A DNA stretch of 64,000 nucleotides, from contig NZ_KQ948423.1 of the NCBI RefSeq assembly GCF_001514065.1, forward strand, positions 953,717 through 1,017,716. Direction: 5' to 3'. Below the pieces are notes generated by a model. That model was not told the origin of the DNA and searched no databases. It was given only the letters and a program-made list of their open reading frames with translations. This document shows positions 1 to 64,000 of this stretch, piece by piece. The first letter of the stretch is position 1; each line of letters begins with the position of its first letter. The position numbers and the translations under genes were made by a program. The stretch comes from Streptomyces antibioticus (GTDB taxonomy: Bacteria; Actinomycetota; Actinomycetes; Streptomycetales; Streptomycetaceae).

Positions 1-29
1 CGAAGCCCAGTAGGGACATGCAGGGGCGC

Positions 30-434
30 TCACGCTGTCGGCATCAGCTCCGCCTTCCCGAACAACAGCGCGTACCCCTGCGGCAGTTGGGCGAGGATGC
101 GGTCCACCAGCTCGTCACCCGCCCAGCGCGGGAGCGCGCTCAGTACCGAGCTGACGTCCCAGCGGGCCGTCGCCGTCGTCGCGCCCTCGATACGGGCCGC
201 CACCGATTCCACGAACTCCGCCGCCGACAGGGGGCGGGTGGCCGGGATCTGGCCGGCGACGACGCGCGCGGCCTGCTCGGGCAGTGCCCGGGCGAGGGCC
301 ACGCGTTCGTCGCCGGTGACGTGGCCGCCGAGGGCGGACAGGACGACGCGGGTGACGCGTTCGGCCTCGGCGCGGGTCGGGTACTGGCCCGACTCCCGCA
401 CCGCGTCCACCAGTTCGGCCCAGCTTCTCTTCAA
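30..434 (-). CDS. DUF2267 domain protein
   Basis: This is a 134-residue soluble protein with no signal peptide or membrane segment. The sequence reads as two helical halves rich in Ala, Arg and Glu, with 'LGGHVTGDERVALARALPEQA' style helices, which fits the DUF2267 family (roughly 130 residues, function unknown). The longest frame begins with a TTG codon at 434, so the true start is uncertain. It lies 54 bp downstream of the small heat-shock gene on the same strand and may be co-transcribed with it. No function can be assigned beyond the family match. Confidence 0.7.
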   Translation of the reverse strand: MKRSWAELVDAVRESGQYPTRAEAERVTRVVLSALGGHVTGDERVALARALPEQAARVVAGQIPATRPLSAAEFVESVAARIEGATTATARWDVSSVLSALPRWAGDELVDRILAQLPQGYALLFGKAELMPTA

Positions 435-488
435 TTCCGAATCACCACCGAATCACCGTCGATCGCACGCGATCACTCGCTCAGTTGC

Positions 489-914
489 TCAGTTGCTCAG
501 CTGCTTGCGTCCGCCGTCGCCCCCGCTGATCTCGATGCGGCGCGGCTTGGCCTGTTCGGCCACGGGGATGCGCAGGGTCAGGACGCCGGCCTCGTACGAG
601 GCGTCGATCCGTTCCGTGTCGAGGGTGTCGCCGAGGAAGAGCTGGCGGGTGAAGGTGCCGGTGGGTCGTTCGGCGACGATGGGTTCCGCGCCCTCGGGGG
701 CGGGGGAACGGCGCTCGGCGCGGACGTTGAGGACGTTGCGTTCGACGTCCAGGTCGATCGTCTCGGGGTCGATGCCGGGGAGGTCGAAGTGGACGATGAA
801 GTCGTCCCCGGCGCGGTAGGCGTCCATCGGCATCGCGGCCGGACGCGTGGGCCCGAAGACCTGCTGCGCGAGTCGGTCGAATTCGCGGAAGGGGTCGGTA
901 CGCATGAGCATCAC
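489..914 (-). CDS. Small heat-shock protein, Hsp20/alpha-crystallin family
   Basis: The 141-residue protein carries an alpha-crystallin domain at about residues 30-130: '[20 protein letters not shown]' begins it, and '[14 protein letters not shown]' supplies the conserved GVL (A-x-x-x-G-V-L-like) motif near the end. Such proteins are ATP-independent cytosolic holdases that bind unfolding proteins. Two starts are possible, GTG at 914 and ATG at 911, both served by a GAGGAG site just upstream. A -35/-10 pair and an HspR-like inverted repeat lie directly upstream, which suggests heat-shock control. Length and motif content are typical of actinobacterial Hsp18/Hsp20. Confidence 0.92.
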
Positions 915-962
915 GGGTCACTCCTCTCTTCGGGAACTGGGTGCGATGCCCTTACGGCTTCT

Positions 963-991
963 TATATAGCTCGCGAGAGGAAACTTGACAA
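963..991 (-). promoter_or_regulatory. Vegetative-type promoter of the hsp20 gene
   Basis: On the minus strand a TTGTCA -35 element (986-991) and a TATATA -10 element (963-968) are separated by exactly 17 bp. The -10 box is about 50 bp upstream of the hsp20 start. The -35 element sits inside the HspR-like inverted repeat, so repressor binding would block it. Confidence 0.75.
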
Positions 992-1004
992 CCCTCGACT
1001 CAGG
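984..1004. promoter_or_regulatory. HAIR-like operator (HspR-type inverted repeat)
   Basis: The sequence is CTTGACA-N7-ACTCAGG. The HspR-associated inverted repeat known from Streptomyces dnaK, clpB and lon is CTTGAGT-N7-ACTCAAG, so 11 of 14 arm bases match with exact spacing. It overlaps the -35 of the hsp20 promoter and lies 65 bp from the divergent small membrane gene at 1069. Confidence 0.6.
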
Positions 1005-1068
1005 TTCGGCCCCACTCGCGCTGCTGGAGTTAGCCTCAAGGTCTCTCACGAACCACCAGGAGGCAGGC

Positions 1069-1377
1069 ATGGCGAAGGCCAGGGTTCCCAGTGCGCTCGT
1101 CGCGGCGAGCGGGCTCGTCGGTGGGTACGGCGTCGCCCGCTGGACCAAGAAGCGGCCGCTCGGCGGGGCCGTGCTGGCCGTCGCCGGGGCCGCGGCCGCG
1201 ACGCAGTGGCGGCAGCAGGCCGGCGGCAAGGCGGCGGGCGCGTTGACGGCCGCGTATGTCGCCGCCTTCGCCGGGTCGCATCCGCTCGCCAAGAAGGTCG
1301 GCTCCTGGCCCGCCGTGTTCGGGGTGGCGGGGGCCGTCGCGCTCGCCTCCTGGGCCGTGGCCGACCGGCAGGGCTGA
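1069..1377 (+). CDS. Small Ala/Gly-rich membrane protein
   Basis: The start is fixed by an AGGAGG site 5 bp before ATG 1069, giving 102 residues. The protein is mostly hydrophobic, with three likely membrane or membrane-associated segments ('VPSALVAASGLVGGYGVA', 'GAVLAVAGAAAAT', 'WPAVFGVAGAVALASWAV') separated by basic stretches. I do not recognise a named family. It is divergent from hsp20 and shares its 150 bp upstream region, so it may be stress-linked; that is inference only. Confidence 0.6.
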   Translation: MAKARVPSALVAASGLVGGYGVARWTKKRPLGGAVLAVAGAAAATQWRQQAGGKAAGALTAAYVAAFAGSHPLAKKVGSWPAVFGVAGAVALASWAVADRQG

Positions 1378-1393
1378 GAAGGGTAAGGCAGAG

Positions 1394-2089
1394 GTGCGGC
1401 TCGGGGTCACCGAGCATCGGGTGCGGCTCGGCCCCCACGAATATCGGCTGCTGCGCGTCGGCGGACTACGGCGGGCGCTCTGCTACGACAACGACCACTG
1501 GCTGAGTCTGTGGGTGGACCGGGGTGCCGCCGCCGAGCTGGCGGCGGCCTGGCTGCTGGCGGCGCGGTCGCCGCGCTCGCTCGTCCATCTGCCGCTGCGG
1601 CGGCGCGATGAGCGGCCCCTGGGCGCCGCGCTTCCCGAGCCGCACCGCGCCCGCGATCTGCTTCTGCTGCACCACTCCCTCCAGTTCCCGGCGTCCCGGT
1701 GGAAGGAGGTCCGGGCGAGGGCGGGCAGGGCGGGCAACGCGGGGCGTCAGCACACCGTCGAGTTCCGGCGCGCCGACTTCGCCCTCCCTCGCACACTCCC
1801 CCACGACCTCTCCCACGCCCTCCCCCACAACCGGCGCCTGCCCGACCCCCACCACGCCGGGTTCCGTGACCGGCTCCGCCTCAGCACCGCCGCCGACACC
1901 CTCGTACTGAGCGGCAGCGCCCTGCCCTTCGCGGGCGCCGCCGCGGACTTCTTCGACCTTGCCGACACCGGGCCCCACCAGGACGGTCACGTGTGTGCCG
2001 AACTGCATCCGGGGTCAGGGCTGTTGGAGCGTTCGATGCCGCTGATGCATGTCGAGTACTGCGCGGAGTGGGAGCCCTGGCCGATCTGA
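1394..2089 (+). CDS. Hypothetical protein
   Basis: From GTG 1394 this gives 231 residues; a purine-rich GAAGGGTAAGGCAGAG precedes the codon. It is soluble, rich in Arg, Leu and His, with no recognisable catalytic motif. Pro/His-rich stretches in the middle ('LPHDLSHALPHNRRLPDPHH') look like a linker. The strong third-position GC supports coding. It follows the small membrane gene by 16 bp on the same strand and is probably in one transcript with it. Function unknown. Confidence 0.55.
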   Translation: MRLGVTEHRVRLGPHEYRLLRVGGLRRALCYDNDHWLSLWVDRGAAAELAAAWLLAARSPRSLVHLPLRRRDERPLGAALPEPHRARDLLLLHHSLQFPASRWKEVRARAGRAGNAGRQHTVEFRRADFALPRTLPHDLSHALPHNRRLPDPHHAGFRDRLRLSTAADTLVLSGSALPFAGAAADFFDLADTGPHQDGHVCAELHPGSGLLERSMPLMHVEYCAEWEPWPI

Positions 2090-2198
2090 GCGGGGCGGCG
2101 CGGGGCTGCTGAGCAGGCGACCCGGCGTCGGGGTGGGCCGGGGGTGGGTCGCGCGGCCCGGCGCTAGCGGGGTGCCGCCTGCGCCCACCCGTGCCGCC

Positions 2199-3692
2199 CT
2201 AGGCGGCACGAATGCCCGCAGCCTTCGTCGACGTAGGCCCCGCCGCCGTGAGCGGCCGAGCCACGTCCTCCAGCGACCTCCGCTCCGCCCGCACCGCCAG
2301 CGCCGCCGCCACCAGCCCCGCCAGGCACATCAGCGTCGCGCCGATCTGGAAGGCCAGCACCGTGTCGGCGACCTTGCCCGTTCCGGTCAGGTCGGCGAAC
2401 AGAAGCGGGCCGCTGATGCCGCCCGCCGCCGTGCCCAGGGCGTAGAAGAACGCGATCGACATCGCCCGGGTCTCCATCGGGAAGATCTCCGAGACCGTCA
2501 GATAGGCGCTGGACGCGCCCGCCGACGCGAAGAACAGCACCGCGCACCAACACGCTGTCAGCGTCCCGGCGTTCAGTGAACCCTGGTCGAAGAGCCACGC
2601 CGTGCCGAAGAGCAGCAGACCCGACAACAAGTACGTCGACGAGATCATCACCCGGCGTCCGACGGTGTCGAACAGCTTGCCCAGCAGCAGCGGGCCCATG
2701 AAGTTGCCGATCGCGATGACCGCGAAGTAGTAGCCGGTGCTGCCGGTCGGGACGTCGTAGAACTTGGTCAGGATCGCGCCGAAGCCGAAGGTGATCGCGT
2801 TGTACAGGAACGCCTGGCCGATGAAGAGTGAGAATCCCAGGACCGCGCGCCTGCGGTAGTCCGAGAACACCGTCCTGGCGATCTCCATGAAGCTCACGCT
2901 GCGCCGCTGGTGGATCGTGAGCTCGCCCTCCGGCTCGGCCAGCCGCTCGCCCTTCTCGGCCGCCACCCGCTCCTCGATCGACGTGACGATCCGTTCCGCC
3001 TCCTCGTCCCTGCCGTGGATCAGCAGCCACCGTGGGCTCTCCGGGACGTGGCGTCGTACGAGGAGGATCACCAGGGCCAGAACGGCGCCCAGCGCGAACG
3101 TGAGCCGCCAGCCCACGTCCTTCGCGACCACCGACGTGTCGAGGGCGACGATCGACAGCAGGGACCCCGCCACCGCTCCCAGCCAGAAGCTGCCGTTGAT
3201 CATCAGGTCCACCCGGCCCCGGTACTGGGCCGGGATCAGCTCGTCGATCGCCGAGTTGATCGCCGCGTACTCGCCGCCGATGCCGAAGCCGGTCAGGAAG
3301 CGGAAGGCGAAGAACCACCAGGTGGAGAAGGAGACGGCGGTCAGGGCGGTGGCCGCGAGGTAGACCGCGAGCGTGATCATGAAGAGTTTTTTACGGCCCC
3401 ATTTGTCCGTCAGGCGGCCCCAGAAGAGGGCTCCCGAGCAGGCGCCCAGCACGTAGAGCGCCGCCGCCAGGCCCGTCACCTGGCCGGAGGTGATCGGCAG
3501 GCCACTGCCCGGTTCGGACAGGCGGCCCGCGATGTTGCCGACGACCGTCACCTCCAGGCCGTCGAGGATCCATACGGTGCCGAGTCCGATGACGATCGTC
3601 CAGTGCCAGCGGGACCAGGGGAGGCGGTCCAGGCGGGCGGGGATGTTCGTCGTGACGGTGCGGCCGGTCGCGGCCTGGTCTGTGGTGGTCAT
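2199..3692 (-). CDS. MFS transporter, sugar/metabolite porter type
   Basis: A 497-residue protein with 12 predicted membrane helices. The loop 2-3 signature 'GRLTDKWGRKK' and the 'PESPRWL' motif after helix 6 are those of the sugar porter / metabolite:H+ symporter branch of the major facilitator superfamily. Basic N- and C-termini face the cytoplasm. A GGAGGGAGCC site stands before ATG 3692. No catabolic genes adjoin it, so the substrate cannot be inferred from context. The C-terminal 35 residues are hydrophilic. Confidence 0.88.
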   Translation of the reverse strand: MTTTDQAATGRTVTTNIPARLDRLPWSRWHWTIVIGLGTVWILDGLEVTVVGNIAGRLSEPGSGLPITSGQVTGLAAALYVLGACSGALFWGRLTDKWGRKKLFMITLAVYLAATALTAVSFSTWWFFAFRFLTGFGIGGEYAAINSAIDELIPAQYRGRVDLMINGSFWLGAVAGSLLSIVALDTSVVAKDVGWRLTFALGAVLALVILLVRRHVPESPRWLLIHGRDEEAERIVTSIEERVAAEKGERLAEPEGELTIHQRRSVSFMEIARTVFSDYRRRAVLGFSLFIGQAFLYNAITFGFGAILTKFYDVPTGSTGYYFAVIAIGNFMGPLLLGKLFDTVGRRVMISSTYLLSGLLLFGTAWLFDQGSLNAGTLTACWCAVLFFASAGASSAYLTVSEIFPMETRAMSIAFFYALGTAAGGISGPLLFADLTGTGKVADTVLAFQIGATLMCLAGLVAAALAVRAERRSLEDVARPLTAAGPTSTKAAGIRAA

Positions 3693-3746
3693 GGGCTCCC
3701 TCCTCGTCGAGCGAGACCCAGCGACGGGTTCCCCCGCGAGGACGGG

Positions 3747-5117
3747 TTACGCCCCCAGCAGCCGCGACACCGTGTAGATCAGCAACCCCACCAGCGACCC
3801 CACGACCGTGCCGTTGATCCGGATGAACTGAAGGTCGCGGCCGATGTTCGCCTCGATCTTCTTCGTGGTGTGCTCGGCGTCCCAGCCGGCGACCGTGTCG
3901 GTGATCAGGGACGTGATCTCGTGCCGGTAGGTGGTGACGACGTACACCGCCGCGCCCTCGACCCAGCCGTCGACCTTCGCCTGGAGCCGCGGCTCGACCG
4001 ACATCCGGGCCCCGAGCGACAGCAGTGACGCCCGCACGCGCAGCCGCAGCTCGCTGCGCTCGTCCTCGGCGGCCGACACGATCATGGAGCGTACGGCGGT
4101 CCAGGCGGACGCGATGAGGTCCTGGACCTCGCCCCGGCCGAGCACCTCGCCCTTGAGCCGCTCCACCCGCGCGCGGGTGTCCGTGTCGGACTGGAGGTCG
4201 GCGGCGAAGTCCGTCAGGAAGCGGTCCAGGGCACCGCGCGCCGGATGCGAGGGCATGTCCCGCATCTCCGTCACGAAGCGCAGCAGCTCCTTGTAGACCC
4301 GTTCGCCGACCTTCTTGTCCACGAACCGCGGGGTCCAGCCGGGTGCTCCGCCCTGTACGGCGTCCATGACCTGTTCGTCGTGGAGGACCAGCCAGTCGTG
4401 CGCCCTGGCCACCACCAGGTCCACGACCCTGCGGTGGCCGCCGTCCGCGACGACCTTCTCCAGCATCTTGCCGATGCCCGGCGCGATCTCCTGGGCGTCG
4501 GCCCGCCGGGTGATCGCCTCACCGACGACCGCCTGGACGTCGGAGTCCCGAAGGACCGTCAGGGCGCCGCGCAGCGCGGCGGACAGCTCCGCCGTGACCC
4601 GGTCGGCGTGCTCGGGTTCGGCGAGCCAGGCGCCGAGTCGGCTGCCGATGCCGACGGCGCGCAGACGCCCGCGTACGACGTCCTCGGAGAGGAAGTTCTC
4701 GCCGACGAACTCGCCCAGCGACACGCCGAGCTGGTCCTTCTTGGTGGGGATGATCGCGGTGTGCGGGATCGGCAGGCCGAGCGGGTGCCGGAACAGGGCC
4801 GTCACCGCGAACCAGTCCGCCATCGCGCCGACCATGCCCGCCTCCGCCGCGGCGGCGACATAGCCCGCCCAGGCGCCGGCGCCCTCGTGGGAGGCCCACT
4901 TGGCGAGGACGTACACGAGCGCGACGAACAGCAGCAGCCCGGTCGCGGTGAGCTTCATCCGGCGTACTCCGCGCTGCTTCTCCTCGTCGGCCGCGCTGAA
5001 CGTGCCCATCGAGCGGTGACCGGCGGACGCGCCCGTCGCGCGGTTACCGACGGTGGCCGCGCGGGCATGCTGCTTCACGTCAGCGGCATCCGTTTCATCC
5101 GGATTAGCGCGTTCCAT
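3747..5117 (-). CDS. DUF445 family membrane protein
   Basis: The 456-residue protein has an N-terminal hydrophilic stretch of about 55 residues, a membrane segment ('ATGLLLFVALVYVLAKW'), then the family signature 'GMVGAMADWFAVTALFRHPLGLPIPHTAIIP', a long amphipathic helical region, and a C-terminal membrane segment ('GTVVGSLVGLLIYTVSRLLG'). This is the DUF445 (YjiN-like) layout, function unknown. I chose ATG 5117; a later ATG just before 'KLTATGLLLF' would give a shorter form. It is divergent from the esterase gene. Confidence 0.85.
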   Translation of the reverse strand: MERANPDETDAADVKQHARAATVGNRATGASAGHRSMGTFSAADEEKQRGVRRMKLTATGLLLFVALVYVLAKWASHEGAGAWAGYVAAAAEAGMVGAMADWFAVTALFRHPLGLPIPHTAIIPTKKDQLGVSLGEFVGENFLSEDVVRGRLRAVGIGSRLGAWLAEPEHADRVTAELSAALRGALTVLRDSDVQAVVGEAITRRADAQEIAPGIGKMLEKVVADGGHRRVVDLVVARAHDWLVLHDEQVMDAVQGGAPGWTPRFVDKKVGERVYKELLRFVTEMRDMPSHPARGALDRFLTDFAADLQSDTDTRARVERLKGEVLGRGEVQDLIASAWTAVRSMIVSAAEDERSELRLRVRASLLSLGARMSVEPRLQAKVDGWVEGAAVYVVTTYRHEITSLITDTVAGWDAEHTTKKIEANIGRDLQFIRINGTVVGSLVGLLIYTVSRLLGA

Positions 5118-5175
5118 CACGTCCCATCCACTCCGCCCGTTGTGATCCCCTGCACACATTGTCCCTTCCTGACCG

Positions 5176-5200
5176 ACTCCTGGAACGGAACAGGAGTTCC
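5176..5200. other. Hairpin between DUF445 and esterase genes
   Basis: An ACTCCTG / CAGGAGT inverted repeat (7 bp arms, 8 nt loop) overlaps a second one, GGAAC-agga-GTTCC. It lies in the 229 bp divergent spacer. Operator or chance structure; no clear -10/-35 pair could be assigned next to it. Confidence 0.3.
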
Positions 5201-5346
5201 CGGCGTCTGTCGGATGGGGGAGCTCAGTTTCGAACTCCGGTGGCCCAATGGGGGGTCCAGTACCGTCACCCCTCACCGCATGACGCATCATGAGGTGATC
5301 ACATCGGAGCCTCGGGCTCCCATCCGTCCGAGGAGACCCGCACCGC

Positions 5347-6684
5347 ATGACCAGAAGACGTGGTTATGCCCTGCTTTCGGCGATCATCGCCCTGATCGTG
5401 GCCCTGTCCGGCGCCATCTACGTCGGTGTCGCCGCCGACGACGGCAACGCCACGAGCCCCAGGCAGCGGGCCGCAGGAGCCCCCGCCCCGCGCAACGCCG
5501 CCCCGGCCTCCACCGGCACCTGGGTCGGCGCCTGGTCCGCCTCCCCGGCCGGAGCCGAGCCCGGCACCGAGACGGAGGGCCTGGCGGGCCGCTCGGTCCG
5601 CAACGTGGTGCACGCGTCGGTCGGCGGTACGAGTGCCCGTATCACGCTGTCCAATCTCTACGGCCAGTCACCGCTGACCGTCACCCACGCCTCGATCGCC
5701 CTCGCGGCGGCCGACGACTCCGCCGCCGCCGCGGTCGGCACCATGCGGCGGCTCACCTTCGGCGGCAACACCTCCGTCGTCGTCCCGGCGGGCGGCCAGG
5801 TGATGAGCGACGCGGTCGGCATCACCGTCGCGCACGACAGCGACGTCCTGGTCACCACGTACTCGCCCGTCCCGTCCGGGCCGGTCACCTACCACCCGCA
5901 CGCCCGGCAGATCTCGTACGTCGCCGAGGGCGACCTCACCGAGGACACCACCGGCACGGGGTACGCGGAGCAGACGCCGTACTGGCGCTACCTCACCGCG
6001 CTGGACGTGCTGAGCAACGAGTCCGACGGCACCGTCGTCGTCCTCGGCGACTCCCTCACCGACGGCATCACCTCCACCGAGGGCGCCAACCACCGCTGGA
6101 CGGACGTCCTTTCGGAGCGGCTGCGCACCGCGATCGAGGCCGGCCGCGACCTGCCCCGCTACAGCGTCGTCAACCAGGGCATCAGCGGCAACCAGGTCCT
6201 CGCCAACGGCCTCGGCCGCCCCGCCGACAACCAGAGCGGGCTCGGACGCTTCGGCCGGGACGTGCTCTCCCGTACGAACGTCAAGGTCGTCGTCATCGAC
6301 CTCGGCATCAACGACATCCTGCGCAACCCGAGGCTCGCCGACCCGGAGAAGGTCCTGGGCGGGCTGCGCACCCTGGTCCGGCAGGCCCACGCCCGCGGGA
6401 TCAAGGTCGTCGGGGCCACACTGATGCCCTTCCAGGGCCACCGCGGGTACACGGACGCCCGGGAGGGCGTGCGGCAGCAGATCAACGCCGCGATCCGGGA
6501 CGGCAAGGTGTACGACGCCGTCGTGGACTTCGACGAGGCGCTGCGCGACCCGTACAACCCGCGCCGGCTGCGCTCCGACTACGACTCCGGGGACCATCTC
6601 CACCCGAGCGACAAGGGATACGCACGGATGGCGGAGGTCTTCGACCTGGAGGACCTGAAGGGGGCGGCTCCGGCGGAGCTCTAG
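5347..6684 (+). CDS. Secreted or anchored SGNH/GDSL hydrolase
   Basis: A 445-residue protein with a basic N-terminus and a hydrophobic segment at residues 8-30, a signal peptide or anchor. SGNH blocks are plain: block I 'GDSLTDG' with nucleophile Ser236, block II 'NQGISGN', block III 'GIND', and block V 'DHLHPSDKGY' with the catalytic Asp-His pair. The first 200 residues after the signal form a beta-rich domain common in Streptomyces lipase-like GDSL esterases. It should hydrolyse ester bonds outside the cell; substrate unknown. The start is ATG 5347. It converges on the DUF1707 gene with 14 bp between them. Confidence 0.9.
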   Translation: MTRRRGYALLSAIIALIVALSGAIYVGVAADDGNATSPRQRAAGAPAPRNAAPASTGTWVGAWSASPAGAEPGTETEGLAGRSVRNVVHASVGGTSARITLSNLYGQSPLTVTHASIALAAADDSAAAAVGTMRRLTFGGNTSVVVPAGGQVMSDAVGITVAHDSDVLVTTYSPVPSGPVTYHPHARQISYVAEGDLTEDTTGTGYAEQTPYWRYLTALDVLSNESDGTVVVLGDSLTDGITSTEGANHRWTDVLSERLRTAIEAGRDLPRYSVVNQGISGNQVLANGLGRPADNQSGLGRFGRDVLSRTNVKVVVIDLGINDILRNPRLADPEKVLGGLRTLVRQAHARGIKVVGATLMPFQGHRGYTDAREGVRQQINAAIRDGKVYDAVVDFDEALRDPYNPRRLRSDYDSGDHLHPSDKGYARMAEVFDLEDLKGAAPAEL

Positions 6685-6698
6685 GCCCCGGTGGAGCT

Positions 6699-7571
6699 CT
6701 AGTCGTCGTACCGGTCGCGGCGGTCCCGCCGGTCGCGCCGGTCGCGGTGGCGGTCACGGTGGCGGTCGCTGCGGCCCCGCATCAGGTCACGGTGCCCGTC
6801 CGTGAGGCGGCGGTGCGCGTCCTGGACGTCCTCGCGGAAGGATTCGTGCAGCTCGCGCATCGATTCCCTGCGGTCCAGCTTCTGCCGGCGCCGCTCCTCC
6901 TTCAGCGCCCGCCGCTCCTCCCGGGTCAGCTTCCGCTCGACACCGACCCCGCCCCAGAAGGCGAACCCGGTCACGATCACACGCGGGCCGCCCGGATCGC
7001 CCGGCACGCCCTCCTCGCGATGGTCGAAGCCGCCCATGATGCCGATCCCGCGGACGACGACCTCGACACCGGGCGGCACGATCACGTTCACGCCGCCCAT
7101 GATGGCCACGCAGTTGATCTCGACCTCGCGGTCCGCGAAGTTCGCCTCGCGCAGGTCGATCTCGCCGCCGCCCCAGAAGGCGAAGCAGTTGAAGCGCTTG
7201 GGCGCGGTCCAGCGGCCCCGGCGCTGGAACCCGGACAGGATCGCCACCGCCCAGGTCGACGAGCCCTCGCCGCCCGTGATCCGCGAGGCCCAACTCCCGT
7301 CCGCGATCGGCTGCTTGGTCATGTTCACCGTCGGGACGGCACCGGGGGCGGTCGGCAGGTCGCGGGTGATCGGCGTCAGCTCGCCGTACGTCCGTGCCTT
7401 GTACGTCGCCTCCAGCCGTTCCTCGAACTCCTCCATGTCCAGGCGCCCTTCGGCGAGGGCGTCCCGCAGGATCTCGGCGACGCGCTCGCGGTCGGCGTCG
7501 GCGGCACGGAGTTCCGGGGCAGAGGGCCTGGGGGGCGTGGGCGTCCCCTCGGAAGGCGCGGCGTCCGTCAT
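6699..7571 (-). CDS. DUF1707 plus cell-wall-stress-response-like domain protein
   Basis: A 290-residue protein. Residues 18-72 ('LRAADADRERVAEILRDALAEGRLDMEEFEERLEATYKARTYGEL') are a DUF1707 SHOCT-like domain. The middle, with repeating 'NCFAFWGGGEIDL', 'NCVAIMGGVNVIVPPGVEV', 'GFAFWGGVGV', is a beta-solenoid-like domain related to the C-terminus of LiaF/YvqF-type proteins (DUF2154). The last 50 residues are a run of Arg/Asp/His ('DRHRDRHRDRRDRRDRRDR'). No membrane segment is visible. Function unknown; a role near the membrane in envelope stress is inference from the domain. Confidence 0.8.
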   Translation of the reverse strand: MTDAAPSEGTPTPPRPSAPELRAADADRERVAEILRDALAEGRLDMEEFEERLEATYKARTYGELTPITRDLPTAPGAVPTVNMTKQPIADGSWASRITGGEGSSTWAVAILSGFQRRGRWTAPKRFNCFAFWGGGEIDLREANFADREVEINCVAIMGGVNVIVPPGVEVVVRGIGIMGGFDHREEGVPGDPGGPRVIVTGFAFWGGVGVERKLTREERRALKEERRRQKLDRRESMRELHESFREDVQDAHRRLTDGHRDLMRGRSDRHRDRHRDRRDRRDRRDRYDD

Positions 7572-7603
7572 GTCCTCAGCCTACGAGTTCCGGGGGCCGG
7601 GCA

Positions 7604-8602
7604 CTACGCGGTGGCCTTCTCTGCGTACATCTTCGCGATGACCGCCTCGATGTCCGGCTCCCGCACCGACAGGTCCACCAGCGGATACTCCGCCGCGATC
7701 CGCGCCACCAGCGGCGCCGCCGAGGTCCCCGCCGGGAACGCCAGCCACTGCCGCGGCCCCTCCACCTTCACCACCCGCGCCTCCGGGACCTCGATCGGCG
7801 GCAGCTCCCGCTCCAGGTCCACCACCAGCGTCCGCTCGCTCTCGCCCGCCTCGTGCAGCCCGGCGAGCGGGCCGTCGTACATCAGCCGGCCGTGATCGAT
7901 GACCATCACGCGGGAGCAGAGCTGCTCGATGTCCTGGAGGTCGTGGGTGGTGAGCAGGACCGTGGTGCCGCGCTCGGCGTTGACCTCGCGCAGGAACTCC
8001 CGTACCCGGGACTTGGAGATGACGTCGAGCCCGATGGTCGGCTCGTCGAGGTAGAGGACGTCCGGGTCGTGCAGCAGGGCGGCCGCGATGTCGCCGCGCA
8101 TCCGCTGGCCGAGGGAGAGCTGGCGCACGGGGACGTCCAACAGGTCGGCCAGGTCGAGGAGTTCGACGAGACGGTCGAGGTTCTCGCGGTAGCGGGCGTC
8201 GGGGATGCGGTACATGCGGTGCATCAGCTTGTACGAGTCGATCAGCGGGAGGTCCCACCACAGGGTGGTGCGCTGCCCGAAGACCACGCCGATGCGATGG
8301 GCGAGGCGCCGGCGCTCCCGGGACGGGTCGATGCCGGCCACGCGCAGGCTGCCGCCGCTCGGGGCGAGGATGCCGGTCAGCATCTTGATGGTGGTGGACT
8401 TGCCGGCGCCGTTCGGGCCGATGTAGCCGACCATCTCGCCGCGCGCCACCCGGAAGGAGAGCGAGTCGACGGCTCGTACCTCCCTGCGTTCCCGTTTCAT
8501 GAAGCCGGTCTTCTTGCGCACCTCGAAGACCTTCTCGACCCGGTCGAGTTCGATGAACCCTTCGCCCCTGCCCTCGAACCCGTCACCCATGTCCTCAGCC
8601 AT
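7604..8602 (-). CDS. ABC transporter ATP-binding protein (ABC-2 type)
   Basis: A 332-residue ATPase with Walker A 'GPNGAGKST', Q-loop region 'VVFGQ', signature 'LSLGQRM', Walker B 'VLYLDEPT' and H-loop 'LLTTHD'. An extra C-terminal region of about 80 residues follows the ATPase domain, as in NatA-like exporters. It is the last gene of a three-gene operon with the two permeases upstream (6 bp gap). The complex should drive export across the membrane; substrate unknown. Confidence 0.92.
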   Translation of the reverse strand: MAEDMGDGFEGRGEGFIELDRVEKVFEVRKKTGFMKRERREVRAVDSLSFRVARGEMVGYIGPNGAGKSTTIKMLTGILAPSGGSLRVAGIDPSRERRRLAHRIGVVFGQRTTLWWDLPLIDSYKLMHRMYRIPDARYRENLDRLVELLDLADLLDVPVRQLSLGQRMRGDIAAALLHDPDVLYLDEPTIGLDVISKSRVREFLREVNAERGTTVLLTTHDLQDIEQLCSRVMVIDHGRLMYDGPLAGLHEAGESERTLVVDLERELPPIEVPEARVVKVEGPRQWLAFPAGTSAAPLVARIAAEYPLVDLSVREPDIEAVIAKMYAEKATA

Positions 8603-8608
8603 CCGCCC

Positions 8609-9478
8609 TCAACTCCCCGTACTCCGATACGACCTGAGCCCCGCCCGCCAGGCCAGCCCGGCCAGCGCACAGCACGCCACCGCCACCAGCGGCGACAGGA
8701 ACGCCACCCAGTCGGGCAGCCCGAGCGGGATCGGCCGCCCCAGCACATAGGTGGCGGGCAGCCAGTTGACGAAGGACAGCGGCAGCACGAACGTCACCCC
8801 GCGCACCAGCTCCGTCGCGAACACCGTCGGCGGGTACTGGAGCAGCGTCGTACCGCCGTACGTGAAGGCGTTCTGCACCTCGGAGGCGTCCTTCGCGACG
8901 AACTGGAAGGCCGCGCCCGCGACGAACACCGCGGCGAAGATGCCGGCGCCGCTGAGGATCATCACCGGCATCAGCAGCAGCTTCAGCGGCGTCCAGTCGA
9001 TGTCGACCGTGGCCAGCGCGTAGACCAGGACCATCGTGCCCTGGGTGACCCGGCCGAGGCGGCGCAGCCCGAACTGGTCCGCCGCCATCTGCGCCAGCAC
9101 CGGCGCGGGCCGCACCAGCAGCGTGTCCAGCGTGCCGTCCCGCACCCGGCGCCCCAACCGCTCCATCGAGCCGAGGCTGAGGTCGGCCAGGCCGAAGGCC
9201 ACGCTGGACAGGCCGTAGAGGAAGGCGATCTCGGGGAGCGCGTAGCCGCCGAGGGCGTCGACACGGGAGAACATCAGCAGGATCGCCACGAAGTCGAACG
9301 CGGTCGCCGTGAAGTTGCCCAGCGTGGTCATGACGAAGGAGGCGCGGTAGGCCATCGTGGAGCGGATCCACATCGCCGAGATCATGCGGTAGGTGCGGAC
9401 CCCGTCCAGCACCCGGCTGGTCCCGACGGAACCGATCACCCGGTCGCTCCCGACGGAATCGCGGACCGTGTCAGCCAC
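8609..9478 (-). CDS. ABC-2 type permease
   Basis: A 289-residue membrane protein with six predicted helices; 'GSMERLGRRVRDGTLDTLLVRP' is the cytosolic coupling-helix region typical of ABC-2 permeases of the DUF990/YbhR-like group. The start is GTG 9478, whose codon overlaps the stop of the upstream permease by 8 bp (GTGGCTGA), indicating translational coupling. It pairs with the 9471-10271 protein as the two halves of the transmembrane channel. Confidence 0.9.
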   Translation of the reverse strand: MADTVRDSVGSDRVIGSVGTSRVLDGVRTYRMISAMWIRSTMAYRASFVMTTLGNFTATAFDFVAILLMFSRVDALGGYALPEIAFLYGLSSVAFGLADLSLGSMERLGRRVRDGTLDTLLVRPAPVLAQMAADQFGLRRLGRVTQGTMVLVYALATVDIDWTPLKLLLMPVMILSGAGIFAAVFVAGAAFQFVAKDASEVQNAFTYGGTTLLQYPPTVFATELVRGVTFVLPLSFVNWLPATYVLGRPIPLGLPDWVAFLSPLVAVACCALAGLAWRAGLRSYRSTGS

Positions 9479-10271
9479 CCTGCACCACCACCCGCTGCGT
9501 CGCCATCCCCTGCACCAGCCGCCCGGCCGCCAGCAGCAGCACCGCCCACACCGCCTGGAAGGCGTACGTGCCCAGCGGATCGGCCTCGCCCAGCAGCACA
9601 TCCGCGGGCGCCTGGAGCAGCGCCGACCACGGCAGAGCCCGGACGACCTCACCCAGCAGCCCCGGGAACACGTTGAGCGGCAGGATCATCCCCGAGCAGA
9701 ACCAGCCGACGAACATCACCATCTGCGCCACCCCGGTGCCGTCGAGGAGCCAGAACGCGCTCAGCGCGATCAGGTACCGGATGCCGAAGCTGACCAGCAT
9801 CGCCAGCACGACCGCCACGAGGAACGCCAGCCAGGTCGTCGCGTCCGTGGGCAGCGCCAGGTCGAACATCAGCGCGCCCAGCACGAAGGGCGGCACACCG
9901 CGCGCGGCCAGCTCGAAGAACGACCGGCCCAAGTCGGCCGCCAGCCACCACAGTTGGAGGTCCGCGGGACGGTACAGGTCGACGGCGATGTCGCCGGTGC
10001 GGATACGCTCCATGAGCTCGCCCTCGACACCCCCGCCCCCGTTGGCGAGCGTCTTGAACAGCGACTGGCCCACCCACACATAGGTGACGGCCTGCGCGAG
10101 GTCGTACCCGCCCAGTTGCGGCCGTTCGTCCCAGAGGGCGGTGTACGTGTAGACGAGGATCAGTCCGAAGACCGTGTTGGTGAAGATCCCGGCCGCCGTG
10201 GCCGCCCGATACGTCGCGTACCGTCTGAATCCGCCCACCCCTACGGCGAGGTACAACCGCCCCGAATCCAC
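9471..10271 (-). CDS. ABC-2 type permease
   Basis: About 266 residues and six helices; it contains 'LMERIRTGDIAVDLYRP', the same coupling-helix motif as its partner. A GAGGAGG site precedes two candidate GTG codons, 10277 (3 bp spacing) and 10271 (9 bp spacing); I chose 10271 on spacing. It is the first gene of the export operon. The operon has no accessory protein or nearby regulator that would hint at a substrate. Confidence 0.88.
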   Translation of the reverse strand: MDSGRLYLAVGVGGFRRYATYRAATAAGIFTNTVFGLILVYTYTALWDERPQLGGYDLAQAVTYVWVGQSLFKTLANGGGGVEGELMERIRTGDIAVDLYRPADLQLWWLAADLGRSFFELAARGVPPFVLGALMFDLALPTDATTWLAFLVAVVLAMLVSFGIRYLIALSAFWLLDGTGVAQMVMFVGWFCSGMILPLNVFPGLLGEVVRALPWSALLQAPADVLLGEADPLGTYAFQAVWAVLLLAAGRLVQGMATQRVVVQGG

Positions 10272-10401
10272 ATCCACAGCCCTCCTCGCCCGCGCCAAGC
10301 ACCAAAGCGCAAGAGCCTAGTCCGCAGGTGGTGACGTACGCCACGGCTTTTTCGGCCCGGAAGCGTGCCGCGAACCGCAACGGAACGCGTGGTGCGACAG
10401 T

Positions 10402-10458
10402 CTTCATCCGGGGACGCACTCTTCATCTGGGGACGCAGTCTTCATCCGGGGACACAGA
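10402..10458. repeat. Three tandem 19-bp direct repeats upstream of the PBP gene
   Basis: Units begin at 10402, 10421 and 10440 and read CTTCATCCGGGGACGCACT, CTTCATCTGGGGACGCAGT and CTTCATCCGGGGACACAGA. Period 19 bp, at least 16 of 19 bases shared. The last unit ends 68 bp before the PBP start, in the divergent spacer shared with the ABC exporter. Confidence 0.85.
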
Positions 10459-10525
10459 ACGCGTACGAGGGCGTACGACGCACAACCAGCGCATAAGAGA
10501 CACGCAACAGGAGTCCGTGCACGAC

Positions 10526-12901
10526 ATGAGCGACGAGCCGCAGCCGCAGCAGCCGACCGAGGTGGGCTGGGCGCCCAGAGATCCCGAAGGGGGTACGAAG
10601 AAGCCCAAGCGGCCCAAGCGCACCGGCTGGCGGCGGCTGATCCCGACCTGGCGCATGGTGCTCGGCACCTTCGTCGTCGGGATACTGCTGCTGATCGGCC
10701 TGTTCTTCCTCGGCTACTCCCTGGTGAAGATCCCGCCCGCCAACGCCCTCGCCACCAAGCAGTCCAACGTCTACCTCTACGCCGACGGCAGCCAGCTCGC
10801 CCGCGACGGCGAGGTCAACCGGGAGAACGTCACCCTCGCCCAGGTCTCCAAGGCCGCCCAGCACGCCGTACTGGCCGCCGAGGACCGCGACTTCTACTCC
10901 GAGTCCGCGATCGACCCCAAGGCGATGCTGCGCGCCGGCTGGAACACCGCGACCGGCAAGGGCAAGCAGTCCGGCTCGACGATCACCCAGCAGTACGTGA
11001 AGAACTACTACCTCGCCCAGGAACAGACCGTCACCCGCAAGGTGAAGGAGTTCTTCATCTCCATCAAGCTGGACCGCACGGAGTCCAAGGACCAGATCCT
11101 CGAGGGCTACCTCAACACCAGCTTCTTCGGCCGCAATTCGTACGGCATCCAGGCCGCCGCCCAGGCCTACTACGGCAAGGACGCCACCGATCTGACCCCG
11201 GCCCAGGGGGCCTACCTCGCCGCCCTGCTCAACGCGCCCAGCGAGTACGACGTCATCGCCCACCCGGAGAACAAGTCGGCCGCCCTGGCCCGCTGGAACT
11301 ACGTCCTGGACGGCATGGTCAAGGAGGGCTGGCTCGCCAAGTCCGAGCGGACCGGCCTGAAGTTCCCGATGCCGAAGGAGGCCACCGTCTCCACCGGCAT
11401 GTCCGGGCAGCGCGGCTACCTCGTCAACGCCATCAACGACTACCTGAGCGACAACAAGATCCTCACCGCCGACGAGCTGGACGCCGGCGGCTACCGCATC
11501 ACCACCACCATCCAGAAGAACAAGCAGGACGACTTCGTCGCCGCCGTCAACAAGAAGTTGATGGACAAGCTCGACAAGAAGAACCGCAAGGTCGACACGT
11601 ACGTCCGCGCGGGCGGCGCCGCCGTCGACCCCAAGACCGGGCAGGTCGTGGCGATGTACGGCGGCATCGACTACGTCAAGCAGTACACGAACAACGCCAC
11701 CCGCCAGGACTTCCAGGTCGGCTCCACCTTCAAGCCGTTCGTCTTCACCTCCGCCGTCGAGAACGGCTCGACGACCCAGGACGGCCGCACCATCACCCCC
11801 AACACCTACTACGACGGCACCAACAAGCGCCCCGTGCAGGGCTGGACCGGCGGTGCCTACGCCCCGGCCAACGAGGACGACGTGTCGTACGGCAACATCA
11901 CCGTGCGCACCGCCACCGACAAGTCGGTGAACTCGGTGTACGCGCAGATGGCCGTCGACGTCGGCCCCGACAAGGTCAAGCAGACCGCGGAAGACCTCGG
12001 CCTGCCCGGCAGCACCCCCGAGCTGAACGCCTACCCGTCGATCGCCCTCGGCGTCGCCCGGGCCAGCGTCCTCGACATGGCGGAGGCGTACGCGACGCTC
12101 GCCAACCACGGCAAGCACGGCACGTACACGATGATCAAGTCGATCACGCGGGACGGCAAGGACGTCGTGGAGCTGCCGGACCGCAAGACCTCGCAGGTCG
12201 TCAGCCGCGAGGCCGCGGACACGACCACCTCGGTCCTGCAGAGCGTCGTCGAGAACGGCACCGCCACCGCCGCGCAGGCCGCGGGCCGCCCGGCGGCCGG
12301 CAAGACCGGCACCGCCGAGGAGGACCAGGCCGCCTGGTTCGCGGGCTACACCCCCGACCTCGCCACGGTCGTCGCGGTGATGGGCCAGGACCCGCAGACC
12401 GCCGCGCACAAGTCGCTCTACGGCGCGATGGGCCTCCAGCGCGTCAACGGCGGCGGGGCGCCCGCGGAGATCTGGGCCGACTTCACCCAGCGCGCCCTCA
12501 AGGGCAAGCCCGCCACCGACTTCGACCTGGAGCTCCAGGAGGGCGCCGACGTCATCCAGCCCCCGACCCAGGAGCCGACCGCCGACACCCCCGAGGAGAC
12601 GCCGGGCCAGGACGACGGCGGCACGACCGACGGCGGCCAGGACACCCAGGGCCAGACGGACGGGGGGACGACGGGCGGCGACACCACGACCGGCGGCACC
12701 ACCGACGGGGGCACCACCGGTGGCGGTGGCACGGACGGCGGTACGACGACCACTGGCGGCGGCGGCACGACGACGGGCGGTACGACGGACGGGGGCACCA
12801 CCGGCGGCACCACCGACGGGGGGACGACCGACGGCGGCACGGCGGACGGCGGCACGACGACGACCGGCACGACGGCGGGACCGCCGGGCAAGACGGGATA
12901 G
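10526..12901 (+). CDS. Bifunctional class A penicillin-binding protein
   Basis: A 791-residue protein with a basic cytosolic tail, one membrane helix (about 43-66), a GT51 glycosyltransferase domain (catalytic Glu119 in 'AAEDRDFYSE', 'STITQQYVKN' at 151-160) and a transpeptidase domain (Ser400-x-x-Lys 'STFK', 'SVN' at 467-469, 'KTG' at 593-595). It polymerises and cross-links peptidoglycan. Residues from about 680 form a 110-residue Gly/Thr/Asp tail. ATG 10526 is used; an in-frame GTG at 10517 sits 3 bp after a CAGGAG site and could be the start. It is divergent from the ABC exporter. Confidence 0.93.
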   Translation: MSDEPQPQQPTEVGWAPRDPEGGTKKPKRPKRTGWRRLIPTWRMVLGTFVVGILLLIGLFFLGYSLVKIPPANALATKQSNVYLYADGSQLARDGEVNRENVTLAQVSKAAQHAVLAAEDRDFYSESAIDPKAMLRAGWNTATGKGKQSGSTITQQYVKNYYLAQEQTVTRKVKEFFISIKLDRTESKDQILEGYLNTSFFGRNSYGIQAAAQAYYGKDATDLTPAQGAYLAALLNAPSEYDVIAHPENKSAALARWNYVLDGMVKEGWLAKSERTGLKFPMPKEATVSTGMSGQRGYLVNAINDYLSDNKILTADELDAGGYRITTTIQKNKQDDFVAAVNKKLMDKLDKKNRKVDTYVRAGGAAVDPKTGQVVAMYGGIDYVKQYTNNATRQDFQVGSTFKPFVFTSAVENGSTTQDGRTITPNTYYDGTNKRPVQGWTGGAYAPANEDDVSYGNITVRTATDKSVNSVYAQMAVDVGPDKVKQTAEDLGLPGSTPELNAYPSIALGVARASVLDMAEAYATLANHGKHGTYTMIKSITRDGKDVVELPDRKTSQVVSREAADTTTSVLQSVVENGTATAAQAAGRPAAGKTGTAEEDQAAWFAGYTPDLATVVAVMGQDPQTAAHKSLYGAMGLQRVNGGGAPAEIWADFTQRALKGKPATDFDLELQEGADVIQPPTQEPTADTPEETPGQDDGGTTDGGQDTQGQTDGGTTGGDTTTGGTTDGGTTGGGGTDGGTTTTGGGGTTTGGTTDGGTTGGTTDGGTTDGGTADGGTTTTGTTAGPPGKTG
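12598..12897 (+). repeat. Low-complexity GGC/ACC repeat coding the PBP tail
   Basis: Imperfect tandem repeats of GACGGCGGCACGACG and ACCACCGGCGGC type encode the Gly-Gly-Thr-Thr tail of the penicillin-binding protein. Such tracts are prone to slippage, so tail length may vary between strains. Confidence 0.8.
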
Positions 12902-12920
12902 CGGCCCCAGGCCCTGTCGG

Positions 12921-13241
12921 CTAGTGGCCGCTGGTCGCCTTCAGGCCGACCACGGCGACCAGCAGCAGACAGACGAAGAAGATCCGGGCGGCGGTGGCCG
13001 GCTCCCCCAGCACCACCATGCCGAGCACCGCCGCCCCGGCCGCACCGATCCCGACCCACACCCCATAGGCGGTGCCGATGGGAAGGGAACGGGTGGCGTA
13101 CGACAGCAGCAGCATGCTCGCGACGATCCCGGCGCCGGTGAACACGGACGGCACGAGCCGGGTGAAACCGTCGGTGTACTTCATCCCGATCGACCAGCCG
13201 ACCTCGAGCAGACCGGCGACGACGAGCAGAACCCAGGCCAT
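12921..13241 (-). CDS. sugE: SugE/Gdx-type small multidrug resistance protein
   Basis: A 106-residue, four-helix membrane protein. 'MAWVLLVVAGLLEVGWSIGMKYTDGF' with Glu13 in helix 1 and 'GTAYGVWVGIGAAGAAVLG' are the SMR family core; the 'W-S-I-G-M-K' pattern is the SugE/Gdx branch, which exports guanidinium, rather than the EmrE branch. The start is ATG 13241, 8 bp after GGAGG. No ykkC-type guanidine riboswitch was recognised in the upstream 100 bp. It is convergent with the PBP gene. Confidence 0.9.
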   Translation of the reverse strand: MAWVLLVVAGLLEVGWSIGMKYTDGFTRLVPSVFTGAGIVASMLLLSYATRSLPIGTAYGVWVGIGAAGAAVLGMVVLGEPATAARIFFVCLLLVAVVGLKATSGH

Positions 13242-13354
13242 GACAGGCACCTCCGAGACACGGACTTCTTGTGCGGGGTGCGTCGTCTTGTCGTACGACC
13301 CGGTACGGCGCGTCTCGTCGGGTTGACTCTTCAAAGCTAGCAAAGGGACAGCAA

Positions 13355-13386
13355 AAGGGGCTGGTGACGATGGTCACCAGCCCCTT
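13355..13386. terminator. Strong hairpin terminator after the GroES-like gene
   Basis: AAGGGGCTGGTGAC pairs perfectly with GTCACCAGCCCCTT (14 bp) around a 4-nt GATG loop. It lies 20 bp past the stop of the GroES-like gene on the minus strand and insulates it from sugE. Confidence 0.85.
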
Positions 13387-13406
13387 CGGCCTTGGAATTG
13401 CAGGTA

Positions 13407-13763
13407 CTACAGATACAGCCCGGTCGAGTCCTCGGACCCCTCGAACCGGTCCGCGGCCACCGCGTGCAGATCGCGCTCGCGCATCAGCACATAGGCGACG
13501 CCGCGCACCTCCACCTCGGCGCGGTCCTCGGGGTCGTAGAGAACCCGGTCCCCCGGCTCGACGGTCCGTACGTTCTGCCCGACCGCGACGACATCGGCCC
13601 ACGCCAGCCGCCGTCCCACGGCCGCGGTGGCGGGGATGAGGATGCCGCCCCCGGAACGCCGCTCGCCCTCACCGGTGTCCTGCCGCACGAGCACACGGTC
13701 GTGCAGCATCCGGATGGGCAGCTTGTCGTGCTGGTCGCTGTGGTCGTTTCTGTTGGCGCTCAC
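13407..13763 (-). CDS. GroES-like co-chaperonin family protein
   Basis: A 118-residue protein with the GroES fold: 'IRMLHDRVLVRQD' at the start, mobile-loop region 'RRSGGGILIPATAAVGRRLAWADVVAVGQN', and 'VEPGDRVLYDPEDRAEVEVRGVAYVLMRERDLHAV' at the end. It is a diverged paralogue: the usual groES-groEL operon is absent here, and it has an extended charged N-terminus and C-terminus. A partner chaperonin cannot be named. It forms a minus-strand run with the DUF3618 gene 44 bp upstream. Confidence 0.8.
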   Translation of the reverse strand: MSANRNDHSDQHDKLPIRMLHDRVLVRQDTGEGERRSGGGILIPATAAVGRRLAWADVVAVGQNVRTVEPGDRVLYDPEDRAEVEVRGVAYVLMRERDLHAVAADRFEGSEDSTGLYL

Positions 13764-13807
13764 GGCTCAGAACCTACCTGCCTGACGGGAATCCGTACGC
13801 CCCCGGG

Positions 13808-14140
13808 TCAGCCCTTGCGACGCCGGGAGGTGCCGAAGGCCAGCAGCCCCACGAGTCCTACGGCGACGAGCGCGACGGGGACGATGCGCTCCAGCCTCGG
13901 AGCCCCCTCCTCGTCGACGAACTGGGCCTTGGCGTTGGTCAGGGCCTGGTTGACGCCTACGTAGGCCCGCCCAAGCGTGTGATCGATATTGGAGACCACC
14001 TTGGCCTTGGCATCGCCGACGATCGTCTTCGGGTGCACCCGCACCCCGATCTCGTCGAGCGTCTCGGCCAGCGTCTCGCGGCGGCGCTTGATGTCCGCCT
14101 CGATCTGCGCCGGGGTTCTCGTGTCCGACGTGTCCGCCAC
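13808..14140 (-). CDS. DUF3618 domain membrane protein
   Basis: A 110-residue protein from GTG 14140 (GGAGG 7 bp upstream). 'RTPAQIEADIKRRRETLAETLDEIGVRVHPKTI' is the DUF3618 N-terminal motif; a single membrane helix ('RIVPVALVAVGLVGLLAFG') and a basic tail 'RRRKG' end it. Proteins of this family occur across actinobacteria with no known function. Confidence 0.85.
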   Translation of the reverse strand: MADTSDTRTPAQIEADIKRRRETLAETLDEIGVRVHPKTIVGDAKAKVVSNIDHTLGRAYVGVNQALTNAKAQFVDEEGAPRLERIVPVALVAVGLVGLLAFGTSRRRKG

Positions 14141-14243
14141 GGTGGGCCCTCCGGGATGCGGGGTGGTGTTCAGTTCCTGTCCTGGACAGTCTGTCAGTTC
14201 GCCGGGCCGTCGCACTGTCAGGACCCCCGGTTAGGCTTGCCGG

Positions 14244-14717
14244 ATGAGCGAGCGACTCCAGCCCGGGGACGTAGCCCCCGCCTTCACCCTCCCCGACGCC
14301 GACGGCACCGACGTGTCCCTTGCGGACCACAAGGGCCGCAAGGTCATCGTCTACTTCTACCCGGCGGCCCTCACCCCCGGCTGCACGAAGCAGGCCTGCG
14401 ACTTCACCGACAACCTGGAACTTCTGGCCGGCGCCGGCTACGACGTCATCGGCATCAGCCCGGACGCCCCCGAGAAGCTGGCGAAGTTCAGGGACAAGGA
14501 GAACCTGAGGATCACGCTGCTGGCCGACCCGGAGAAGACGGTCACCGAGGAGTACGGGGCGTACGGCGAGAAGAAGAACTACGGCAAGACCTACATGGGC
14601 GTCATCCGCTCCACGATCGTGGTGGACGAGGAGGGCAAGGTCGAACGGGCGCTGTACAACGTCCGGGCGACGGGCCACGTAGCGAAGATCATCAAGGACC
14701 TGGGCATCGAAAGCTGA
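14244..14717 (+). CDS. bcp: Thiol peroxidase of the Bcp/PrxQ family
   Basis: A 157-residue peroxiredoxin with peroxidatic Cys47 in 'TPGCTKQAC' and a resolving Cys52 five residues on, the atypical 2-Cys arrangement of Bcp. It reduces hydroperoxides using thioredoxin in the cytosol. ATG 14244 starts the conserved 'GDVAPAFTLPDADG' N-terminus. Its last 26 bp overlap the end of the convergent GNAT gene. Confidence 0.93.
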   Translation: MSERLQPGDVAPAFTLPDADGTDVSLADHKGRKVIVYFYPAALTPGCTKQACDFTDNLELLAGAGYDVIGISPDAPEKLAKFRDKENLRITLLADPEKTVTEEYGAYGEKKNYGKTYMGVIRSTIVVDEEGKVERALYNVRATGHVAKIIKDLGIES

Positions 14718-15204
14718 CCCAGACATCGGGAGCCAGGCCGGGCTTACCCGGCACCGGCCTGCGCTCCTCCTCCCACGCACCGGGGTCGACGGTCTCCCCG
14801 ACCCGCCGCCAGAACCGCACGGCCCGGGGATTGTCGTCCTGAAAGGCAACGGTCCAGGCCCCCGGATGCCGCGCCACCACCTCCCGAACGGCCCGCATCC
14901 CGACCCCTGCGCGCCGGGCCCCGCGCACGACGAAGAAGCTGTTGAGCACGCGGGTGGGCTGAGTGAGCGCCCGCACGAAGGCGAACCCGACGGGATGCGC
15001 TCCTCGGCTGAAGAGATACGCGCCCCAGTCCTTGTCCCCACTGAAGGCAGCCTCCAGCCGCTCCCTCCGGAAGGTGCCGTCGGGGTTGGGCAGTTGCCCC
15101 CGGAACTCCGACAGGTCATGCCGGAAGAGCAACCAGAGGCGCTCGATGGTGGGACGGTCGGCGGGGGTGACGGGGCGGACGGTGACATCTGGTGGCGTGG
15201 TCAT
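14692..15204 (-). CDS. GNAT family N-acetyltransferase
   Basis: A 170-residue protein with the GNAT fold: 'VRPVTPADRPTIERLWLLF' at the N-terminus and an acetyl-CoA loop region 'RGARRAGVGMRAVREVV' (Q/R-x-x-G-x-G/A), then 'FQDDNPRAVRFWRRVG'. Substrate unknown. ATG 15204 follows a GGGAGG site by 8 bp; that site is the 3' arm of a terminator-like hairpin (15209-15247). The 3' end overlaps bcp by 26 bp. Confidence 0.85.
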   Translation of the reverse strand: MTTPPDVTVRPVTPADRPTIERLWLLFRHDLSEFRGQLPNPDGTFRRERLEAAFSGDKDWGAYLFSRGAHPVGFAFVRALTQPTRVLNSFFVVRGARRAGVGMRAVREVVARHPGAWTVAFQDDNPRAVRFWRRVGETVDPGAWEEERRPVPGKPGLAPDVWVSFRCPGP

Positions 15205-15208
15205 GAAA

Positions 15209-15247
15209 AAAGCCTCCCGAGCGGACAAGGGGCCGCGGGGAGGCTTT
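15209..15247 (-). promoter_or_regulatory. Attenuator-like hairpin sequestering the GNAT ribosome binding site
   Basis: In the minus-strand transcript AAAGCCTCCC pairs with GGGAGGCTTT (10 bp), and an inner GCGG/CCGC can extend the structure. The 3' arm holds the GGGAGG Shine-Dalgarno and is followed by a T run that ends at the start codon. It could terminate transcription or hide the ribosome site. Confidence 0.6.
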
Positions 15248-15361
15248 GCAGGTATGGGCAGGTTATCGGGTCAGAGGTTTACGTTTCAAGCGTGACTGTC
15301 TGATGGGGCCTTCGTTACTCCGTGCGAGGCATGAACGTGTGGCCGAGAACGGAGGGGTTCG

Positions 15362-16003
15362 GTGGGGGGCAGTGTTTACAGCAGGGAGCGGTTGGAGGCG
15401 GCGGCTCGGGGGGCTCGGACGTTGTCGGAGGCGCTGGGGCGGTTGGGGGTGGATCCACGAAGTTCGACGCGCCGGTACGTCTTCGAGCGGATGAAGAAAT
15501 TGGGGGTCGACGTCTCTCACTTCGAAAGGGAGGGTGTGAAGTGGACACGAGAGCTTCTGCAAGCGGCCGTTTCGGCATCGACGAACATGTGCGAGGTGCT
15601 GCGGCTTCTGGGGCTTGAGGTGGTCGGCGGCCACCACACGCACATCAGCCGCCGGATCAAGGCGTACGGAATCGACACCTCGCATTTCCGCGTACCGACC
15701 CAACGCGGCAAGGCATGGCGGCCTCGGACGCCGGAAGCGTTTCTCGTAGAGCAGCCGTTCGAAAGTGCTCGGCGTGTCCCGAGCGACCGGCTCAGGTGGG
15801 CGATGACGAGTACAGGCATGCCGGAGCGGTGTGCGATGTGTGGCCTGGAAGCGGTATGGCGGGGGCGTCCGCTCCCCCTGGAGGTGGATCACATCGACGG
15901 CGACTGGCGGAACAACCGCATCGAGAACCCGCGGTTCCTATGCCCCAACTGCCACTCGACGACGGATAGTTACCGGGGGCGCGGCAAGGTCCGGGCTTCG
16001 TGA
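15362..16003 (+). CDS. HNH endonuclease (first of tandem pair)
   Basis: A 213-residue protein from GTG 15362 (GGAGG 7 bp upstream). The C-terminal HNH module has paired cysteines 'CAMC' and 'CPNCH' as a zinc ribbon and the core 'LEVDHIDGDWRNNRIENPRFLC'. The N-terminal half holds two copies of a roughly 48-residue module, each running from 'Y/W-(S/T)-R-E' to 'D-(V/T)-SHF' (about residues 6-53 and 61-109), probably DNA-binding helices. It overlaps the next gene by 4 bp (GTGA). The target is unknown. Confidence 0.85.
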   Translation: MGGSVYSRERLEAAARGARTLSEALGRLGVDPRSSTRRYVFERMKKLGVDVSHFEREGVKWTRELLQAAVSASTNMCEVLRLLGLEVVGGHHTHISRRIKAYGIDTSHFRVPTQRGKAWRPRTPEAFLVEQPFESARRVPSDRLRWAMTSTGMPERCAMCGLEAVWRGRPLPLEVDHIDGDWRNNRIENPRFLCPNCHSTTDSYRGRGKVRAS

Positions 16004-16668
16004 GCGGCGGCGTGCGGTACACCAGGGAACGGCTGGCCGAAGCCGCCGAGCGATGTTCCGACATCGACGAGGTCATCGCGTTCTTCGGCACCCGGCCATA
16101 CGGTCAACTGCGTCGCCATCTCTTCCGGCGCTTCGACCACTTCGAGATCGATGTCTCGCACATGCCACGAAAGAGGCGTGCGGGGGCAATGCCTACCAGG
16201 CCGGCCGCCGACGAGCTTCGCCGAGCGGTTGAGGGAGCGACCTCCATCGCGGGCACACTCCGGGCTCTGGGAATGGAGCCCTATGACAACAGGCTGCGCA
16301 CCCAGCTCCACCGTTGGGTGGCCGAAGACGGTCTCGACACCACTCACTTTCTGGGGCAGGCGCATCAGCGTGGCGGACCGGGCACCACGCCGCCGCGGTC
16401 GGCGCAGGACATCCTGGTCCGGCATGACGGCACCCGTCGGACGAGGACCCACCTGCTCCGACGGGCACTTCTCGAGGTGGGTGTACCTGAGGAATGCGCC
16501 GAATGCGGAACGGGCTCCGAGTGGCGTGGCAAGCCAATGACGCTTGAGGTCGACCACATCAACGGGGACTGGAGCGATGACCGGCGGGAGAACCTGCGGT
16601 TGCTGTGCCCCAACTGTCACGCGATCACGGCCACGTGGTGCAGAGGGGGTCGTCGTCAGAAGGCGTAG
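16000..16668 (+). CDS. HNH endonuclease (second of tandem pair)
   Basis: A 222-residue paralogue of the preceding gene, starting at GTG 16000 within its stop codon. It has the same plan: two modules ending in 'IDVSHM' and 'LDTTHF', then the HNH core 'LEVDHINGDWSDDRRENLRLLC' with 'CAEC' and 'CPNCH'. The two proteins differ too much to be a recent duplication, so both have probably been kept for a while. A tRNA-like gene starts 22 bp after its stop on the same strand. Confidence 0.85.
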   Translation: MSGGVRYTRERLAEAAERCSDIDEVIAFFGTRPYGQLRRHLFRRFDHFEIDVSHMPRKRRAGAMPTRPAADELRRAVEGATSIAGTLRALGMEPYDNRLRTQLHRWVAEDGLDTTHFLGQAHQRGGPGTTPPRSAQDILVRHDGTRRTRTHLLRRALLEVGVPEECAECGTGSEWRGKPMTLEVDHINGDWSDDRRENLRLLCPNCHAITATWCRGGRRQKA

Positions 16669-16673
16669 CCCAG

Positions 16674-16679
16674 TAAAAT
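16674..16679 (+). promoter_or_regulatory. Possible -10 box before the UAG-anticodon tRNA
   Basis: TAAAAT stands 11 bp before the tRNA 5' end in very GC-rich surroundings. No convincing -35 element is 16-18 bp upstream, so the tRNA may have a weak promoter of its own or be read through from the HNH genes. Confidence 0.35.
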
Positions 16680-16690
16680 AGGCAGCGCTG

Positions 16691-16763
16691 GCGCCCGTAC
16701 GCCAACGGCTGAGCGGCAATCTTTAGGTGGTTGTGTCTGTCGGTTCGAATCCGACCGGGCGTA
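16691..16763 (+). tRNA. Class-I tRNA with UAG anticodon (Leu-CUA by codon)
   Basis: A complete 73-nt cloverleaf. The acceptor GCGCCCG/CGGGCGT has a G-U first pair and A73. The D stem is CGC/GCG with GG in the loop. The anticodon stem CAATC/GGTTG closes loop TTTAGGT, giving anticodon UAG at 16724-16726. The variable loop has only 5 nt (TGTCT), and the T arm is GTCGG-TTCGAAT-CCGAC. CCA is not encoded. A UAG anticodon reads the leucine codon CUA, but bacterial tRNA-Leu is class II with a long variable arm, which this lacks. Its charging identity is therefore unclear. Confidence 0.75.
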
Positions 16764-16771
16764 CAGAAAAA

Positions 16772-16814
16772 GACGAGGCCCCGCACCTTCGTATGTAAGG
16801 TGCAGGGCCTCGTC
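16772..16814. terminator. Bidirectional terminator between tRNA and rdgB
   Basis: GACGAGGCCCCGCACCTT pairs with AAGGTGCAGGGCCTCGTC (18 bp, one C-A mismatch, 7-nt loop). On the minus strand it is followed by CTTTTTC, making it the rdgB terminator; on the plus strand it closes the HNH-tRNA unit. Confidence 0.88.
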
Positions 16815-16820
16815 ACAGGC

Positions 16821-17423
16821 TCAGCCCAACAGCTCCCGCACCACCGGCACCAACCCCCGGAACGCCTTCCCCCGGTGGCTGATCGCGTTCTTCTCCTCCG
16901 GGGTGAGTTCCGCGCAGGTGCGCGTCTCGCCCTCCGGCTGGAGGATCGGGTCGTAGCCGAAGCCGTTCGTGCCGGTCGGGGTGTGGCGGAGTACGCCGGT
17001 CAGGCGGCCCTCCACCACGCGTTCCGTGCCGTCCGGGAGCGCCAGGGCCGCCGCGCAGGCGAAGTGGGCGCCGCGGTGTTCGTCGGCGATGTCGGAGAGC
17101 TGGGCCAGGAGCAGTTCGAGGTTCGCCTTGTCGTCGCCGTGCTTGCCCGCCCAGCGGGCCGAGAAGATGCCGGGGGCGCCGTTCAGGACGTCGACGCAGA
17201 GGCCGGAGTCGTCGGCGACGGCGGGCAGGCCGGTGGCCTGGGCCAGGGCGTGGGCCTTCAGGAGCGCGTTCTCGGCGAACGTCACCCCTGTTTCCTTGAC
17301 GTCCGGTACCTCCGGGTACGCCTCCGCGCCGACCAGGTCATGGCGCAGACCTGCGTCGGCGAGGATGGCGCGGAGTTCGGTGATTTTGCCGGCGTTGCGG
17401 GTGGCGAGGATCAGACGGGTCAT
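16821..17423 (-). CDS. rdgB: RdgB/HAM1 non-canonical purine NTP pyrophosphatase
   Basis: A 200-residue enzyme beginning 'RLILATRNAGKITELRAIL', with 'DDSGLCVDVLNGAPGIFSARWAG' and 'GTNGFGYDPI', the signature of the ITPase family. It hydrolyses XTP, dITP and related nucleotides to monophosphates and cleans the nucleotide pool. It lies downstream of rph with a lipoprotein gene between them, the usual Streptomyces order. Confidence 0.95.
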   Translation of the reverse strand: MTRLILATRNAGKITELRAILADAGLRHDLVGAEAYPEVPDVKETGVTFAENALLKAHALAQATGLPAVADDSGLCVDVLNGAPGIFSARWAGKHGDDKANLELLLAQLSDIADEHRGAHFACAAALALPDGTERVVEGRLTGVLRHTPTGTNGFGYDPILQPEGETRTCAELTPEEKNAISHRGKAFRGLVPVVRELLG

Positions 17424-17469
17424 GCCCCCCAGTATCCCGGGCCGCGGTATCCCGGTCCGGCGGCCGGTT

Positions 17470-17880
17470 CTACGGGGTGCAGACCTTCGTCAGCTCGCCC
17501 GCCGCGTCCGTGATCGGGCTGAGGTCGGGGGTCGTGTCGCCGTTGTCGACCGACTTGCGGACGTTGTTCACGGCCTTGCCCAGGTCCTCGACCGCCTGGT
17601 TGACGTCGGCGTTGTCGGTCTTGTCGCCTATCTCGTCCAGGTTCTTGTCGATGGAGTCGAGGGACTCCTCGAGCTGGGTCGGGTCGTTGGACGCGTTCTC
17701 CACGGCCTGCTGGAGGTCGGTGACGCTGTCGGCGATGGCGTCGGCGGTCTGGACGCAGTCCAGCGCCTTGTTGACGGCGTCGCAGCCGGTGGTCAGGCCT
17801 ACCGTCAGCCCTACCGCGGCCACCGCGGCGGCGATGGCGGTACGGCGTGATCGACGACGGCCGCGTCGGCTCTCGGCCAT
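17470..17880 (-). CDS. Lipoprotein of unknown function
   Basis: 136 residues from ATG 17880 (GGGAGG 10 bp upstream). An Arg-rich N-terminus, a hydrophobic stretch and the lipobox 'LTTGC' mark a lipoprotein anchored outside the membrane. The mature part is acidic and helical, with heptad-like repeats ('VNQAVEDLGKAVNNVRKSV') suggesting a coiled coil. Two further cysteines (in 'LDCVQT' and 'KVCTP') could form a disulfide. It lies between rph and rdgB on the same strand. Confidence 0.75.
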   Translation of the reverse strand: MAESRRGRRRSRRTAIAAAVAAVGLTVGLTTGCDAVNKALDCVQTADAIADSVTDLQQAVENASNDPTQLEESLDSIDKNLDEIGDKTDNADVNQAVEDLGKAVNNVRKSVDNGDTTPDLSPITDAAGELTKVCTP

Positions 17881-18024
17881 GGTGATGTTCCCTCCCTTGT
17901 TCAGCCCCAAGGGCCCCCGTGTACTGGCCGGGCGTACAGCGGTGTGCCGTACGCCCGTACTCGTAGTGACGCGAGTTCGGGCGGCCGGGTTGCCCGTCCC
18001 GGCCGCCTTTCCTTGGTCCGTCTT

Positions 18025-18762
18025 TTACTTTTCGAGGACGCTATCAAGGGCCTTGCGCTGCAGGACAGCGAGTTCCGTGCAGCCCGAAACGGCCAGGTCG
18101 AGGAGCGAGTTGAGCTCTTCGCGGGCGAACGGCTCGGCCTCCGCGGTGCCCTGCACCTCGACGAAGCGGCCGTCGCCGGTGCAGACGACGTTCATGTCGG
18201 TGTCGGCCTTCACGTCCTCCTCGTAGCAGAGGTCCAGCAGCGGAACCCCTCCCACGATGCCGACCGAGACCGCGGAGACCGTGCCGGTCAGCGGCTGGCG
18301 GCCGGCCTTGACCAGCTTCTTGCCCTGGGCCCAGGAGACGGCGTCGGCGAGGGCCACGTAGGCGCCGGTGATGGCCGCCGTACGCGTGCCGCCGTCGGCC
18401 TGGAGGACGTCGCAGTCGAGGACGATCGTGTTCTCGCCGAGCGCCTTGTAGTCGATGACGGCGCGCAGCGAGCGGCCGATGAGGCGGCTGATCTCGTGGG
18501 TGCGGCCGCCGATCTTGCCGCGGACGGACTCGCGGTCGCCGCGGGTGTTGGTGGCGCGGGGCAGCATGGAGTACTCGGCGGTGACCCAGCCCTCGCCGCT
18601 GCCCTTGCGCCAGCGGGGGACGCCTTCGGTCACGGAGGCGGTGCAGAAGACCTTCGTGTCGCCGAAGGAGACGAGGACGGAGCCCTCGGCGTGCTTGCTC
18701 CAGCCGCGTTCGATGGTGACGGGGCGGAGCTGTTCGGGGGTGCGGCCGTCGATTCGAGACAT
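18025..18762 (-). CDS. rph: Ribonuclease PH
   Basis: A 245-residue phosphorolytic 3'-5' exoribonuclease. '[21 protein letters not shown]', '[18 protein letters not shown]', '[31 protein letters not shown]' and '[24 protein letters not shown]' are the family signatures, with Arg and phosphate-site residues present. It trims the 3' ends of tRNA precursors. Full length and unremarkable. Confidence 0.96.
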
Positions 18763-18790
18763 GGCGCTGAGCCTAGCCGCACATGCGGAG

Positions 18791-18819
18791 GGGGCTCCTC
18801 CCGCGGTGGGAAGAGCCCC
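18791..18819 (-). terminator. Terminator after the PTS IIB gene
   Basis: GGGGCTCCTCCC pairs with GGGAAGAGCCCC (12 bp with one mismatch, 5-nt loop), 20 bp past the IIB stop on the minus strand and before rph. Confidence 0.75.
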
Positions 18820-18838
18820 TGTGAGACCGGAAAGGGTC

Positions 18839-19072
18839 TTACATCATGTCTTCGATGTCCGCCGCGATCGGGTCGGCGTCCGTGCCGATGACGACCTGGA
18901 TCGCGGTGCCCATCTTGACGACGCCGTGGGCGCCGGCGGACTTCAGGGCGGCGTCGTCGACCAGCGAGCCGTCGTTGACCTCCACGCGCAGGCGCGTGAT
19001 GCAGCCCTCGATCTCCTCGATGTTGTCGATGCCGCCGAGCCCGGCGACGATCTTCTCTGCCTTGGTGGCCAT
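18839..19072 (-). CDS. nagF: PTS N-acetylglucosamine IIB component (NagF)
   Basis: A 77-residue free-standing EIIB domain of the glucose/GlcNAc family. Cys24 in '[13 protein letters not shown]' is the phosphorylated cysteine. It carries phosphate from EIIA to the sugar during uptake by the IIC permeases next door. ATG 19072 follows GAGGAG by 6 bp. It is divergent from nagE1 across a dre operator. In S. coelicolor this gene arrangement is nagF-nagE1-nagE2. Confidence 0.93.
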
Positions 19073-19163
19073 GTCGGTCTCCTCACGCACTGTTGGCCCA
19101 ACTTCGCGAGCGATTGCGCCGAACGTACCGAAAGATGACGTCACAGCTACCCAATCGTCCGTG

Positions 19164-19179
19164 ACTGGTCTACACCACC
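19164..19179. promoter_or_regulatory. dre site (DasR operator) between nagF and nagE1
   Basis: ACTGGTCTACACCACC matches the DasR responsive element pattern (ACTGGTCTAGACCACT) at 14 of 16 bases. It lies 20 bp before nagE1 and 91 bp before nagF, so DasR could repress both; GlcN-6-P is the known inducer. Confidence 0.85.
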
Positions 19180-19199
19180 TGACAGGCGGTCGCCAACTC

Positions 19200-20495
19200 A
19201 TGAGTTCCGAGACCACTGAGACCCCTCCCACGCGCCGGCGGTGGCACTCGGCGTTCCAGGGCCTGCAGAAGATGGGGCGGAGTCTGCAACTGCCCATCGC
19301 CGTCCTGCCGGCCGCGGGCATCCTCAACCGGCTCGGCCAGCCGGACGTGTTCGGTGACGACGGTCTTGGCTGGACGAACGTCTCCAAGGTGATGGCGGGC
19401 GCGGGGGGCGCGCTGCTCGACGGTTCGCTGGGGCTGCCGCTGCTGTTCTGCGTGGGCGTGGCCATCGGCATGGCGAAGAAGGCGGACGGGTCGACCGCGC
19501 TGGCGGCGGTGGCCGGGTTCCTCGTCTACTACAACGTGCTGCGGCAGTTCCCGGAGGACTGTCCGAGCGGGGCGAAGGCCGTGCCGGGCATCGGGTGCCA
19601 GGCGACGGTCGATCAGACGGTGGTGGCGTTCACATACCAGAATCCCGGGGTGTTCGGCGGGATCGTGATGGGGCTGCTGACGGCGTTCTTCTGGCAGCGG
19701 TACCACCGTACGAAGCTCGTGGACTGGCTGGGCTTCTTCAACGGCCGCCGGCTGGTGCCGATCATCATGGCGTTCGTGGCGATCGTGTTCGCGGCGCTGT
19801 GTCTGTGGATCTGGCCGCCGATCGGTGACGGGCTGGAGAACTTCAGCGACTGGCTCAGCGACGCGGGTGCGTGGGGTGCGGGCCTCTTCGGTGTGGCGAA
19901 CCGGGCGTTGCTGGTGATCGGGCTGCACCAGTTCCTGAACGTGCCCATCTGGTTCCAGTTCGGGACGTACACCAAGCCGGACGGCACCGAGGTGCACGGT
20001 GACATCAACATGTTCCTGGCGGGCGACCCGAACGCGGGCCAGTTCACGTCCGGGTTCTTCCCGATCATGATGTTCGCGCTCCCGGCGGCGGCCCTGGCGA
20101 TCACGCACTGCGCGAAGCCGCACCGCCGCAAGGAGGTCGGCGGTCTGATGCTGTCCGTCGCGCTGACGTCGTTCGTCACCGGGATCACCGAGCCGATCGA
20201 GTACTCGTTCCTGTTCATCGCGCCGCTGCTGTACGCGGTGCACGCGCTGCTGACGGGTGTGTCGATGGCGGTGACGTGGGGGCTCGGGGTGCACGACGGG
20301 TTCAGCTTCTCCGCCGGTCTGATCGACTACGTCATCAACTGGAATCTGGCGACGAAGCCGTGGGCGATCATCCCGATCGGGCTGTGCTTCGCGGCCGTCT
20401 ATTACGCGATCTTCCGGTTCGCGATCACGAAGTTCGACCTGAAGACCCCGGGGCGGGAACCCGAGGACGAGGTCGAGGACGTGACGAAGGTCTGA
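19200..20495 (+). CDS. nagE1: PTS GlcNAc-type IIC permease (NagE1)
   Basis: A 431-residue membrane protein with about 10 helices; 'GRSLQLPIAVLPAAGIL', 'KKADGSTALAAVAGFLVYYNVL', 'GFFNGRRLVPI' and 'TGITEPIEYSFLFIAP' are EIIC motifs of the glucose/GlcNAc family. It has no fused IIB, in line with the separate NagF. ATG 19200 has only a weak ribosome site. It is closely similar to nagE2 along its length. In S. coelicolor NagE2, not NagE1, is the main GlcNAc permease, so this paralogue's role is less certain. Confidence 0.9.
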   Translation: MSSETTETPPTRRRWHSAFQGLQKMGRSLQLPIAVLPAAGILNRLGQPDVFGDDGLGWTNVSKVMAGAGGALLDGSLGLPLLFCVGVAIGMAKKADGSTALAAVAGFLVYYNVLRQFPEDCPSGAKAVPGIGCQATVDQTVVAFTYQNPGVFGGIVMGLLTAFFWQRYHRTKLVDWLGFFNGRRLVPIIMAFVAIVFAALCLWIWPPIGDGLENFSDWLSDAGAWGAGLFGVANRALLVIGLHQFLNVPIWFQFGTYTKPDGTEVHGDINMFLAGDPNAGQFTSGFFPIMMFALPAAALAITHCAKPHRRKEVGGLMLSVALTSFVTGITEPIEYSFLFIAPLLYAVHALLTGVSMAVTWGLGVHDGFSFSAGLIDYVINWNLATKPWAIIPIGLCFAAVYYAIFRFAITKFDLKTPGREPEDEVEDVTKV

Positions 20496-20525
20496 GGCCG
20501 AACGGCCCTTCTCAACGCGGTTACA

Positions 20526-20559
20526 GAACCCACGGTTCCCGTCACGGAATCGTGGGTTC
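20526..20559. terminator. Hairpin terminator between nagE1 and nagE2
   Basis: GAACCCACGGTTCC pairs with GGAATCGTGGGTTC (14 bp with one G-T pair, 6-nt loop), 30 bp past the nagE1 stop. It separates the two permease genes into different transcripts. Confidence 0.8.
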
Positions 20560-20584
20560 CTTACGTCACCTTCATCGTGCTACA

Positions 20585-20617
20585 ACAGGTCTACACCACT
20601 GAGTGGTGTAGACCACC
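20585..20617. promoter_or_regulatory. Double dre operator of nagE2
   Basis: Two DasR sites in opposite orientation, at 20585-20600 and 20602-20617, are separated by 1 bp. Together they give a perfect inverted repeat, GGTCTACACCACT-G-AGTGGTGTAGACC. The array ends 16 bp before the nagE2 start. Confidence 0.9.
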
Positions 20618-20633
20618 ACCCGATGGAGGAAGT

Positions 20634-21881
20634 ATGAGCACCACCACCGCATCGGCGGCCCCCGCAAAGAGGCGGGGATCCGGCCTGTTCCAGGGCCTTC
20701 AGAAGGTCGGCCGCAGCCTCCAGCTGCCGATCGCCGTGTTGCCGGCGGCGGGCATTCTGCTGCGGCTCGGCCAGACCGACGTCCAGGAGAAGCTGAACCT
20801 GCCCGACAAGGTCACGGCGGTCTTCGCCACGGCCGGTGGCGCGATCTTCGACAACCTGCCGATGCTCTTCTGCATCGGTGTCGCGATCGGCTTCGCCAAG
20901 AAGGCCGACGGCTCCACCGCGCTGGCCGCCCTGGTCGGCTTCCTGGTCTACAGCAACGTCCTCAAGGCCTTCCCGGTGACGGAGGCCAAGGTGCAGGCGG
21001 GCGCGGACATAGCCGCGACCTACAACAACCCCGGTGTCCTCGGCGGCATCCTGATGGGTCTGCTGTCCGCCGTGCTGTGGCAGCGCTACCACCGCAAGAA
21101 GCTGGTGGACTGGCTCGGCTTCTTCAACGGCCGCCGGCTCGTCCCGATCATCATGGCCTTCGTCGGCACCGCCATGGGTGTCTTCTTCGGGCTGGTCTGG
21201 GAGCCGATCGGTGAGGTCATCTCCGACGCCGGTGAGTGGATCACCGGTCTGGGCTCGGTGGGTGCCGGTCTGTTCGGCCTGATCAACCGCGCGCTGATCC
21301 CGATCGGCATGCACCAGTTCGTGAACACCGTCTCCTGGTTCCAGATCGGCGACTTCACCAACGCCGCGGGCGACGTCGTGCACGGCGACCTGAACCGCTT
21401 CTTCGCGGGTGACCCGACCGCCGGTCAGTTCATGTCCGGCTTCTTCCCGATCATGATGTTCGGTCTGCCGGCCGCCGCCCTGGCCATCGCGCACACCGCC
21501 CGCCCCGAGCGCCGCAAGGCCGTCCTCGGCATGATGATCTCGCTCGCCCTGACCTCCTTCGTGACCGGTGTGACCGAGCCGATCGAGTTCTCGTTCATGT
21601 TCATCGCCCCGATCCTGTACGTGATCCACGCGGTGCTCACGGCGCTGTCCCTGGCGATCACCTGGGCGCTCGGCGTCCACGCGGGCTTCACCTTCTCCGC
21701 GGGTGCCATCGACTACGCCCTGAACTGGAACCTCGCGACCAAGCCATGGCTGATCATCCCGATCGGCCTGGTCTTCGCGGCGATCTACTACGTGGTCTTC
21801 CGCTTCGCCATCACCAGGTTCAACCTCCCCACCCCGGGCCGCGAGCCCGAGGAGGAGGTCGAGGACCTCACCAAGGCGTGA
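20634..21881 (+). CDS. nagE2: PTS GlcNAc IIC permease (NagE2)
   Basis: A 415-residue EIIC paralogue of the upstream gene, with the same motifs ('LQLPIAVLPAAGILLRLGQ', 'KKADGSTALAALVGFL', 'TGVTEPIEFSFMFIAP'). It imports N-acetylglucosamine with phosphorylation through NagF. ATG 20634 follows GGAGGA by 4-5 bp. The two dre sites just upstream place it under DasR, which ties GlcNAc uptake to development and antibiotic control in Streptomyces. Confidence 0.92.
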   Translation: MSTTTASAAPAKRRGSGLFQGLQKVGRSLQLPIAVLPAAGILLRLGQTDVQEKLNLPDKVTAVFATAGGAIFDNLPMLFCIGVAIGFAKKADGSTALAALVGFLVYSNVLKAFPVTEAKVQAGADIAATYNNPGVLGGILMGLLSAVLWQRYHRKKLVDWLGFFNGRRLVPIIMAFVGTAMGVFFGLVWEPIGEVISDAGEWITGLGSVGAGLFGLINRALIPIGMHQFVNTVSWFQIGDFTNAAGDVVHGDLNRFFAGDPTAGQFMSGFFPIMMFGLPAAALAIAHTARPERRKAVLGMMISLALTSFVTGVTEPIEFSFMFIAPILYVIHAVLTALSLAITWALGVHAGFTFSAGAIDYALNWNLATKPWLIIPIGLVFAAIYYVVFRFAITRFNLPTPGREPEEEVEDLTKA

Positions 21882-21900
21882 CGTCCCCGCCACGATGACC

Positions 21901-21933
21901 AAGGCCCCGGTACCGAGGAGGTACCGGGGCCTT
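21901..21933. terminator. Bidirectional terminator between nagE2 and MBL gene
   Basis: AAGGCCCCGGTACC pairs perfectly with GGTACCGGGGCCTT (14 bp, 5-nt GAGGA loop) between two convergent genes. Confidence 0.9.
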
Positions 21934-21950
21934 CGTGCACGTAAGGGCTG

Positions 21951-22703
21951 CTAGATCTCGTACGACACCCTCGGCGCCGCCAGTTCCACGGGGCCGTCGA
22001 ACACCGCGCGGGCGTCGGCGAGGTTGACCTGCGGGTCGGTCCACGGGGGGATGTGGGTGAGGACCAGGCGGCGGGCGCCAGCCCGGGTCGCCGTCTCTCC
22101 CGCCTCGCGGCCGTTGAGGTGCAGGTCGGGGATGTCCTCCTTGCCGTGGGTGAAGGCGGCCTCGCAGAGGAACAGGTCGGTGTCGCGGGCGAGTTCGTCG
22201 AGGACGGGGGTGGTGCCGGTGTCGCCCGAGTACGTCAGCGACTTGCCGCCGTGCTCCACGCGGATGCCGTACGCCTCGACCGGGTGGGCCACGCGTTCGG
22301 TGTGGACCGTGAAGGGGCCGACGTCGAAGGTGGACGGCTTCACCGTGTGGAAGTCGAAGACCTCGCTCATCGAGGAGGCGGTCGGGGTGTCGGCGTAGGC
22401 CGTGGTGAGGCGGTGCTCGGTGCCCTCGGGGCCGTAGACCGGGATGGGGGCGCAGCGGCCGCCGTCGTGGCGGTAGTAGCGCGCGACGAAGTACGCGCAC
22501 ATGTCGATGCAGTGGTCGGCGTGCAGATGGCTGAGGAAGATCGCGTCGAGGTCGTAGAGACCGCAGTGGCGCTGCAACTCGCCGAGGGCACCGTTGCCCA
22601 TGTCGAGAAGCAGCCGGAAGCCGTCGGCCTCTACGAGGTAGCTCGAGCAGGCCGATTCCGCGGACGGGAACGACCCCGAGCAGCCGACGACGGTGAGCTT
22701 CAT
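21951..22703 (-). CDS. MBL-fold metallo-hydrolase (RNase Z-like)
   Basis: A 250-residue enzyme with the metal motif 'HLHADH' (59-64), 'LTYSGDTG' and 'LVLTHIPPW', the layout of small ElaC/RNase Z-like or cyclic-phosphodiesterase-like beta-lactamase-fold proteins. It lacks a long exosite arm, so tRNase Z activity is doubtful. It is predicted to be cytosolic and to bind two zinc ions. It is convergent with nagE2; substrate unknown. Confidence 0.85.
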   Translation of the reverse strand: MKLTVVGCSGSFPSAESACSSYLVEADGFRLLLDMGNGALGELQRHCGLYDLDAIFLSHLHADHCIDMCAYFVARYYRHDGGRCAPIPVYGPEGTEHRLTTAYADTPTASSMSEVFDFHTVKPSTFDVGPFTVHTERVAHPVEAYGIRVEHGGKSLTYSGDTGTTPVLDELARDTDLFLCEAAFTHGKEDIPDLHLNGREAGETATRAGARRLVLTHIPPWTDPQVNLADARAVFDGPVELAAPRVSYEI

Positions 22704-22955
22704 GAAGCAGAAACCTCCGCTGGCGGGATGGAGAGATGTGGGTGCGTCGGGGGTCGTGCGGTTCGTCGAGCGTAAGGCGCAAAACTCCCTGTCGCTCCTC
22801 CGCCAGGGGCTGTTGTGGGCGAACTCACCTGTGCGGCGCTGCCATCCGGGCTACGCGACGTTCAGCTGTTCGGTCACGATCGGAAGGCCCTTCGAGGGTT
22901 CACCGGCGCCGCGCTCGGAGCGTGACTCGTACTCGACAGATGCGTTAGCCCGGCC

Positions 22956-23279
22956 ATGAGAGCACCAAGACTCACCAAGCCGATGATCTCCGTGCTGGAG
23001 GTGTTGCTGGCCACGACGGACGACACCCCGGCCTGGGGGCTGAGCATCTGCCGCACGGCGGACCTCGGCCCAGGCACCGTGTACCCCATCCTCGACCGCC
23101 TGCTGGAGCGCGGCTGGGTGACGAGCCATGACGAGAAGGAACCGCATCCCGGCCGTCCCGCCCGCCGCTACTACGAACTCACCGGCAATGGCCGCGCCCA
23201 GGCCCGAGAGGCCCTGGAAGCCCGTCGGGCCGGCCGCCGGACGGCGTTCGGAATCGGCCTCTCGGGAGGCACCGCGTGA
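22956..23279 (+). CDS. PadR-family transcriptional regulator
   Basis: A 107-residue winged-helix protein: 'ISVLEVLLATTDDTPAWGLSICRTADLGPGTVYPILDRLLERGWV' and 'RPARRYYELTGNGRAQA' are the PadR fold; the C-terminal dimer helix is short. It overlaps the following membrane-protein gene by 4 bp (GTGA), the common arrangement where a PadR protein controls a co-transcribed membrane partner. The effector is unknown. Confidence 0.85.
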   Translation: MRAPRLTKPMISVLEVLLATTDDTPAWGLSICRTADLGPGTVYPILDRLLERGWVTSHDEKEPHPGRPARRYYELTGNGRAQAREALEARRAGRRTAFGIGLSGGTA

Positions 23280-23911
23280 ACCGAACGCTCCGGCTGATCG
23301 GCGCGCTCTGCGGGATCGGCATGCCTTTCCTGGTGTGCGTCCTGCTCGTGCGGGTCGGCTTCGTGGACGGGGACGTTCTGGTGGCGGGGTTCGTGCTGGC
23401 GATACTCGCCGGCGTCGTCGTCAAGGAGCTCATCGCGCTCGTGACCCACCTGATCGGGATAAGGCGCAGCTCACCGACTGCCTGGGCGGCGGCCTCCTGG
23501 GCGGCACGGCTGGCGGGCGAGCACCGGGACATGCTCGGTGAGTGGCGTGCCTGTCTGGTGGGTGATCCGGAGACCGGAGCGGTCCCCACGCCGTGGCAGC
23601 AGCGTGGTTACGCCGCCGGTTTTCTGATCGCCGCCGTGCGGATGCGGATCGGCGATGTCACGGGTCTTCTGTGGATTCCCGTCGACTGGCTGCTGTCCAA
23701 GGACTCGCGCACGAACGGCGGGATCGCCTTGGTGGTCGGGGCGCAGGCGGTCTACATCGTGGACGACGGTGGGATTCCGGCCCTGGTGACCGAGGTGTGG
23801 GAGCCCTGCGGGGTGCTCGGCGCGAGCCTCTACGTACTGGCCAGGTGGCTGCGCCGGGTGCGGCGCATCGAAGGCGCCGCGGTGCGTCCGCCCTCGGCAC
23901 CGGAAGGGTGA
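23276..23911 (+). CDS. Membrane protein coupled to PadR regulator
   Basis: A 211-residue protein with two N-terminal membrane helices ('LIGALCGIGMPFLVCVLLV', 'VLVAGFVLAILAGVVVKELIALVTHLIGI'), a soluble middle, and one or two weak hydrophobic segments near the end. Its start, GTG 23276, lies within the PadR stop. No known family was recognised. Tight coupling suggests the two proteins act together. Confidence 0.65.
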   Translation: MNRTLRLIGALCGIGMPFLVCVLLVRVGFVDGDVLVAGFVLAILAGVVVKELIALVTHLIGIRRSSPTAWAAASWAARLAGEHRDMLGEWRACLVGDPETGAVPTPWQQRGYAAGFLIAAVRMRIGDVTGLLWIPVDWLLSKDSRTNGGIALVVGAQAVYIVDDGGIPALVTEVWEPCGVLGASLYVLARWLRRVRRIEGAAVRPPSAPEG

Positions 23912-23997
23912 CGGGCAGGGTCCCGGGCCCGTTCAGGAGGAACGTTTCGGCGATCGAAGAGGGCGCGTTGCGGATCGGGCGCCGGTACCGTCGTCGT

Positions 23998-24453
23998 ATG
24001 GACACGTCCTGGTGGCTGGCGCTCGTGGCGGTGGTGCTGCTCGCGCTGGTCGCCACGCTCGTCGACGGGTGGGGGCGGGGGCGTCGGCCGGAGGGACGGC
24101 GTACGCGGCCGCCCGGGCGGCCGGGGGCCCGGGGTGCCGGGGCGCGGCCGCGGCCTGCGGAGATCTGGTGGGCGATCGTGCCCTACGAGGACGGGCCCGG
24201 TGCGAAGGACCGGCCGTGTCTGGTGCTGGCGGTGCGCGGGCGGCGGGCGGTCGTCGCGAAGATCACCAGCAAGTATCACGACGAGCGGGCGGGCGTCATT
24301 CCGCTGCCGCCGGGTTCCGTGGGGGATGCCCACGGCCGCGCGAGCTTCCTGGAGACGGACGAGCTGCGCGAGGTGCCGGTGTGGGACTTCCGGCGCCGGG
24401 TGGGGGTGGTGGACCCGGTCCTGTGGGACCAGGTCCGTCACCTAGCCACCTAG
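23998..24453 (+). CDS. MazF/PemK-like protein with N-terminal membrane segment
   Basis: A 151-residue protein from ATG 23998. Residues 5-22 are a membrane helix, followed by an Arg/Pro/Gly-rich linker, then a PemK/MazF-like fold: 'AEIWWAIVPYEDGPGAKDRPCLVLAVRG' and 'AVVAKITSKYHDERAGVIPL'. MazF proteins are mRNA interferases, but no antitoxin gene adjoins it and the membrane anchor is unusual. It may be a domesticated, non-toxic form. Confidence 0.7.
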   Translation: MDTSWWLALVAVVLLALVATLVDGWGRGRRPEGRRTRPPGRPGARGAGARPRPAEIWWAIVPYEDGPGAKDRPCLVLAVRGRRAVVAKITSKYHDERAGVIPLPPGSVGDAHGRASFLETDELREVPVWDFRRRVGVVDPVLWDQVRHLAT

Positions 24454-24474
24454 GGCCTGTCCGGCCCTGGCGGG

Positions 24475-25431
<957 letters not shown>

Positions 25432-25710
25432 TCAGGCCATGCCGCCGGCCACGGCCGGCAGGATCGTGACGTTGTCGCCGTCGGCGAGCTTGGTGTTGAT
25501 GCCCTCCAGGAAGCGGACGTCCTCGTCGTTGAGGTAGACGTTGACGAAGCGGCGCAGCTCGCCGCCGTCCACGATCCGGGCCTGGATGCCCGCGTGCCGG
25601 GTCTCGAGGTCGGTGAAGAGCTCGGCGAGGGTGTCCCCGGTGCCCTCCACGGCCTTCTGGCCGTCGGTGTACGTGCGGAGGATGGTCGGGATGCGGACCT
25701 CGATGGCCAT
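25432..25710 (-). CDS. cysO: Sulfur carrier protein CysO (MoaD/ThiS family)
   Basis: A 92-residue ubiquitin-fold protein: 'VRIPTILRTYTDGQKAVEG', 'VNVYLNDEDVRFLEG', 'DNVTILPAVAGGMA'. The active Gly-Gly is at 89-90 and is followed by two extra residues, Met-Ala, which must be removed before the C-terminal glycine can be thiocarboxylated. Mec may do this, as well as releasing cysteine from the CysO-Cys adduct. It sits directly upstream of cysM and downstream of a Cys-containing leader peptide. Confidence 0.92.
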   Translation of the reverse strand: MAIEVRIPTILRTYTDGQKAVEGTGDTLAELFTDLETRHAGIQARIVDGGELRRFVNVYLNDEDVRFLEGINTKLADGDNVTILPAVAGGMA

Positions 25711-25820
25711 GGTTGCGGGCTCCTGTCGGATGGTGTTCGGGTCGGTGGGCGCACGGCAGCGCGGTACAGCAGAGGTGTGTGGCGCCGCGGCTCACGGCCG
25801 TACGGCGGCAGGGAGCAGCG

Positions 25821-25916
25821 TCAACAGATGGCGCTGGCGAGCCTGCACAGGTCGACGTGCAGCCGCGCCACGAGCAGCGTGCCCGGCGTCTTCTCGCTCA
25901 CGTCGTGGAAAACCAT
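25821..25916 (-). CDS. Short leader peptide with Cys codons upstream of cysO
   Basis: A 31-residue open frame reads MVFHDVSEKT... and ends LHVDLCRLASAIC. It has two Cys codons, one of them the final sense codon. The 'HVDLCRLASAIC' ending resembles putative leader peptides found before sulfur-metabolism genes in Streptomyces. Its ATG is 6 nt after a TACGAT -10 box, implying a leaderless transcript. It lies 110 nt before cysO and is a good candidate for cysteine-responsive attenuation. Confidence 0.65.
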   Translation of the reverse strand: MVFHDVSEKTPGTLLVARLHVDLCRLASAIC

Positions 25917-25922
25917 GCGGTC

Positions 25923-25928
25923 ATCGTA
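25923..25928 (-). promoter_or_regulatory. -10 box for leaderless cysO-cysM transcript
   Basis: TACGAT on the minus strand ends 6 nt before the leader-peptide ATG, so the transcript would start at or next to the codon. The -35 region is weak. Confidence 0.5.
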
Positions 25929-26004
25929 TCGATTCCCGGTCCGGGTCCCGGAGTGTGATCCCACATGGTGGACGGATTCCGGCCGGAGGCTGAGACGGCA
26001 CAGC

Positions 26005-27030
26005 TCAGGCGGACGCGCGCACGGTCAGTTGGGTGGGCACGACGACCGCGGCCGGCTCCGTCGCCGGGTCGAACAGCAGCCGGGCCAGCAGGCGGCCCAT
26101 CTCGGCGACGTCCTGGTGGACGGTGGTCAGCGGCGGGTCGGTGGACTCGGCGATCTCGGTGAGGTCGTCGTAGCCGACGACGGCCACGTCGTCCGGGACC
26201 CGGCGGCCGCGTTCCCGCAGGACGTCGAGGGCGCCGGCGGCCATGAGGTCGGAGGCGGCGAAGACGGCGTCCAGGTCGGGGCACCGGTCCAGCAGCGCGG
26301 TCATGGCGCGGGCGCCGCCCTGCCGGGTGTAGTCGGCGCGTTCGACGAGGCCGGGCGGGGCGTCGGGGAGGACGTCGTGGTAGCCGGCGAGGCGTTCGGC
26401 GGCGGAGTGCTCCTGGTCGTGCGGGCCGGTGACGGTGGCGATGCGGCGGCGGCCGAGCGAAACGAGGTGCCGGACGGCCTGGCGGGCGCCGCCGCGGTTG
26501 TCGCCGTCGACGTAAGGGTGGGCGCGGACGGTGTCGCCGTCGGACAGGAGAGGCCGCCCGCCGAAGACGACGGGGATGTCGAGACGGTCGGTCATGCCGT
26601 GCAGGCGGCCGCCGGGGTGCAGGGAGAACAGGACGGCGCCGTCGACATGGCCGCCGCCGAGGTAGTCGGCGACGCGGTCGAGGTCGTCGGGCTCGTCCAG
26701 GAAGAGCAGGACGGCCTGGGCGCCGTGCAGGGCGAGTTCGCGGCGGATGCCCCGCAGGAGGCAGTCGAAGAACGGGTCGAGGAAGAGCCGGCCGTCCGGC
26801 TGGTCGGCGACGACCGCGACGGCTCCCGTGCGGTGGGTGACCAGCTGGCGGGCGGCCTGGTTGGGGACGTAGCCGAGTTCCGCGATGACCCGCCGGACCT
26901 CCTCGACGACCTCGGCGCGCACCTTCGGCTCGCCGTTGATCACCCGCGAGACCGTGGACCGGGACACCCCCGAGCGGCGGGCGACATCCTCGATCGTGGG
27001 GCGCTGTCCGTGCGGCCGTCGCGTCAACAC
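26005..27030 (-). CDS. LacI-family transcriptional regulator
   Basis: 341 residues from GTG 27030. The N-terminal LacI HTH is clear ('PTIEDVARRSGVSRSTVSRVINGEPKV'), followed by a hinge helix and a periplasmic-binding-like sensor domain ('GAVAVVADQPDGRLFLDPFF', 'VAVVGYDDLTEIAESTDPPLTTVHQD'). LacI proteins usually sense sugars; here it stands between mec and cysO with no sugar genes nearby, so its target is not obvious. It may act in trans or control this locus. Confidence 0.88.
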   Translation of the reverse strand: MLTRRPHGQRPTIEDVARRSGVSRSTVSRVINGEPKVRAEVVEEVRRVIAELGYVPNQAARQLVTHRTGAVAVVADQPDGRLFLDPFFDCLLRGIRRELALHGAQAVLLFLDEPDDLDRVADYLGGGHVDGAVLFSLHPGGRLHGMTDRLDIPVVFGGRPLLSDGDTVRAHPYVDGDNRGGARQAVRHLVSLGRRRIATVTGPHDQEHSAAERLAGYHDVLPDAPPGLVERADYTRQGGARAMTALLDRCPDLDAVFAASDLMAAGALDVLRERGRRVPDDVAVVGYDDLTEIAESTDPPLTTVHQDVAEMGRLLARLLFDPATEPAAVVVPTQLTVRASA

Positions 27031-27067
27031 CGTCTCCGATCCGCCGAGTTGGTCGGTCCTGCGGTGA

Positions 27068-27490
27068 TCAGTATGCCTCGACGATCGTGACCTCCTCCTC
27101 GGTGACCTCGCCGTCGACGATGCGGTAGGAGCGGAACTGGAAGTCGCCGAGTCCGTCGGTGTCGGCGGTCGAGACGAGGACGTAGTGGGCGCCGGGCTCG
27201 TTGGCGTAGGAGATGTCGGTGCGCGAGGGGTAGGCCTCGGTCGCGGTGTGGGAGTGGTAGATGACCACCGGCTCCTCGTCGCGGTCGTCCATCTCGCGGT
27301 AGAGCTTGAGCAGGTCGCCGGAGTCGAACTCGTAGAACGTGGGCGACATGGCCGCGTTCAGCATCGGGATGAACCGCTCGGGGCGGTCCGATCCGGCCGG
27401 GCCCGCGACGACGCCGCACGCCTCGTCGGGGTGGTCCTTGCGCGCGTGCGCGACGATCTGGTCGACGAGGGCCTGGGTGATGGTCAGCAT
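27068..27490 (-). CDS. mec: Mec-type JAMM metallopeptidase (M67)
   Basis: A 140-residue zinc peptidase. The JAMM motif is Glu23 ('PDEACG'), His79-Ser-His81 ('YHSHTATEAYPSRTD') and Asp92. In mycobacteria Mec hydrolyses CysO-cysteine to free cysteine and CysO. Here it is in the same orientation as cysO-cysM but separated from them by the lacI-type gene (37 bp gap to that gene). Confidence 0.92.
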   Translation of the reverse strand: MLTITQALVDQIVAHARKDHPDEACGVVAGPAGSDRPERFIPMLNAAMSPTFYEFDSGDLLKLYREMDDRDEEPVVIYHSHTATEAYPSRTDISYANEPGAHYVLVSTADTDGLGDFQFRSYRIVDGEVTEEEVTIVEAY

Positions 27491-27510
27491 GTCCGTCAGG
27501 ATAAGCAGAC

Positions 27511-27547
27511 GGGCCGCCCCGTACCGACAGGTGGTACGGGACGGCCC
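27511..27547 (-). terminator. Hairpin between amino-acid permease and mec
   Basis: GGGCCGCCCCGTACC pairs with GGTACGGGACGGCCC (15 bp with one mismatch, 7-nt loop). It follows the permease stop by about 75 nt on the minus strand and isolates mec. Confidence 0.78.
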
Positions 27548-27623
27548 ATATGCCGGACGCCTTGAGCGGCAGCGACAGGGGGTTCCACGAAAACTCCCTG
27601 GGCTGGACGTCCTCGGGAAGTGG

Positions 27624-29063
27624 TCAGCCGACCTTCTCGAACTCCCGCTCGCCGCGCTCGGCGATCTGCGGGTTGCGGCTCTTCAGCGCCACCCAGCCGA
27701 TGCCGAGGGCGACGGCCCACACGCCGAGCACGTACAGGCTGATCCGGGACTCGGAGTCCTTCGCGATCAGGCCGGTCACGAAGAGCAGGAACACGATGGC
27801 GATCCAGGAGCCCACCGCGCCGCCCGGCGCCGGGAAGGAGGAGGCGGGGAGCCGCCCTGCCTCTACCGCGCGGCGATACAGGACGTGGCTGACGAGGATC
27901 ATGAGCCAGGTCCAGATGCCGGCGCCGACGGCCACCGAGGTGACGTAGCCGAACGCCTTCTCGGGGACGACGTAGTTCAGGACCACGCCGATGCCCATGA
28001 AGAGCACCGAGACGGTGATGCCGAGGGCCGGGGTCTTGGTGGCGGACAGCTTGCTGAAGACCGCGGGGGCCTCGCCGCTGTCGGCCAGGTTCCGCAGCAT
28101 GCGGCCGGTGGAGTACATGCCGGAGTTGCAGGACGACAGGGCCGCGGTGAGGACGACGAAGTTGACGATGCCGGCGCCGGCGGGGATGCCGATCATCGCG
28201 AACGCCTTGACGAACGGGCTGACGCCCTCGCTGAACTCGGTCCACTTCACCACGCACAGGATGACGGTGAGGGCACCGACGTAGAAGAGCGCGATGCGCC
28301 AGGGCAGGGTGTTGATCGCCTTGGGGAGCGTCTTCTCGGGGTTCTCCGACTCACCGGCCGTGACGCCGACCAGTTCGACGGCGAGGTAGGCGAACATGAC
28401 GCCCTGAAGGGTCATCAGGGACGAGCCGATGCCGTGCGGGAAGAAGCCGTCGAAGGCCCACAGGTTGGAGACGGCGGCGGTGTCACCGGCGTTGCTGAAG
28501 CCGAAGGTGAGGACGCCGAGGCCGATCACGATCATGCCGATGAGGGCGGTGACCTTGATCATGGAGGCCCAGAACTCGATCTCGCCGAACAGCTTCACCG
28601 AGATCAGGTTGGCCGTGAAGAGCACGACCAGGAAGACCAGGGCCGTGACCCACTGCGGGATGCCCGGCCACCAGTAGTGGACGTAGATCGCGGCGGCCGT
28701 CAGCTCGGCCATGCCGGTGACGACCCACATCAGCCAGTAGGTCCAGCCGGTGAAGTAGCCGAAGAACGGGCCGAGGAACTCGCGGGAGTACTCCGCGAAG
28801 GAGCCCGAGACCGGGCGGTACAGGAGCAGCTCGCCGAGGGCGCGCATGATGAAGAAGATGATCACGCCGGCGAGGGCGTACATCAGGATGAGGCTCGGAC
28901 CCGCCTTGGCGATGTTCGCCCCGGCGTTGAGGAACAGGCCGACGCCGATGGCGCCGCCGATCGCGATCATCTGGACCTGGCGACTGCCGAGGCCACGCTC
29001 GTAACCCTCTTCGGTGGTGCCGGAGGTGTTCTCCGGACCCTTGTCGACCTGAGCGGAGGTCAT
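27624..29063 (-). CDS. Amino acid permease (AAT family, APC superfamily)
   Basis: A 479-residue protein with 12 membrane helices. 'RGLGSRQVQMIAIGGAIGVGLFLNAG' and 'AEYSREFLGPFFGYFTGWTYWLMWV' are signatures of proton-coupled amino acid permeases such as AnsP/CycA/GabP. It imports amino acids; the exact substrate cannot be told. A 336 bp AT-richer region precedes it. It ends with a hydrophilic charged tail. Confidence 0.92.
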   Translation of the reverse strand: MTSAQVDKGPENTSGTTEEGYERGLGSRQVQMIAIGGAIGVGLFLNAGANIAKAGPSLILMYALAGVIIFFIMRALGELLLYRPVSGSFAEYSREFLGPFFGYFTGWTYWLMWVVTGMAELTAAAIYVHYWWPGIPQWVTALVFLVVLFTANLISVKLFGEIEFWASMIKVTALIGMIVIGLGVLTFGFSNAGDTAAVSNLWAFDGFFPHGIGSSLMTLQGVMFAYLAVELVGVTAGESENPEKTLPKAINTLPWRIALFYVGALTVILCVVKWTEFSEGVSPFVKAFAMIGIPAGAGIVNFVVLTAALSSCNSGMYSTGRMLRNLADSGEAPAVFSKLSATKTPALGITVSVLFMGIGVVLNYVVPEKAFGYVTSVAVGAGIWTWLMILVSHVLYRRAVEAGRLPASSFPAPGGAVGSWIAIVFLLFVTGLIAKDSESRISLYVLGVWAVALGIGWVALKSRNPQIAERGEREFEKVG

Positions 29064-29399
29064 GTGTGTGGTGCGCCTTTCTCCATACCGAACCGGGCCT
29101 CTCGTCGGCCTCGGATCGGTTCTCGATCCCCCCGGATACTGGAGTTTTTCTGCCTGGCCGGTGGTTACCGGCTCGGTGGCGCACCCGAGCGAACATGCGG
29201 GTGGTGTTCGTCGGGCGGTCGTGAAGATTTATCACGGCCGCAATATTGATCACCTGGGCGAGATGTGGCGCAGGGCACAGGAAGAAGCGGACAAAAGGCC
29301 GCCCGGACGGGCATACGAGACTGTCGCGGTGACGCGATCGTTATCCGGATTTGAGCGTCCGCTGAGCGAACACAAAACCGTCACAAACTGCGGCAGAAG
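29064..29399. other. Intergenic region upstream of the permease
   Basis: 336 bp without a gene. It holds an AT-rich island with GTGAAGATTTATCAC at 29221-29235 (GTGA/TCAC arms) and the perfect palindrome CAATATTG at 29241-29248, which are reasonable operator candidates for the permease. A short direct repeat, CGGCAGAAG, occurs twice near 29392-29412. No terminator after DUF2017 was recognised. Confidence 0.5.
29221..29248. promoter_or_regulatory. Paired palindromes in the permease upstream region
   Basis: GTGAAGATTTATCAC (29221-29235) and CAATATTG (29241-29248) lie 158-185 bp upstream of the permease start, in the only AT-rich patch of the spacer. The regulator is unknown. Confidence 0.35.
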
Positions 29400-30002
29400 T
29401 TACGGCAGAAGCGTCGAGACCAGCGTCTCCTGCAACCCGCCCAGCCACAGATACGCCATCACCATCGGCTTGCGCGGATCCTCGTCCGGCAGCCGGTAGA
29501 GGAGGTCCGTGTCCTCCTCGTCGGTGATCTCCAGTCGCGAACCGATCGCGAGGCGCAGGTCGTTGAGGGCGCTGAGCCACTGCCGGGACTCCTCCACCGA
29601 CAGCTTCAGCACCGCCCCGCCGTCGTCCACCGGCCGCAGCGCGTCCAGGGAGCGGATCACGGCGAGGGCGTTGTCGCGCTTGCCGGCCCTGAGGTCGTTC
29701 TCGGTGTAGCGGCGGAACTCGGACGAGTACGCGCGCTGCTCCTCGGCCTCCTTGGCCTCCGGGGTGCCCTCGGGGTCGCTGTAGGCGTCCGGGAAGAGCC
29801 GCTTGAGCACCGGGTCGGAGGGCGGTTCGCTCGGCCCCTCGGCGAAGAGCTCGGCGAGCGGGTCGTCCGGGGCGTCCTCGCCGGGTCCGGGGCCGATGAG
29901 CTCCAGGAGCTGGACGGCCAGCGACCGGATGATGGAGATCTCGACGTCGTCGAGGGCGACGGCCGCGCCGCCGCCGGGGAGCGGTTCGAAGGTGCCTGGC
30001 AT
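29400..30002 (-). CDS. DUF2017 family protein
   Basis: A 200-residue protein from ATG 30002, 11 bp after the clpS stop. An acidic soluble protein ('LDDVEISIIRSLAVQLLELI', 'SVEESRQWLSALNDLRLAIGSRLEI', 'YLWLGGLQETLV') matching DUF2017, an actinobacterial family that regularly follows clpS. Function is unknown; the constant pairing suggests a link with Clp-dependent proteolysis. Confidence 0.88.
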   Translation of the reverse strand: MPGTFEPLPGGGAAVALDDVEISIIRSLAVQLLELIGPGPGEDAPDDPLAELFAEGPSEPPSDPVLKRLFPDAYSDPEGTPEAKEAEEQRAYSSEFRRYTENDLRAGKRDNALAVIRSLDALRPVDDGGAVLKLSVEESRQWLSALNDLRLAIGSRLEITDEEDTDLLYRLPDEDPRKPMVMAYLWLGGLQETLVSTLLP

Positions 30003-30013
30003 CTGAGGGATCG

Positions 30014-30331
30014 CTACTTCCGGTCCTGCTGGAGGGTGGCCCACAGTCCGTAGCCGTGCATCGCCTGCACGTCGCGCTCCATCTCCTCGCGGGTTCCGCT
30101 GGAGACGACCGCCCGGCCCTTGTGGTGGACGTCGAGCATCAGTTTGGTGGCCTTGTCCTTCGTGTAGCCGAAGTAGGTCTGGAAGACATAGGTCACGTAG
30201 CTCATGAGGTTGACCGGGTCGTTGTGGACGATCGTGACCCAGGGGACGTCCGGCTCGGGGACGGCGAAGACCTCTTCCGCCGACTCGGTACGTTCGATCT
30301 CTACGGGAGCGGGTGACGTCACAGGCCCCAT
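30014..30331 (-). CDS. clpS: ClpS adaptor for N-end-rule proteolysis
   Basis: A 105-residue adaptor: '[50 protein letters not shown]' is the ClpS core, with the N-degron-binding Asn-Asp pair and the His of 'DVHHKG'. It brings substrates with destabilising N-terminal residues to ClpAP/ClpCP. ATG 30331 is used; GTG 30322 is an alternative. It is divergent from pncB. Confidence 0.94.
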
Positions 30332-30375
30332 GCTGCCACGCTCACCACAAATCGTCACACTGACGCGAAGGGGTG

Positions 30376-30381
30376 TAGCAT
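30376..30381 (+). promoter_or_regulatory. -10 box of a possibly leaderless pncB transcript
   Basis: TAGCAT ends 7 nt before ATG 30389, so transcription would begin at the start codon. No ribosome binding site precedes the codon, which agrees with leaderless translation. The -35 is weak. Confidence 0.45.
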
Positions 30382-30388
30382 CCTCGTC

Positions 30389-31738
30389 ATGAACACAGCG
30401 GACCTTGGGCTGCCGGTGGATGTTCCGTCGACGGCACTCTTCACGGATCAGTACGAGCTCACGATGCTGCAGGCCGCGCTGAAGGCCGGTACCGCCGAGC
30501 GGCGGAGCGTCTTCGAGGTCTTCACCCGGCGGCTGCCGGACGGGCGGCGCTACGGGGTCGTGGCCGGGACCGGGCGGGTCCTGGACGCCGTCGAGAACTT
30601 CCGCTTCGACGCGGACGTCCTCGGCTTCCTGCGGGAGCGCGGCATCGTCGACGAGCCGACCCTGGAATGGCTGGCCTCGTACCGCTTCTCGGGTGACATC
30701 TGGGGCTACCCCGAGGGCGAGGTCTACTTCCCGGGCTCGCCGATCCTGCGGGTGGAGGGGTCCTTCGCCGAGTGCGTGCTGCTGGAGACCGTGATCCTCT
30801 CGATCCTCAACCACGACTCCGCGATCGCGGCGGCCGCCTCACGCATGTCGTCCGCCGCCGGAGACCGCCCGCTGATCGAGATGGGTGCCCGCCGCACCCA
30901 CGAGCTCTCCGCCGTCGCCGCCTCCCGCGCCGCCTACGTCGGCGGCTTCGCCTCCACCTCCGACCTCGCGGCCGGCTTCCGCTACCACATCCCCACCGTC
31001 GGCACCTCCGCCCACGCCTTCACCCTGCTCCACGACAACGAGCGGGACGCCTTCCAGGCCCAGGTGAACTCGCTGGGCCGCAACACCACGCTGCTGGTGG
31101 ACACGTACGACGTGGCGACCGCGGTGCGTACGGCGGTGGAGGTGGCCGGGCCCGAGCTGGGCGCCGTGCGGATCGACTCGGGCGACCTGCTGCTCGTCGC
31201 GCACCGGGTGCGGCAGCAGCTGGACGAGCTGGGCGCCCGGGACACGAAGATCATCGTGACCTCGGACCTCGACGAGTACGCCATCGCCTCGCTCGCGGCG
31301 GCACCCGTGGACGCGTACGGCGTCGGCACCCAGCTGGTGACCGGCTCCGGGCACCCGACCTGCTCGATGGTCTACAAGCTGGTCGCGCGGGCCGAGTCCG
31401 CCGACCCCAGGGCGCCGCTGGTGCCGGTCGCGAAGAAGTCGTCCGGCGGGAAGACGTCGATCGGCGGGCGCAAGTGGGCCGCGCGGCGGCTCGACGCGGA
31501 CGGGATCGCGGAGGCCGAGGTCGTCGGCACCGGGCCCGTCCCGGCCGAGCTCGCCGACCGGCAGCTGCTGGTGCAGCTGGTCAAGGGCGGGGACGTGGTG
31601 GCGCGAGAGCCGCTGGACGTCGTACGGGACCGGCACACGGCCGCGCGGGACGGGCTGCCGCTGTCGGCGACGCAGCTGTCGCGCGGGGAACCCGTCCTTC
31701 CGACGGAGTACGTGCACGGGCGCTCGGGTAGCCAGTAA
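30389..31738 (+). CDS. pncB: Nicotinate phosphoribosyltransferase
   Basis: A 449-residue enzyme. '[18 protein letters not shown]', '[24 protein letters not shown]', '[31 protein letters not shown]', '[14 protein letters not shown]' and '[16 protein letters not shown]' are the NAPRTase motifs, including the autophosphorylated His of 'TSAHAF'. It makes nicotinate mononucleotide from nicotinate, PRPP and ATP in NAD salvage. It is followed 87 bp later by pncA. Confidence 0.95.
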
Positions 31739-31825
31739 CGGTGCGCCCGCAGTGGCACAAGCCGTATCGCCGGACCGCCGAAGTCTCTAGGCTCGTAAGC
31801 CACCCATAGTCGAAGGACACCCACC

Positions 31826-32416
31826 ATGCGCCGCGCCTTGATCGTCGTCGACGTCCAGAACGACTTCTGCGAGGGAGGCAGCCTCGCCGTGGCCGGGGGT
31901 GCCGATGTGGCCGCCGCCGTCACCGAGCTGATCGGACAGGCGGCCGGCTCCGGCTACCAGCACGTCGTGGCCACCCGCGACCACCACATCGCGCCCGGCG
32001 GCCACTTCGCCGACAACCCCGACTTCGCCCACTCCTGGCCCGCGCACTGCGTCGCGGGCACCGAGGGCGTGGGCTTCCACCCGAACTTCGCCCCGGCCGT
32101 CGCCTCCGGCGCCATCGACGCGGTCTTCGACAAGGGCGCCTACGCGGCCGCCTACAGCGGCTTCGAGGGCGCCGACGAGAACGGCGTCCCGCTGGCCGAC
32201 TGGCTGCGTGCCCGGGAGGTCACCGAGGTCGACGTGGTCGGCATCGCCACCGACCACTGCGTGCGGGCCACCGCGCTGGACGCGGCGCGGGAGGGGTTCC
32301 GCACCCAGGTGCTGCTTGACCTGACGGCGGGCGTCGCCGCGGAGACCACGGACCGGGCGCTGGAGGAGATGCGCGCGGCCGGCGTGGAACTCAGCGGGAA
32401 GCCCGTCGTCGCCTGA
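31826..32416 (+). CDS. pncA: Nicotinamidase (isochorismatase family)
   Basis: A 196-residue hydrolase with the Asp9-Lys103-Cys145 triad ('VVDVQNDF', 'VFDKGAY', 'ATDHCVRATA') and metal ligands in 'RDHHIAPGGHF' (Asp52, His54, His60). It converts nicotinamide to nicotinate, the substrate of the upstream PncB, so the two genes form a salvage pair. A GAAGGA site precedes ATG 31826. Confidence 0.93.
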   Translation: MRRALIVVDVQNDFCEGGSLAVAGGADVAAAVTELIGQAAGSGYQHVVATRDHHIAPGGHFADNPDFAHSWPAHCVAGTEGVGFHPNFAPAVASGAIDAVFDKGAYAAAYSGFEGADENGVPLADWLRAREVTEVDVVGIATDHCVRATALDAAREGFRTQVLLDLTAGVAAETTDRALEEMRAAGVELSGKPVVA

Positions 32417-32417
32417 C

Positions 32418-32765
32418 TCAGGCGGGTGCCGCGGGGCTCCGCAGCAGGGCCCTGATCGGGTGCCACAGCTCCTGGGCGAGTTCCGGGCCCGGCGCCACGA
32501 CAGCGTTGTCAGGGGCCGTCCGCCATATCAGGCCGTCCGGGTGATGGAGTACGGCGGTGATCTCGTCCGGCGTCGGCGGGGCCGCGTTGCCGCGCAGGTA
32601 GACGGCCCGCAGCCCGAGGTTGCGCAGCCTGGTCAGGGCGCGCGCCCGGTTGCGGGCGTGGACGAGGACACGGACGCAGTCCGTGCCGTCGGCGGCGGGT
32701 CTGGGCAGGTTCAGCGCCACCACCACGCTGCCGGTCGGCAGCTTGCAGAAACCTCCTGCGGCCAT
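32418..32765 (-). CDS. Hypothetical protein
   Basis: 115 residues from ATG 32765. Soluble, mixed alpha/beta ('GSVVVALNLPRPAADGTDCVRVLVHARNRARALTRLRNLGLRAVYLRGNA'). No known domain was recognised. It is convergent with pncA, with one base between the stop codons. Coding potential is good by third-position GC. Confidence 0.6.
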   Translation of the reverse strand: MAAGGFCKLPTGSVVVALNLPRPAADGTDCVRVLVHARNRARALTRLRNLGLRAVYLRGNAAPPTPDEITAVLHHPDGLIWRTAPDNAVVAPGPELAQELWHPIRALLRSPAAPA

Positions 32766-32887
32766 GCAGTCACACCCCCGTGTGCACCGGTGTCAATAAG
32801 AAAGTCATCAGGTGGCACCTAAACACGATCGGCGGCGACCCGCCAGGGGGTCGCCGCCGATAGCCTTCTGACCTGCGGAAATGCGAG

Positions 32888-35230
32888 CTACTTCACCGCG
32901 GGGCCGACCTCGATGGAGATCGTGGAGCCGTTCTTGGCCTCCTTGACGATCTTGATCTTGGTGTTGGTGTCAGTGACCCGGACGCCCGCGAAGGGGGTCG
33001 CCGCGTCGTAGTAGGTGCTGGTGTGGTCGTTGAAGACCGGCACCCCCTTCGACGACGGGATCCTGGTCGCGACGTCCGCCTTGTGCAGCGTCATGCCGTC
33101 CGTGCGGTACAGGCTGAACGGCGAGTCGTAGGACTGCAGGCGGCTGCTCATCGCCGTGCCGTCGGCCCACTTCAGGGCCTTCGCGTGGGAGTCGATCGGC
33201 AGGACGAGACCGGTGCCCGGGTGGGCGCTGGTGTTGTTGTCCGCCTGGGAGGTGTCCCACTTCCAGATCAACAGGCCGTTCTGGTACGCGTAGTGCTCGA
33301 CCCAGCTCGGACGGGTCGTGGAGAAGCCGAAGTTGTACGGGCCGACCTTCAACGTCTTGTCGTACGACACGTACTGGCGGTTCTCGGCGATGTAGTACTG
33401 CGCGTAGTCCTTGGTGAAGGACCCGCCCACACGGGAGAAGCCCTTCGCCGTCCAGGCCGCGTCCGCGGTCTCGGCGTCGTCGCTGAACAGGGCGGCGCCG
33501 TCGGCGGTCACGGAGATCCGGTCGGCCGTGAAGCCCTTGCCGGCCACACCGCCGTCCGACGAGTAGCGGAAGCGCACGTCGATCTTCTGGCCGGCGTAGG
33601 CGTCCAGCGGGAACGACAGCTTCTTGTACGCCTCCGAGGAACCGTCCAGCGCGGGCTGGCCGCTGGCGTCCCGCGAGAGGGCCGTGCCGTCGGCGGTGCC
33701 GTCGATCGGCGTCCACTTGGTGCCGCCGTCGGTGGAGACCTCGGTGTAGACGTAGTCGTAGCCGGCCTCGGTGTCCCACCAGCCGTCCAGGGTCAGCGTC
33801 GCCGCCGACTTGCCGGTGAGGTCCACGGAACGGGACAGCGTGTTGTTGAGGCTGTTGCCGCTGCCGCTCCACCACTGGGTGACGCCCTGGGCCGGGGTCA
33901 CGATCTCGGTGGTGACCGCCTTCTTGGGCAGTTCGACGACCAGACCCTGCTTGTTCTTCGTGTTGTACTCGGCGACGCCCAGCCGGTGCCTGGACTTGGT
34001 CGCGGCCTTCGCCACGTCGTAGTCCAGCCAGCCCAGTTGGAGCTTGTCCCAGGCGGTCATGTCGCCGGGCAGGTCACCGATGGCGTCCTTGCCGGTGCCG
34101 AGCCAGGAACCGGAGGACATCAGGGTCCAGAAGCCGGTGGAGTTGTCACCGCCGCCGCTGGTGTCGTAGTGGTCCGGCAGACCGAGGTCGTGGCCGAACT
34201 CGTGGGCGAAGACGCCGAGTCCGCCGTTCTCCGGCTGGATGGTGTAGTCGCCGACCCAGATGCCGGTGTCGCCGACCTGGGTGCCGCCGAGCAGGTTGCC
34301 CGAGGGGCCGGAGTTGCCGGCGTCGGTGCCGAAGGCGTACCAGCGGTGCGCCCAGATGGCGTCCTCGCCCTGCGCGCCGCCGCCCGCGGACTCGTCCTCA
34401 CCGGCGTGCACGATCTGAAAGTGGTCGATGTAGCCGTCGGGCTCGTTGAAGTCGCCGTCGCCGTCGAAGTCGTAGCGGTCCCACTGGTCGAACTCGGCGA
34501 GGTCCGCCTTGATCTGCGCGGCGGTGCGCCCCGCTGCCTTCTGCTGGGCGACCCAGGCCGTGAGGCCGTCCTGCACCGCGTTCCAGGCGCAGGTGTCACA
34601 GGAGTTGGAGCCGTAACGGGCCTCGTTGTAGGGGACCTTGACCCAGTCGGCGACCTTGCCCTCGACCGAGTAGCGGCCCGAGGACTGCTTCTCGTAGTAG
34701 GTCTTCATCGACGCGGTGCCGTCGCCGAAGTAGAGGTCCTCGTAGTGGGCCGTGTTGTAGTCCGCCTGCCACGCCGTGGAGTTGTCCTGGGCCCGGTCCG
34801 GCTTGGCTATCTCGTTGTGGGCGGGGCCGGCCGTGCCGCCGTAGCGGGGGTCCGTCTTGTCGCCGAACTCCACGAGGATCGTGAAGATCTTGTCGGTGCG
34901 CTCCCGGCCCAGCTCGACGTACTTGTGGTCGCCCTTGCGGGTCTTGAGCGCGACGACCTGCGAGCCGTTCCGCTCCGTCACCTTGGCGTCGCCGGATATG
35001 ACCTGCTTGAGCGCCTCTTCGCGCTGCGCCTCCTGGGTCTTGGAGAGCGGGCCGTCGAAGTCGTGTTCCTTCGTGGCCTTCGCCGGCTGCGGATCGGTCC
35101 GGTTCGAGGCGGCCGCCTGAGGGGCGGCGGTACTGGCCTGGGCGACGGCGAACGTGGAGAACGTGGCGGTCGCGGCGGCCAGCGCGACGGTGGTCGCCGC
35201 CGCTCTGAACGTCCAGGATCTACTGGTCAC
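32888..35230 (-). CDS. Secreted M6-family (immune inhibitor A-like) metalloprotease
   Basis: 780 residues from GTG 35230 (GGAGG 7 bp before). A signal peptide at residues 1-35, a propeptide-like region, then an M6 catalytic domain with the zinc motif 'HEFGHDLGLPDHYD' (about residue 342). A calcium-binding-like 'DFDGDGDFNEPDG' lies before it, and MAM/jelly-roll-like regions ('TLTLDGWWDTEAGYDYVYTEVSTDGG') follow. It should degrade extracellular protein. A 24-bp palindrome 85 bp upstream is the likely control site. Confidence 0.92.
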   Translation of the reverse strand: MTSRSWTFRAAATTVALAAATATFSTFAVAQASTAAPQAAASNRTDPQPAKATKEHDFDGPLSKTQEAQREEALKQVISGDAKVTERNGSQVVALKTRKGDHKYVELGRERTDKIFTILVEFGDKTDPRYGGTAGPAHNEIAKPDRAQDNSTAWQADYNTAHYEDLYFGDGTASMKTYYEKQSSGRYSVEGKVADWVKVPYNEARYGSNSCDTCAWNAVQDGLTAWVAQQKAAGRTAAQIKADLAEFDQWDRYDFDGDGDFNEPDGYIDHFQIVHAGEDESAGGGAQGEDAIWAHRWYAFGTDAGNSGPSGNLLGGTQVGDTGIWVGDYTIQPENGGLGVFAHEFGHDLGLPDHYDTSGGGDNSTGFWTLMSSGSWLGTGKDAIGDLPGDMTAWDKLQLGWLDYDVAKAATKSRHRLGVAEYNTKNKQGLVVELPKKAVTTEIVTPAQGVTQWWSGSGNSLNNTLSRSVDLTGKSAATLTLDGWWDTEAGYDYVYTEVSTDGGTKWTPIDGTADGTALSRDASGQPALDGSSEAYKKLSFPLDAYAGQKIDVRFRYSSDGGVAGKGFTADRISVTADGAALFSDDAETADAAWTAKGFSRVGGSFTKDYAQYYIAENRQYVSYDKTLKVGPYNFGFSTTRPSWVEHYAYQNGLLIWKWDTSQADNNTSAHPGTGLVLPIDSHAKALKWADGTAMSSRLQSYDSPFSLYRTDGMTLHKADVATRIPSSKGVPVFNDHTSTYYDAATPFAGVRVTDTNTKIKIVKEAKNGSTISIEVGPAVK

Positions 35231-35314
35231 TTGAGGTCCTCCCCCGCGTTCGGGCGCGCGGGGGCAGGAGGAGTCCTGATCATGGAGGGTCCGCGCGCGC
35301 GTGATCAACGCGTG

Positions 35315-35338
35315 TAGTCAAGTGACGTCATTTGACTA
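35315..35338. promoter_or_regulatory. 24-bp near-perfect palindrome, candidate operator
   Basis: TAGTCAAGTGAC faces GTCATTTGACTA; 11 of 12 pairs match, with TGACGTCA at the centre. It is 85 bp before the protease start and close to a minus-strand TTGACT. The regulator is unknown. Confidence 0.6.
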
Positions 35339-35362
35339 GAGGTTCAGAAGAAAAGACAGATC

Positions 35363-35418
35363 TTGACCTGACCAGGACAAGTGCGCTATGCGGAGTTGGC
35401 GTTCGCTTTACGAACGCC
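35363..35418 (+). promoter_or_regulatory. Promoter-like pair followed by an inverted repeat
   Basis: TTGACC (35363) and TATGCG (35387) are 18 bp apart, and GGCGTTCG-CTTTA-CGAACGCC (35398-35418) covers the expected start site. It would give a 230-nt leader for the small membrane gene at 35634. Confidence 0.4.
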
Positions 35419-35633
35419 TCGCGTCCCGGTCGACCGGCGCTCGGCTCCGTCCACCTGGTGGACGGCATGACTCCGTGCGCCCCCCGTGCACCGGTACTGT
35501 TGGTTAGGTCACGCTTACTGTTCGTTCCGCTCGGGCATGCACGCGAATAGAGTCGATTGGCGGAACGTTCGAAATTCGGCGGAAAGCCAGGCCGACACCC
35601 CCGTGGACCCCCACTTCCGAGGACACGATTGCC

Positions 35634-35912
35634 ATGCCTCGTCCGACTGCCGCACAGCTCGCCTACGGTTCGTTCACCGTGATGTTCTCGACGCTCGCCA
35701 TGCTGCTGCTGTCACAGACGAGTTCGGGGCTCGGGATCGCGGTCATCGCCGTCTCGGCGCTCGCGCTCGGGCTCCTCGTCGCCATGACGGTGCCGATCCC
35801 CAAGTCGCGGGTGGTCGCTGTGCAGAAGCCCGCCGAGGTCGCCGCGGCGGCCCCGGTGACGGCCGAGGAGCCCGTGGCCGCGGTGGCCACGAGCTCCCAG
35901 AAGGCTGCCTGA
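35634..35912 (+). CDS. Small membrane protein
   Basis: 92 residues with two membrane helices ('LAYGSFTVMFSTLAMLLLS', 'GLGIAVIAVSALALGLLVAMTV') and an Ala/Val/Pro-rich cytosolic or outer tail. No strong ribosome site is seen before ATG 35634. It has the composition of a genuine Streptomyces gene, but I recognise no family. Confidence 0.6.
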   Translation: MPRPTAAQLAYGSFTVMFSTLAMLLLSQTSSGLGIAVIAVSALALGLLVAMTVPIPKSRVVAVQKPAEVAAAAPVTAEEPVAAVATSSQKAA

Positions 35913-35940
35913 ACCCGACGTACGGCGGTGACGGTGGCGG

Positions 35941-36567
35941 TCAGCCGGTGCTGACCACCACCGTCTTCGCCGCCTTGTCGTGCAGCCCCTGCTTGTAGGG
36001 CTTGTCGAAGAAGCTCCAGCCCCCCGAGATCGCGGTCCAGATGCAGGCGCAGCAGAACGCGAACGGGATCCAGAGCACCAGGGAGCGGATCAGGGCGGTC
36101 TGCACGGAGGGCGTGGAGCCGTTCTCCAGGTTCGCCACCCGCATCTTCAGCCACTTCTTGCCGAGGGTCTGCCCCGACTTGGTGATCATGAAGGTGTCGT
36201 AGCCGATGTAGAGCAGGGCGGCGACCAGCGACTGCGCGAAGGACTTGCCGTACTCCACCTTGTCGGCGTTCACGTCGTACTCGTTGACCCCGAAGCCCCA
36301 GGTGAGCAGGGCGACGACGATCCCGACCAGGATCATGTCGATGATCCGCGCGAGCGTGCGGCGGCCGCTGTCGGCGAGCGGGGGCATGCCCGCGAGGGGG
36401 TCGGTGGGGTAACCGCCACCGCCGTAGGGATCACCGCCGCCGTACGGCGGGGGCGGGGGCTGACTGCCGTACGGCGAACCGGAGTCGCCCGACGGCGGGG
36501 GCTGCTTCCTGAACGGGTCGTCTTCCGGCGGCTGCTGGCCGGAGCCGGGGGGCGGTTCGCTGCTCAT
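35941..36567 (-). CDS. RDD family membrane protein with Pro/Gly-rich N-terminus
   Basis: 208 residues from ATG 36567. Residues 1-65 are Pro/Gly/Tyr-rich ('PPPPPYGGGDPYGGGGYP'); the rest is an RDD domain: 'SGRRTLARIIDMILVG' with its Arg-Ile-Ile-Asp, three or four membrane helices, 'SGQTLGKKWLKMRVA' and the closing 'QGLHDKAAKTVVV'. RDD proteins are small membrane proteins thought to act in transport. It follows a second RDD gene on the same strand by 90 bp. Confidence 0.88.
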   Translation of the reverse strand: MSSEPPPGSGQQPPEDDPFRKQPPPSGDSGSPYGSQPPPPPYGGGDPYGGGGYPTDPLAGMPPLADSGRRTLARIIDMILVGIVVALLTWGFGVNEYDVNADKVEYGKSFAQSLVAALLYIGYDTFMITKSGQTLGKKWLKMRVANLENGSTPSVQTALIRSLVLWIPFAFCCACIWTAISGGWSFFDKPYKQGLHDKAAKTVVVSTG

Positions 36568-36656
36568 GGCCCGAGTCGACCGCGAACCCCCGGACTCCGC
36601 ATCCGGCGAGCGGCCGTCCGGAGTACGGAATCCGCTGCCCCTGCCGCCGTATCCGG

Positions 36657-38447
36657 CTATCCCGCTACGAACGTATGTGCGGCCTTGTCGTGCCAGCACT
36701 GGCGCCACGGCTTGTCGAACAGGCCCCATACGACGCCCACGACACCGATCGCGAGCAGGCCGGGGACGCTGTAGACCAGCCAGCGGCGCAGGGCCGCGCC
36801 GAAGGTCGGGGGCTCGCCGCCCTCGATGTCCCGCACCTCCAGGCCGAGCAGCTTCTTGCCGAGGGTGCGGCCCCACTTGGCCGTGGGCAGCGCCTCGTAG
36901 AGGACGCCGAAGACGAGGAGGACGGCGAGGATGACGCCGAGGTACGTCGACGTCGTGCCGTCCAGCAGCCAGACGGTGACGGTCTCGCCGCTGAGCTTCG
37001 CCGCGTCGATCTTCTCGTCGACGTGGTCGAGGGCCTTGGTGCCGAGCGGTACGGCCGCTACGGCGGTGACGCCGAGCACCACGACCGTGTCCAGCAGCCG
37101 CGCCGCCAGCCGCTTGCCGAGGCCGGCCGGACGGGCGGAGGCCTGACGCCGGGCGGCGGCCTGGAAGATGTCGTCGACGGGCGGCTTCCAGGGCACGACG
37201 GGCTGATCCTCCCCCGACGCCCCGGCCAGCCGGTGCACCTGCTGCGCCCAGGAGGGCTGACCGCCACCGGGACCGCTGCTCATGGGGGCCGCGGCACCGG
37301 AGACGGAGGCGGGGGTGGGCTGCTGCGGGACGGAGGGCGCGGCGGGGCCGCCGGAACCGGCAGGGCCGACGGCCGGGTTGGCCTGCTGGGGGCCGGAGAG
37401 GGCGGTCGGGGCGGCGGCGGATACGGATGCGGATGCGGATGCCTGGCCGGAGGCTCCAGCCTGCGCGGCCGCAGCCCGCTCGGCAGCGGCCTTCCCGGCG
37501 CCGAAGCCGGGGGCGCTGGGGGCGGGGGCGCCGGGGGCGTTGAACGCGGGGCCGCCGGACGCGGGGCCACCGGACGCCGGATGGCCGGGGCCGCCGGGGA
37601 CGGAGACTCCAGGGGCGTTGAAAGCCGGTCCGCCCGAAGCGGGGGCGCCGGACGCTGACGTGCCAGGGCCGGTGAATGCGGGGCCGGCGGGGGCGGAGGA
37701 GGCCGGGGTGTCGGAAGCCGGGGGGCCGAAGGCGCCCGGCGTCGGGCCGGATCCGTGTGCGCCGGCCGTGCTCCCTCCCTGCGCCCCGCCCTGCTGGGCC
37801 GTGCGCGGGGGGACCGCCCGGAAGGTCATGGTCCCCTCGTCACCCACGGGGCCACCGGGAGCGGGAACACCGGGAGTTGCGGAGCCGGCCGGGGCGCCGA
37901 AGGCCGGTCCACCGGATGCACCCGCGCCGCCCTGTCCGGAACTCCCCTGCTGTCCCGCCGTAGGCCTGCGGAAGACGAACGTGTTGCCCGACGGGACGTC
38001 AGAGGCGTCCTGGGCGGGCGGGATCGTGGCCGTGCCGTCCGTGCTGGACGTCTCGGACGGGACGCGGGGGTCGGGGCCGGTCGGTGCTCCCCAGGAGACG
38101 CGGCGGTCCTGGTCGCCGCCGAAGCCGGACTGGTGACCCCGGTCGGCGCCCCAGGCCGACGCGGGTTCGGGGCGGCTGCCGTGCTGCGCCTCGGACGGGG
38201 AGGCCTGCGGCTGCGGGTCCTCGTCGAAGAAGTGCGGGCCCGTCTCCTCGACGGGCGGCACCCCGGCACCCGTACCCGCGCCCGAACCCGGCGGTGCCGG
38301 CGGCGTGCCGTCCGACGGGGCCGGGCGGCTCGTGCCCGGTACCCAGGAGGCACCGTTCCAATAGCGGACGTAGCCGGGGATGGACGGGTCCGGGTAGTAG
38401 CCCTCGCGGGGCCTGTCGTCACCGGGGGCCGGGGTTGGGGCGCTCAT
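36657..38447 (-). CDS. Long RDD family protein with DUF2510 and Pro/Ala/Gly-rich region
   Basis: 596 residues from ATG 38447. A DUF2510 motif starts it ('GYYPDPSIPGYVRYWNGASW', 16-35), then about 390 residues of low-complexity Pro/Ala/Gly/Ser repeats ('SGGPAFNAPG' and similar), then an RDD domain near the C-terminus ('LGKRLAARLLDTVVVLGVTAVA', 'TLGKKLLGLEVRDIEGG', 'CWHDKAAHTFV'). DUF2510 is often joined to membrane domains in actinobacteria. The disordered region is likely to vary in length. Confidence 0.85.
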   Translation of the reverse strand: MSAPTPAPGDDRPREGYYPDPSIPGYVRYWNGASWVPGTSRPAPSDGTPPAPPGSGAGTGAGVPPVEETGPHFFDEDPQPQASPSEAQHGSRPEPASAWGADRGHQSGFGGDQDRRVSWGAPTGPDPRVPSETSSTDGTATIPPAQDASDVPSGNTFVFRRPTAGQQGSSGQGGAGASGGPAFGAPAGSATPGVPAPGGPVGDEGTMTFRAVPPRTAQQGGAQGGSTAGAHGSGPTPGAFGPPASDTPASSAPAGPAFTGPGTSASGAPASGGPAFNAPGVSVPGGPGHPASGGPASGGPAFNAPGAPAPSAPGFGAGKAAAERAAAAQAGASGQASASASVSAAAPTALSGPQQANPAVGPAGSGGPAAPSVPQQPTPASVSGAAAPMSSGPGGGQPSWAQQVHRLAGASGEDQPVVPWKPPVDDIFQAAARRQASARPAGLGKRLAARLLDTVVVLGVTAVAAVPLGTKALDHVDEKIDAAKLSGETVTVWLLDGTTSTYLGVILAVLLVFGVLYEALPTAKWGRTLGKKLLGLEVRDIEGGEPPTFGAALRRWLVYSVPGLLAIGVVGVVWGLFDKPWRQCWHDKAAHTFVAG

Positions 38448-38661
38448 GTCCGTCGTCCCGTATCTGCTCGGGGGTGAATATGGGGGGCTCCACATCTATC
38501 AGACCGGCGCAACCCCCCACCGCCAGTCCCACCGGACCCACACGTTCGAGACGTTCGCAAAAAAAGTTCTCCGAACCCGCGTAATGCTTCCGCCCCCTCC
38601 CCGCTCTCCACCCGTGCGGGCCCACCACAGGGCCGCGCAGGAGCGGAGAGGAACGACCGAC

Positions 38662-39075
38662 ATGCACTACACCGTGGTGGAACGCGAGCTGGAGCTCAAA
38701 CTCATCCTGTCGCCGGAGCGCAGCATCCCGGTGCCGGCCCGGCTGAGCTACCGCACCGACGATCCGTACGCCGTCCACGTCACCTTCCACATCAACTCCG
38801 ACCACCCGGTGAACTGGACGTTCTCCCGCGAGCTGCTGGTGGAGGGGGTGTTCCGGCCGTGCGGGCACGGCGACGTGCGGGTGTGGCCGACGAAGGCGGA
38901 GGGCCGCAGCGTCGTCCTGATGGCGCTGAGTTCACCCGACGGGGACGCCCTGCTGGAGGCGCCCGCCGCCCAGGTGTCGGCCTGGCTGGAGCGGACGCTG
39001 CGGGTGGTGCCCCCGGGGACTGAGGGCGAGCAGCTGGGGATCGACGACGCGCTCGACCAGCTGCTCGCCCAGTGA
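38662..39075 (+). CDS. ssgG: SsgA-like sporulation and cell division regulator (SsgG)
   Basis: A 137-residue SALP-family protein: 'LSYRTDDPYAVHVTFHINSDHPVNWTFSRELLVEGVFRPCGHGDVRVWP' and 'VLMALSSPDGDALLEAPAAQVSAWLERTLRVVPPGTE' are diagnostic. SALPs are confined to morphologically complex actinobacteria and control septum formation. I call it ssgG from gene neighbourhood as remembered in S. coelicolor; the SALP assignment itself is secure. ATG 38662 follows GGAGAGGA by about 9 bp. Confidence 0.9.
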   Translation: MHYTVVERELELKLILSPERSIPVPARLSYRTDDPYAVHVTFHINSDHPVNWTFSRELLVEGVFRPCGHGDVRVWPTKAEGRSVVLMALSSPDGDALLEAPAAQVSAWLERTLRVVPPGTEGEQLGIDDALDQLLAQ

Positions 39076-39092
39076 GCCGGACTCGCGAAGAG

Positions 39093-40499
39093 TCAGAACA
39101 GCTTGCCCGGGTTCAGGAGGCCAAAGGGATCGAAGACCTGCTTGATCTGCCGCTGCATCTCCACCCCGACGGGGCCGAGCTCGCGCGCCAGCCACTCCTT
39201 CTTCAGCACGCCCACCCCGTGCTCGCCGGTGATCGTGCCGCCGAGCTCCAGGCCGAGGGCCATGATCTCGTCGAAGGACTCGCGGGCGCGCCGGGACTCG
39301 TCGGGGTCGGCGGCGTCGAAGCAGACGGTGGGGTGGGTGTTGCCGTCGCCGGCGTGGGCGCAGACTCCGATGGTGAGGTCGTACTTCCCGGCGATCCGCT
39401 CGACCCCTTCGAGCATGTCGGCGAGCCGGGAGCGGGGCACGCACACGTCGTCGATCATCGTCGTGCCCTTGACCGCTTCCAGCGCGGTCAGCGAGAGCCG
39501 CCGGGCCTGGAGGAGGAGCTCGGACTCGGCGGCGTCGTCGGCGGGGACGACCTGGGTGGCGCCGGCGGCCTCGCACAGGGCGCCGACGGCGGCGAGGTCC
39601 GCGGCCGGGTCCGGGGTGTCGAAGGCGGCGAGCAGCAGGGCCTCGGTGGTCTCCGGGAGCCCCATGTGGGCGATGGCGTTGACGGCCTTGACGGTCGTAC
39701 GGTCCATCAGTTCGAGGAGGGACGGGGCGTGCCCGCCCGCCATGATCCGGCACACGGCGTTGCAGGCCGCGGCGGCCGAGGCGAACTCGGCGGCCAGCAC
39801 CAGCTGCTGCGGCGGCTGGGGCCGGAGGGCGAGGATCGCCTTGACGACGATGCCGAGGGAGCCCTCGGAGCCCACGAAGAGGCGGGTGAGGTCGTAGCCG
39901 GCGACGCCCTTGGCGGTGCGCTTGCCGGTGGGCATCAGACGGCCGTCGGCGAGGACGACGTCGAGGCCGAGGACGTACTCGGCCGTCACCCCGTACTTCA
40001 CGCAGCACAGGCCGCCGGAGGCGGTGCCGATGTTGCCGCCGATGGTGCACATCTCCCAGCTGGAGGGGTCCGGCGGGTAGTAGAGGCCGTGTTCGTTGAC
40101 CGCGCGGGAGAGGGTCGCGTTGATGACGCCGGGTTCGACGACGGCGATGCGCTCGACGGGGTTGATCTCCAGGATGCGGTCCATCTTGGTGAGGGACAGC
40201 ACGATGCAGTCGTCGGTGGCGTTGGCGCCGCCGGACAGTCCGGTGCGGGCGCCCTGCGGGACGACCGGGACGCGCAGTTCCGTGGCGATGCGCATGACGT
40301 GCTGGACCTGCTCGACGGTGCGGGGCAGGACGACGACGGCGGGGGCGCCGGCCGGGCAGAAGCTGGCCATGTCGTTGGCGTAGGAGGCCGTGACGTCGGG
40401 GTCGGTCAGGACGGCCTCGGCGGGCAGACCGGCCAGGAGCCGGTCGACGAGGTTGCCGGTCACTTCGTCGCGAGGCGCTTCGATACGGCTCATGATCAC
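39093..40499 (-). CDS. FAD-binding oxidase of the glycolate oxidase (GlcD) family
   Basis: A 468-residue flavoprotein. The PCMH-type FAD domain has 'VVPQGARTGLSGGANATDDCIVLSLTKM', 'GGNIGTASGGLCCVKYGVT' and 'GLDVVLADG', and the C-terminus has 'HAGDGNTHPTVCFD' and 'GTITGEHGVGVLK'. It should oxidise a 2-hydroxy acid such as glycolate or D-lactate; no GlcE/GlcF partner is adjacent. The start is GTG 40499 or ATG 40493. It is convergent with ssgG. Confidence 0.9.
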   Translation of the reverse strand: MIMSRIEAPRDEVTGNLVDRLLAGLPAEAVLTDPDVTASYANDMASFCPAGAPAVVVLPRTVEQVQHVMRIATELRVPVVPQGARTGLSGGANATDDCIVLSLTKMDRILEINPVERIAVVEPGVINATLSRAVNEHGLYYPPDPSSWEMCTIGGNIGTASGGLCCVKYGVTAEYVLGLDVVLADGRLMPTGKRTAKGVAGYDLTRLFVGSEGSLGIVVKAILALRPQPPQQLVLAAEFASAAAACNAVCRIMAGGHAPSLLELMDRTTVKAVNAIAHMGLPETTEALLLAAFDTPDPAADLAAVGALCEAAGATQVVPADDAAESELLLQARRLSLTALEAVKGTTMIDDVCVPRSRLADMLEGVERIAGKYDLTIGVCAHAGDGNTHPTVCFDAADPDESRRARESFDEIMALGLELGGTITGEHGVGVLKKEWLARELGPVGVEMQRQIKQVFDPFGLLNPGKLF

Positions 40500-40582
40500 A
40501 GGTTCGCACCCGGGGCCATCGGTGTGAACCCCGCCCGCACGGGCCTTCGCCTACGGGAGTGTGGTCGTCGTATTGACGCACA

Positions 40583-42001
40583 GTGAGCGCCATGGAGAAC
40601 CAAGAGGAGGCCCGGCGGGGCGGCCGCGTCGGCCGCTGGGGACTGGTCGCCGCGCTCGCCGGGTGTCTGGTGCTCGGCGGGACGCTGATGGTGGTGCCGG
40701 TGCAGCGGACGGGCCCGCGGGCTGCCGTGCCGCCGGCGCCGGGTGCGCAGGCGCTCACGGCGGTGTCGGCGGGGGTGCCGGCCGCGCTGCCGGACCTCGC
40801 GGTGCTGATCGGTGAGCGGGAGACGTATCTGCGGAAGCACCCGCGGGACGCCGAGTCGTGGGCGGTGCTCGGGGCGGCGTATGTCGAGCAGGGGCGGCGG
40901 ACGGCGCAGCCGGCGTACTACCCGAAGGCCGACCGGGCGCTGCGGACCTCGCTGAGGGTGGAGAAGAGCGCCGCCGCTTTCGAGGGGCTGGCGGCGCTGG
41001 CGAACGCGCGGCGGGACTTCCGGGCGGCGCGGACGTGGGCTGAGGCCGCGCGGAAGCTGGACGCGAAGCGGTGGACGACGTATCCGCTGCTGATCGACGC
41101 CTGTACCGGGCTCGGTGACTGGAAGGCCGCGGGGCGGGCGCTGGAGCGGCTTCAGGAGCTGCGGGGCGGGCCGGCCGTGATGGCGAGGGCCGGGGCGGTG
41201 TACCGGGACCGGGGCTGGCGTGAGGACGCGCTGGCGCAGCTCTCCGACGCGGCGGCGGGCGCGAAGGCGCCGGCCGAGCGGGCGGCGTACCTGGAGCGGG
41301 TGGGGCAGCTGGCCTGGGAGCGCGGGGAGCGGGAGGTCGCGCTGCGGAACTTCCGGGAGGCGGTGCGGTTCGACCCCGACCAGCGGGCCGCGCAGGCCGG
41401 GCAGGGGCGGGCGCTGGCGGCGCTGGGGCGGACCGCGGAGGCACTGAGCGCGTACCGGCTGGCGCTGGCCAACCAGCCGAGCCCGCAGTACGCGCTGGAA
41501 CTGGGTGAGTTGTACGAGTCGCTGGGGCTGCGGCAGGCGGCGCGGGCGCAGTACGACCTGCTGCGGGCGCGGGTGGCCGGCGCCGCCGCGGGCGGGGCCG
41601 ACGAGGAGCTCGTGCTCGGCGTGTTCGAGGCCGACCACGGTGATCCCGCCTCCGCCGTACGGCGGTTGCGGGCGGAGTGGCGGCGCCAGCCGGGGATCGC
41701 GGTGGCCGACGCGCTGGGGTGGGCGCTGCACCGGGCCGGGGCGGACGAGGAGGCGCTGCGGTACGCGGTGCGGGCGACGGACACGGTGCACGGGGGCGGC
41801 GTACGCAGTGCGCTGTACGCCTTCCACCGGGGCATGATCGAGCGGGAGCTGGGGCAGCAGGGGCCCGCGCGGCGGCATCTTCAGGAGGCGCTGCGGATCA
41901 ACCCGTACTTCTCGCCGCTCCAGGTGCGCGCGGCTCGGCAGGCGTTGACGGAGCTGGGCGCCGAACCGTCCTCGGAGGTACCGGAGTCGGTCACACGGTA
42001 G
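40583..42001 (+). CDS. TPR-repeat protein with N-terminal membrane anchor
   Basis: 472 residues. One membrane helix ('GLVAALAGCLVLGGTLMVV', about 20-38), an Ala/Pro linker, then TPR repeats throughout ('ESWAVLGAAYVEQGRRTA', 'RAYLERVGQLAWERGEREVALRNFREAVRFDPDQ', 'RGMIERELGQQGPARRHLQEALRINPYF'). TPR arrays hold protein complexes; the partner is unknown. Its end overlaps the convergent nitrile hydratase gene by 11 bp. Confidence 0.85.
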   Translation: MSAMENQEEARRGGRVGRWGLVAALAGCLVLGGTLMVVPVQRTGPRAAVPPAPGAQALTAVSAGVPAALPDLAVLIGERETYLRKHPRDAESWAVLGAAYVEQGRRTAQPAYYPKADRALRTSLRVEKSAAAFEGLAALANARRDFRAARTWAEAARKLDAKRWTTYPLLIDACTGLGDWKAAGRALERLQELRGGPAVMARAGAVYRDRGWREDALAQLSDAAAGAKAPAERAAYLERVGQLAWERGEREVALRNFREAVRFDPDQRAAQAGQGRALAALGRTAEALSAYRLALANQPSPQYALELGELYESLGLRQAARAQYDLLRARVAGAAAGGADEELVLGVFEADHGDPASAVRRLRAEWRRQPGIAVADALGWALHRAGADEEALRYAVRATDTVHGGGVRSALYAFHRGMIERELGQQGPARRHLQEALRINPYFSPLQVRAARQALTELGAEPSSEVPESVTR

Positions 42002-42572
42002 CCGTGCCGATCAGCGCGTTGCGCGTGACCAGTGCCGCCAGCTCCTCCTCTGTCAGCCCCTCCGTGCCCTCCGGCCTGCGGGGCAGGACCATGTAGCGGC
42101 TCTCGGCGCTGGAGTCCCACACCGTGATGTCGACGGTGCCGGGCAGCTCCAGGCCGAACTCCCGCAGCACGGACCGGGGTTCGCGGACCACCCGGGAGCG
42201 GTACGCCTCGGACTTGTACCAGCTGGGCGACGGGCCGAGCAGGCGGAGCGGGTAGCAGGAGCAGAGGGTGCAGACGATGACGTTGTGGGTGTCGGCGGTG
42301 TTCTCGACGACGCGCAGGCGCTGGTACGAGCCTTCCATGTAGCCGAGTTCCCGCACGGCGGCCGTGCCGTCCGCGAGGAGGCGGGACCGGTAGGCCTCGT
42401 CGGTCCAGGCGCGGGCCACCACCCGGGCGCCGTTCGCCGGGGAGGAGGAGGCGAGGAACGCGTCGATGGCCTCGTCCACCCGCTCGCCGGTGATCAGACC
42501 CTTCTCCTCCAGCAGGGTTTCGAGGCGCCGTACCCGCCGGGCGATCGTCGCGTCCAGGTGCTCACCGGTCAC
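41991..42572 (-). CDS. Nitrile hydratase/thiocyanate-hydrolase-like catalytic (alpha) subunit
   Basis: 193 residues from GTG 42572 (GGAGG 9 bp upstream). The metal site 'VCTLCSCY' has Cys101, Cys104, Ser105 and Cys106; Thr at the second position marks the cobalt type. 'WYKSEAYRSRVVREPRSVLREFG' is also conserved. In the family two of the cysteines are oxidised around Co(III), which hydrates nitriles or hydrolyses thiocyanate. It overlaps the upstream gene by 11 bp and ends the three-gene operon. Confidence 0.93.
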   Translation of the reverse strand: MTGEHLDATIARRVRRLETLLEEKGLITGERVDEAIDAFLASSSPANGARVVARAWTDEAYRSRLLADGTAAVRELGYMEGSYQRLRVVENTADTHNVIVCTLCSCYPLRLLGPSPSWYKSEAYRSRVVREPRSVLREFGLELPGTVDITVWDSSAESRYMVLPRRPEGTEGLTEEELAALVTRNALIGTATV

Positions 42573-42855
42573 GGTCGGGATCCTCCTCCAGGTAGCTTTC
42601 CCACAGGTCCAGTACGACGTGGTGGTCGCCTTCGCCCCACAGGTCACGGGCCGCGAAGCGGACCGCGTAGATCTGCTCGACCGGGGCGTCCCCGCGGCCC
42701 TGTGCGCTGACGTCGGCGAGCTCCGCGGGGCCCTCGGGTTCGACGACCACGCCTCGCTTGCCGCGGGCGTAGCGGGGCAGGCGGGTGTGGTGCGGCGGGT
42801 CGTGGGGAAAGGTGCGGACCCGGGTGCCGGGCGGGAAGCGGTCGCCGTCAGTCAT
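42562..42855 (-). CDS. Nitrile hydratase beta-subunit C-terminal domain as separate protein
   Basis: 97 residues. 'FPPGTRVRTFPHDPPHHTRLPRYARGKRGVVV' and 'YAVRFAARDLWGEGDHHVVLDLWESYLE' are the SH3-like half of the NHase beta subunit. It overlaps its neighbours on both sides (8 bp with the gene before, 11 bp with the gene after). Splitting of beta into two chains is known in thiocyanate hydrolase and in the three-subunit toyocamycin nitrile hydratase. Confidence 0.9.
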   Translation of the reverse strand: MTDGDRFPPGTRVRTFPHDPPHHTRLPRYARGKRGVVVEPEGPAELADVSAQGRGDAPVEQIYAVRFAARDLWGEGDHHVVLDLWESYLEEDPDRDR

Positions 42856-43129
42856 CCAACTCACCTGGTTCCAGGACGCCCTTGGTCTCAAGCAGTGCGA
42901 CGATCGCGGTGAACCAGCGTTCGTAGTACGAGGCCGCCAGGTACTCGGCGGGCGGCATCGACTCGATGGCGTCCCGGAACTCGTTGGTGTTGAACAGGCC
43001 TTGGGCGCGCAGGGTGTTGAAGAGGCCGACGACCCGGGCCTCCCAGTCCGCGTGGAAGGGTTCGGTGTCGTCGGCGGTGTCGATCGCGCCGAAGCCCTGG
43101 GTGCCGCCGACGTCGTTGATCCTCGCCAT
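42848..43129 (-). CDS. Nitrile hydratase beta-subunit N-terminal domain as separate protein
   Basis: 93 residues: 'MARINDVGGTQGFGAIDTADDTEPFHADWEARVVGLFNTL' and 'AIESMPPAEYLAASYYERWFTAI' match the helical N-terminal half of NHase beta. First gene of the operon. Its ribosome site is weak. With the next two genes it would form an alpha-beta-gamma enzyme. Confidence 0.9.
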   Translation of the reverse strand: MARINDVGGTQGFGAIDTADDTEPFHADWEARVVGLFNTLRAQGLFNTNEFRDAIESMPPAEYLAASYYERWFTAIVALLETKGVLEPGELDD

Positions 43130-43149
43130 GAGCCCAGCGTACGGCGGTT

Positions 43150-44004
43150 CTACGGCAGCGGCTTGGCGTACAGCGAGAACCGGCGGGCGCCGGCCGTGCC
43201 CGACGCGAGACCCATGTAGAGGCCCTTCTCCGTCCGGTGGCGGACGGCGAGGCCCTCGGGCTCGCGGTGGGTGAGGGAGCGGCCGGCCTCGGTGCGCATG
43301 CGCTGGAGCAGTTCGCCGGTGGTGAGGTCGACGCAGGAGAGATGGGCGTTGCCGAACTTGGCGGGCGGGTTGGTCGCGGGGTCGTAGGCGGTGCCGGCGA
43401 GTTGGTAGAGGCGGTCGCCGTGCAGGGCGTACCCCTGGAAGGGGATCTTGGGGTCGGGGTGCGGGTCGGGCTGGGCGATGTCGGCGATGGGGTCGTCGTA
43501 GTCGCGGTCGACGAAGGCGTCGAGGTCCCAGACGCGGTAGCGGGGCTTGCCCTTGATGCGGTAGCGGACGGCTATGCGCTTGCTCGCCATGCAGACCGTG
43601 GGCTGGTTGTTGGTCGAACCCGGTATCGGCTTGCGGGTGTGGACGTCCGCGACGGTGCGGGTGGCTCCCGCGACGAACTGGAAGCGGGTGACGGCCTGGC
43701 CGTAACCGCGCTTCGCCTCGGCCTCGGTCCAGATCCACACCTTGCCGTCGGCGGCGTTCTGCACGCCCATGCTGACGCCGTGCCCGAAGCCCTGGAGGTG
43801 CATGTGGCCGAGCAACTCGCCCTCGTAGTCGAGCTTGTTGAGGCAGAGGTTGCCGGCGCCGATGCCGCCGCGGCGGACCTGGAGGACGTACAGGTGCCGG
43901 TGCACCTCGTCGAAGGCGAAGGACTGCAGGACCGTGCCCTCGTGCAGGGCCTTCTCCTTCAGCCGGCGCTTCGCCGGTACGTCGAGGTCGACGCGGTCGG
44001 TCAT
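43150..44004 (-). CDS. Beta-propeller-like protein (TagC/phage receptor-binding type)
   Basis: 284 residues from ATG 44004, with GGGGAG about 8 bp upstream. Blades such as 'VLQSFAFDEVHRHLYVLQVRRGG', 'VWIWTEAEAKRGYGQAVTRFQF' and 'LAVRHRTEKGLYMGLASG' resemble the five-bladed propeller annotated in actinobacteria as teichoic acid biosynthesis protein C. No signal peptide is visible. It lies 20 bp upstream of the NHase operon on the same strand, so it may be co-transcribed; a functional link is not known. Confidence 0.65.
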   Translation of the reverse strand: MTDRVDLDVPAKRRLKEKALHEGTVLQSFAFDEVHRHLYVLQVRRGGIGAGNLCLNKLDYEGELLGHMHLQGFGHGVSMGVQNAADGKVWIWTEAEAKRGYGQAVTRFQFVAGATRTVADVHTRKPIPGSTNNQPTVCMASKRIAVRYRIKGKPRYRVWDLDAFVDRDYDDPIADIAQPDPHPDPKIPFQGYALHGDRLYQLAGTAYDPATNPPAKFGNAHLSCVDLTTGELLQRMRTEAGRSLTHREPEGLAVRHRTEKGLYMGLASGTAGARRFSLYAKPLP

Positions 44005-44120
44005 GGTGGTGCTCCCCGGGTCCCACGGACGCCCCGGCGGCATCCACAGGACCAGAGAGTGTCAACTCCCGTTCACCGGTTTCAAGATGATGCGAAAGCG
44101 CTTGTGGATTCACGGCACAT

Positions 44121-45881
<1,761 letters not shown>

Positions 45882-45898
45882 TCATGGGGTGACCGCGT

Positions 45899-46546
45899 GT
45901 GAGCTTCTGGGAGTATCTCGGCAACCGCCATCAGCAGCTGCTCGCCGACGCCTACCAGCACGCCAGCGCCGTCTTCCAGTGCATGGTCGTGGCGACGCTT
46001 CTCGGGGTGCTGATCGGGGTCGTCACCTATCGCAGCGAATGGGCCGGGAACCTCGCGACGCTGACCACCTCGACGATTCTGACCATCCCGTCGCTCGCCA
46101 TGATCGGTCTGCTGATCCCGATGGTCGGTCTCGGCGTGCCGCCCACGGTGATCACGCTGACCCTGTACGGGCTGCTGCCGATCGTGCGCAACGCGATCGT
46201 CGGCCTGCGCGGGGTCGATCCGTCCCTGGTGGACGCGGCGACGGGCATCGGGATGTCCCGGCCGATGCGGCTGGTGCGGGTCGAGCTGCCGCTGGCCTGG
46301 CCGCCGATCCTGACCGGGATCCGCGTCTCCACGCAGATGCTGATGGGCATCGCGGCCATCGCCGCCTACGCCTCCGGACCCGGCCTCGGCAACGAGATCT
46401 TCCGCGGGATCGCCTCCCTGGGCAGCAAGAACGCGCTCAACCAGGTGCTCGCGGGCACGCTCGGGATCATCGTCCTGGCCCTGCTCTTCGACGCCGCCTA
46501 CGTCCTGATCGGGCGGCTGACCATTCCCAGGGGGATCCGTGTCTGA
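45899..46546 (+). CDS. Osmoprotectant ABC transporter permease
   Basis: A 215-residue binding-protein-dependent permease with five to six helices; 'LPIVRNAIVGLRGVDPSLVDAATGIGMSRPMRLVRVELPLAWPPILTGIR' contains the EAA loop. It is of the OpuCB/ProW type for glycine betaine, choline or carnitine. GTG 45899 starts it. It overlaps the ATPase gene by 8 bp and opens a four-gene operon. Confidence 0.92.
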   Translation: MSFWEYLGNRHQQLLADAYQHASAVFQCMVVATLLGVLIGVVTYRSEWAGNLATLTTSTILTIPSLAMIGLLIPMVGLGVPPTVITLTLYGLLPIVRNAIVGLRGVDPSLVDAATGIGMSRPMRLVRVELPLAWPPILTGIRVSTQMLMGIAAIAAYASGPGLGNEIFRGIASLGSKNALNQVLAGTLGIIVLALLFDAAYVLIGRLTIPRGIRV

Positions 46547-47783
46547 GACCACCGGCTCCGCTTCGGGGGCCTCCATCGAGCTGGAGAACCTCACCAAGAG
46601 GTATCCCGGCAATCCGCAGCCGGCCGTGGACAACGTCAGCATGGAGATCAAGGCGGGCGAGATCGTCATCTTCGTCGGTCCGTCCGGCTGCGGTAAGTCG
46701 ACGACGCTCAAGATGATCAACAGGCTGATCGAGCCGTCCGGTGGCCGCATCCGGATCAACGGTGAGGACGTGACCGACATCGATCCGGTCAAGCTGCGCC
46801 GCAAAGTGGGCTATGCGATCCAGTCGGCGGGCCTGTTCCCGCACATGACGGTCGCGCAGAACATCGCGCTGGTGCCGAAGATGGTCGGCTGGGGCAGGAG
46901 CCGGATCACGGACCGGGTGGAGGAGCTGCTGGACCTGGTGGGGCTCGACCCGGGTGAGTTCCACGGCCGGTACCCGCGGCAGCTCTCCGGCGGCCAGCAG
47001 CAACGCGTGGGCGTGGCCCGGGCATTGGCGGCGGACCCACCGGTGCTGCTGATGGACGAGCCGTTCGGCGCGGTCGACCCGATCACCCGGGACCATCTCC
47101 AGGACGAGCTGATCAGGCTCCAGCACGAACTGCACAAGACGATCGTGTTCGTCACGCACGACTTCGACGAGGCGATCAAACTCGGCGACCGTATCGCCGT
47201 GCTGCGCGAACGCTCGCACATCGCCCAGTTCGACACCCCGGAGGCGATCCTCACCAACCCGGCGGACGACTTCGTGTCGGGGTTCGTCGGTGCCGGGGCG
47301 GCCCTCAAGCGGCTCAACCTCACCCGGGTACGGGACGTGGAGATCACCGACTACCCCACGGTGACCGTCGACGACCCGCTCCAGGACATCTTCAACCGGC
47401 TCCGGGCCAGCGGCACGAACGAGATCCTGCTCCTCGACAAGCGTCGCCGCCCCTACAAGTGGCTGCGGCGCGGCGATCTGATGCGGGCGAAGGGCTCGCT
47501 GGCGCGGGCCGGGACGCTGGTCCACGACACGGTGACGCGGGACGCGACCCTGCGGGACGCGCTGGAGGCCGTGCTGACGGACAACGCGGGGCGGGTGGCG
47601 GTGACCGGGCGGCGCGGGGAGTACACGGGCGTCGTCGACATGGAGACGCTGATGAACTCCGTGCACGAACTGCTGGAGGCGGACCGGCTGGAGGCCATGG
47701 AGCACCAGCACGAGCTGGAGGAGGCCAGGGCCGACCGGACCCACGCCGAACAGGAGGGCGACGGAGGGGAGAAGAAGGCGTGA
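46539..47783 (+). CDS. Osmoprotectant ABC transporter ATPase with CBS domains
   Basis: 414 residues. Walker A 'GPSGCGKST', signature 'LSGGQQQR', Walker B 'VLLMDEPFGAVDP', H-loop 'FVTHDF'. After residue 260 a CBS pair follows ('TVTVDDPLQDIFNRLRASGTNEILLLD' and 'TLRDALEAVLTDNAGRVAVTG'), which in OpuA-type systems senses ionic strength. It powers uptake of quaternary amines under osmotic stress. Confidence 0.94.
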   Translation: MSETTGSASGASIELENLTKRYPGNPQPAVDNVSMEIKAGEIVIFVGPSGCGKSTTLKMINRLIEPSGGRIRINGEDVTDIDPVKLRRKVGYAIQSAGLFPHMTVAQNIALVPKMVGWGRSRITDRVEELLDLVGLDPGEFHGRYPRQLSGGQQQRVGVARALAADPPVLLMDEPFGAVDPITRDHLQDELIRLQHELHKTIVFVTHDFDEAIKLGDRIAVLRERSHIAQFDTPEAILTNPADDFVSGFVGAGAALKRLNLTRVRDVEITDYPTVTVDDPLQDIFNRLRASGTNEILLLDKRRRPYKWLRRGDLMRAKGSLARAGTLVHDTVTRDATLRDALEAVLTDNAGRVAVTGRRGEYTGVVDMETLMNSVHELLEADRLEAMEHQHELEEARADRTHAEQEGDGGEKKA

Positions 47784-48607
47784 GCGTCCCCGAGCTGGAG
47801 CAGGAGGAGGAGTCGGAGTCCCTGGCCCCGGAGGAGCGGGAGGCGCCGGCGCCGCAGGTGGACCTGCGGCGCAGGATCACCTGGCAGAAGCTGACCTTCC
47901 TGCCGGCCGTCCTGGTGGCGGTGCTGCTGGCGACCTGGCTGTGGTTCCAGCAGGCGGACCTGGACTCGATCTCCGAGAACGCGCTGTCCAACGGGCAGGT
48001 GTCGAAGGCCCTTTGGCAGCATGTGCAGCTGACGGTGATCTCCACCTTCTTCGTGCTGATCATCGCGATCCCGCTGGGCATCCTGCTGACCCGGAAGATG
48101 TTCCGGAAGGCCACCCCGGTCGCCATGGCCGTCGCCAACATGGGCCAGGCGACCCCGGCGATCGGCCTGCTGGCCCTGCTGGTGATCTGGCTCGGCACGG
48201 GCACGAAGGCGGCCCTGATCGGCATCATCATCTACGCGGTGCTCCCGGTGCTGTCGAACACGATCGCGGGCCTGAAGGCGAACGACCCGACGCTGCTGGA
48301 GGCGGCGCGGGGCATCGGGATGTCGTCGGTGGGGGTGCTGACGCGGGTGGAACTGCCGCTCGCGGTCCCCCTGATCCTCGCGGGCGTCCGCACCGCCCTG
48401 GTTCTCAACGTGGGTACGGCGACGCTGGCGACGTTCGGCGGGGGCGGCGGCCTGGGTGTCCTGATCACGACCGGCATCACCACCCAGCGCATGCCGGTGC
48501 TGATGCTGGGCTCGATCCTCACGGTGGCGCTGGCGCTGCTGGTGGACTGGCTGGCCTCGCTCGCGGAACTGGTATTGCGGCCGCGCGGGTTGGAGGTGGG
48601 GCGATGA
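47780..48607 (+). CDS. Osmoprotectant ABC transporter permease (second)
   Basis: 275 residues from GTG 47780, 4 bp overlap with the ATPase gene. An acidic N-terminus precedes six helices; 'SNTIAGLKANDPTLLEAARGIGMSSVGVLTRVELPLAVPLILAGVRTALV' is the EAA loop. It pairs with the 45899-46546 permease. It ends with ATGA overlap to the binding-protein gene. Confidence 0.92.
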   Translation: MSVPELEQEEESESLAPEEREAPAPQVDLRRRITWQKLTFLPAVLVAVLLATWLWFQQADLDSISENALSNGQVSKALWQHVQLTVISTFFVLIIAIPLGILLTRKMFRKATPVAMAVANMGQATPAIGLLALLVIWLGTGTKAALIGIIIYAVLPVLSNTIAGLKANDPTLLEAARGIGMSSVGVLTRVELPLAVPLILAGVRTALVLNVGTATLATFGGGGGLGVLITTGITTQRMPVLMLGSILTVALALLVDWLASLAELVLRPRGLEVGR

Positions 48608-49566
48608 GGCGCGCGATTGCTTTCACCGGCGTGGTGCTGCTGCTGGCCTCCGCCTGCGGTCTGACGAGCGGCTCCCCCATGGTCGACGACGTGCGGCCGG
48701 GGTCGATCGGCGGCGGGGAGCCGTTGAAGGGCGCGAGCCTGACGGTCACCTCGAAGGAGTTCACGGAACAGCTGATCCTGGGCGCGATCATGGGGATCGC
48801 GTTCGAGGCGGCGGGCGCGGACGTACTGGACCGCACCGGCATCCAGGGGTCCATCGGGGCGCGGGAGGCCGTCAAGTCCGGCGACGCGGACGGGATGTAC
48901 GAGTACACGGGCACCGCGTGGATCACGTACCTGGGAAACAGCGAACCGATCGCCGACCCCAAGGCGCAGTGGGAGGCGGTCCGCAAGGCCGACCTGAAGA
49001 ACGGCCTGACGTGGCTGCCGCCCGCAGCGCTGAACAACACCTACGCCCTCGCGATGAACGCGGCCAACTCCAGGAAGTACGGCACGAAGACGCTGTCGGA
49101 CGTGGCCGCGCTGTCGAAGTCCGATCCCGGTGCGGTGACGCTGTGCGTGGAGAGCGAGTTCGCCAACCGCGCGGACGGGTTGCCGGGCATGGAGAAGGCG
49201 TACGGGATGAGTGTGCCGGCGAAGAACATCACGCAGATGGACACGGGGATCATCTACACCCAGGTGAAGAAGGGCAGTTGCACCTACGGCGAGGTCTTCA
49301 CGACCGACGGCCGCATCAGGTCCATGAACCTCGCGGTCATGCGGGACGACAGGAAGTTCTTCCCCAACTACAACGCCGCCCCCGAGATCAACTCCAAGGC
49401 CCTGAAGAAGTGGCCGGCCATCGAGAAGGTCCTGGACCCGGTCACGAGGAAGCTGAACAACACGGTGGCGCAGGAACTGAATTCCAAGGTGGACGTGGAC
49501 GGAGAGGATCCGCACCAGGTGGCGCTGGACTGGATGAAGGCGGAGGGGTTCGTGAAGGAGGGGTGA
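48604..49566 (+). CDS. Osmoprotectant-binding lipoprotein
   Basis: A 320-residue lipoprotein (lipobox 'LASAC') of the OpuAC/ProX substrate-binding family: 'LTVTSKEFTEQLILGAIMGIAFEAAGADVLDRTGIQGSIGAREAVKSGDADGMYEYTGTAW' is typical. It hands glycine betaine, choline or a similar compound to the permeases. Last gene of the operon. Confidence 0.93.
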   Translation: MRRAIAFTGVVLLLASACGLTSGSPMVDDVRPGSIGGGEPLKGASLTVTSKEFTEQLILGAIMGIAFEAAGADVLDRTGIQGSIGAREAVKSGDADGMYEYTGTAWITYLGNSEPIADPKAQWEAVRKADLKNGLTWLPPAALNNTYALAMNAANSRKYGTKTLSDVAALSKSDPGAVTLCVESEFANRADGLPGMEKAYGMSVPAKNITQMDTGIIYTQVKKGSCTYGEVFTTDGRIRSMNLAVMRDDRKFFPNYNAAPEINSKALKKWPAIEKVLDPVTRKLNNTVAQELNSKVDVDGEDPHQVALDWMKAEGFVKEG

Positions 49567-49595
49567 CCCGGCCGCCGGATCGATCTGCGAGGACT

Positions 49596-49641
49596 TACAA
49601 AGAAGGCGTTGCAAAGGAACCTTTGCATAGCTATCTTTGTA
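49596..49641. promoter_or_regulatory. Nested double-dyad operator overlapping the ArsR promoter
   Basis: TACAAAG-N7-TGCAAAGG-AA-CCTTTGCA-N7-CTTTGTA is fully symmetric. Inside it are a -35 TTGCAA (49609) and a -10 TATCTT (49632) spaced 17 bp. The -10 ends 7 nt before the ArsR ATG, so the mRNA would be leaderless and self-repressed. Confidence 0.8.
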
Positions 49642-49644
49642 CGC

Positions 49645-50229
49645 ATGCCGGAAGAGCCCAACCTACGGAAACTTGACGCGCGTTCACTGCGCGGGCTGGC
49701 GCATCCCCTGCGGATGCAGCTGCTGGACGCCCTGCGCTTCGGGGGGCCTGCCACAGCGTCCCAACTCGCCGAGAAATTGGGTGAGTCGAGCGGGGCGACC
49801 AGCTACCACCTGCGTCAGCTGGCTGCCCACGGTTTCGTGGCCGACGATCCCGAGCGCGGCAAGGGCCGGGAGCGCTGGTGGAAGGCGGTCCACACCGGGC
49901 TGACCTTCGACGACTCCCTGCTCACGGACAGGGACCCCGCGGTCCGCGGGGCGGCCGACCTGTACCTCCACGAGGTGGCCACCACCCAGGTGGAGAACCT
50001 CTCCACCTGGTTGGGAAACCGCGCCACCTGGCCGGAGGCCTGGAACCGCGTCTGGGACATGAGCAGCGCGACGCTACAGCTCACGCCGGAGCAGAGCCGC
50101 GAGCTCATCGAGAAAATGCACGCCCTGATCGACACCTACCGCGATCTGCCCACCGGCGACGACACGGCTCAGGTACGCATCCACACCCATGCCTTCCCCC
50201 TCACGACGGACGGAAAGGAACCCCAGTGA
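49645..50229 (+). CDS. ArsR-family winged-helix regulator
   Basis: 194 residues from ATG 49645. 'LRGLAHPLRMQLLDALRFGGPATASQLAEKLGESSGATSYHLRQLAAHGFV' is an ArsR HTH_20 domain; the C-terminal 100 residues are helical with no cysteine metal site, so metal sensing is unlikely. The operator covers its own promoter, implying autoregulation. It overlaps a 61-residue companion gene by 4 bp. Confidence 0.9.
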   Translation: MPEEPNLRKLDARSLRGLAHPLRMQLLDALRFGGPATASQLAEKLGESSGATSYHLRQLAAHGFVADDPERGKGRERWWKAVHTGLTFDDSLLTDRDPAVRGAADLYLHEVATTQVENLSTWLGNRATWPEAWNRVWDMSSATLQLTPEQSRELIEKMHALIDTYRDLPTGDDTAQVRIHTHAFPLTTDGKEPQ

Positions 50230-50411
50230 TCGACCCCGGGACCCACCTCGCCCTGCACCACCTCCGCGCCGCCGACCTCCGCGCCCAAGCCCACGCGCAC
50301 CGCCTCGCCACCGAGGCCAGGCCCCCGCGCGCCCTGCGCACCCGCGTCGGCTGGACCCTCGTGGAACTCGGTCTGCGTCTCGCCGCGAACCCTCGCCCGG
50401 CGATGGCCTAA
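50226..50411 (+). CDS. Small protein co-translated with the ArsR regulator
   Basis: 61 residues from GTG 50226, inside the ArsR stop. Amphipathic and Arg/Ala/Leu-rich ('HLALHHLRAADLRAQAHAHRLATEA', 'RVGWTLVELGLRLAANP'). Too small for a known domain, but similar short proteins often follow regulators in Streptomyces. It overlaps the convergent protease gene by 4 bp. Confidence 0.6.
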   Translation: MIDPGTHLALHHLRAADLRAQAHAHRLATEARPPRALRTRVGWTLVELGLRLAANPRPAMA

Positions 50412-51199
50412 CAGCTCGGAACCGACCCCTTCCCCGACTCCAACGCCACCAGCGAGCTCACCGCCCCCTTCAGCGTGGTCACCGGGATCAGCCGTAGCCC
50501 TTTCGGGAGTTCCGCCTTCGCGTCGCCGCATTCGTCCTTGGGGACGAGGAACACCGTGGCGCCGTCCCGTTTCGCGGCCTGGGTCTTCAGGGAGACGCCA
50601 CCCACCGCGCCCACGGTCCCGTCGGCGTCGATCGTGCCCGTACCGGCGATCACCCGGCCGCCCGTGAGGTCACCGCCGTTGCCGTCGCCGTCCAGCTTGT
50701 CGACGATGCCGAGGGAGAAGAGGAGCCCGGCGCTGGGGCCGCCCACGTCCGCCAGTTTCAGGGTGACCTCGATGTTCTTGCCGGAGAGGTCCAGGTAGTT
50801 CAGCGCGGCCTCGGTCGCCGCGTCCTGGGACTGCTTCATCTGCTCGGTGTTGTGCTTCTCGATCTCCTTCGTGGACTGCCCGCTCGGGTAGACCGAGTCG
50901 CGCGGCATGACCGCCTGGTCCGTGGCGAACCAGGCGTCGAGCACGTCCCCGAGCGAGACCCGGGTGTCCGGATTGGTCGCCTCGATGGTCGTCATCCGCA
51001 GCTGCCCGGTCGTCGTACGCGTCTCGGCACCCGTGATCGTGATCACCGGGGTGTCCTGGTTCTCGCCGAGGACGTTCGCCGTCATGCCGGGCTGCGTCAG
51101 CGAGAACGGCAGTGGCGCGAACGCCGCGGTGGCGAGCAGGGCCACGACGGGCAGGGCGCAGACGGCGACGGCCCGGGGGCGCGTGAGGCGAGAGAGCAC
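50408..51199 (-). CDS. Membrane-anchored Lon-like (S16) PDZ-type protease
   Basis: 263 residues. An N-terminal membrane helix ('AVAVCALPVVALLATAAFA'), a beta-rich region, then a Lon-type proteolytic domain with catalytic Ser in 'DVGGPSAGLLFSLG' and Lys in 'VSLKTQAAKRDGATVFLVP'. The usual central PDZ domain of the YlbL-like family is missing or very short. The domain faces outward. Substrate unknown. Confidence 0.88.
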   Translation of the reverse strand: MLSRLTRPRAVAVCALPVVALLATAAFAPLPFSLTQPGMTANVLGENQDTPVITITGAETRTTTGQLRMTTIEATNPDTRVSLGDVLDAWFATDQAVMPRDSVYPSGQSTKEIEKHNTEQMKQSQDAATEAALNYLDLSGKNIEVTLKLADVGGPSAGLLFSLGIVDKLDGDGNGGDLTGGRVIAGTGTIDADGTVGAVGGVSLKTQAAKRDGATVFLVPKDECGDAKAELPKGLRLIPVTTLKGAVSSLVALESGKGSVPSC

Positions 51200-51275
51200 G
51201 GGATCAATCTAACGCGAGGGTCACTTCCGGCCACGGGGTGGCCCGCGGCCACCCCGTGCACTCTCGTCGGACCTC

Positions 51276-51926
51276 TCAGCGCAACGCCTCCGCCACCTCC
51301 CGTGCCGCGTCCATCACCCGCGGGCCCACGCGTTCGGGCACCGCGTCCGCCAGCATCACCACGCCGACACTGCCCTCGACGCCTGTCACGCCGAGCAGCG
51401 GGGCGGCGGCTCCGCTCGCTCCCGCTTCCAGTTCGCCGTGGGTGAGGGTGTAGCCCGGCTCGCCGGGCGGCTGGGTGCGGGCGGCCAGGATCGCCCGGCC
51501 CGCGGCGCCCCGGTCCAGGGGGTGGCGGAACCCGGCGCGGTAGGCCACGTGGTAGTCCGTCCACGTCGGCTCGACCACGGCGACGGCCAGCGCCTCCGCC
51601 CCGTCCACCAGCGTGAGATGGGCCGTGGCCCCGATGTCCTCGGCGAGGGAACGCAGGGCCGGCAGCGCGGCCTCGCGCACCAGCGGATGCACCTGGCGGC
51701 CCAGGCGGAGCACGCCGAGGCCGACCCGGGCACGTCCGCCCAGGTCACGTCGTACGAGAGCGTGCTGTTCGAGGGTGGCGAGCAACCGGTACACGACAGT
51801 CCGGTTCACGCCCAGTTTGTTGGATAGCTCGGTGACGGTCAGCCCGTGGTCCGTATCGGCCAGCAGCTTGAGGACACGCAGTCCTCGGTCGAGCGTCTGA
51901 GAGGTCTCCGCGGTCACGACGCCCAC
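51276..51926 (-). CDS. IclR-family regulator
   Basis: 216 residues from GTG 51926. The HTH 'GLTVTELSNKLGVNRTVVYRLLATLEQHALVRRD' is followed by a short IclR effector domain ('TAHLTLVDGAEALAVAVVEPT', 'RHPLDRGAAGRAILAAR'). From memory, an IclR-type repressor HpdR acts on hppD in S. coelicolor; this gene, 6 kb from hppD, is a candidate, but its position alone does not prove it. Confidence 0.88.
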   Translation of the reverse strand: MGVVTAETSQTLDRGLRVLKLLADTDHGLTVTELSNKLGVNRTVVYRLLATLEQHALVRRDLGGRARVGLGVLRLGRQVHPLVREAALPALRSLAEDIGATAHLTLVDGAEALAVAVVEPTWTDYHVAYRAGFRHPLDRGAAGRAILAARTQPPGEPGYTLTHGELEAGASGAAAPLLGVTGVEGSVGVVMLADAVPERVGPRVMDAAREVAEALR

Positions 51927-52250
51927 TCCTCCAAGTGGTGAGGTCGGCGACCCTGCCGCGGCGATGCGTCATCGAGTCCCGTCGGTGACGCGCGTCAGAG
52001 GCCGCCGATCGGCCGGCGGCCCGGCATGCGTACCGGGCCGCGTCGCTTCACGGCTGCGCTCCGCGGCGGCGCTGCCACGGGGCGTGTGCGTAGCGGGACA
52101 TTAGCGAAGCCGGTTCGCTGAGCGGAAGGCTCCGTCCAGAATCCGGTCACTGGCCGGTACGGAGTACTTCTGTTTGTCCTGATACGTACGACGCACAGCA
52201 TCCTGCGGGCACAGCATCTGACATGCCCCGCGCCCCCCTCGTCAGGGGCC
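51927..52250. other. Intergenic region between helicase and IclR genes
   Basis: 324 bp with no supported gene. It holds a GC-rich inverted repeat GGCCGCCG-ATCGGC-CGGCGGCC (52000-52021), which could terminate the helicase transcript, and the presumed promoter of the IclR gene. No other structure stands out. Confidence 0.5.
52000..52021 (-). terminator. GC-rich hairpin upstream of the IclR gene
   Basis: Perfect 8-bp arms GGCCGCCG and CGGCGGCC around a 6-nt loop, no T run. Possible terminator or operator. Confidence 0.35.
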
Positions 52251-54101
52251 TCAGCGCATCCTGGTGGCCCACTCCTGCACCTTGGCGATGCGCTGCCGCA
52301 GCTGCCCGGCCGTGGCCTCGGCGCTCGGCGGACCGCCGCACACGCGGCGCAGCTCGGTGTGGATGACGCCGTGCGGCTTGCCGCTCTGGTGGACGTAGGC
52401 ACTCACCATCGTGTTGAGCTGCTTGCGCAGCTCCATCATCTCCTTGTGGGAGACGACGGGCCGCCGCTCGGCGGGCAGCTCCAGCAGGTCCGCCTCGGCG
52501 TCCGGCTTCTTGCGGCTGTGCGCGATCTGCCGGGCCTGCCGCTTCTGGAGGAGAAGCTGGACCTGGTCGGGCTCCAGGAGGCCCGGAATCCCGAGGTAGT
52601 CCTGCTCCTCCTCGCTGCCCGGGTGGGCCTGCATGCCGAACTCGGCACCGTCGTACAGCACCCGGTCGAAGACGGCCTCGGACTCCAGCGCCTCGAAGGA
52701 GAACTGCTCCTGCTCGCCGGTGTCCTCGTCCTGCTCCTTGTTCGCCTCCTCCATCTCCTTCTCGGACTCGGCGTACGGGTCCTCCTCGCCCTCCTTCTTC
52801 GGCTTGTCGAGGGCGTGGTCCCGTTCCACCTCCATCTCGTTGGCGAAGGTTAGGAGGTCGGGGACGGTCGGGAGGAAGACGGAGGCGGTCTCGCCGCGGC
52901 GCCGGGACCGGACGAAACGGCCGACGGCCTGGGCGAAGAAGAGGGGCGTGGAGATGGTGGTGGCGTACACGCCGACGGCGAGGCGGGGGACGTCGACGCC
53001 TTCCGACACCATGCGTACGGCGACCATCCAGCGGTCGTTGCTCGCGCTGAAGTCGTCGATGCGCTTGGAGGCGCCCGCGTCGTCGGAGAGGACGAGCGTC
53101 GCCTTCGTGCCCGTGATCTCGCGGATCAGCTTGGCGTAGGCGCGGGCGGAGTCCTGGTCGGAGGCGATGACGAGCGCGCCCGCGTCCGGGATGCCCTTGC
53201 GGACCTCGGTGAGCCGCTGGTCGGCGGCGCGCAGCACACTCGGCATCCACTCACCGCGCGGATCGAGCGCCGTACGCCAGGCCTGCGAGATGGCGTCCTT
53301 GGTCATGGGCTCGCCGAGCCGGGCGGCGATCTCGTCACCGGCCTTCGTCCGCCAGCGCATGTTGCCGCTGTAGGAGAGGAAGATGACCGGCCGGACGACA
53401 TGGTCGGCGAGCGCGTTGCCGTAGCCGTAGGTGTAGTCGGCGGCCGACCTCCGAATGCCCGCGTTGTCCTCCTCGTACGTCACGAAGGGGATGGGGTTGG
53501 TGTCGGACCGGAACGGCGTACCGGTGAGCGCGAGCCGGCGGGTGGCGGGCTCGAAGGCTTCGAGGCAGGCCTCGCCCCAGGACTTGGAGTCACCGGCGTG
53601 GTGGATCTCGTCGAGGATGACGAGGGTCTTGCGCTGCTCGACGCGGTTGCGGTGCAGCATGGGGCGCACGCCGACACCGGCGTACGTCACGGCGACCCCG
53701 TGATAGTCCTTCCCGAGCGGCCCCGCGCTGTACTCCGGGTCCAGCTTGATCCCTATCCGCGCGGCAGCTTCCGCCCACTGCTTCTTCAGATGCTCGGTCG
53801 GCGCGACCACGGTCACCTGCTGCACGACATGGTGGTGCAGCAGCCAGGAGGCGAGGGTGAGGGCGAAGGTCGTCTTGCCGGCGCCCGGGGTCGCCACCGC
53901 GAGGAAGTCACGCGGCTGCTCCTGGATGTACTTCTCCATCGCCCCCTGCTGCCAGGCACGCAGCTTGCTGGCGGTGCCCCAGGGGGCGCGGCCGGGGAAG
54001 GCGGGCGAGAGGTGGTGGGACGTGGTGGAGGCAGACATAGGCGCGGGCCCGGAGGGCCCTCCGTTGAGGGTGGTGGCGGGTGACGGGCGGGCGGTAGTCA
54101 C
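52251..54101 (-). CDS. DEAD/DEAH-box superfamily II helicase
   Basis: 616 residues from GTG 54101; ATG 54038 is a later alternative. Motif I 'TPGAGKTT' (71-78), motif II 'DEIHH', motif III 'LTGTPF', motif V/VI 'MVSEGVDVPRL' and 'QAVGRFVRSRR'. It resembles the RAD25/XPB-like and type III restriction-type helicases. A strongly acidic linker ('EGEEDPYAESEKEMEEANKEQDEDTGEQEQ') lies before the C-terminal region. A role in DNA or RNA transactions is likely; no nuclease or methylase adjoins it. Confidence 0.9.
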   Translation of the reverse strand: MTTARPSPATTLNGGPSGPAPMSASTTSHHLSPAFPGRAPWGTASKLRAWQQGAMEKYIQEQPRDFLAVATPGAGKTTFALTLASWLLHHHVVQQVTVVAPTEHLKKQWAEAAARIGIKLDPEYSAGPLGKDYHGVAVTYAGVGVRPMLHRNRVEQRKTLVILDEIHHAGDSKSWGEACLEAFEPATRRLALTGTPFRSDTNPIPFVTYEEDNAGIRRSAADYTYGYGNALADHVVRPVIFLSYSGNMRWRTKAGDEIAARLGEPMTKDAISQAWRTALDPRGEWMPSVLRAADQRLTEVRKGIPDAGALVIASDQDSARAYAKLIREITGTKATLVLSDDAGASKRIDDFSASNDRWMVAVRMVSEGVDVPRLAVGVYATTISTPLFFAQAVGRFVRSRRRGETASVFLPTVPDLLTFANEMEVERDHALDKPKKEGEEDPYAESEKEMEEANKEQDEDTGEQEQFSFEALESEAVFDRVLYDGAEFGMQAHPGSEEEQDYLGIPGLLEPDQVQLLLQKRQARQIAHSRKKPDAEADLLELPAERRPVVSHKEMMELRKQLNTMVSAYVHQSGKPHGVIHTELRRVCGGPPSAEATAGQLRQRIAKVQEWATRMR

Positions 54102-54238
54102 GGTCTCCGTACGAGGGGTCGGGCGGCTCGGCTGGTGGTCCGTAAGGTCGGCTACGTATGACAACCGGGCCACCCTACCGGCGGCCCGACGCCGTCAACG
54201 TGCGGACGGGGCCGGGTCGCCCGTGGGTGGGACCGAGG

Positions 54239-54613
54239 TCACAGCCGGCGCAGCCGTCCCGCGATCACCTGGATGTCGCTCTCCGCGCCGGAGGCCACAT
54301 CGATGACCAGGTCGTACGCGGTGTCCTGGTCGCAGGCCGTCAGATCGACCCCGTTGACGCCGAGGAAGGTCGCGGTGGCGAGCCACGCGGTCCGCTTGTT
54401 GCCGTCGACGAGCGGGTGGTTCGCGGCGAGGGCGTGCAGGAGGGCGGCGGCCTGCTCGTATAGGTCGTCGTAGGCCTGAGTGCCGAACATCCGGGCCCGC
54501 GGCCGGCGCACGGCGGAGGCGAACAGCCCGGCGTCGCGGGCCTCCGGAGGAAGGCCGCCGAAGGCGACCCGGGCGATCCGCTCGACCTCCGCGACGGTGA
54601 GGTGCCTGGTCAT
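54239..54613 (-). CDS. Doc-type Fic toxin
   Basis: A 124-residue Doc-family protein. 'NHPLVDGNKRTAW' (His66 to Lys73) is the Doc variant of the Fic motif, in which Lys replaces the usual Gly; Doc phosphorylates EF-Tu rather than adenylating it. 'ASAVRRPRA' also fits. It overlaps the antitoxin gene by 4 bp. Confidence 0.9.
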   Translation of the reverse strand: MTRHLTVAEVERIARVAFGGLPPEARDAGLFASAVRRPRARMFGTQAYDDLYEQAAALLHALAANHPLVDGNKRTAWLATATFLGVNGVDLTACDQDTAYDLVIDVASGAESDIQVIAGRLRRL

Positions 54614-54810
54614 TCGCCGAGCCTCCGCAGCAGGTCGGCGTGGGCGACGGCCAGCATCTCGGCGCGCACCCGTACCGGGGACGCCTCCTGGGCGATCCGG
54701 TGCAGTACGGCGTCCAGGGCGATGTCCTCCGGGAGACGACCGGTGGCGTCGGCGAGGTCGTCGAGCTCCTGCCGCAGGCCGGCCGGGAGATGAAGGGTCA
54801 GCTCGTCCAT
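54610..54810 (-). CDS. Antitoxin partner of Doc
   Basis: 66 residues; 'LTLHLPAGLRQELDDLADATGRLPEDIALDAVLHRIAQEA' is a ribbon-helix-helix DNA-binding fold, with a C-terminal helix likely to cap the toxin. It precedes doc with an ATGA overlap, the classic antitoxin-first order. Confidence 0.85.
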   Translation of the reverse strand: MDELTLHLPAGLRQELDDLADATGRLPEDIALDAVLHRIAQEASPVRVRAEMLAVAHADLLRRLGE

Positions 54811-54858
54811 ACCGGGAAGCTAGCGCCCCTGATCACCTCGTCTCGACCGGTTTACCGC

Positions 54859-56310
54859 TCATCGCTCCCGCAACCGCCGCGTCACCCACGCCCCGACCAA
54901 CGCCACCCCCGCCATCGGGAGGAACACCGCCGCGAACGCCACCGGATGCGAGCCCGTGCCGGACGTCTCCGTCGCCGCGTGGCTCACCGCGCCGCCGCCC
55001 AGGGCGGCGAAGGCGGCGCCGCCCGCGGCCAGCAGGACGACGTTGGCGAGCGCGTCCGAGATCTGGAGGGAGGCGGAGTTGGTGCCGGCCTCCTCGGGCG
55101 CCGAGAGCTGGAGCAGCAGCACGCTGGTGGAGGCGATCACCAGGCCCATGCCGAAGCAGCCGAAGGCCCACGCCACCGCCACCGTCCAGGCCGGCACCGA
55201 GTCGATCAGCACACTCGGCGCGGCGGCGATCGACGCCGCCACCAGCACCATCCCGGACGTCATCAGCCGCTCCCGGTACGGCTCCACCCGTGCCCGCGAC
55301 TGCACCCACGACCCCAGCGCCCACGTCAGCCCGCCCGCCGCGAGCGAGAACCCGGCGAGCGTCGGCGTGAGCCCCCGCTGCGTGACCAGCATCAGCGGCA
55401 CGAAGGACTCGGCGGCGATGAAGGACCCCGCGGCGACCCCGCGCAGCAGCACGACGGAGGGCAGGCCGCGGGTGGCCCGGTAGGTGCCGCGGGGCAGCAG
55501 TCCGCGCACGGCCGGCACGAGGAGGGCGGCGCCCGCGACGGCCGGGACCACCGACAGCCACCTCAGGTCCTGGGCGGCGTACTGCAACAGGCCCGCGCCC
55601 AGCGAGATGCCGAGGGCGAGGCGGATGCGGCGCCGGTCGAAGGAGGCGGTGCGGGCGGAGCCGTCGACCGGTCCGCCGGCCCGCCGCCGGATCTGCGGCA
55701 GCGCGAGCGCCAGCGGAAAGACGACGAGTACGGGGATGCCGACGAACACCCACCGCCAGCCCAGATGCTCGGTCACCGCCCCCGCCGCGAGCGGTCCGAC
55801 GATCGACGGCACGACCCAGCCCGCGGCGAAGGCGGCCATGATCGCGGGCCGCAGCCGCTCGGGGTAGGCCCTCCCGACGACGACATACAGCGCGACGATG
55901 ACGAGCCCGCCGCCGAACCCCTGCACGGCCCGCCCGAGGATGAACAGCCACATCGCCCCCGCCGTGCCGGACAGCAGCAGCCCGGCGGCGAAGGAGGCGA
56001 TGCCGGTGGTCAGCGGCCCGAGGGGCCCGCGCCGGTCGGACCACTGCCCGGAGAGCACCATGCCGAAGAGGGAGGTCGTGAAGTACCCCGAGAACGCGAA
56101 CGCGTACAGCGACAGCCCGTCCAGTTCCCGCGCCGCCACCGGCATCGCCGTCCCGACCGCGGTCGCCTCGAAGGCGATGAGCAGCACGACCGACACGATC
56201 CCGACGCTGAGCGCCCGGTAGGCCCGGCTCAGCACTCCGTCCTCGATACCGGCGGGCAGGTCAGGGGCGGTTTCCGCGACATCGGCGTCGCGCGGTTCGA
56301 GGGTGGCCAT
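54859..56310 (-). CDS. MFS drug/metabolite exporter
   Basis: 483 residues with 12-14 membrane helices; 'LSGQWSDRRGPLG' is the MFS loop motif and 'AFEATAVGTAMPVAARELDG' resembles the DHA2 antiport group motif. It probably exports toxic compounds with proton exchange. ATG 56310 is supported by the conserved N-terminal soluble stretch. It has no regulator beside it. Confidence 0.88.
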   Translation of the reverse strand: MATLEPRDADVAETAPDLPAGIEDGVLSRAYRALSVGIVSVVLLIAFEATAVGTAMPVAARELDGLSLYAFAFSGYFTTSLFGMVLSGQWSDRRGPLGPLTTGIASFAAGLLLSGTAGAMWLFILGRAVQGFGGGLVIVALYVVVGRAYPERLRPAIMAAFAAGWVVPSIVGPLAAGAVTEHLGWRWVFVGIPVLVVFPLALALPQIRRRAGGPVDGSARTASFDRRRIRLALGISLGAGLLQYAAQDLRWLSVVPAVAGAALLVPAVRGLLPRGTYRATRGLPSVVLLRGVAAGSFIAAESFVPLMLVTQRGLTPTLAGFSLAAGGLTWALGSWVQSRARVEPYRERLMTSGMVLVAASIAAAPSVLIDSVPAWTVAVAWAFGCFGMGLVIASTSVLLLQLSAPEEAGTNSASLQISDALANVVLLAAGGAAFAALGGGAVSHAATETSGTGSHPVAFAAVFLPMAGVALVGAWVTRRLRER

Positions 56311-56530
56311 GGTCGCCAGCGTAAGGGCCGAGGCCGGGTTTTGCCCCTGTCGGGGGGCGGGCTGACACTGGGACCTTGGTCGTACGACCAGCGCCGCGCC
56401 CCGCGCCTTTCATGAACGGCGTGTGGCAGTCCCGTTGCAGGGCGGGCGATTCCCTTGAGCCCCTTCTCGCCCCGCCCGTACGGTCGTCTCACCGAGGTCG
56501 GAACGGAGCCCGTCTCCGATCCCGGCGAAC

Positions 56531-56602
56531 GGCCGTGTGCCCGAGTGGCTTAGGGACTCGCCTGCAAAGCGAGGTACGTGGGTTCAATTCCCGCCACGGC
56601 CT
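56531..56602 (+). tRNA. tRNA-Cys (GCA)
   Basis: A 72-nt cloverleaf: acceptor GGCCGTG/CACGGCC, anticodon stem CTCGC/GCGAG with loop CTGCAAA (anticodon GCA), T arm GTGGG-TTCAATT-CCCGC, and U73 discriminator, the hallmark of tRNA-Cys. CCA is not encoded. Confidence 0.95.
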
Positions 56603-56619
56603 CTGTGCCGAGCGTGACG

Positions 56620-56654
56620 AAAGGGCGGCGCCCCCGGTGGGGGTGCCGCCCTTT
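56620..56654. terminator. Strong hairpin after tRNA-Cys
   Basis: AAAGGGCGGCGCCCC pairs with GGGGTGCCGCCCTTT (15 bp with one G-T pair, 5-nt loop). It terminates tRNA-Cys and, on the other strand, the secreted-protein gene at 56668. Confidence 0.9.
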
Positions 56655-56667
56655 CCGTGGGTCGGGG

Positions 56668-57072
56668 TCAGGCCCTGGCGTACTCCCAGCCGCCGCACCG
56701 GTACGGGGTGCCGTCCGAGCCGTCCTGGAGGCAGGCGCGGATCTGGAGGGTGGTGCCCTCCGGGAAGGACAGGTCCCAGTTCTTGGCGACGGCGTAGCCG
56801 TTGCCGTTGTAGTACGAGTGGGTCGAGGAGCTGGAGTTGTAGCGCCACTGGGCTGCCGTGCCGTGGCCGTCCTTCAGCATGTCGAGGGCGGTGAGGATCT
56901 CGCCGTCGGCGGCGAAGTACGTCTTCGCGGTGATGTCCGCCGAGACGATGGAGTTGGAGGCCTCGTAGACCTCACCGGCGGCCTGGGCGGGGGCGATGCC
57001 CAGGGCGAGCGCCGAGGCGGAGGCCGCGGCGACCTCGAGGGCGGTCGTCATTCGACGGTGGAGCTTGCGCAC
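56668..57072 (-). CDS. Small secreted protein
   Basis: 134 residues from GTG 57072 (AGAGGA 8 bp upstream). A signal peptide ('MTTALEVAAASASALALGIAPAQA') is followed by a small beta-rich mature domain with two cysteines ('RACLQDGSDGTPYRCGGWEYA') likely to form a disulfide. It resembles small secreted proteins common in Streptomyces; no enzyme motif is visible. Confidence 0.75.
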   Translation of the reverse strand: MRKLHRRMTTALEVAAASASALALGIAPAQAAGEVYEASNSIVSADITAKTYFAADGEILTALDMLKDGHGTAAQWRYNSSSSTHSYYNGNGYAVAKNWDLSFPEGTTLQIRACLQDGSDGTPYRCGGWEYARA

Positions 57073-57342
57073 AGCAGCGGTCCTCTCTTCGAACAACTGG
57101 TCGCGCCCGAACTTACCTGAGGGGCACGGGAGTTGGCTGATTATTAATGGGGGTGGCGAGGCCGGCGTGCCCCGTGTCTCCTTGTGCCGTTCGTTCCGTT
57201 TTGCTGTGAATCCTCCGATGAGTCAGCAAAGCGAAAGGTGCGTCCCCACATAGTCCGTTTGTCCCCGGGGGTGCTTGATCCGCTGCCATGCTGCCCACAC
57301 CGGGGCCGCTGAGGGGCTCCGCGCCGGCATCAGGGGGATGCG
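57073..57342. other. Intergenic region before the metzincin gene
   Basis: 270 bp. It holds an AT-rich patch, TGATTATTAAT (57137-57147), and GTTTTGCTGTGAATCC, likely promoter material for one or both divergent genes; no clear operator. Confidence 0.4.
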
Positions 57343-58839
57343 ATGGGCGATCAGGCATATTGGAACACCGGGGACCGGCCCCGGATCTTCATCAACTGGC
57401 AGTCCTTCACCGCACAGGGCATCAGCAACGACTGGCAGGGGCCGGTCACGGACGCGGTGCTCAACGCGTACACGCGGTGGCAGAACGCGGGGGTCGACTG
57501 CCGCTTCCAGTTCTGGAACTACACCGACCGGACCGAGCCGCAGGACGGCGAGATCCTCGTGTCGATGAACGAACGGCACTTCGACACCACACGCATCGCC
57601 TCGACGTTCACCAGCTGGCGCAAGGCCAGTCTGGTCATCCACCGCAAGAACGGTGCCGACCTCACGCCGTGGCCGCTGGTGCCGTTCAACGCCCAGCCCG
57701 GGCAGATCGACCTCCAGGGCATCTTCCTGCACGAGCTGGGCCACTGCTACTGGCTCGACCACAGCGCCAGTGCCCAGGAGACCATGTGGGGCGACTACGG
57801 CTATCACCGCTACCGGTTCGGGCCATGGGAGGGTGACGTCGCGCGCGCCAAGGCGATCTACCGGGACTTCGACCGCAACCGGCTACGGGAGTTCCGGTCC
57901 GTCGACGGCGGCGGGTCGTGGTTCGCGCAGGGGACGCAGCTCACCGACTACAACAACTACCAGGCACGGACCTGTCTGACGCCGGGTGTCACCTCCATCG
58001 GGACCAGCGGGCTGTACGCGCTCGGGTGGAGCCACCCGAACCGCATCCCGACCTGGCTGCGCACCGACGGCGTCAACTTCCTCTTCAACGGCTGGGTCTA
58101 CTACGGCGGTGAACGCTCCGTCCACGGCCCCGCCCTCGCCGACGAGCCCGGCGGGCTGATGCTCATGGCCTGGGTGCACAACGACGACAACGGCACCGTC
58201 CGCCTGGTCCGCTCCACCAACCAGGGGCAGAGCTGGGCCTGGGCCAACACCCCGGCCGGCGCCACCACCTTCGGCACCCCCGGCCTCGCCTCCACCATGG
58301 TGAACGGCCGCCGCGCCTGGGTGCTGGCCTGGGCGCACTTCGACCGCGCCGACCACACCGGCACCGGCCGCATCCGCGCCAGCGTCTCCTTCGACGACGG
58401 CTGGTCCTGGTCGACGCCCGCCGTCGTACCGACCAGCTACGACTACAAGTCGCTCGCCGGAATCTCGCTGGCCGCCGCTCCCGACAACCGGCTGGTGCTG
58501 GGCTTCTCCTGGGCGGGGCCCGACATCTACTCCATGAACCTGGTCCGCAGCCTCGACTGCGAGGTCTCCGGCGACCGGCTCGTCCAGCGCGGCACCGGCT
58601 TCTCCAACGACCGCACCCGCACCCAGCCCGCCGTCACCTACGATCCCGGCCGCAATCTCTTCCATCTCTCCTTCCGGGAACAGAACTTCCTGACCTCGCT
58701 GCGCGTCGCGCAGAAGGAGTGGCTCAAGACGTCCTGGTCGGCGGCCCAGCAGCTGCCCAACTCCACGTCCAGCACGGCGCCGGCCCTGGCCCACAGCCGC
58801 GTCGGCAACAACCTTCTCCTGTGGTACGGAGGCGAGTGA
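57343..58839 (+). CDS. Metzincin-like metalloprotease with sialidase-like C-terminus
   Basis: 498 residues. 'HELGHCYWLDH' is the HExxHxxxxxH zinc motif of metzincins, and 'ETMWGDY' is a Met-turn, resembling M10 matrixins. After residue 190 the protein has BNR/sialidase-like repeats ('SVDGGGSWFAQG', 'STNQGQSWAWA', 'SFDDGWSWSTP'). No signal peptide or lipobox is visible from ATG 57343. It is followed 3 bp later by a second gene, likely its partner. Confidence 0.82.
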   Translation: MGDQAYWNTGDRPRIFINWQSFTAQGISNDWQGPVTDAVLNAYTRWQNAGVDCRFQFWNYTDRTEPQDGEILVSMNERHFDTTRIASTFTSWRKASLVIHRKNGADLTPWPLVPFNAQPGQIDLQGIFLHELGHCYWLDHSASAQETMWGDYGYHRYRFGPWEGDVARAKAIYRDFDRNRLREFRSVDGGGSWFAQGTQLTDYNNYQARTCLTPGVTSIGTSGLYALGWSHPNRIPTWLRTDGVNFLFNGWVYYGGERSVHGPALADEPGGLMLMAWVHNDDNGTVRLVRSTNQGQSWAWANTPAGATTFGTPGLASTMVNGRRAWVLAWAHFDRADHTGTGRIRASVSFDDGWSWSTPAVVPTSYDYKSLAGISLAAAPDNRLVLGFSWAGPDIYSMNLVRSLDCEVSGDRLVQRGTGFSNDRTRTQPAVTYDPGRNLFHLSFREQNFLTSLRVAQKEWLKTSWSAAQQLPNSTSSTAPALAHSRVGNNLLLWYGGE

Positions 58840-58842
58840 GCC

Positions 58843-59496
58843 ATGGCGACGTATCTCACCACCACGCCGACCCTGCTCCAGCGCATCCGCGACTGCCAGG
58901 CCGTCGTGGTGCTGCGCGGGCGCACCCTGGAGTCGGTCACCACCGACCACGAGGCCCGCGAGGAACGGCAGTTGGGCACCTTCCGGGCCACGCCCACCGA
59001 GGTGCTCAAAGGCGACGACGAGGGCGCGCTGACCATCCGGATGCCCGGTGGCACCGGGTCCGCCGAGGAGCCGGCCTGGCGGCTGGCGCCGGAGGACGAC
59101 CGGCCGCAGGTCGCCTTCCTGGTCCGGGAGAGCCGCAGCTCCTGGGTGCCGTACTTCTCCAGCGTCTTCCCGCTCGACGGCGAGACCGTGCTGCTCTCGG
59201 AGGAGGTCGAGGACGACCGGACCGGCGCCGAAGGCGCCCTGGACCTCGCGGAGTTGCGGGCGCTCATCACCCGGGCCGCCGAGGAGGCGCGGGAGCAGCA
59301 GACCAGGCTGTGGGAGGCCGAGCCCGAGGTCGCGGCCCGCACCCGGCCCCATCCGGTCCTGGAGTCACCCGAGGCACCGGCACCGGGGGCGACCTCCGCC
59401 GCACCGGACGCCGCCGATCCCGGCGGGGCCTCGGCGGCGCCGGAGCCGGCGGATACACCGGGGTCGCCCGAGTCACCGGAGGCACCGGAGGAGTGA
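58843..59496 (+). CDS. Hypothetical protein paired with the metzincin
   Basis: 217 residues. An alpha/beta N-terminal domain of about 150 residues ('LLQRIRDCQAVVVLRGRTLESVTTDHEAREERQLGTFRATPTEVLKGDD') is followed by a Pro/Ala/Glu-rich tail of 60 residues. The first part looks like a small beta-barrel of the kind seen in secreted cysteine-rich or OB-like proteins, but I cannot name it. Three bases separate it from the protease gene, so they are certainly co-transcribed. Confidence 0.6.
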   Translation: MATYLTTTPTLLQRIRDCQAVVVLRGRTLESVTTDHEAREERQLGTFRATPTEVLKGDDEGALTIRMPGGTGSAEEPAWRLAPEDDRPQVAFLVRESRSSWVPYFSSVFPLDGETVLLSEEVEDDRTGAEGALDLAELRALITRAAEEAREQQTRLWEAEPEVAARTRPHPVLESPEAPAPGATSAAPDAADPGGASAAPEPADTPGSPESPEAPEE

Positions 59497-59521
59497 GCGG
59501 GCAGGGCCGAGGCGGGTGCGG

Positions 59522-60700
59522 TCAGAGCAGCCCGCCCGCCTCGTCCCGCAGCGCCTCCGTCCAGTAGTGCCAGTCGGCGTCCGGTCCGCTGCCCGTGCGG
59601 TCGACGGCCGACAGGACCTGGATCATCGTGGCCGCCAGCTGGGCGTGCGGTCCCAGCGGCTCGCTCAGCACGCGGGTGCGGCCCTGCGACAGCTCCTCGT
59701 CGAGGGTCGCCTCGCGGCTCAGCAGCCAGAGCGTGAAGGCGAGCGTGGAGACGTCCGTGTTCAGCGGGTGGAGCAGCCCCTCGGGCTCGCTCCAGTGCAG
59801 GACCGCGCCGGTCCGGCCGTCGACCACCAGGCTGTTGTCCTCGACGAGGTGGCCGAGGCGTATCAAGTGGTGCGCGTCGGCGGGGAGTTCGGCGGCCGGA
59901 TCGTCGGCGTGGTGCTCGGTCAGAGTCGGCAGCGGGACGTCCGTGTCCAGGCGGAAGAGCGCCGTGTCCTCGGGCAGGCCCGTGTCGCGCAGGAAGCGGC
60001 GGGTGGGTTCATGGGTGAGCGTCGCGGGGAAGTCGACCTCCTCGAAGCGCCAGATCTCGCCCTGCCCGAACTCCTGGTCCAGCAGCCGGGACGGAAGGTC
60101 GAGCGCCAGCCCCGAGGCCCTGCCCGGGCCGGCCGTCAGGGACAGCGGGCGGATGAGGGCCGCCGTCCGCCACAACGCCGGCACCTCGCCGCCCGTGCCC
60201 GCCTCGAAGACGGCGAGCAGCTGACGCGAGGCCTCCGCCGCCACCTGCGGGCCGTGCCGGTCGGCGTAGGCCGCGAACTGGCCGCGCAGCTCCGTCAGTT
60301 CCTCCGTCGCCGTCGCGAACCGCACCAGCTTCTCCAGCGACGGGGCGAGCGGGCGGCGTGCCATGAGGTCAGGGCGGTCCCACCAGAACTCGGTCGTCGA
60401 CACCTCGCCCGTCACGCCGTCGAGCAGGACCGACTCGGTCTCCCGGCCCTCGTCGTCGAGCAGTCCGCCTATGACCAGCTGGTCCCGCATGTCCACGGCC
60501 AGCCGCCCCTCGGGGTCGCCGGTCGCGTCGGTCAGGGTCCGCAGGCCTTCTCGGCCGAGCTCCGCGAAGCTCAACAGGCCGATCTCGGTGGGCAGTCCGG
60601 GGCCCGTCAGCCAGCTGCGCGTGGACGCATGCGTGACGAGGCGCTCCAGGTCGTCGTCGGTCAAGGTGATCACCGCGGGTGCGGTGCCGGTCGTGCTCAT
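59522..60700 (-). CDS. Protein with two SUKH-4-type immunity domains
   Basis: 392 residues from ATG 60700 (GGGGGAA upstream). Two similar halves each carry SUKH-4-like features: 'GLPTEIGLLSFAELGREGL...GLLDDEGRETESVLLDGVTGEV' (30-110) and 'GLPEDTALFRLDTDVPLPTL...LGHLVEDNSLVVDGRTGAVLHW' (241-303). SUKH proteins neutralise toxins in contact-dependent competition. No toxin gene is visible within the window on either side. Confidence 0.75.
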   Translation of the reverse strand: MSTTGTAPAVITLTDDDLERLVTHASTRSWLTGPGLPTEIGLLSFAELGREGLRTLTDATGDPEGRLAVDMRDQLVIGGLLDDEGRETESVLLDGVTGEVSTTEFWWDRPDLMARRPLAPSLEKLVRFATATEELTELRGQFAAYADRHGPQVAAEASRQLLAVFEAGTGGEVPALWRTAALIRPLSLTAGPGRASGLALDLPSRLLDQEFGQGEIWRFEEVDFPATLTHEPTRRFLRDTGLPEDTALFRLDTDVPLPTLTEHHADDPAAELPADAHHLIRLGHLVEDNSLVVDGRTGAVLHWSEPEGLLHPLNTDVSTLAFTLWLLSREATLDEELSQGRTRVLSEPLGPHAQLAATMIQVLSAVDRTGSGPDADWHYWTEALRDEAGGLL

Positions 60701-60944
60701 CGTTCCCCCGTGCGTGCGAGCTCTGTGTCCCCGAGCAGGGCAGGGCAGGGCGGGTTCGTCGTGAAGATCTCGCCGTCGTTCCCCACTGACCGGAACACTA
60801 CGCCGCACCACTGACAACGGCCCCGACAACCGGACCACCACGGCGACGCCCCACGACAGAGAGACGCTCGAACCACCCTGGCGCGTTGCCTCCCCGCCGG
60901 AATCGCCTCGACCGTCTCCCCCGCCGAAAGCCCCCACCCGCCCG

Positions 60945-61067
60945 TCAGGTCAGGTACACGCCGCCCAGCACGACGACCAGCGCGGCGAGCGCGAACACCA
61001 GGATCCAGATGAGCAACTTGCCGACGCTGGGCGGCGGTTCGTAGCGCTGCGGGTCCTCCTGGCTCAC
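60945..61067 (-). CDS. 40-residue single-helix membrane protein
   Basis: 40 residues from GTG 61067, overlapping the stop of the molybdenum-hydroxylase gene by 4 bp (GTGA). 'GKLLIWILVFALAALVVVLGGVYL' is a membrane helix. It may be a small accessory subunit or anchor of the enzyme; too short for the usual gene-finding threshold. Confidence 0.6.
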   Translation of the reverse strand: MSQEDPQRYEPPPSVGKLLIWILVFALAALVVVLGGVYLT

Positions 61068-63373
61068 TGTCCCGTCACCACCGCGGCCTGCGGGCGGATC
61101 GGCAGCCGGTTCACCGGGCGGCCGGTCGCGGCCCGTACAGCGGAGGCGACGGCCGCCGGTGACGTCACCACCGGCACCGCGCTCACCGCCTTCGCGCCGA
61201 AGGGCGCGACCACGTCCCGTTCCTCGACCAGCTTCACGATCCGGATGTCCGGCGCGTCCAGGGCCGTCGGCAGCGCGTACCCGGTGAGGTCCGGGTGCCG
61301 GATCAGCCCGCGCGCGGTGCGCAGGTTCTCGGTCAGCGCGATGCCCACGCCCTGGGTGACACCGGCCTCGATACGGGCCGCCAACTGGGCCGGGTTCAGC
61401 ACCCGTCCGACGTCCTGCGCGACGGCGAGTTCGACGACCCGGACCGAGCCGAGTTCGACGTCGACGTCCACCACCGCGCGGATCGCGCAGAAGGCCATGC
61501 CGACGAACGCGTCGCCCTGGCCCTGCTCGTCGAGCGGCTCCGTCGGGTGCGGACGGCACTGGGCGGTGGCCCACAGCTCCTTGCCCTCCAGCGCCTCGGT
61601 GACGGTGGTCGACAGGACGCCGTCGTACGAGGTGATCTTGCCGTCGGTGATCTGGAGCAGCTCGGTGGACATCCCGAACTTGTGCGCCAGGGGCTGGAGG
61701 AGCTGGGTCCTGACCATCTTCGCGGCCCGCTCCACCGCGCCGCCGGAGACCCAGGTGTGGCGGCCTCGGCAGCCCGCGCCCGCGGGAGGCTGGTCGGTGT
61801 CCACCGGTGCCACGTGGACCTCGTCGATGCCCAGGGTCTCCTGGACGATCTGGCGGGCCAGCGTGGTGAAGCCCTGGCCGGTCTCGACGGCCGCGCAGAG
61901 CACGGTCGCGATGCCGTCGTGGACCTTGACCGTGGCGGTGGAGACCTCGTCGGCGCCCTCGGCGCCGAGCATGTGCACCATGCCCAGGCCGTAGCCCACA
62001 CCGCGGCGGATCGCGCCCGGTTCGCCGGCGCCCTCGGGGCCGCCGGGCAGCAGCCACTCGTCCTCGGGGGTGTCCTTGGGCAGCGCCGGCAGCGGGAAGT
62101 CCCGTACCGCCTGGAGGAGTTCGGCGACCGGGGCCGGGCAGGTCACGGTCTGGCCGGTCGGCAGGACGTCGCCGGTGGCCATGGCGTTGCGCAGGCGGAG
62201 TTCGGCGGGGTCGATGCCCAGCTTCTTCGCCAGCTTGTCCATCTGGGCCTCGTAGGCGGCGCACACCTGCATGGCGCCCTCGCCGCGGACATGGCCGGAG
62301 GGCGGGTTGTTGGTGCGCACGGCCCAGCCCTCGATGAAGGCGTTCGGGACGACGTAGGGGCCGCAGGCGAAGCCGACGGCGGCGGCGAGGGCCTCGGAGG
62401 AGGTGTCGGCGTAGGCGCCCGCGTCGAGCAGGATCTGCGCCTCGACCTTCACCAGCCTGCCCTCGGCGTCGGCGTGGTGGCGGTAGCGGAGCAGCGTCGG
62501 GTGGCGGTGGGCGTGGCCGAGGAAGGACTCCTCGCGCGTGGCCGTGAGTTTCACCGGGCAGCCCGTCTTGAGCGCGAGCAGGCCGAGCGGGAGCTGGATG
62601 CCCTGGTCCTCGCGGTCGGCGGTGGCGCCGGGGACGCCGGTGACGACGATCTTGACGCGTTCGGGTTCCAGTCCGTAGCAGGCGGCGGCGGTGTCCCGGT
62701 CGGTGTGCGGGTCGGTGGAGGCCAGGTAGAGCTCGACGCCGCCGTCGGGGCGGGGCACGGCGAGTCCGGCCTCGGCGCCGATGGGCGCCGGGTCCTGGCG
62801 GCCGATGCGGTACTGGCCCTCGACGACGATGTCGCCGGTCGCGGCCGGGTCGCCGTGGTGCAGCGGGATGTGCCGGATCAGGTTGCCGTCGGCGTGCAGC
62901 GGCTCGGCCTCGAAGGCCAGCTCGGGGTCGGTGACCGGGTCGAGCACCTCGTACTCGACGATGACGGCCGCGGCGGCCATCCGCGCGGTGTCGGGGTGGT
63001 CGGCGGCGACGGCCGCGATGGGCTCGCCGTGGTGGCGTACGACCTCGGAGGCGAAGACCGGGCGGTCGGCCTTGCCGCGGCCGTACAGCGGGTGGCCGGG
63101 GACGTCCTCGTGGGTGATGACCGCGCGGACGCCGGGCATCTCCCGCGCGTGGGTCGTGTCGATGGACACGATGCGCGCGTGCGGGTGCGGGGAGCGCAGC
63201 ACGGCCGCCCACAGCAGGCCCTCGGCCCACAGGTCGGCCGCGTACGGGAACGTGCCCTCGGCCTTGGCGCGGGCGTCGGCGGCCGGGAGGGAGGCGCCGA
63301 GGCCGTGCGGGATCGGCTCGGGGGCAGGTGCTGCCTCCGCGGGGGTGGTCGCGGTGGCGGCTTCATTGCTCAC
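61064..63373 (-). CDS. Xanthine dehydrogenase-family molybdopterin-binding subunit
   Basis: 769 residues from GTG 63373. Domain layout as in XDH large subunits: 'ADARAKAEGTFPYAADLWAEGLLWAAVLRSPHPHARIVSID', 'PSGHVRGEGAMQ', 'VETGQGFTTLARQIVQETLG', and 'FGAKAVSAVPVVTSPAAVASAVRAATG'. Two things are unusual: the family's catalytic Glu ('G-V-G-E') reads A-V-S-A here, and 'RGFGxPQ' reads RGEGAMQ. The protein may have changed substrate or lost hydroxylase activity. Confidence 0.88.
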   Translation of the reverse strand: MSNEAATATTPAEAAPAPEPIPHGLGASLPAADARAKAEGTFPYAADLWAEGLLWAAVLRSPHPHARIVSIDTTHAREMPGVRAVITHEDVPGHPLYGRGKADRPVFASEVVRHHGEPIAAVAADHPDTARMAAAAVIVEYEVLDPVTDPELAFEAEPLHADGNLIRHIPLHHGDPAATGDIVVEGQYRIGRQDPAPIGAEAGLAVPRPDGGVELYLASTDPHTDRDTAAACYGLEPERVKIVVTGVPGATADREDQGIQLPLGLLALKTGCPVKLTATREESFLGHAHRHPTLLRYRHHADAEGRLVKVEAQILLDAGAYADTSSEALAAAVGFACGPYVVPNAFIEGWAVRTNNPPSGHVRGEGAMQVCAAYEAQMDKLAKKLGIDPAELRLRNAMATGDVLPTGQTVTCPAPVAELLQAVRDFPLPALPKDTPEDEWLLPGGPEGAGEPGAIRRGVGYGLGMVHMLGAEGADEVSTATVKVHDGIATVLCAAVETGQGFTTLARQIVQETLGIDEVHVAPVDTDQPPAGAGCRGRHTWVSGGAVERAAKMVRTQLLQPLAHKFGMSTELLQITDGKITSYDGVLSTTVTEALEGKELWATAQCRPHPTEPLDEQGQGDAFVGMAFCAIRAVVDVDVELGSVRVVELAVAQDVGRVLNPAQLAARIEAGVTQGVGIALTENLRTARGLIRHPDLTGYALPTALDAPDIRIVKLVEERDVVAPFGAKAVSAVPVVTSPAAVASAVRAATGRPVNRLPIRPQAAVVTGQ

Positions 63374-64000
63374 GCCTGGCCTCCGTCCGTTCCGTACGCC
63401 TGGTCGTGCCGCGGCTCGAAGGCCGACGGGTTCACACCGCCGGCTCCCGGGCCCGCCTGATGGGGAATACGTGCCTCGTCGCCGTCCGACTCGGAGTGCG
63501 CGCCGGCGTGTGCCTCACGCTCGGCGACGACCTCCTTGACGGCGTCGACGACGCCCCGGTAGCCGGAGCAGCGGCACAGGTTGCCGCACAGCGCCTGGCG
63601 GGTCTCCAGCTCGGTGGGCGCCGGGTTGCCCTCCAGCAGGTCGTGCACGGTCATCGCCATGCCCGGCACGCAGAAGCCGCACTGCACCGCGCCGCACCGG
63701 GCGAGCGCCCGCTGCACGTCGGAGGGGCGGCCGTCCTCGGCGAGGCCCTCGACGGTACGGACCTCGCTGCCGGCGGCGGTGACGGCGGGGACCAGGCAGG
63801 AGGCGACGAGCCGCCCGTCCACCTGGACGTTGCAGGCCCCGCACTCGCCCTGCGAGCAGCCGTCCTTGGCCCCGGCGAGACCGAGCCGCTCACGCAGCAC
63901 GTAGAGCAGCGACTCGCCGATCCAGGCGTCGGCCACGGGCCGGTCGACGCCGTTGACGCGCAGGACGTAGGCGGCGAGGGGGTGTTCTTCGCCGGGGAAG
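63370..64000 (-). CDS. 2Fe-2S subunit of XDH family, partial at window edge
   Basis: The frame is open to base 64000, so the start lies outside. It has both clusters: plant-type 'CSQGECGACNVQVDGRLVASC' and the alpha-helical 'CGAVQCGFCVPGMAM' with 'CGNLCRCSGYRGVVDAV'. A hydrophilic 50-residue tail follows. It overlaps the molybdenum subunit gene by 4 bp (GTGA). The FAD subunit, if present, should lie beyond 64000. Confidence 0.9.
   Translation of the reverse strand, partial: FPGEEHPLAAYVLRVNGVDRPVADAWIGESLLYVLRERLGLAGAKDGCSQGECGACNVQVDGRLVASCLVPAVTAAGSEVRTVEGLAEDGRPSDVQRALARCGAVQCGFCVPGMAMTVHDLLEGNPAPTELETRQALCGNLCRCSGYRGVVDAVKEVVAEREAHAGAHSESDGDEARIPHQAGPGAGGVNPSAFEPRHDQAYGTDGGQA

What the first reader, a model, noticed from the sequence alone, without database searches (positions are those of the whole stretch)
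15362..16814. Unit of two HNH nucleases and a class-I tRNA with UAG anticodon
Two overlapping HNH endonuclease genes are followed after 22 bp by a complete 73-nt cloverleaf on the same strand, then by a strong terminator. The tRNA's anticodon is UAG. By the code it reads CUA (Leu), but normal bacterial tRNA-Leu has a long variable arm, and this one has 5 nt. It also has a G-U first acceptor pair and only a 3-bp D stem. It could be charged with another amino acid, act as a regulatory or decoy RNA, or be the substrate or guard element of the nucleases. CUA is very rare in such GC-rich genomes, so a mischarging tRNA would be tolerated. The order nuclease-nuclease-tRNA invites the idea of one functional unit; that step is inference.
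Basis: partly seen in the sequence, partly recalled or inferred. Interest (0 to 1): 0.85.

Follow-up and report, generated by a model that had tools for sequence, protein, structure and literature searches.

The report
HNH nucleases that swap a tRNA
In Streptomyces, a pair of DNA-cutting enzymes sits beside the tRNA gene that reads the rare codon CUA, and that tRNA gene has been replaced over and over between species, most likely because the enzymes are selfish "homing" genes that carry their own altered copy of the tRNA with them.

Summary
In detail: two overlapping HNH genes, 22 nt, then a class-I tRNA with anticodon UAG and a strong hairpin. The tRNA is no decoy: it is this genome's only tRNA-Leu(UAG), at the orthologous place between bcp and rdgB. 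In 126 Streptomyces loci that place always holds one tRNA, class I in 47 and ordinary class II in 79; an HNH homolog lies within 700 nt upstream in 85. tRNA class changes on the rdgB tree as often as shuffled labels (38 v 38.2), whereas tRNA-Leu(CAG) types follow the tree (6 v 31.3). Of 14 compact HNH-free alleles, 11 carry one tRNA within 2 differences; of 85 HNH-bearing alleles none does. In five of eight near-relative pairs with different tRNAs, a block holding the tRNA is replaced between alignable flanks. HNH relatives precede tRNA-Leu(UAG) in 30 of 30 chromosomal loci fetched (11 outside the genus), and all 80 viral loci fetched hold tRNAs. Best reading: free-standing HNH homing endonucleases that target tRNA-Leu(UAG) and travel with an altered, working tRNA, a natural cut-and-rescue element. 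Cleavage is inferred, not shown. Main rival: the HNH proteins cut the tRNA, not its gene.

The parts
14244..14717 (+). bcp (peroxiredoxin; name recalled): upstream border of the locus
   Evidence: ORF; homolog upstream of the tRNA within the fetched stretch in 112 of 126 Streptomyces loci and in other families (by eye, 90)
15362..16003 (+). HNH1: HNH endonuclease with two N-terminal three-helix modules, 213 aa
   Evidence: Pfam HNH, phrog_10822 1.5e-53, PADLOC homing endonuclease model 6.8e-13; model pLDDT 83, pTM 0.41
16000..16668 (+). HNH2: paralogous HNH endonuclease, 222 aa, adjacent to the tRNA
   Evidence: Pfam HNH 7.3e-06, phrog_10822 5.9e-45; HNH1 and HNH2 are the only two matches in the genome at E 0.001
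16674..16679 (+). TAAAAT, possible -10 element of the tRNA's own promoter (inference)
   Evidence: read by eye: a TAnAnT- or TAGCAT-like hexamer recurs roughly 10-20 nt before the tRNA in the loci printed
16691..16763 (+). class-I tRNA-Leu(UAG), the genome's only UAG tRNA
   Evidence: ARAGORN; tRNA set of the genome; 39 distinct Streptomyces class-I alleles keep 663 of 663 stem cells paired
16724..16726 (+). anticodon TAG inside loop TTTAGGT
   Evidence: the same loop in 34 of 39 Streptomyces class-I alleles
16772..16814 (.). terminator-like hairpin between tRNA and rdgB
16821..17423 (-). rdgB (RdgB/HAM1-type NTP pyrophosphatase; name recalled): downstream border
   Evidence: found in 148 of 150 Streptomyces genomes

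Best explanation
The tRNA is a working tRNA-Leu that reads CUA. The HNH pair are free-standing homing endonucleases that prey on this one locus. An HNH-bearing allele enters a cell with an empty allele, the HNH enzyme(s) cut the resident tRNA-Leu(UAG) gene or its edge, and repair from the donor copies the block HNH1-HNH2-tRNA-hairpin between the homologous arms bcp and rdgB. The incoming tRNA differs enough (class I against class II, or a changed D arm and anticodon stem) not to be cut, yet still decodes CUA, so the cell survives. Later the HNH genes decay or are lost and the altered tRNA stays. Shown by comparison: the tRNA is the genome's only UAG tRNA, it is kept as a cloverleaf, the tRNA is replaced between near relatives, HNH presence marks changed tRNAs, and the HNH family is tied to tRNA genes. 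Inferred: DNA cleavage, its site, resistance of the resident allele, the direction of the steps, and charging with leucine.
For: Only UAG tRNA in the genome; class-I and class-II UAG patterns matched in 43 and 64 of 150 genomes, overlap 0, expected 18.3. One tRNA at the place in 126 of 126 loci. tRNA class needs 38 changes on the rdgB tree against 38.2 shuffled, tRNA-Leu(CAG) type 6 against 31.3. Compact HNH-free alleles: 11 of 14 within 2 differences of one tRNA; HNH-bearing 0 of 85. Block replacement in five of eight pairs with different tRNAs; precise presence or absence of the HNH pair with an identical tRNA in G090/G139. HNH identity tracks tRNA identity beyond rdgB distance (partial Mantel 0.29, p 0.001, n 66; 0.16, p 0.003, n 56). 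Only short HNH matches in 16 loci. Relatives precede tRNA-Leu(tag) in 30 of 30 chromosomal loci fetched; 80 of 80 viral loci fetched hold a tRNA, and in 34 one starts at -60 to +20 of the HNH stop against 9.4 expected. Best family matches are phage HNH and homing-endonuclease models.
Against: No cleavage was or could be tested. The HNH-tRNA link is loose (r 0.29 and 0.16), and HNH1 copies over 80% identical to the window's occur with class I and class II tRNAs, so HNH and tRNA also recombine apart. The swapping is not total: tRNA subtype keeps some rdgB signal (87 changes, 0 of 100 shuffles as low), as does HNH identity (r -0.17 and -0.20 with rdgB distance, p 0.002 and 0.003). 27 HNH-free loci with a longer gap carry altered tRNAs (0 of 27 within 2 differences); I read them as former hosts without proof. 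In three of eight pairs with different tRNAs the alignment runs through the tRNA region. 16 of 80 viral loci have no same-strand tRNA downstream of the HNH. The canonical tRNA was chosen by me from compact alleles, so that count is partly circular; the pairwise identities are not. A tandem pair is unusual for homing endonucleases (recalled). HNH1 here has a proline where 18 aligned relatives have leucine or valine (ENPRF), so the window's copy might be weakened.
Confidence: 0.65

Rival explanations
1. Toxin and immunity at RNA level: the HNH proteins cut canonical tRNA-Leu(UAG) transcripts, and the linked altered tRNA is the resistant, rescuing copy. The cassette would act as an addiction or antiphage unit.
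For: The same linkage of HNH with altered tRNA. A tRNA-Leu(tag) follows the HNH in 30 of 30 chromosomal loci fetched. [quoted passage not shown]
Against: Half of the HNH-bearing loci keep class-II tRNAs (42 of 85), so escape is not simply loss of the long arm. The N-terminal modules look like DNA-binding helices (inference). The best families are phage HNH and homing endonucleases. I saw no defence partner in the block, whose other gene here is a GNAT-like ORF (name recalled).
Confidence: 0.15
2. Relaxed selection: CUA is so rare that its tRNA drifts freely and is replaced by any tRNA that arrives; the HNH genes are harmless passengers of phage origin.
For: CTA is rare in the two host genes counted (0.36 per 1000 codons in rdgB, 0 in bcp). 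Class-I tRNA-Leu genes occur in many viral contigs.
Against: HNH-free compact alleles are nearly invariant over the same rdgB distances (mean identity 0.93-1.0 against 0.70-0.73). Stems stay paired, with 12 of 17 pairs changed on both sides. The HNH family occurs at this tRNA and, in this genome, nowhere else at E 0.001.
Confidence: 0.12
3. One reading: a mischarged, decoy or regulatory tRNA that forms one machine with the nucleases.
For: Class I shape with a Leu anticodon; tight adjacency. A review's table lists the large variable region among bacterial leucine elements (PMC9976931, passages).
Against: It stands at the locus of the ordinary tRNA-Leu(UAG), and no other UAG tRNA was found. A73 in 39 of 39 alleles; the same review's text says that in E. 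[quoted passage not shown] The tRNA persists without HNH in 41 of 126 loci.
Confidence: 0.04

Closest known systems
SegB of T-even phages (GIY-YIG free-standing homing endonuclease in the tRNA region)
   Same: Free-standing endonuclease gene beside tRNA genes that favours inheritance of the tRNA region; homologs co-localise with tRNAs across phages (PMC13096335 abstract and sections 8, 10; PMC2988022 passages)
   Different: Other nuclease family (HNH, not GIY-YIG); bacterial chromosome, not phage; one fixed locus, tRNA-Leu(UAG); the tRNA itself is replaced by divergent versions; often a tandem pair
Mob HNH free-standing endonucleases (MobA, MobE) and intronless homing
   Same: HNH enzymes outside introns inherited at high frequency in mixed infections (PMC2988022 passages)
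   Different: Their listed targets are phage protein genes; no rescuing tRNA copy; the HNH domain is at the C-terminus here, at the other end in mob genes
tRNA-Leu(UAG), class II, of Streptomyces
   Same: Same locus and anticodon, and often the same anticodon loop
   Different: No long variable arm; changed acceptor stem and D arm
Class-I tRNA-Leu genes of phages
   Same: Short variable arm, leucine anticodons, some next to HNH genes of this family
   Different: Carried by phages, often among other tRNAs
Synthetic cleave-and-rescue drives (recalled, from no call)
   Same: Nuclease that destroys a needed gene plus a recoded copy that rescues
   Different: Natural, bacterial, a tRNA as target; cleavage here not shown

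Membership tests
Free-standing HNH homing endonuclease (intronless homing) | HNH catalytic domain | tested here: met
   Pfam HNH in both proteins; catalytic and zinc residues invariant in 19 aligned HNH1 sequences; my motif regex in 64 of 66 adjacent and 46 of 56 upstream copies
Free-standing HNH homing endonuclease (intronless homing) | gene lies outside any intron or intein | tested here: met
   no intron in the tRNA; HNH genes are separate ORFs
Free-standing HNH homing endonuclease (intronless homing) | occupied and empty alleles among near relatives, with replaced flanks | tested here: met
   nine pairs compared: G130/G172, G160/G142, G032/G133, G013/G134, G151/G150 show an unalignable block with the tRNA between alignable sides; G005/G080, G156/G027, G020/G135 align through the tRNA; G090/G139 differ by the HNH pair only
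Free-standing HNH homing endonuclease (intronless homing) | full, broken and absent states of the gene coexist | tested here: met
   69 loci with a match over 450 nt, 16 with shorter matches only (fragments or divergent copies), 41 without; the order of states is inferred
Free-standing HNH homing endonuclease (intronless homing) | cleaves the empty allele and spares its own | not testable with these tools
   needs purified protein; indirect: 0 of 85 HNH alleles keep the canonical tRNA
Free-standing HNH homing endonuclease (intronless homing) | biased inheritance in mixed crosses | not testable with these tools
   needs matings
tRNA-Leu | leucine anticodon and cloverleaf under selection | tested here: met
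   UAG anticodon; 663 of 663 acceptor, anticodon and T-stem cells paired, 12 of 17 pairs with both-side changes (D stem not counted)
tRNA-Leu | discriminator A73 | tested here: met
   39 of 39 distinct Streptomyces class-I alleles
tRNA-Leu | long (class II) variable arm | tested here: not met
   5 nt; PMC9976931 lists the large variable region in its table but says it is not crucial in E. coli (passages)
tRNA-Leu | charged by LeuRS | not testable with these tools
   needs charging assay
Septu-type tRNA-cutting HNH defence | matches the known HNH effector, with a partner gene beside it | tested here: not met
   PADLOC hits at E 1 include HEase, ZorE, mREase_IV and Effector models, none named PtuB; neighbouring ORFs are bcp, GNAT-like and rdgB (names recalled)
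RNA-guided IscB/HEARO | passes the IscB model; guide RNA | tested here: not met
   guided_IscB 14 bits against cut-off 175 for HNH2; the RNA is a tRNA

The most novel reading that the evidence does not exclude
A natural cleave-and-rescue drive in bacterial chromosomes: tandem HNH endonucleases cut the sole tRNA gene for a rare leucine codon and carry a recoded, uncuttable tRNA, so that one housekeeping tRNA of a whole genus has been erased and rewritten again and again, crossing even the class I/class II boundary, until its class has lost the signal of the species tree.
Probability: 0.5. Interest if true: 0.93.

Novelty: new variant of a known kind. Interest (0 to 1): 0.86.

Why it matters
tRNA genes are treated as slow, vertically inherited markers. 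Here a tRNA of a whole genus is swapped so often that its class carries no detectable signal of the neighbouring gene's tree, and the swaps go with a nuclease gene. If the mechanism holds, it is a selfish element that attacks a translation gene and supplies the cure, it suggests how class-I tRNA-Leu genes enter chromosomes, and it gives natural sets of cut and uncut alleles to study tRNA recoding and homing. It also makes the role of the long arm of tRNA-Leu directly testable, since close species use CUA tRNAs with and without it.

Tried and rejected
Searches covered 150 and 394 genomes with a pattern whose gap was wrong; the window itself did not match, so both results are void and not used. 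The corrected pattern was checked on held loci and the window first. One search stopped with a script error after partial output and was redone; searches are the same step, the first with a wrong file path.

Rejected: (1) a second UAG tRNA elsewhere in the genome (none among the tRNAs found). (2) Protection by loss of the long arm alone: 42 of 85 HNH-bearing loci have class-II tRNAs. (3) A recent phage insertion: no DNA match in 50,697 phage records at E 1e-5, though protein relatives exist in 221 records. (4) IscB-like guidance. (5) Solved structures: no sequence match for HNH1, no Foldseek hit at E 0.001; 21 viral predicted models match. (6) Nine literature searches showed no title or abstract start describing this link. 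Only listings were seen for most papers, and subscription journals are mostly not held, so absence from print is not shown. Papers opened: PMC13096335 (abstract, sections 8 and 10), PMC9976931, PMC2988022 and PMC7609411 (passages).

Dropped or unseen rows: 71 genomes matched; I set aside 7 whose only match is a string like the one ARAGORN calls tRNA-Cys in L357, leaving 64; the other six were judged by sequence alone. 43 of 150 genomes match neither pattern. In the genome-contig scan, 85 of 120 pattern places are tRNA(tag) by ARAGORN, 35 are not. Of 148 genomes with rdgB, 126 loci were studied and 22 not fetched. Viral loci are the best 80 of at least 568 and hold near-duplicates such as L520-L522; chromosomal loci are the 30 stored, from 49 genomes with matches. 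Phage neighbourhoods are 7 picked by me from the 30 best rows of 221 records; the spread listing was not opened further. The nine pairs were picked by me from the closest pairs. The gap limit of 70 nt for 'compact' was set.
Full report
WHAT IS THERE. The window lies in a 10.1-Mb genome in 29 contigs. Two overlapping HNH genes (15362-16003 and 16000-16668, +) are followed after 22 nt by a tRNA (16691-16763, +) with anticodon UAG, a 5-nt variable loop, a G-U first acceptor pair and a 3-bp D stem. A strong hairpin without a T run (16772-16814) separates it from rdgB on the other strand. Gene names other than HNH (bcp, rdgB, GNAT and so on) are recalled from the sequences, from no call.

WHAT THE tRNA IS. 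A tRNA model finds 77 tRNAs in the genome. Leucine tRNAs are: class II CAG, GAG (two) and UAA; class I UAG (this one), CAA and a second CAG. There is no other UAG tRNA among them. Across the same 150 Streptomyces genomes, the class-I UAG pattern matches in 43 and a class-II UAG tRNA in 64 after 7 genomes with false matches were set aside. They never match together; 18.3 would be expected, hypergeometric P 9e-14. 43 genomes match neither pattern. So the class-I molecule stands in for the ordinary tRNA-Leu(UAG). Among 39 distinct Streptomyces class-I alleles, 663 of 663 acceptor, anticodon and T-stem cells are paired (the script chose the best-paired register), 12 of 17 pairs show changes on both sides, and the discriminator is A in all 39. 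In E. [quoted passage not shown] Charging with leucine is therefore likely but not shown.

THE LOCUS. rdgB is found in 148 of 150 genomes. I fetched the interval at its 3' end from 120 of them and had 6 already. All 126 have one tRNA there, on the strand opposite to rdgB; ARAGORN Leu(tag) and one, G131, Pro(agg) with a Leu-like sequence. bcp is seen upstream in 112 of 126 stretches. 47 tRNAs are class I and 79 class II. An HNH homolog ends within 700 nt upstream in 43 of 47 class-I and 42 of 79 class-II loci (Fisher p 4.5e-6). Both copies are free of stops in the matched stretch in 54 loci. Class-I UAG tRNAs also follow a bcp-like gene, without HNH, in several other actinomycetes (bcp judged by eye).

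SWAPPING WITH LITTLE REGARD TO SPECIES. On a tree of the adjacent rdgB genes, tRNA class needs 38 changes; 200 shuffles give a mean of 37.96, range 31-44, and 300 further shuffles a mean of 38.2, 156 of them as low. As a control, tRNA-Leu(CAG), present in 150 of 150 genomes, split by me at best E 1e-25 into two groups, needs 6 changes against 31.3 shuffled, minimum 26. The tree therefore holds signal, and UAG class does not follow it. The finer tRNA subtype keeps some (87 changes against means of 98.0 and 96.8; 0 of 100 shuffles as low). HNH presence shows none (33 against 34.8, range 29-40). Species with rdgB 3% apart can have tRNAs 60% identical (G130/G172).

WHAT MOVES. Nine close pairs were compared. 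In G160 (no HNH, class II) and G142 (HNH pair, class I), the bcp side is 97.7% and rdgB 94% identical; homology stops 3 nt after the bcp match and resumes 3 nt before the rdgB end, and everything between differs. G130/G172, G032/G133, G013/G134 and G151/G150 also show an unalignable block holding the tRNA between alignable sides (in G032/G133 the tRNA lies 1.6-1.8 kb from rdgB, and in G151/G150 the upstream side is not bcp itself). In G005/G080, G156/G027 and G020/G135 the alignment continues through the tRNA region, so borders are not always sharp. G090/G139 share an identical tRNA, and the HNH pair is present in one and absent in the other. HNH protein identity tracks tRNA identity after rdgB distance is taken out: partial Mantel r 0.29 (p 0.001, 66 adjacent copies) and 0.16 (p 0.003, 56 upstream copies). 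It also follows rdgB weakly (r -0.17 and -0.20, p 0.002 and 0.003). The nearest HNH neighbour has a tRNA at least 85% identical in 30 of 66, against 17 for the nearest rdgB neighbour and 8.8 for random pairs; for the upstream copies 20, 16 and 9.6 of 56. The link is real but loose.

HNH MARKS CHANGED tRNAs. In 14 loci the bcp-tRNA gap is under 70 nt and there is no HNH; 11 of the 14 tRNAs lie within 2 differences of one sequence, 13 within 5, one at 22. None of the 69 loci with an HNH match over 450 nt and none of the 16 with shorter matches is within 2 (Mann-Whitney p 2.5e-8 for compact against the 69). The reference tRNA was chosen from compact loci, so this count is partly circular; but at equal rdgB distance, mean tRNA identity is 0.93-1.0 among compact loci and 0.70-0.73 among HNH loci. 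Compact loci are not one clade on the rdgB tree (12 changes, shuffled mean 13.6, range 11-14). The other 27 HNH-free loci have longer gaps (or bcp out of view) and altered tRNAs, none within 2; I read them as former hosts, which is inference. In class-II HNH alleles the D stem, anticodon stem and variable arm vary most, while the anticodon loop and T arm stay.

THE HNH FAMILY BELONGS TO tRNAs. HNH1 and HNH2 are the only matches in this genome at E 0.001. In 384 genomes of the class, 49 have a relative; in 30 of 30 loci stored (19 in the window's genus, 11 in families coded f19, f28, f39 and f21) a tRNA-Leu(tag), class I or class II, follows on the same strand, from slight overlap to 411 nt away. 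Weaker matches were not opened. In phages, 7 of 7 neighbourhoods opened hold several tRNAs, and the next tRNA is tRNA-Leu in four; in phage PPSC2 it is annotated tRNA-Leu(tag). In viral contigs, the 80 best loci all hold at least one tRNA (73 hold two or more). 39 have a same-strand tRNA starting between -51 and +150 of the HNH stop, 21 of these tRNA-Leu; 16 have no same-strand tRNA downstream. 34 have one at -60 to +20, against 9.4 for random anchors in the same loci, and 18 of these 34 are tRNA-Leu, against 23% of all 623 tRNAs there (p 1e-4); some of the loci are near-duplicates. The best profile matches are a phage HNH family (1.5e-53) and a homing-endonuclease model (6.8e-13). The predicted structure has two three-helix modules and an HNH domain, pLDDT 83 but pTM 0.41; that the modules bind DNA is inference.

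HOW IT MOST LIKELY WORKS. Intronless homing, known from T-even phages, moves a free-standing endonuclease gene by cutting an allele that lacks it (PMC2988022, passages). SegB does this in the T4 tRNA region and is widespread beside phage tRNAs (PMC13096335, abstract and sections 8 and 10). The present case fits the same logic with an HNH family, in chromosomes, with the tRNA-Leu(UAG) gene as the prey. Because CUA must still be read, the invading block brings its own altered tRNA. CTA is rare in the two host genes counted (0.36 per 1000 in rdgB, none in bcp) though less so in the HNH genes (2.77 per 1000), so an imperfect tRNA may be tolerable. Supported by comparison: replacement, linkage, coexisting full, short and absent HNH states, family-wide tRNA association. 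Inferred: cutting, its site, resistance, direction, charging.

LIMITS. Comparative data cannot tell a nuclease that cuts the tRNA gene from one that cuts the tRNA. The rdgB tree rests on one 600-nt gene beside the locus. Strain-level polymorphism was not examined.

Noticed in passing
window 13277-13342 (-): Guanidine-III riboswitch (Rfam RF01763, 47.7 bits) ahead of a small EmrE/SugE-like transporter ORF at 12921-13343 (the transporter name is recalled).
   Followed up: no
L335 and L331 (own genome C11:293218 and C16:2511): The genome also has class-I tRNA-Leu(CAA), its only CAA tRNA, and a second, class-I tRNA-Leu(CAG). The CAA gene matches at 95% or more in 14 of 61 Streptomyces genomes and less well or not at all in the rest, so other leucine tRNAs may be unstable too.
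   Followed up: partly
126 Streptomyces loci: Stop-free HNH stretches use the CTA codon 2.77 times per 1000, against 0.36 in rdgB and 0 in bcp, and hold 15 TTA codons against none. The HNH genes may depend on the tRNA they carry, or simply be of foreign composition.
   Followed up: partly
L053, L059, L072, L084, L114, L115, L132, L150, L155: Chryseobacterium species have a tRNA-Leu(UAG) with a leucine-like D arm but a short variable loop, apparently an independent loss of the long arm.
   Followed up: no
L045:1-273: In another genome of the class (G057) an HNH relative is followed by a class-I tRNA that ARAGORN calls Leu(taa).
   Followed up: no
viral loci L495, L496, L501, L502, L506 and others: In 20 of 80 viral loci the HNH reading frame ends 9-51 nt inside the next tRNA gene as placed by ARAGORN, so losing the HNH gene could damage the tRNA.
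   Followed up: partly
window 14692-15228 (-): A GNAT-like acetyltransferase ORF lies between bcp and HNH1 here; a homolog is seen in 7 of the 126 stretches, the window's included.
   Followed up: no
own genome C13:181491-181999: Five tRNA genes within about 510 nt with lowish model scores (57-59 bits), perhaps a small phage-like tRNA array; their identities were not traced.
   Followed up: no
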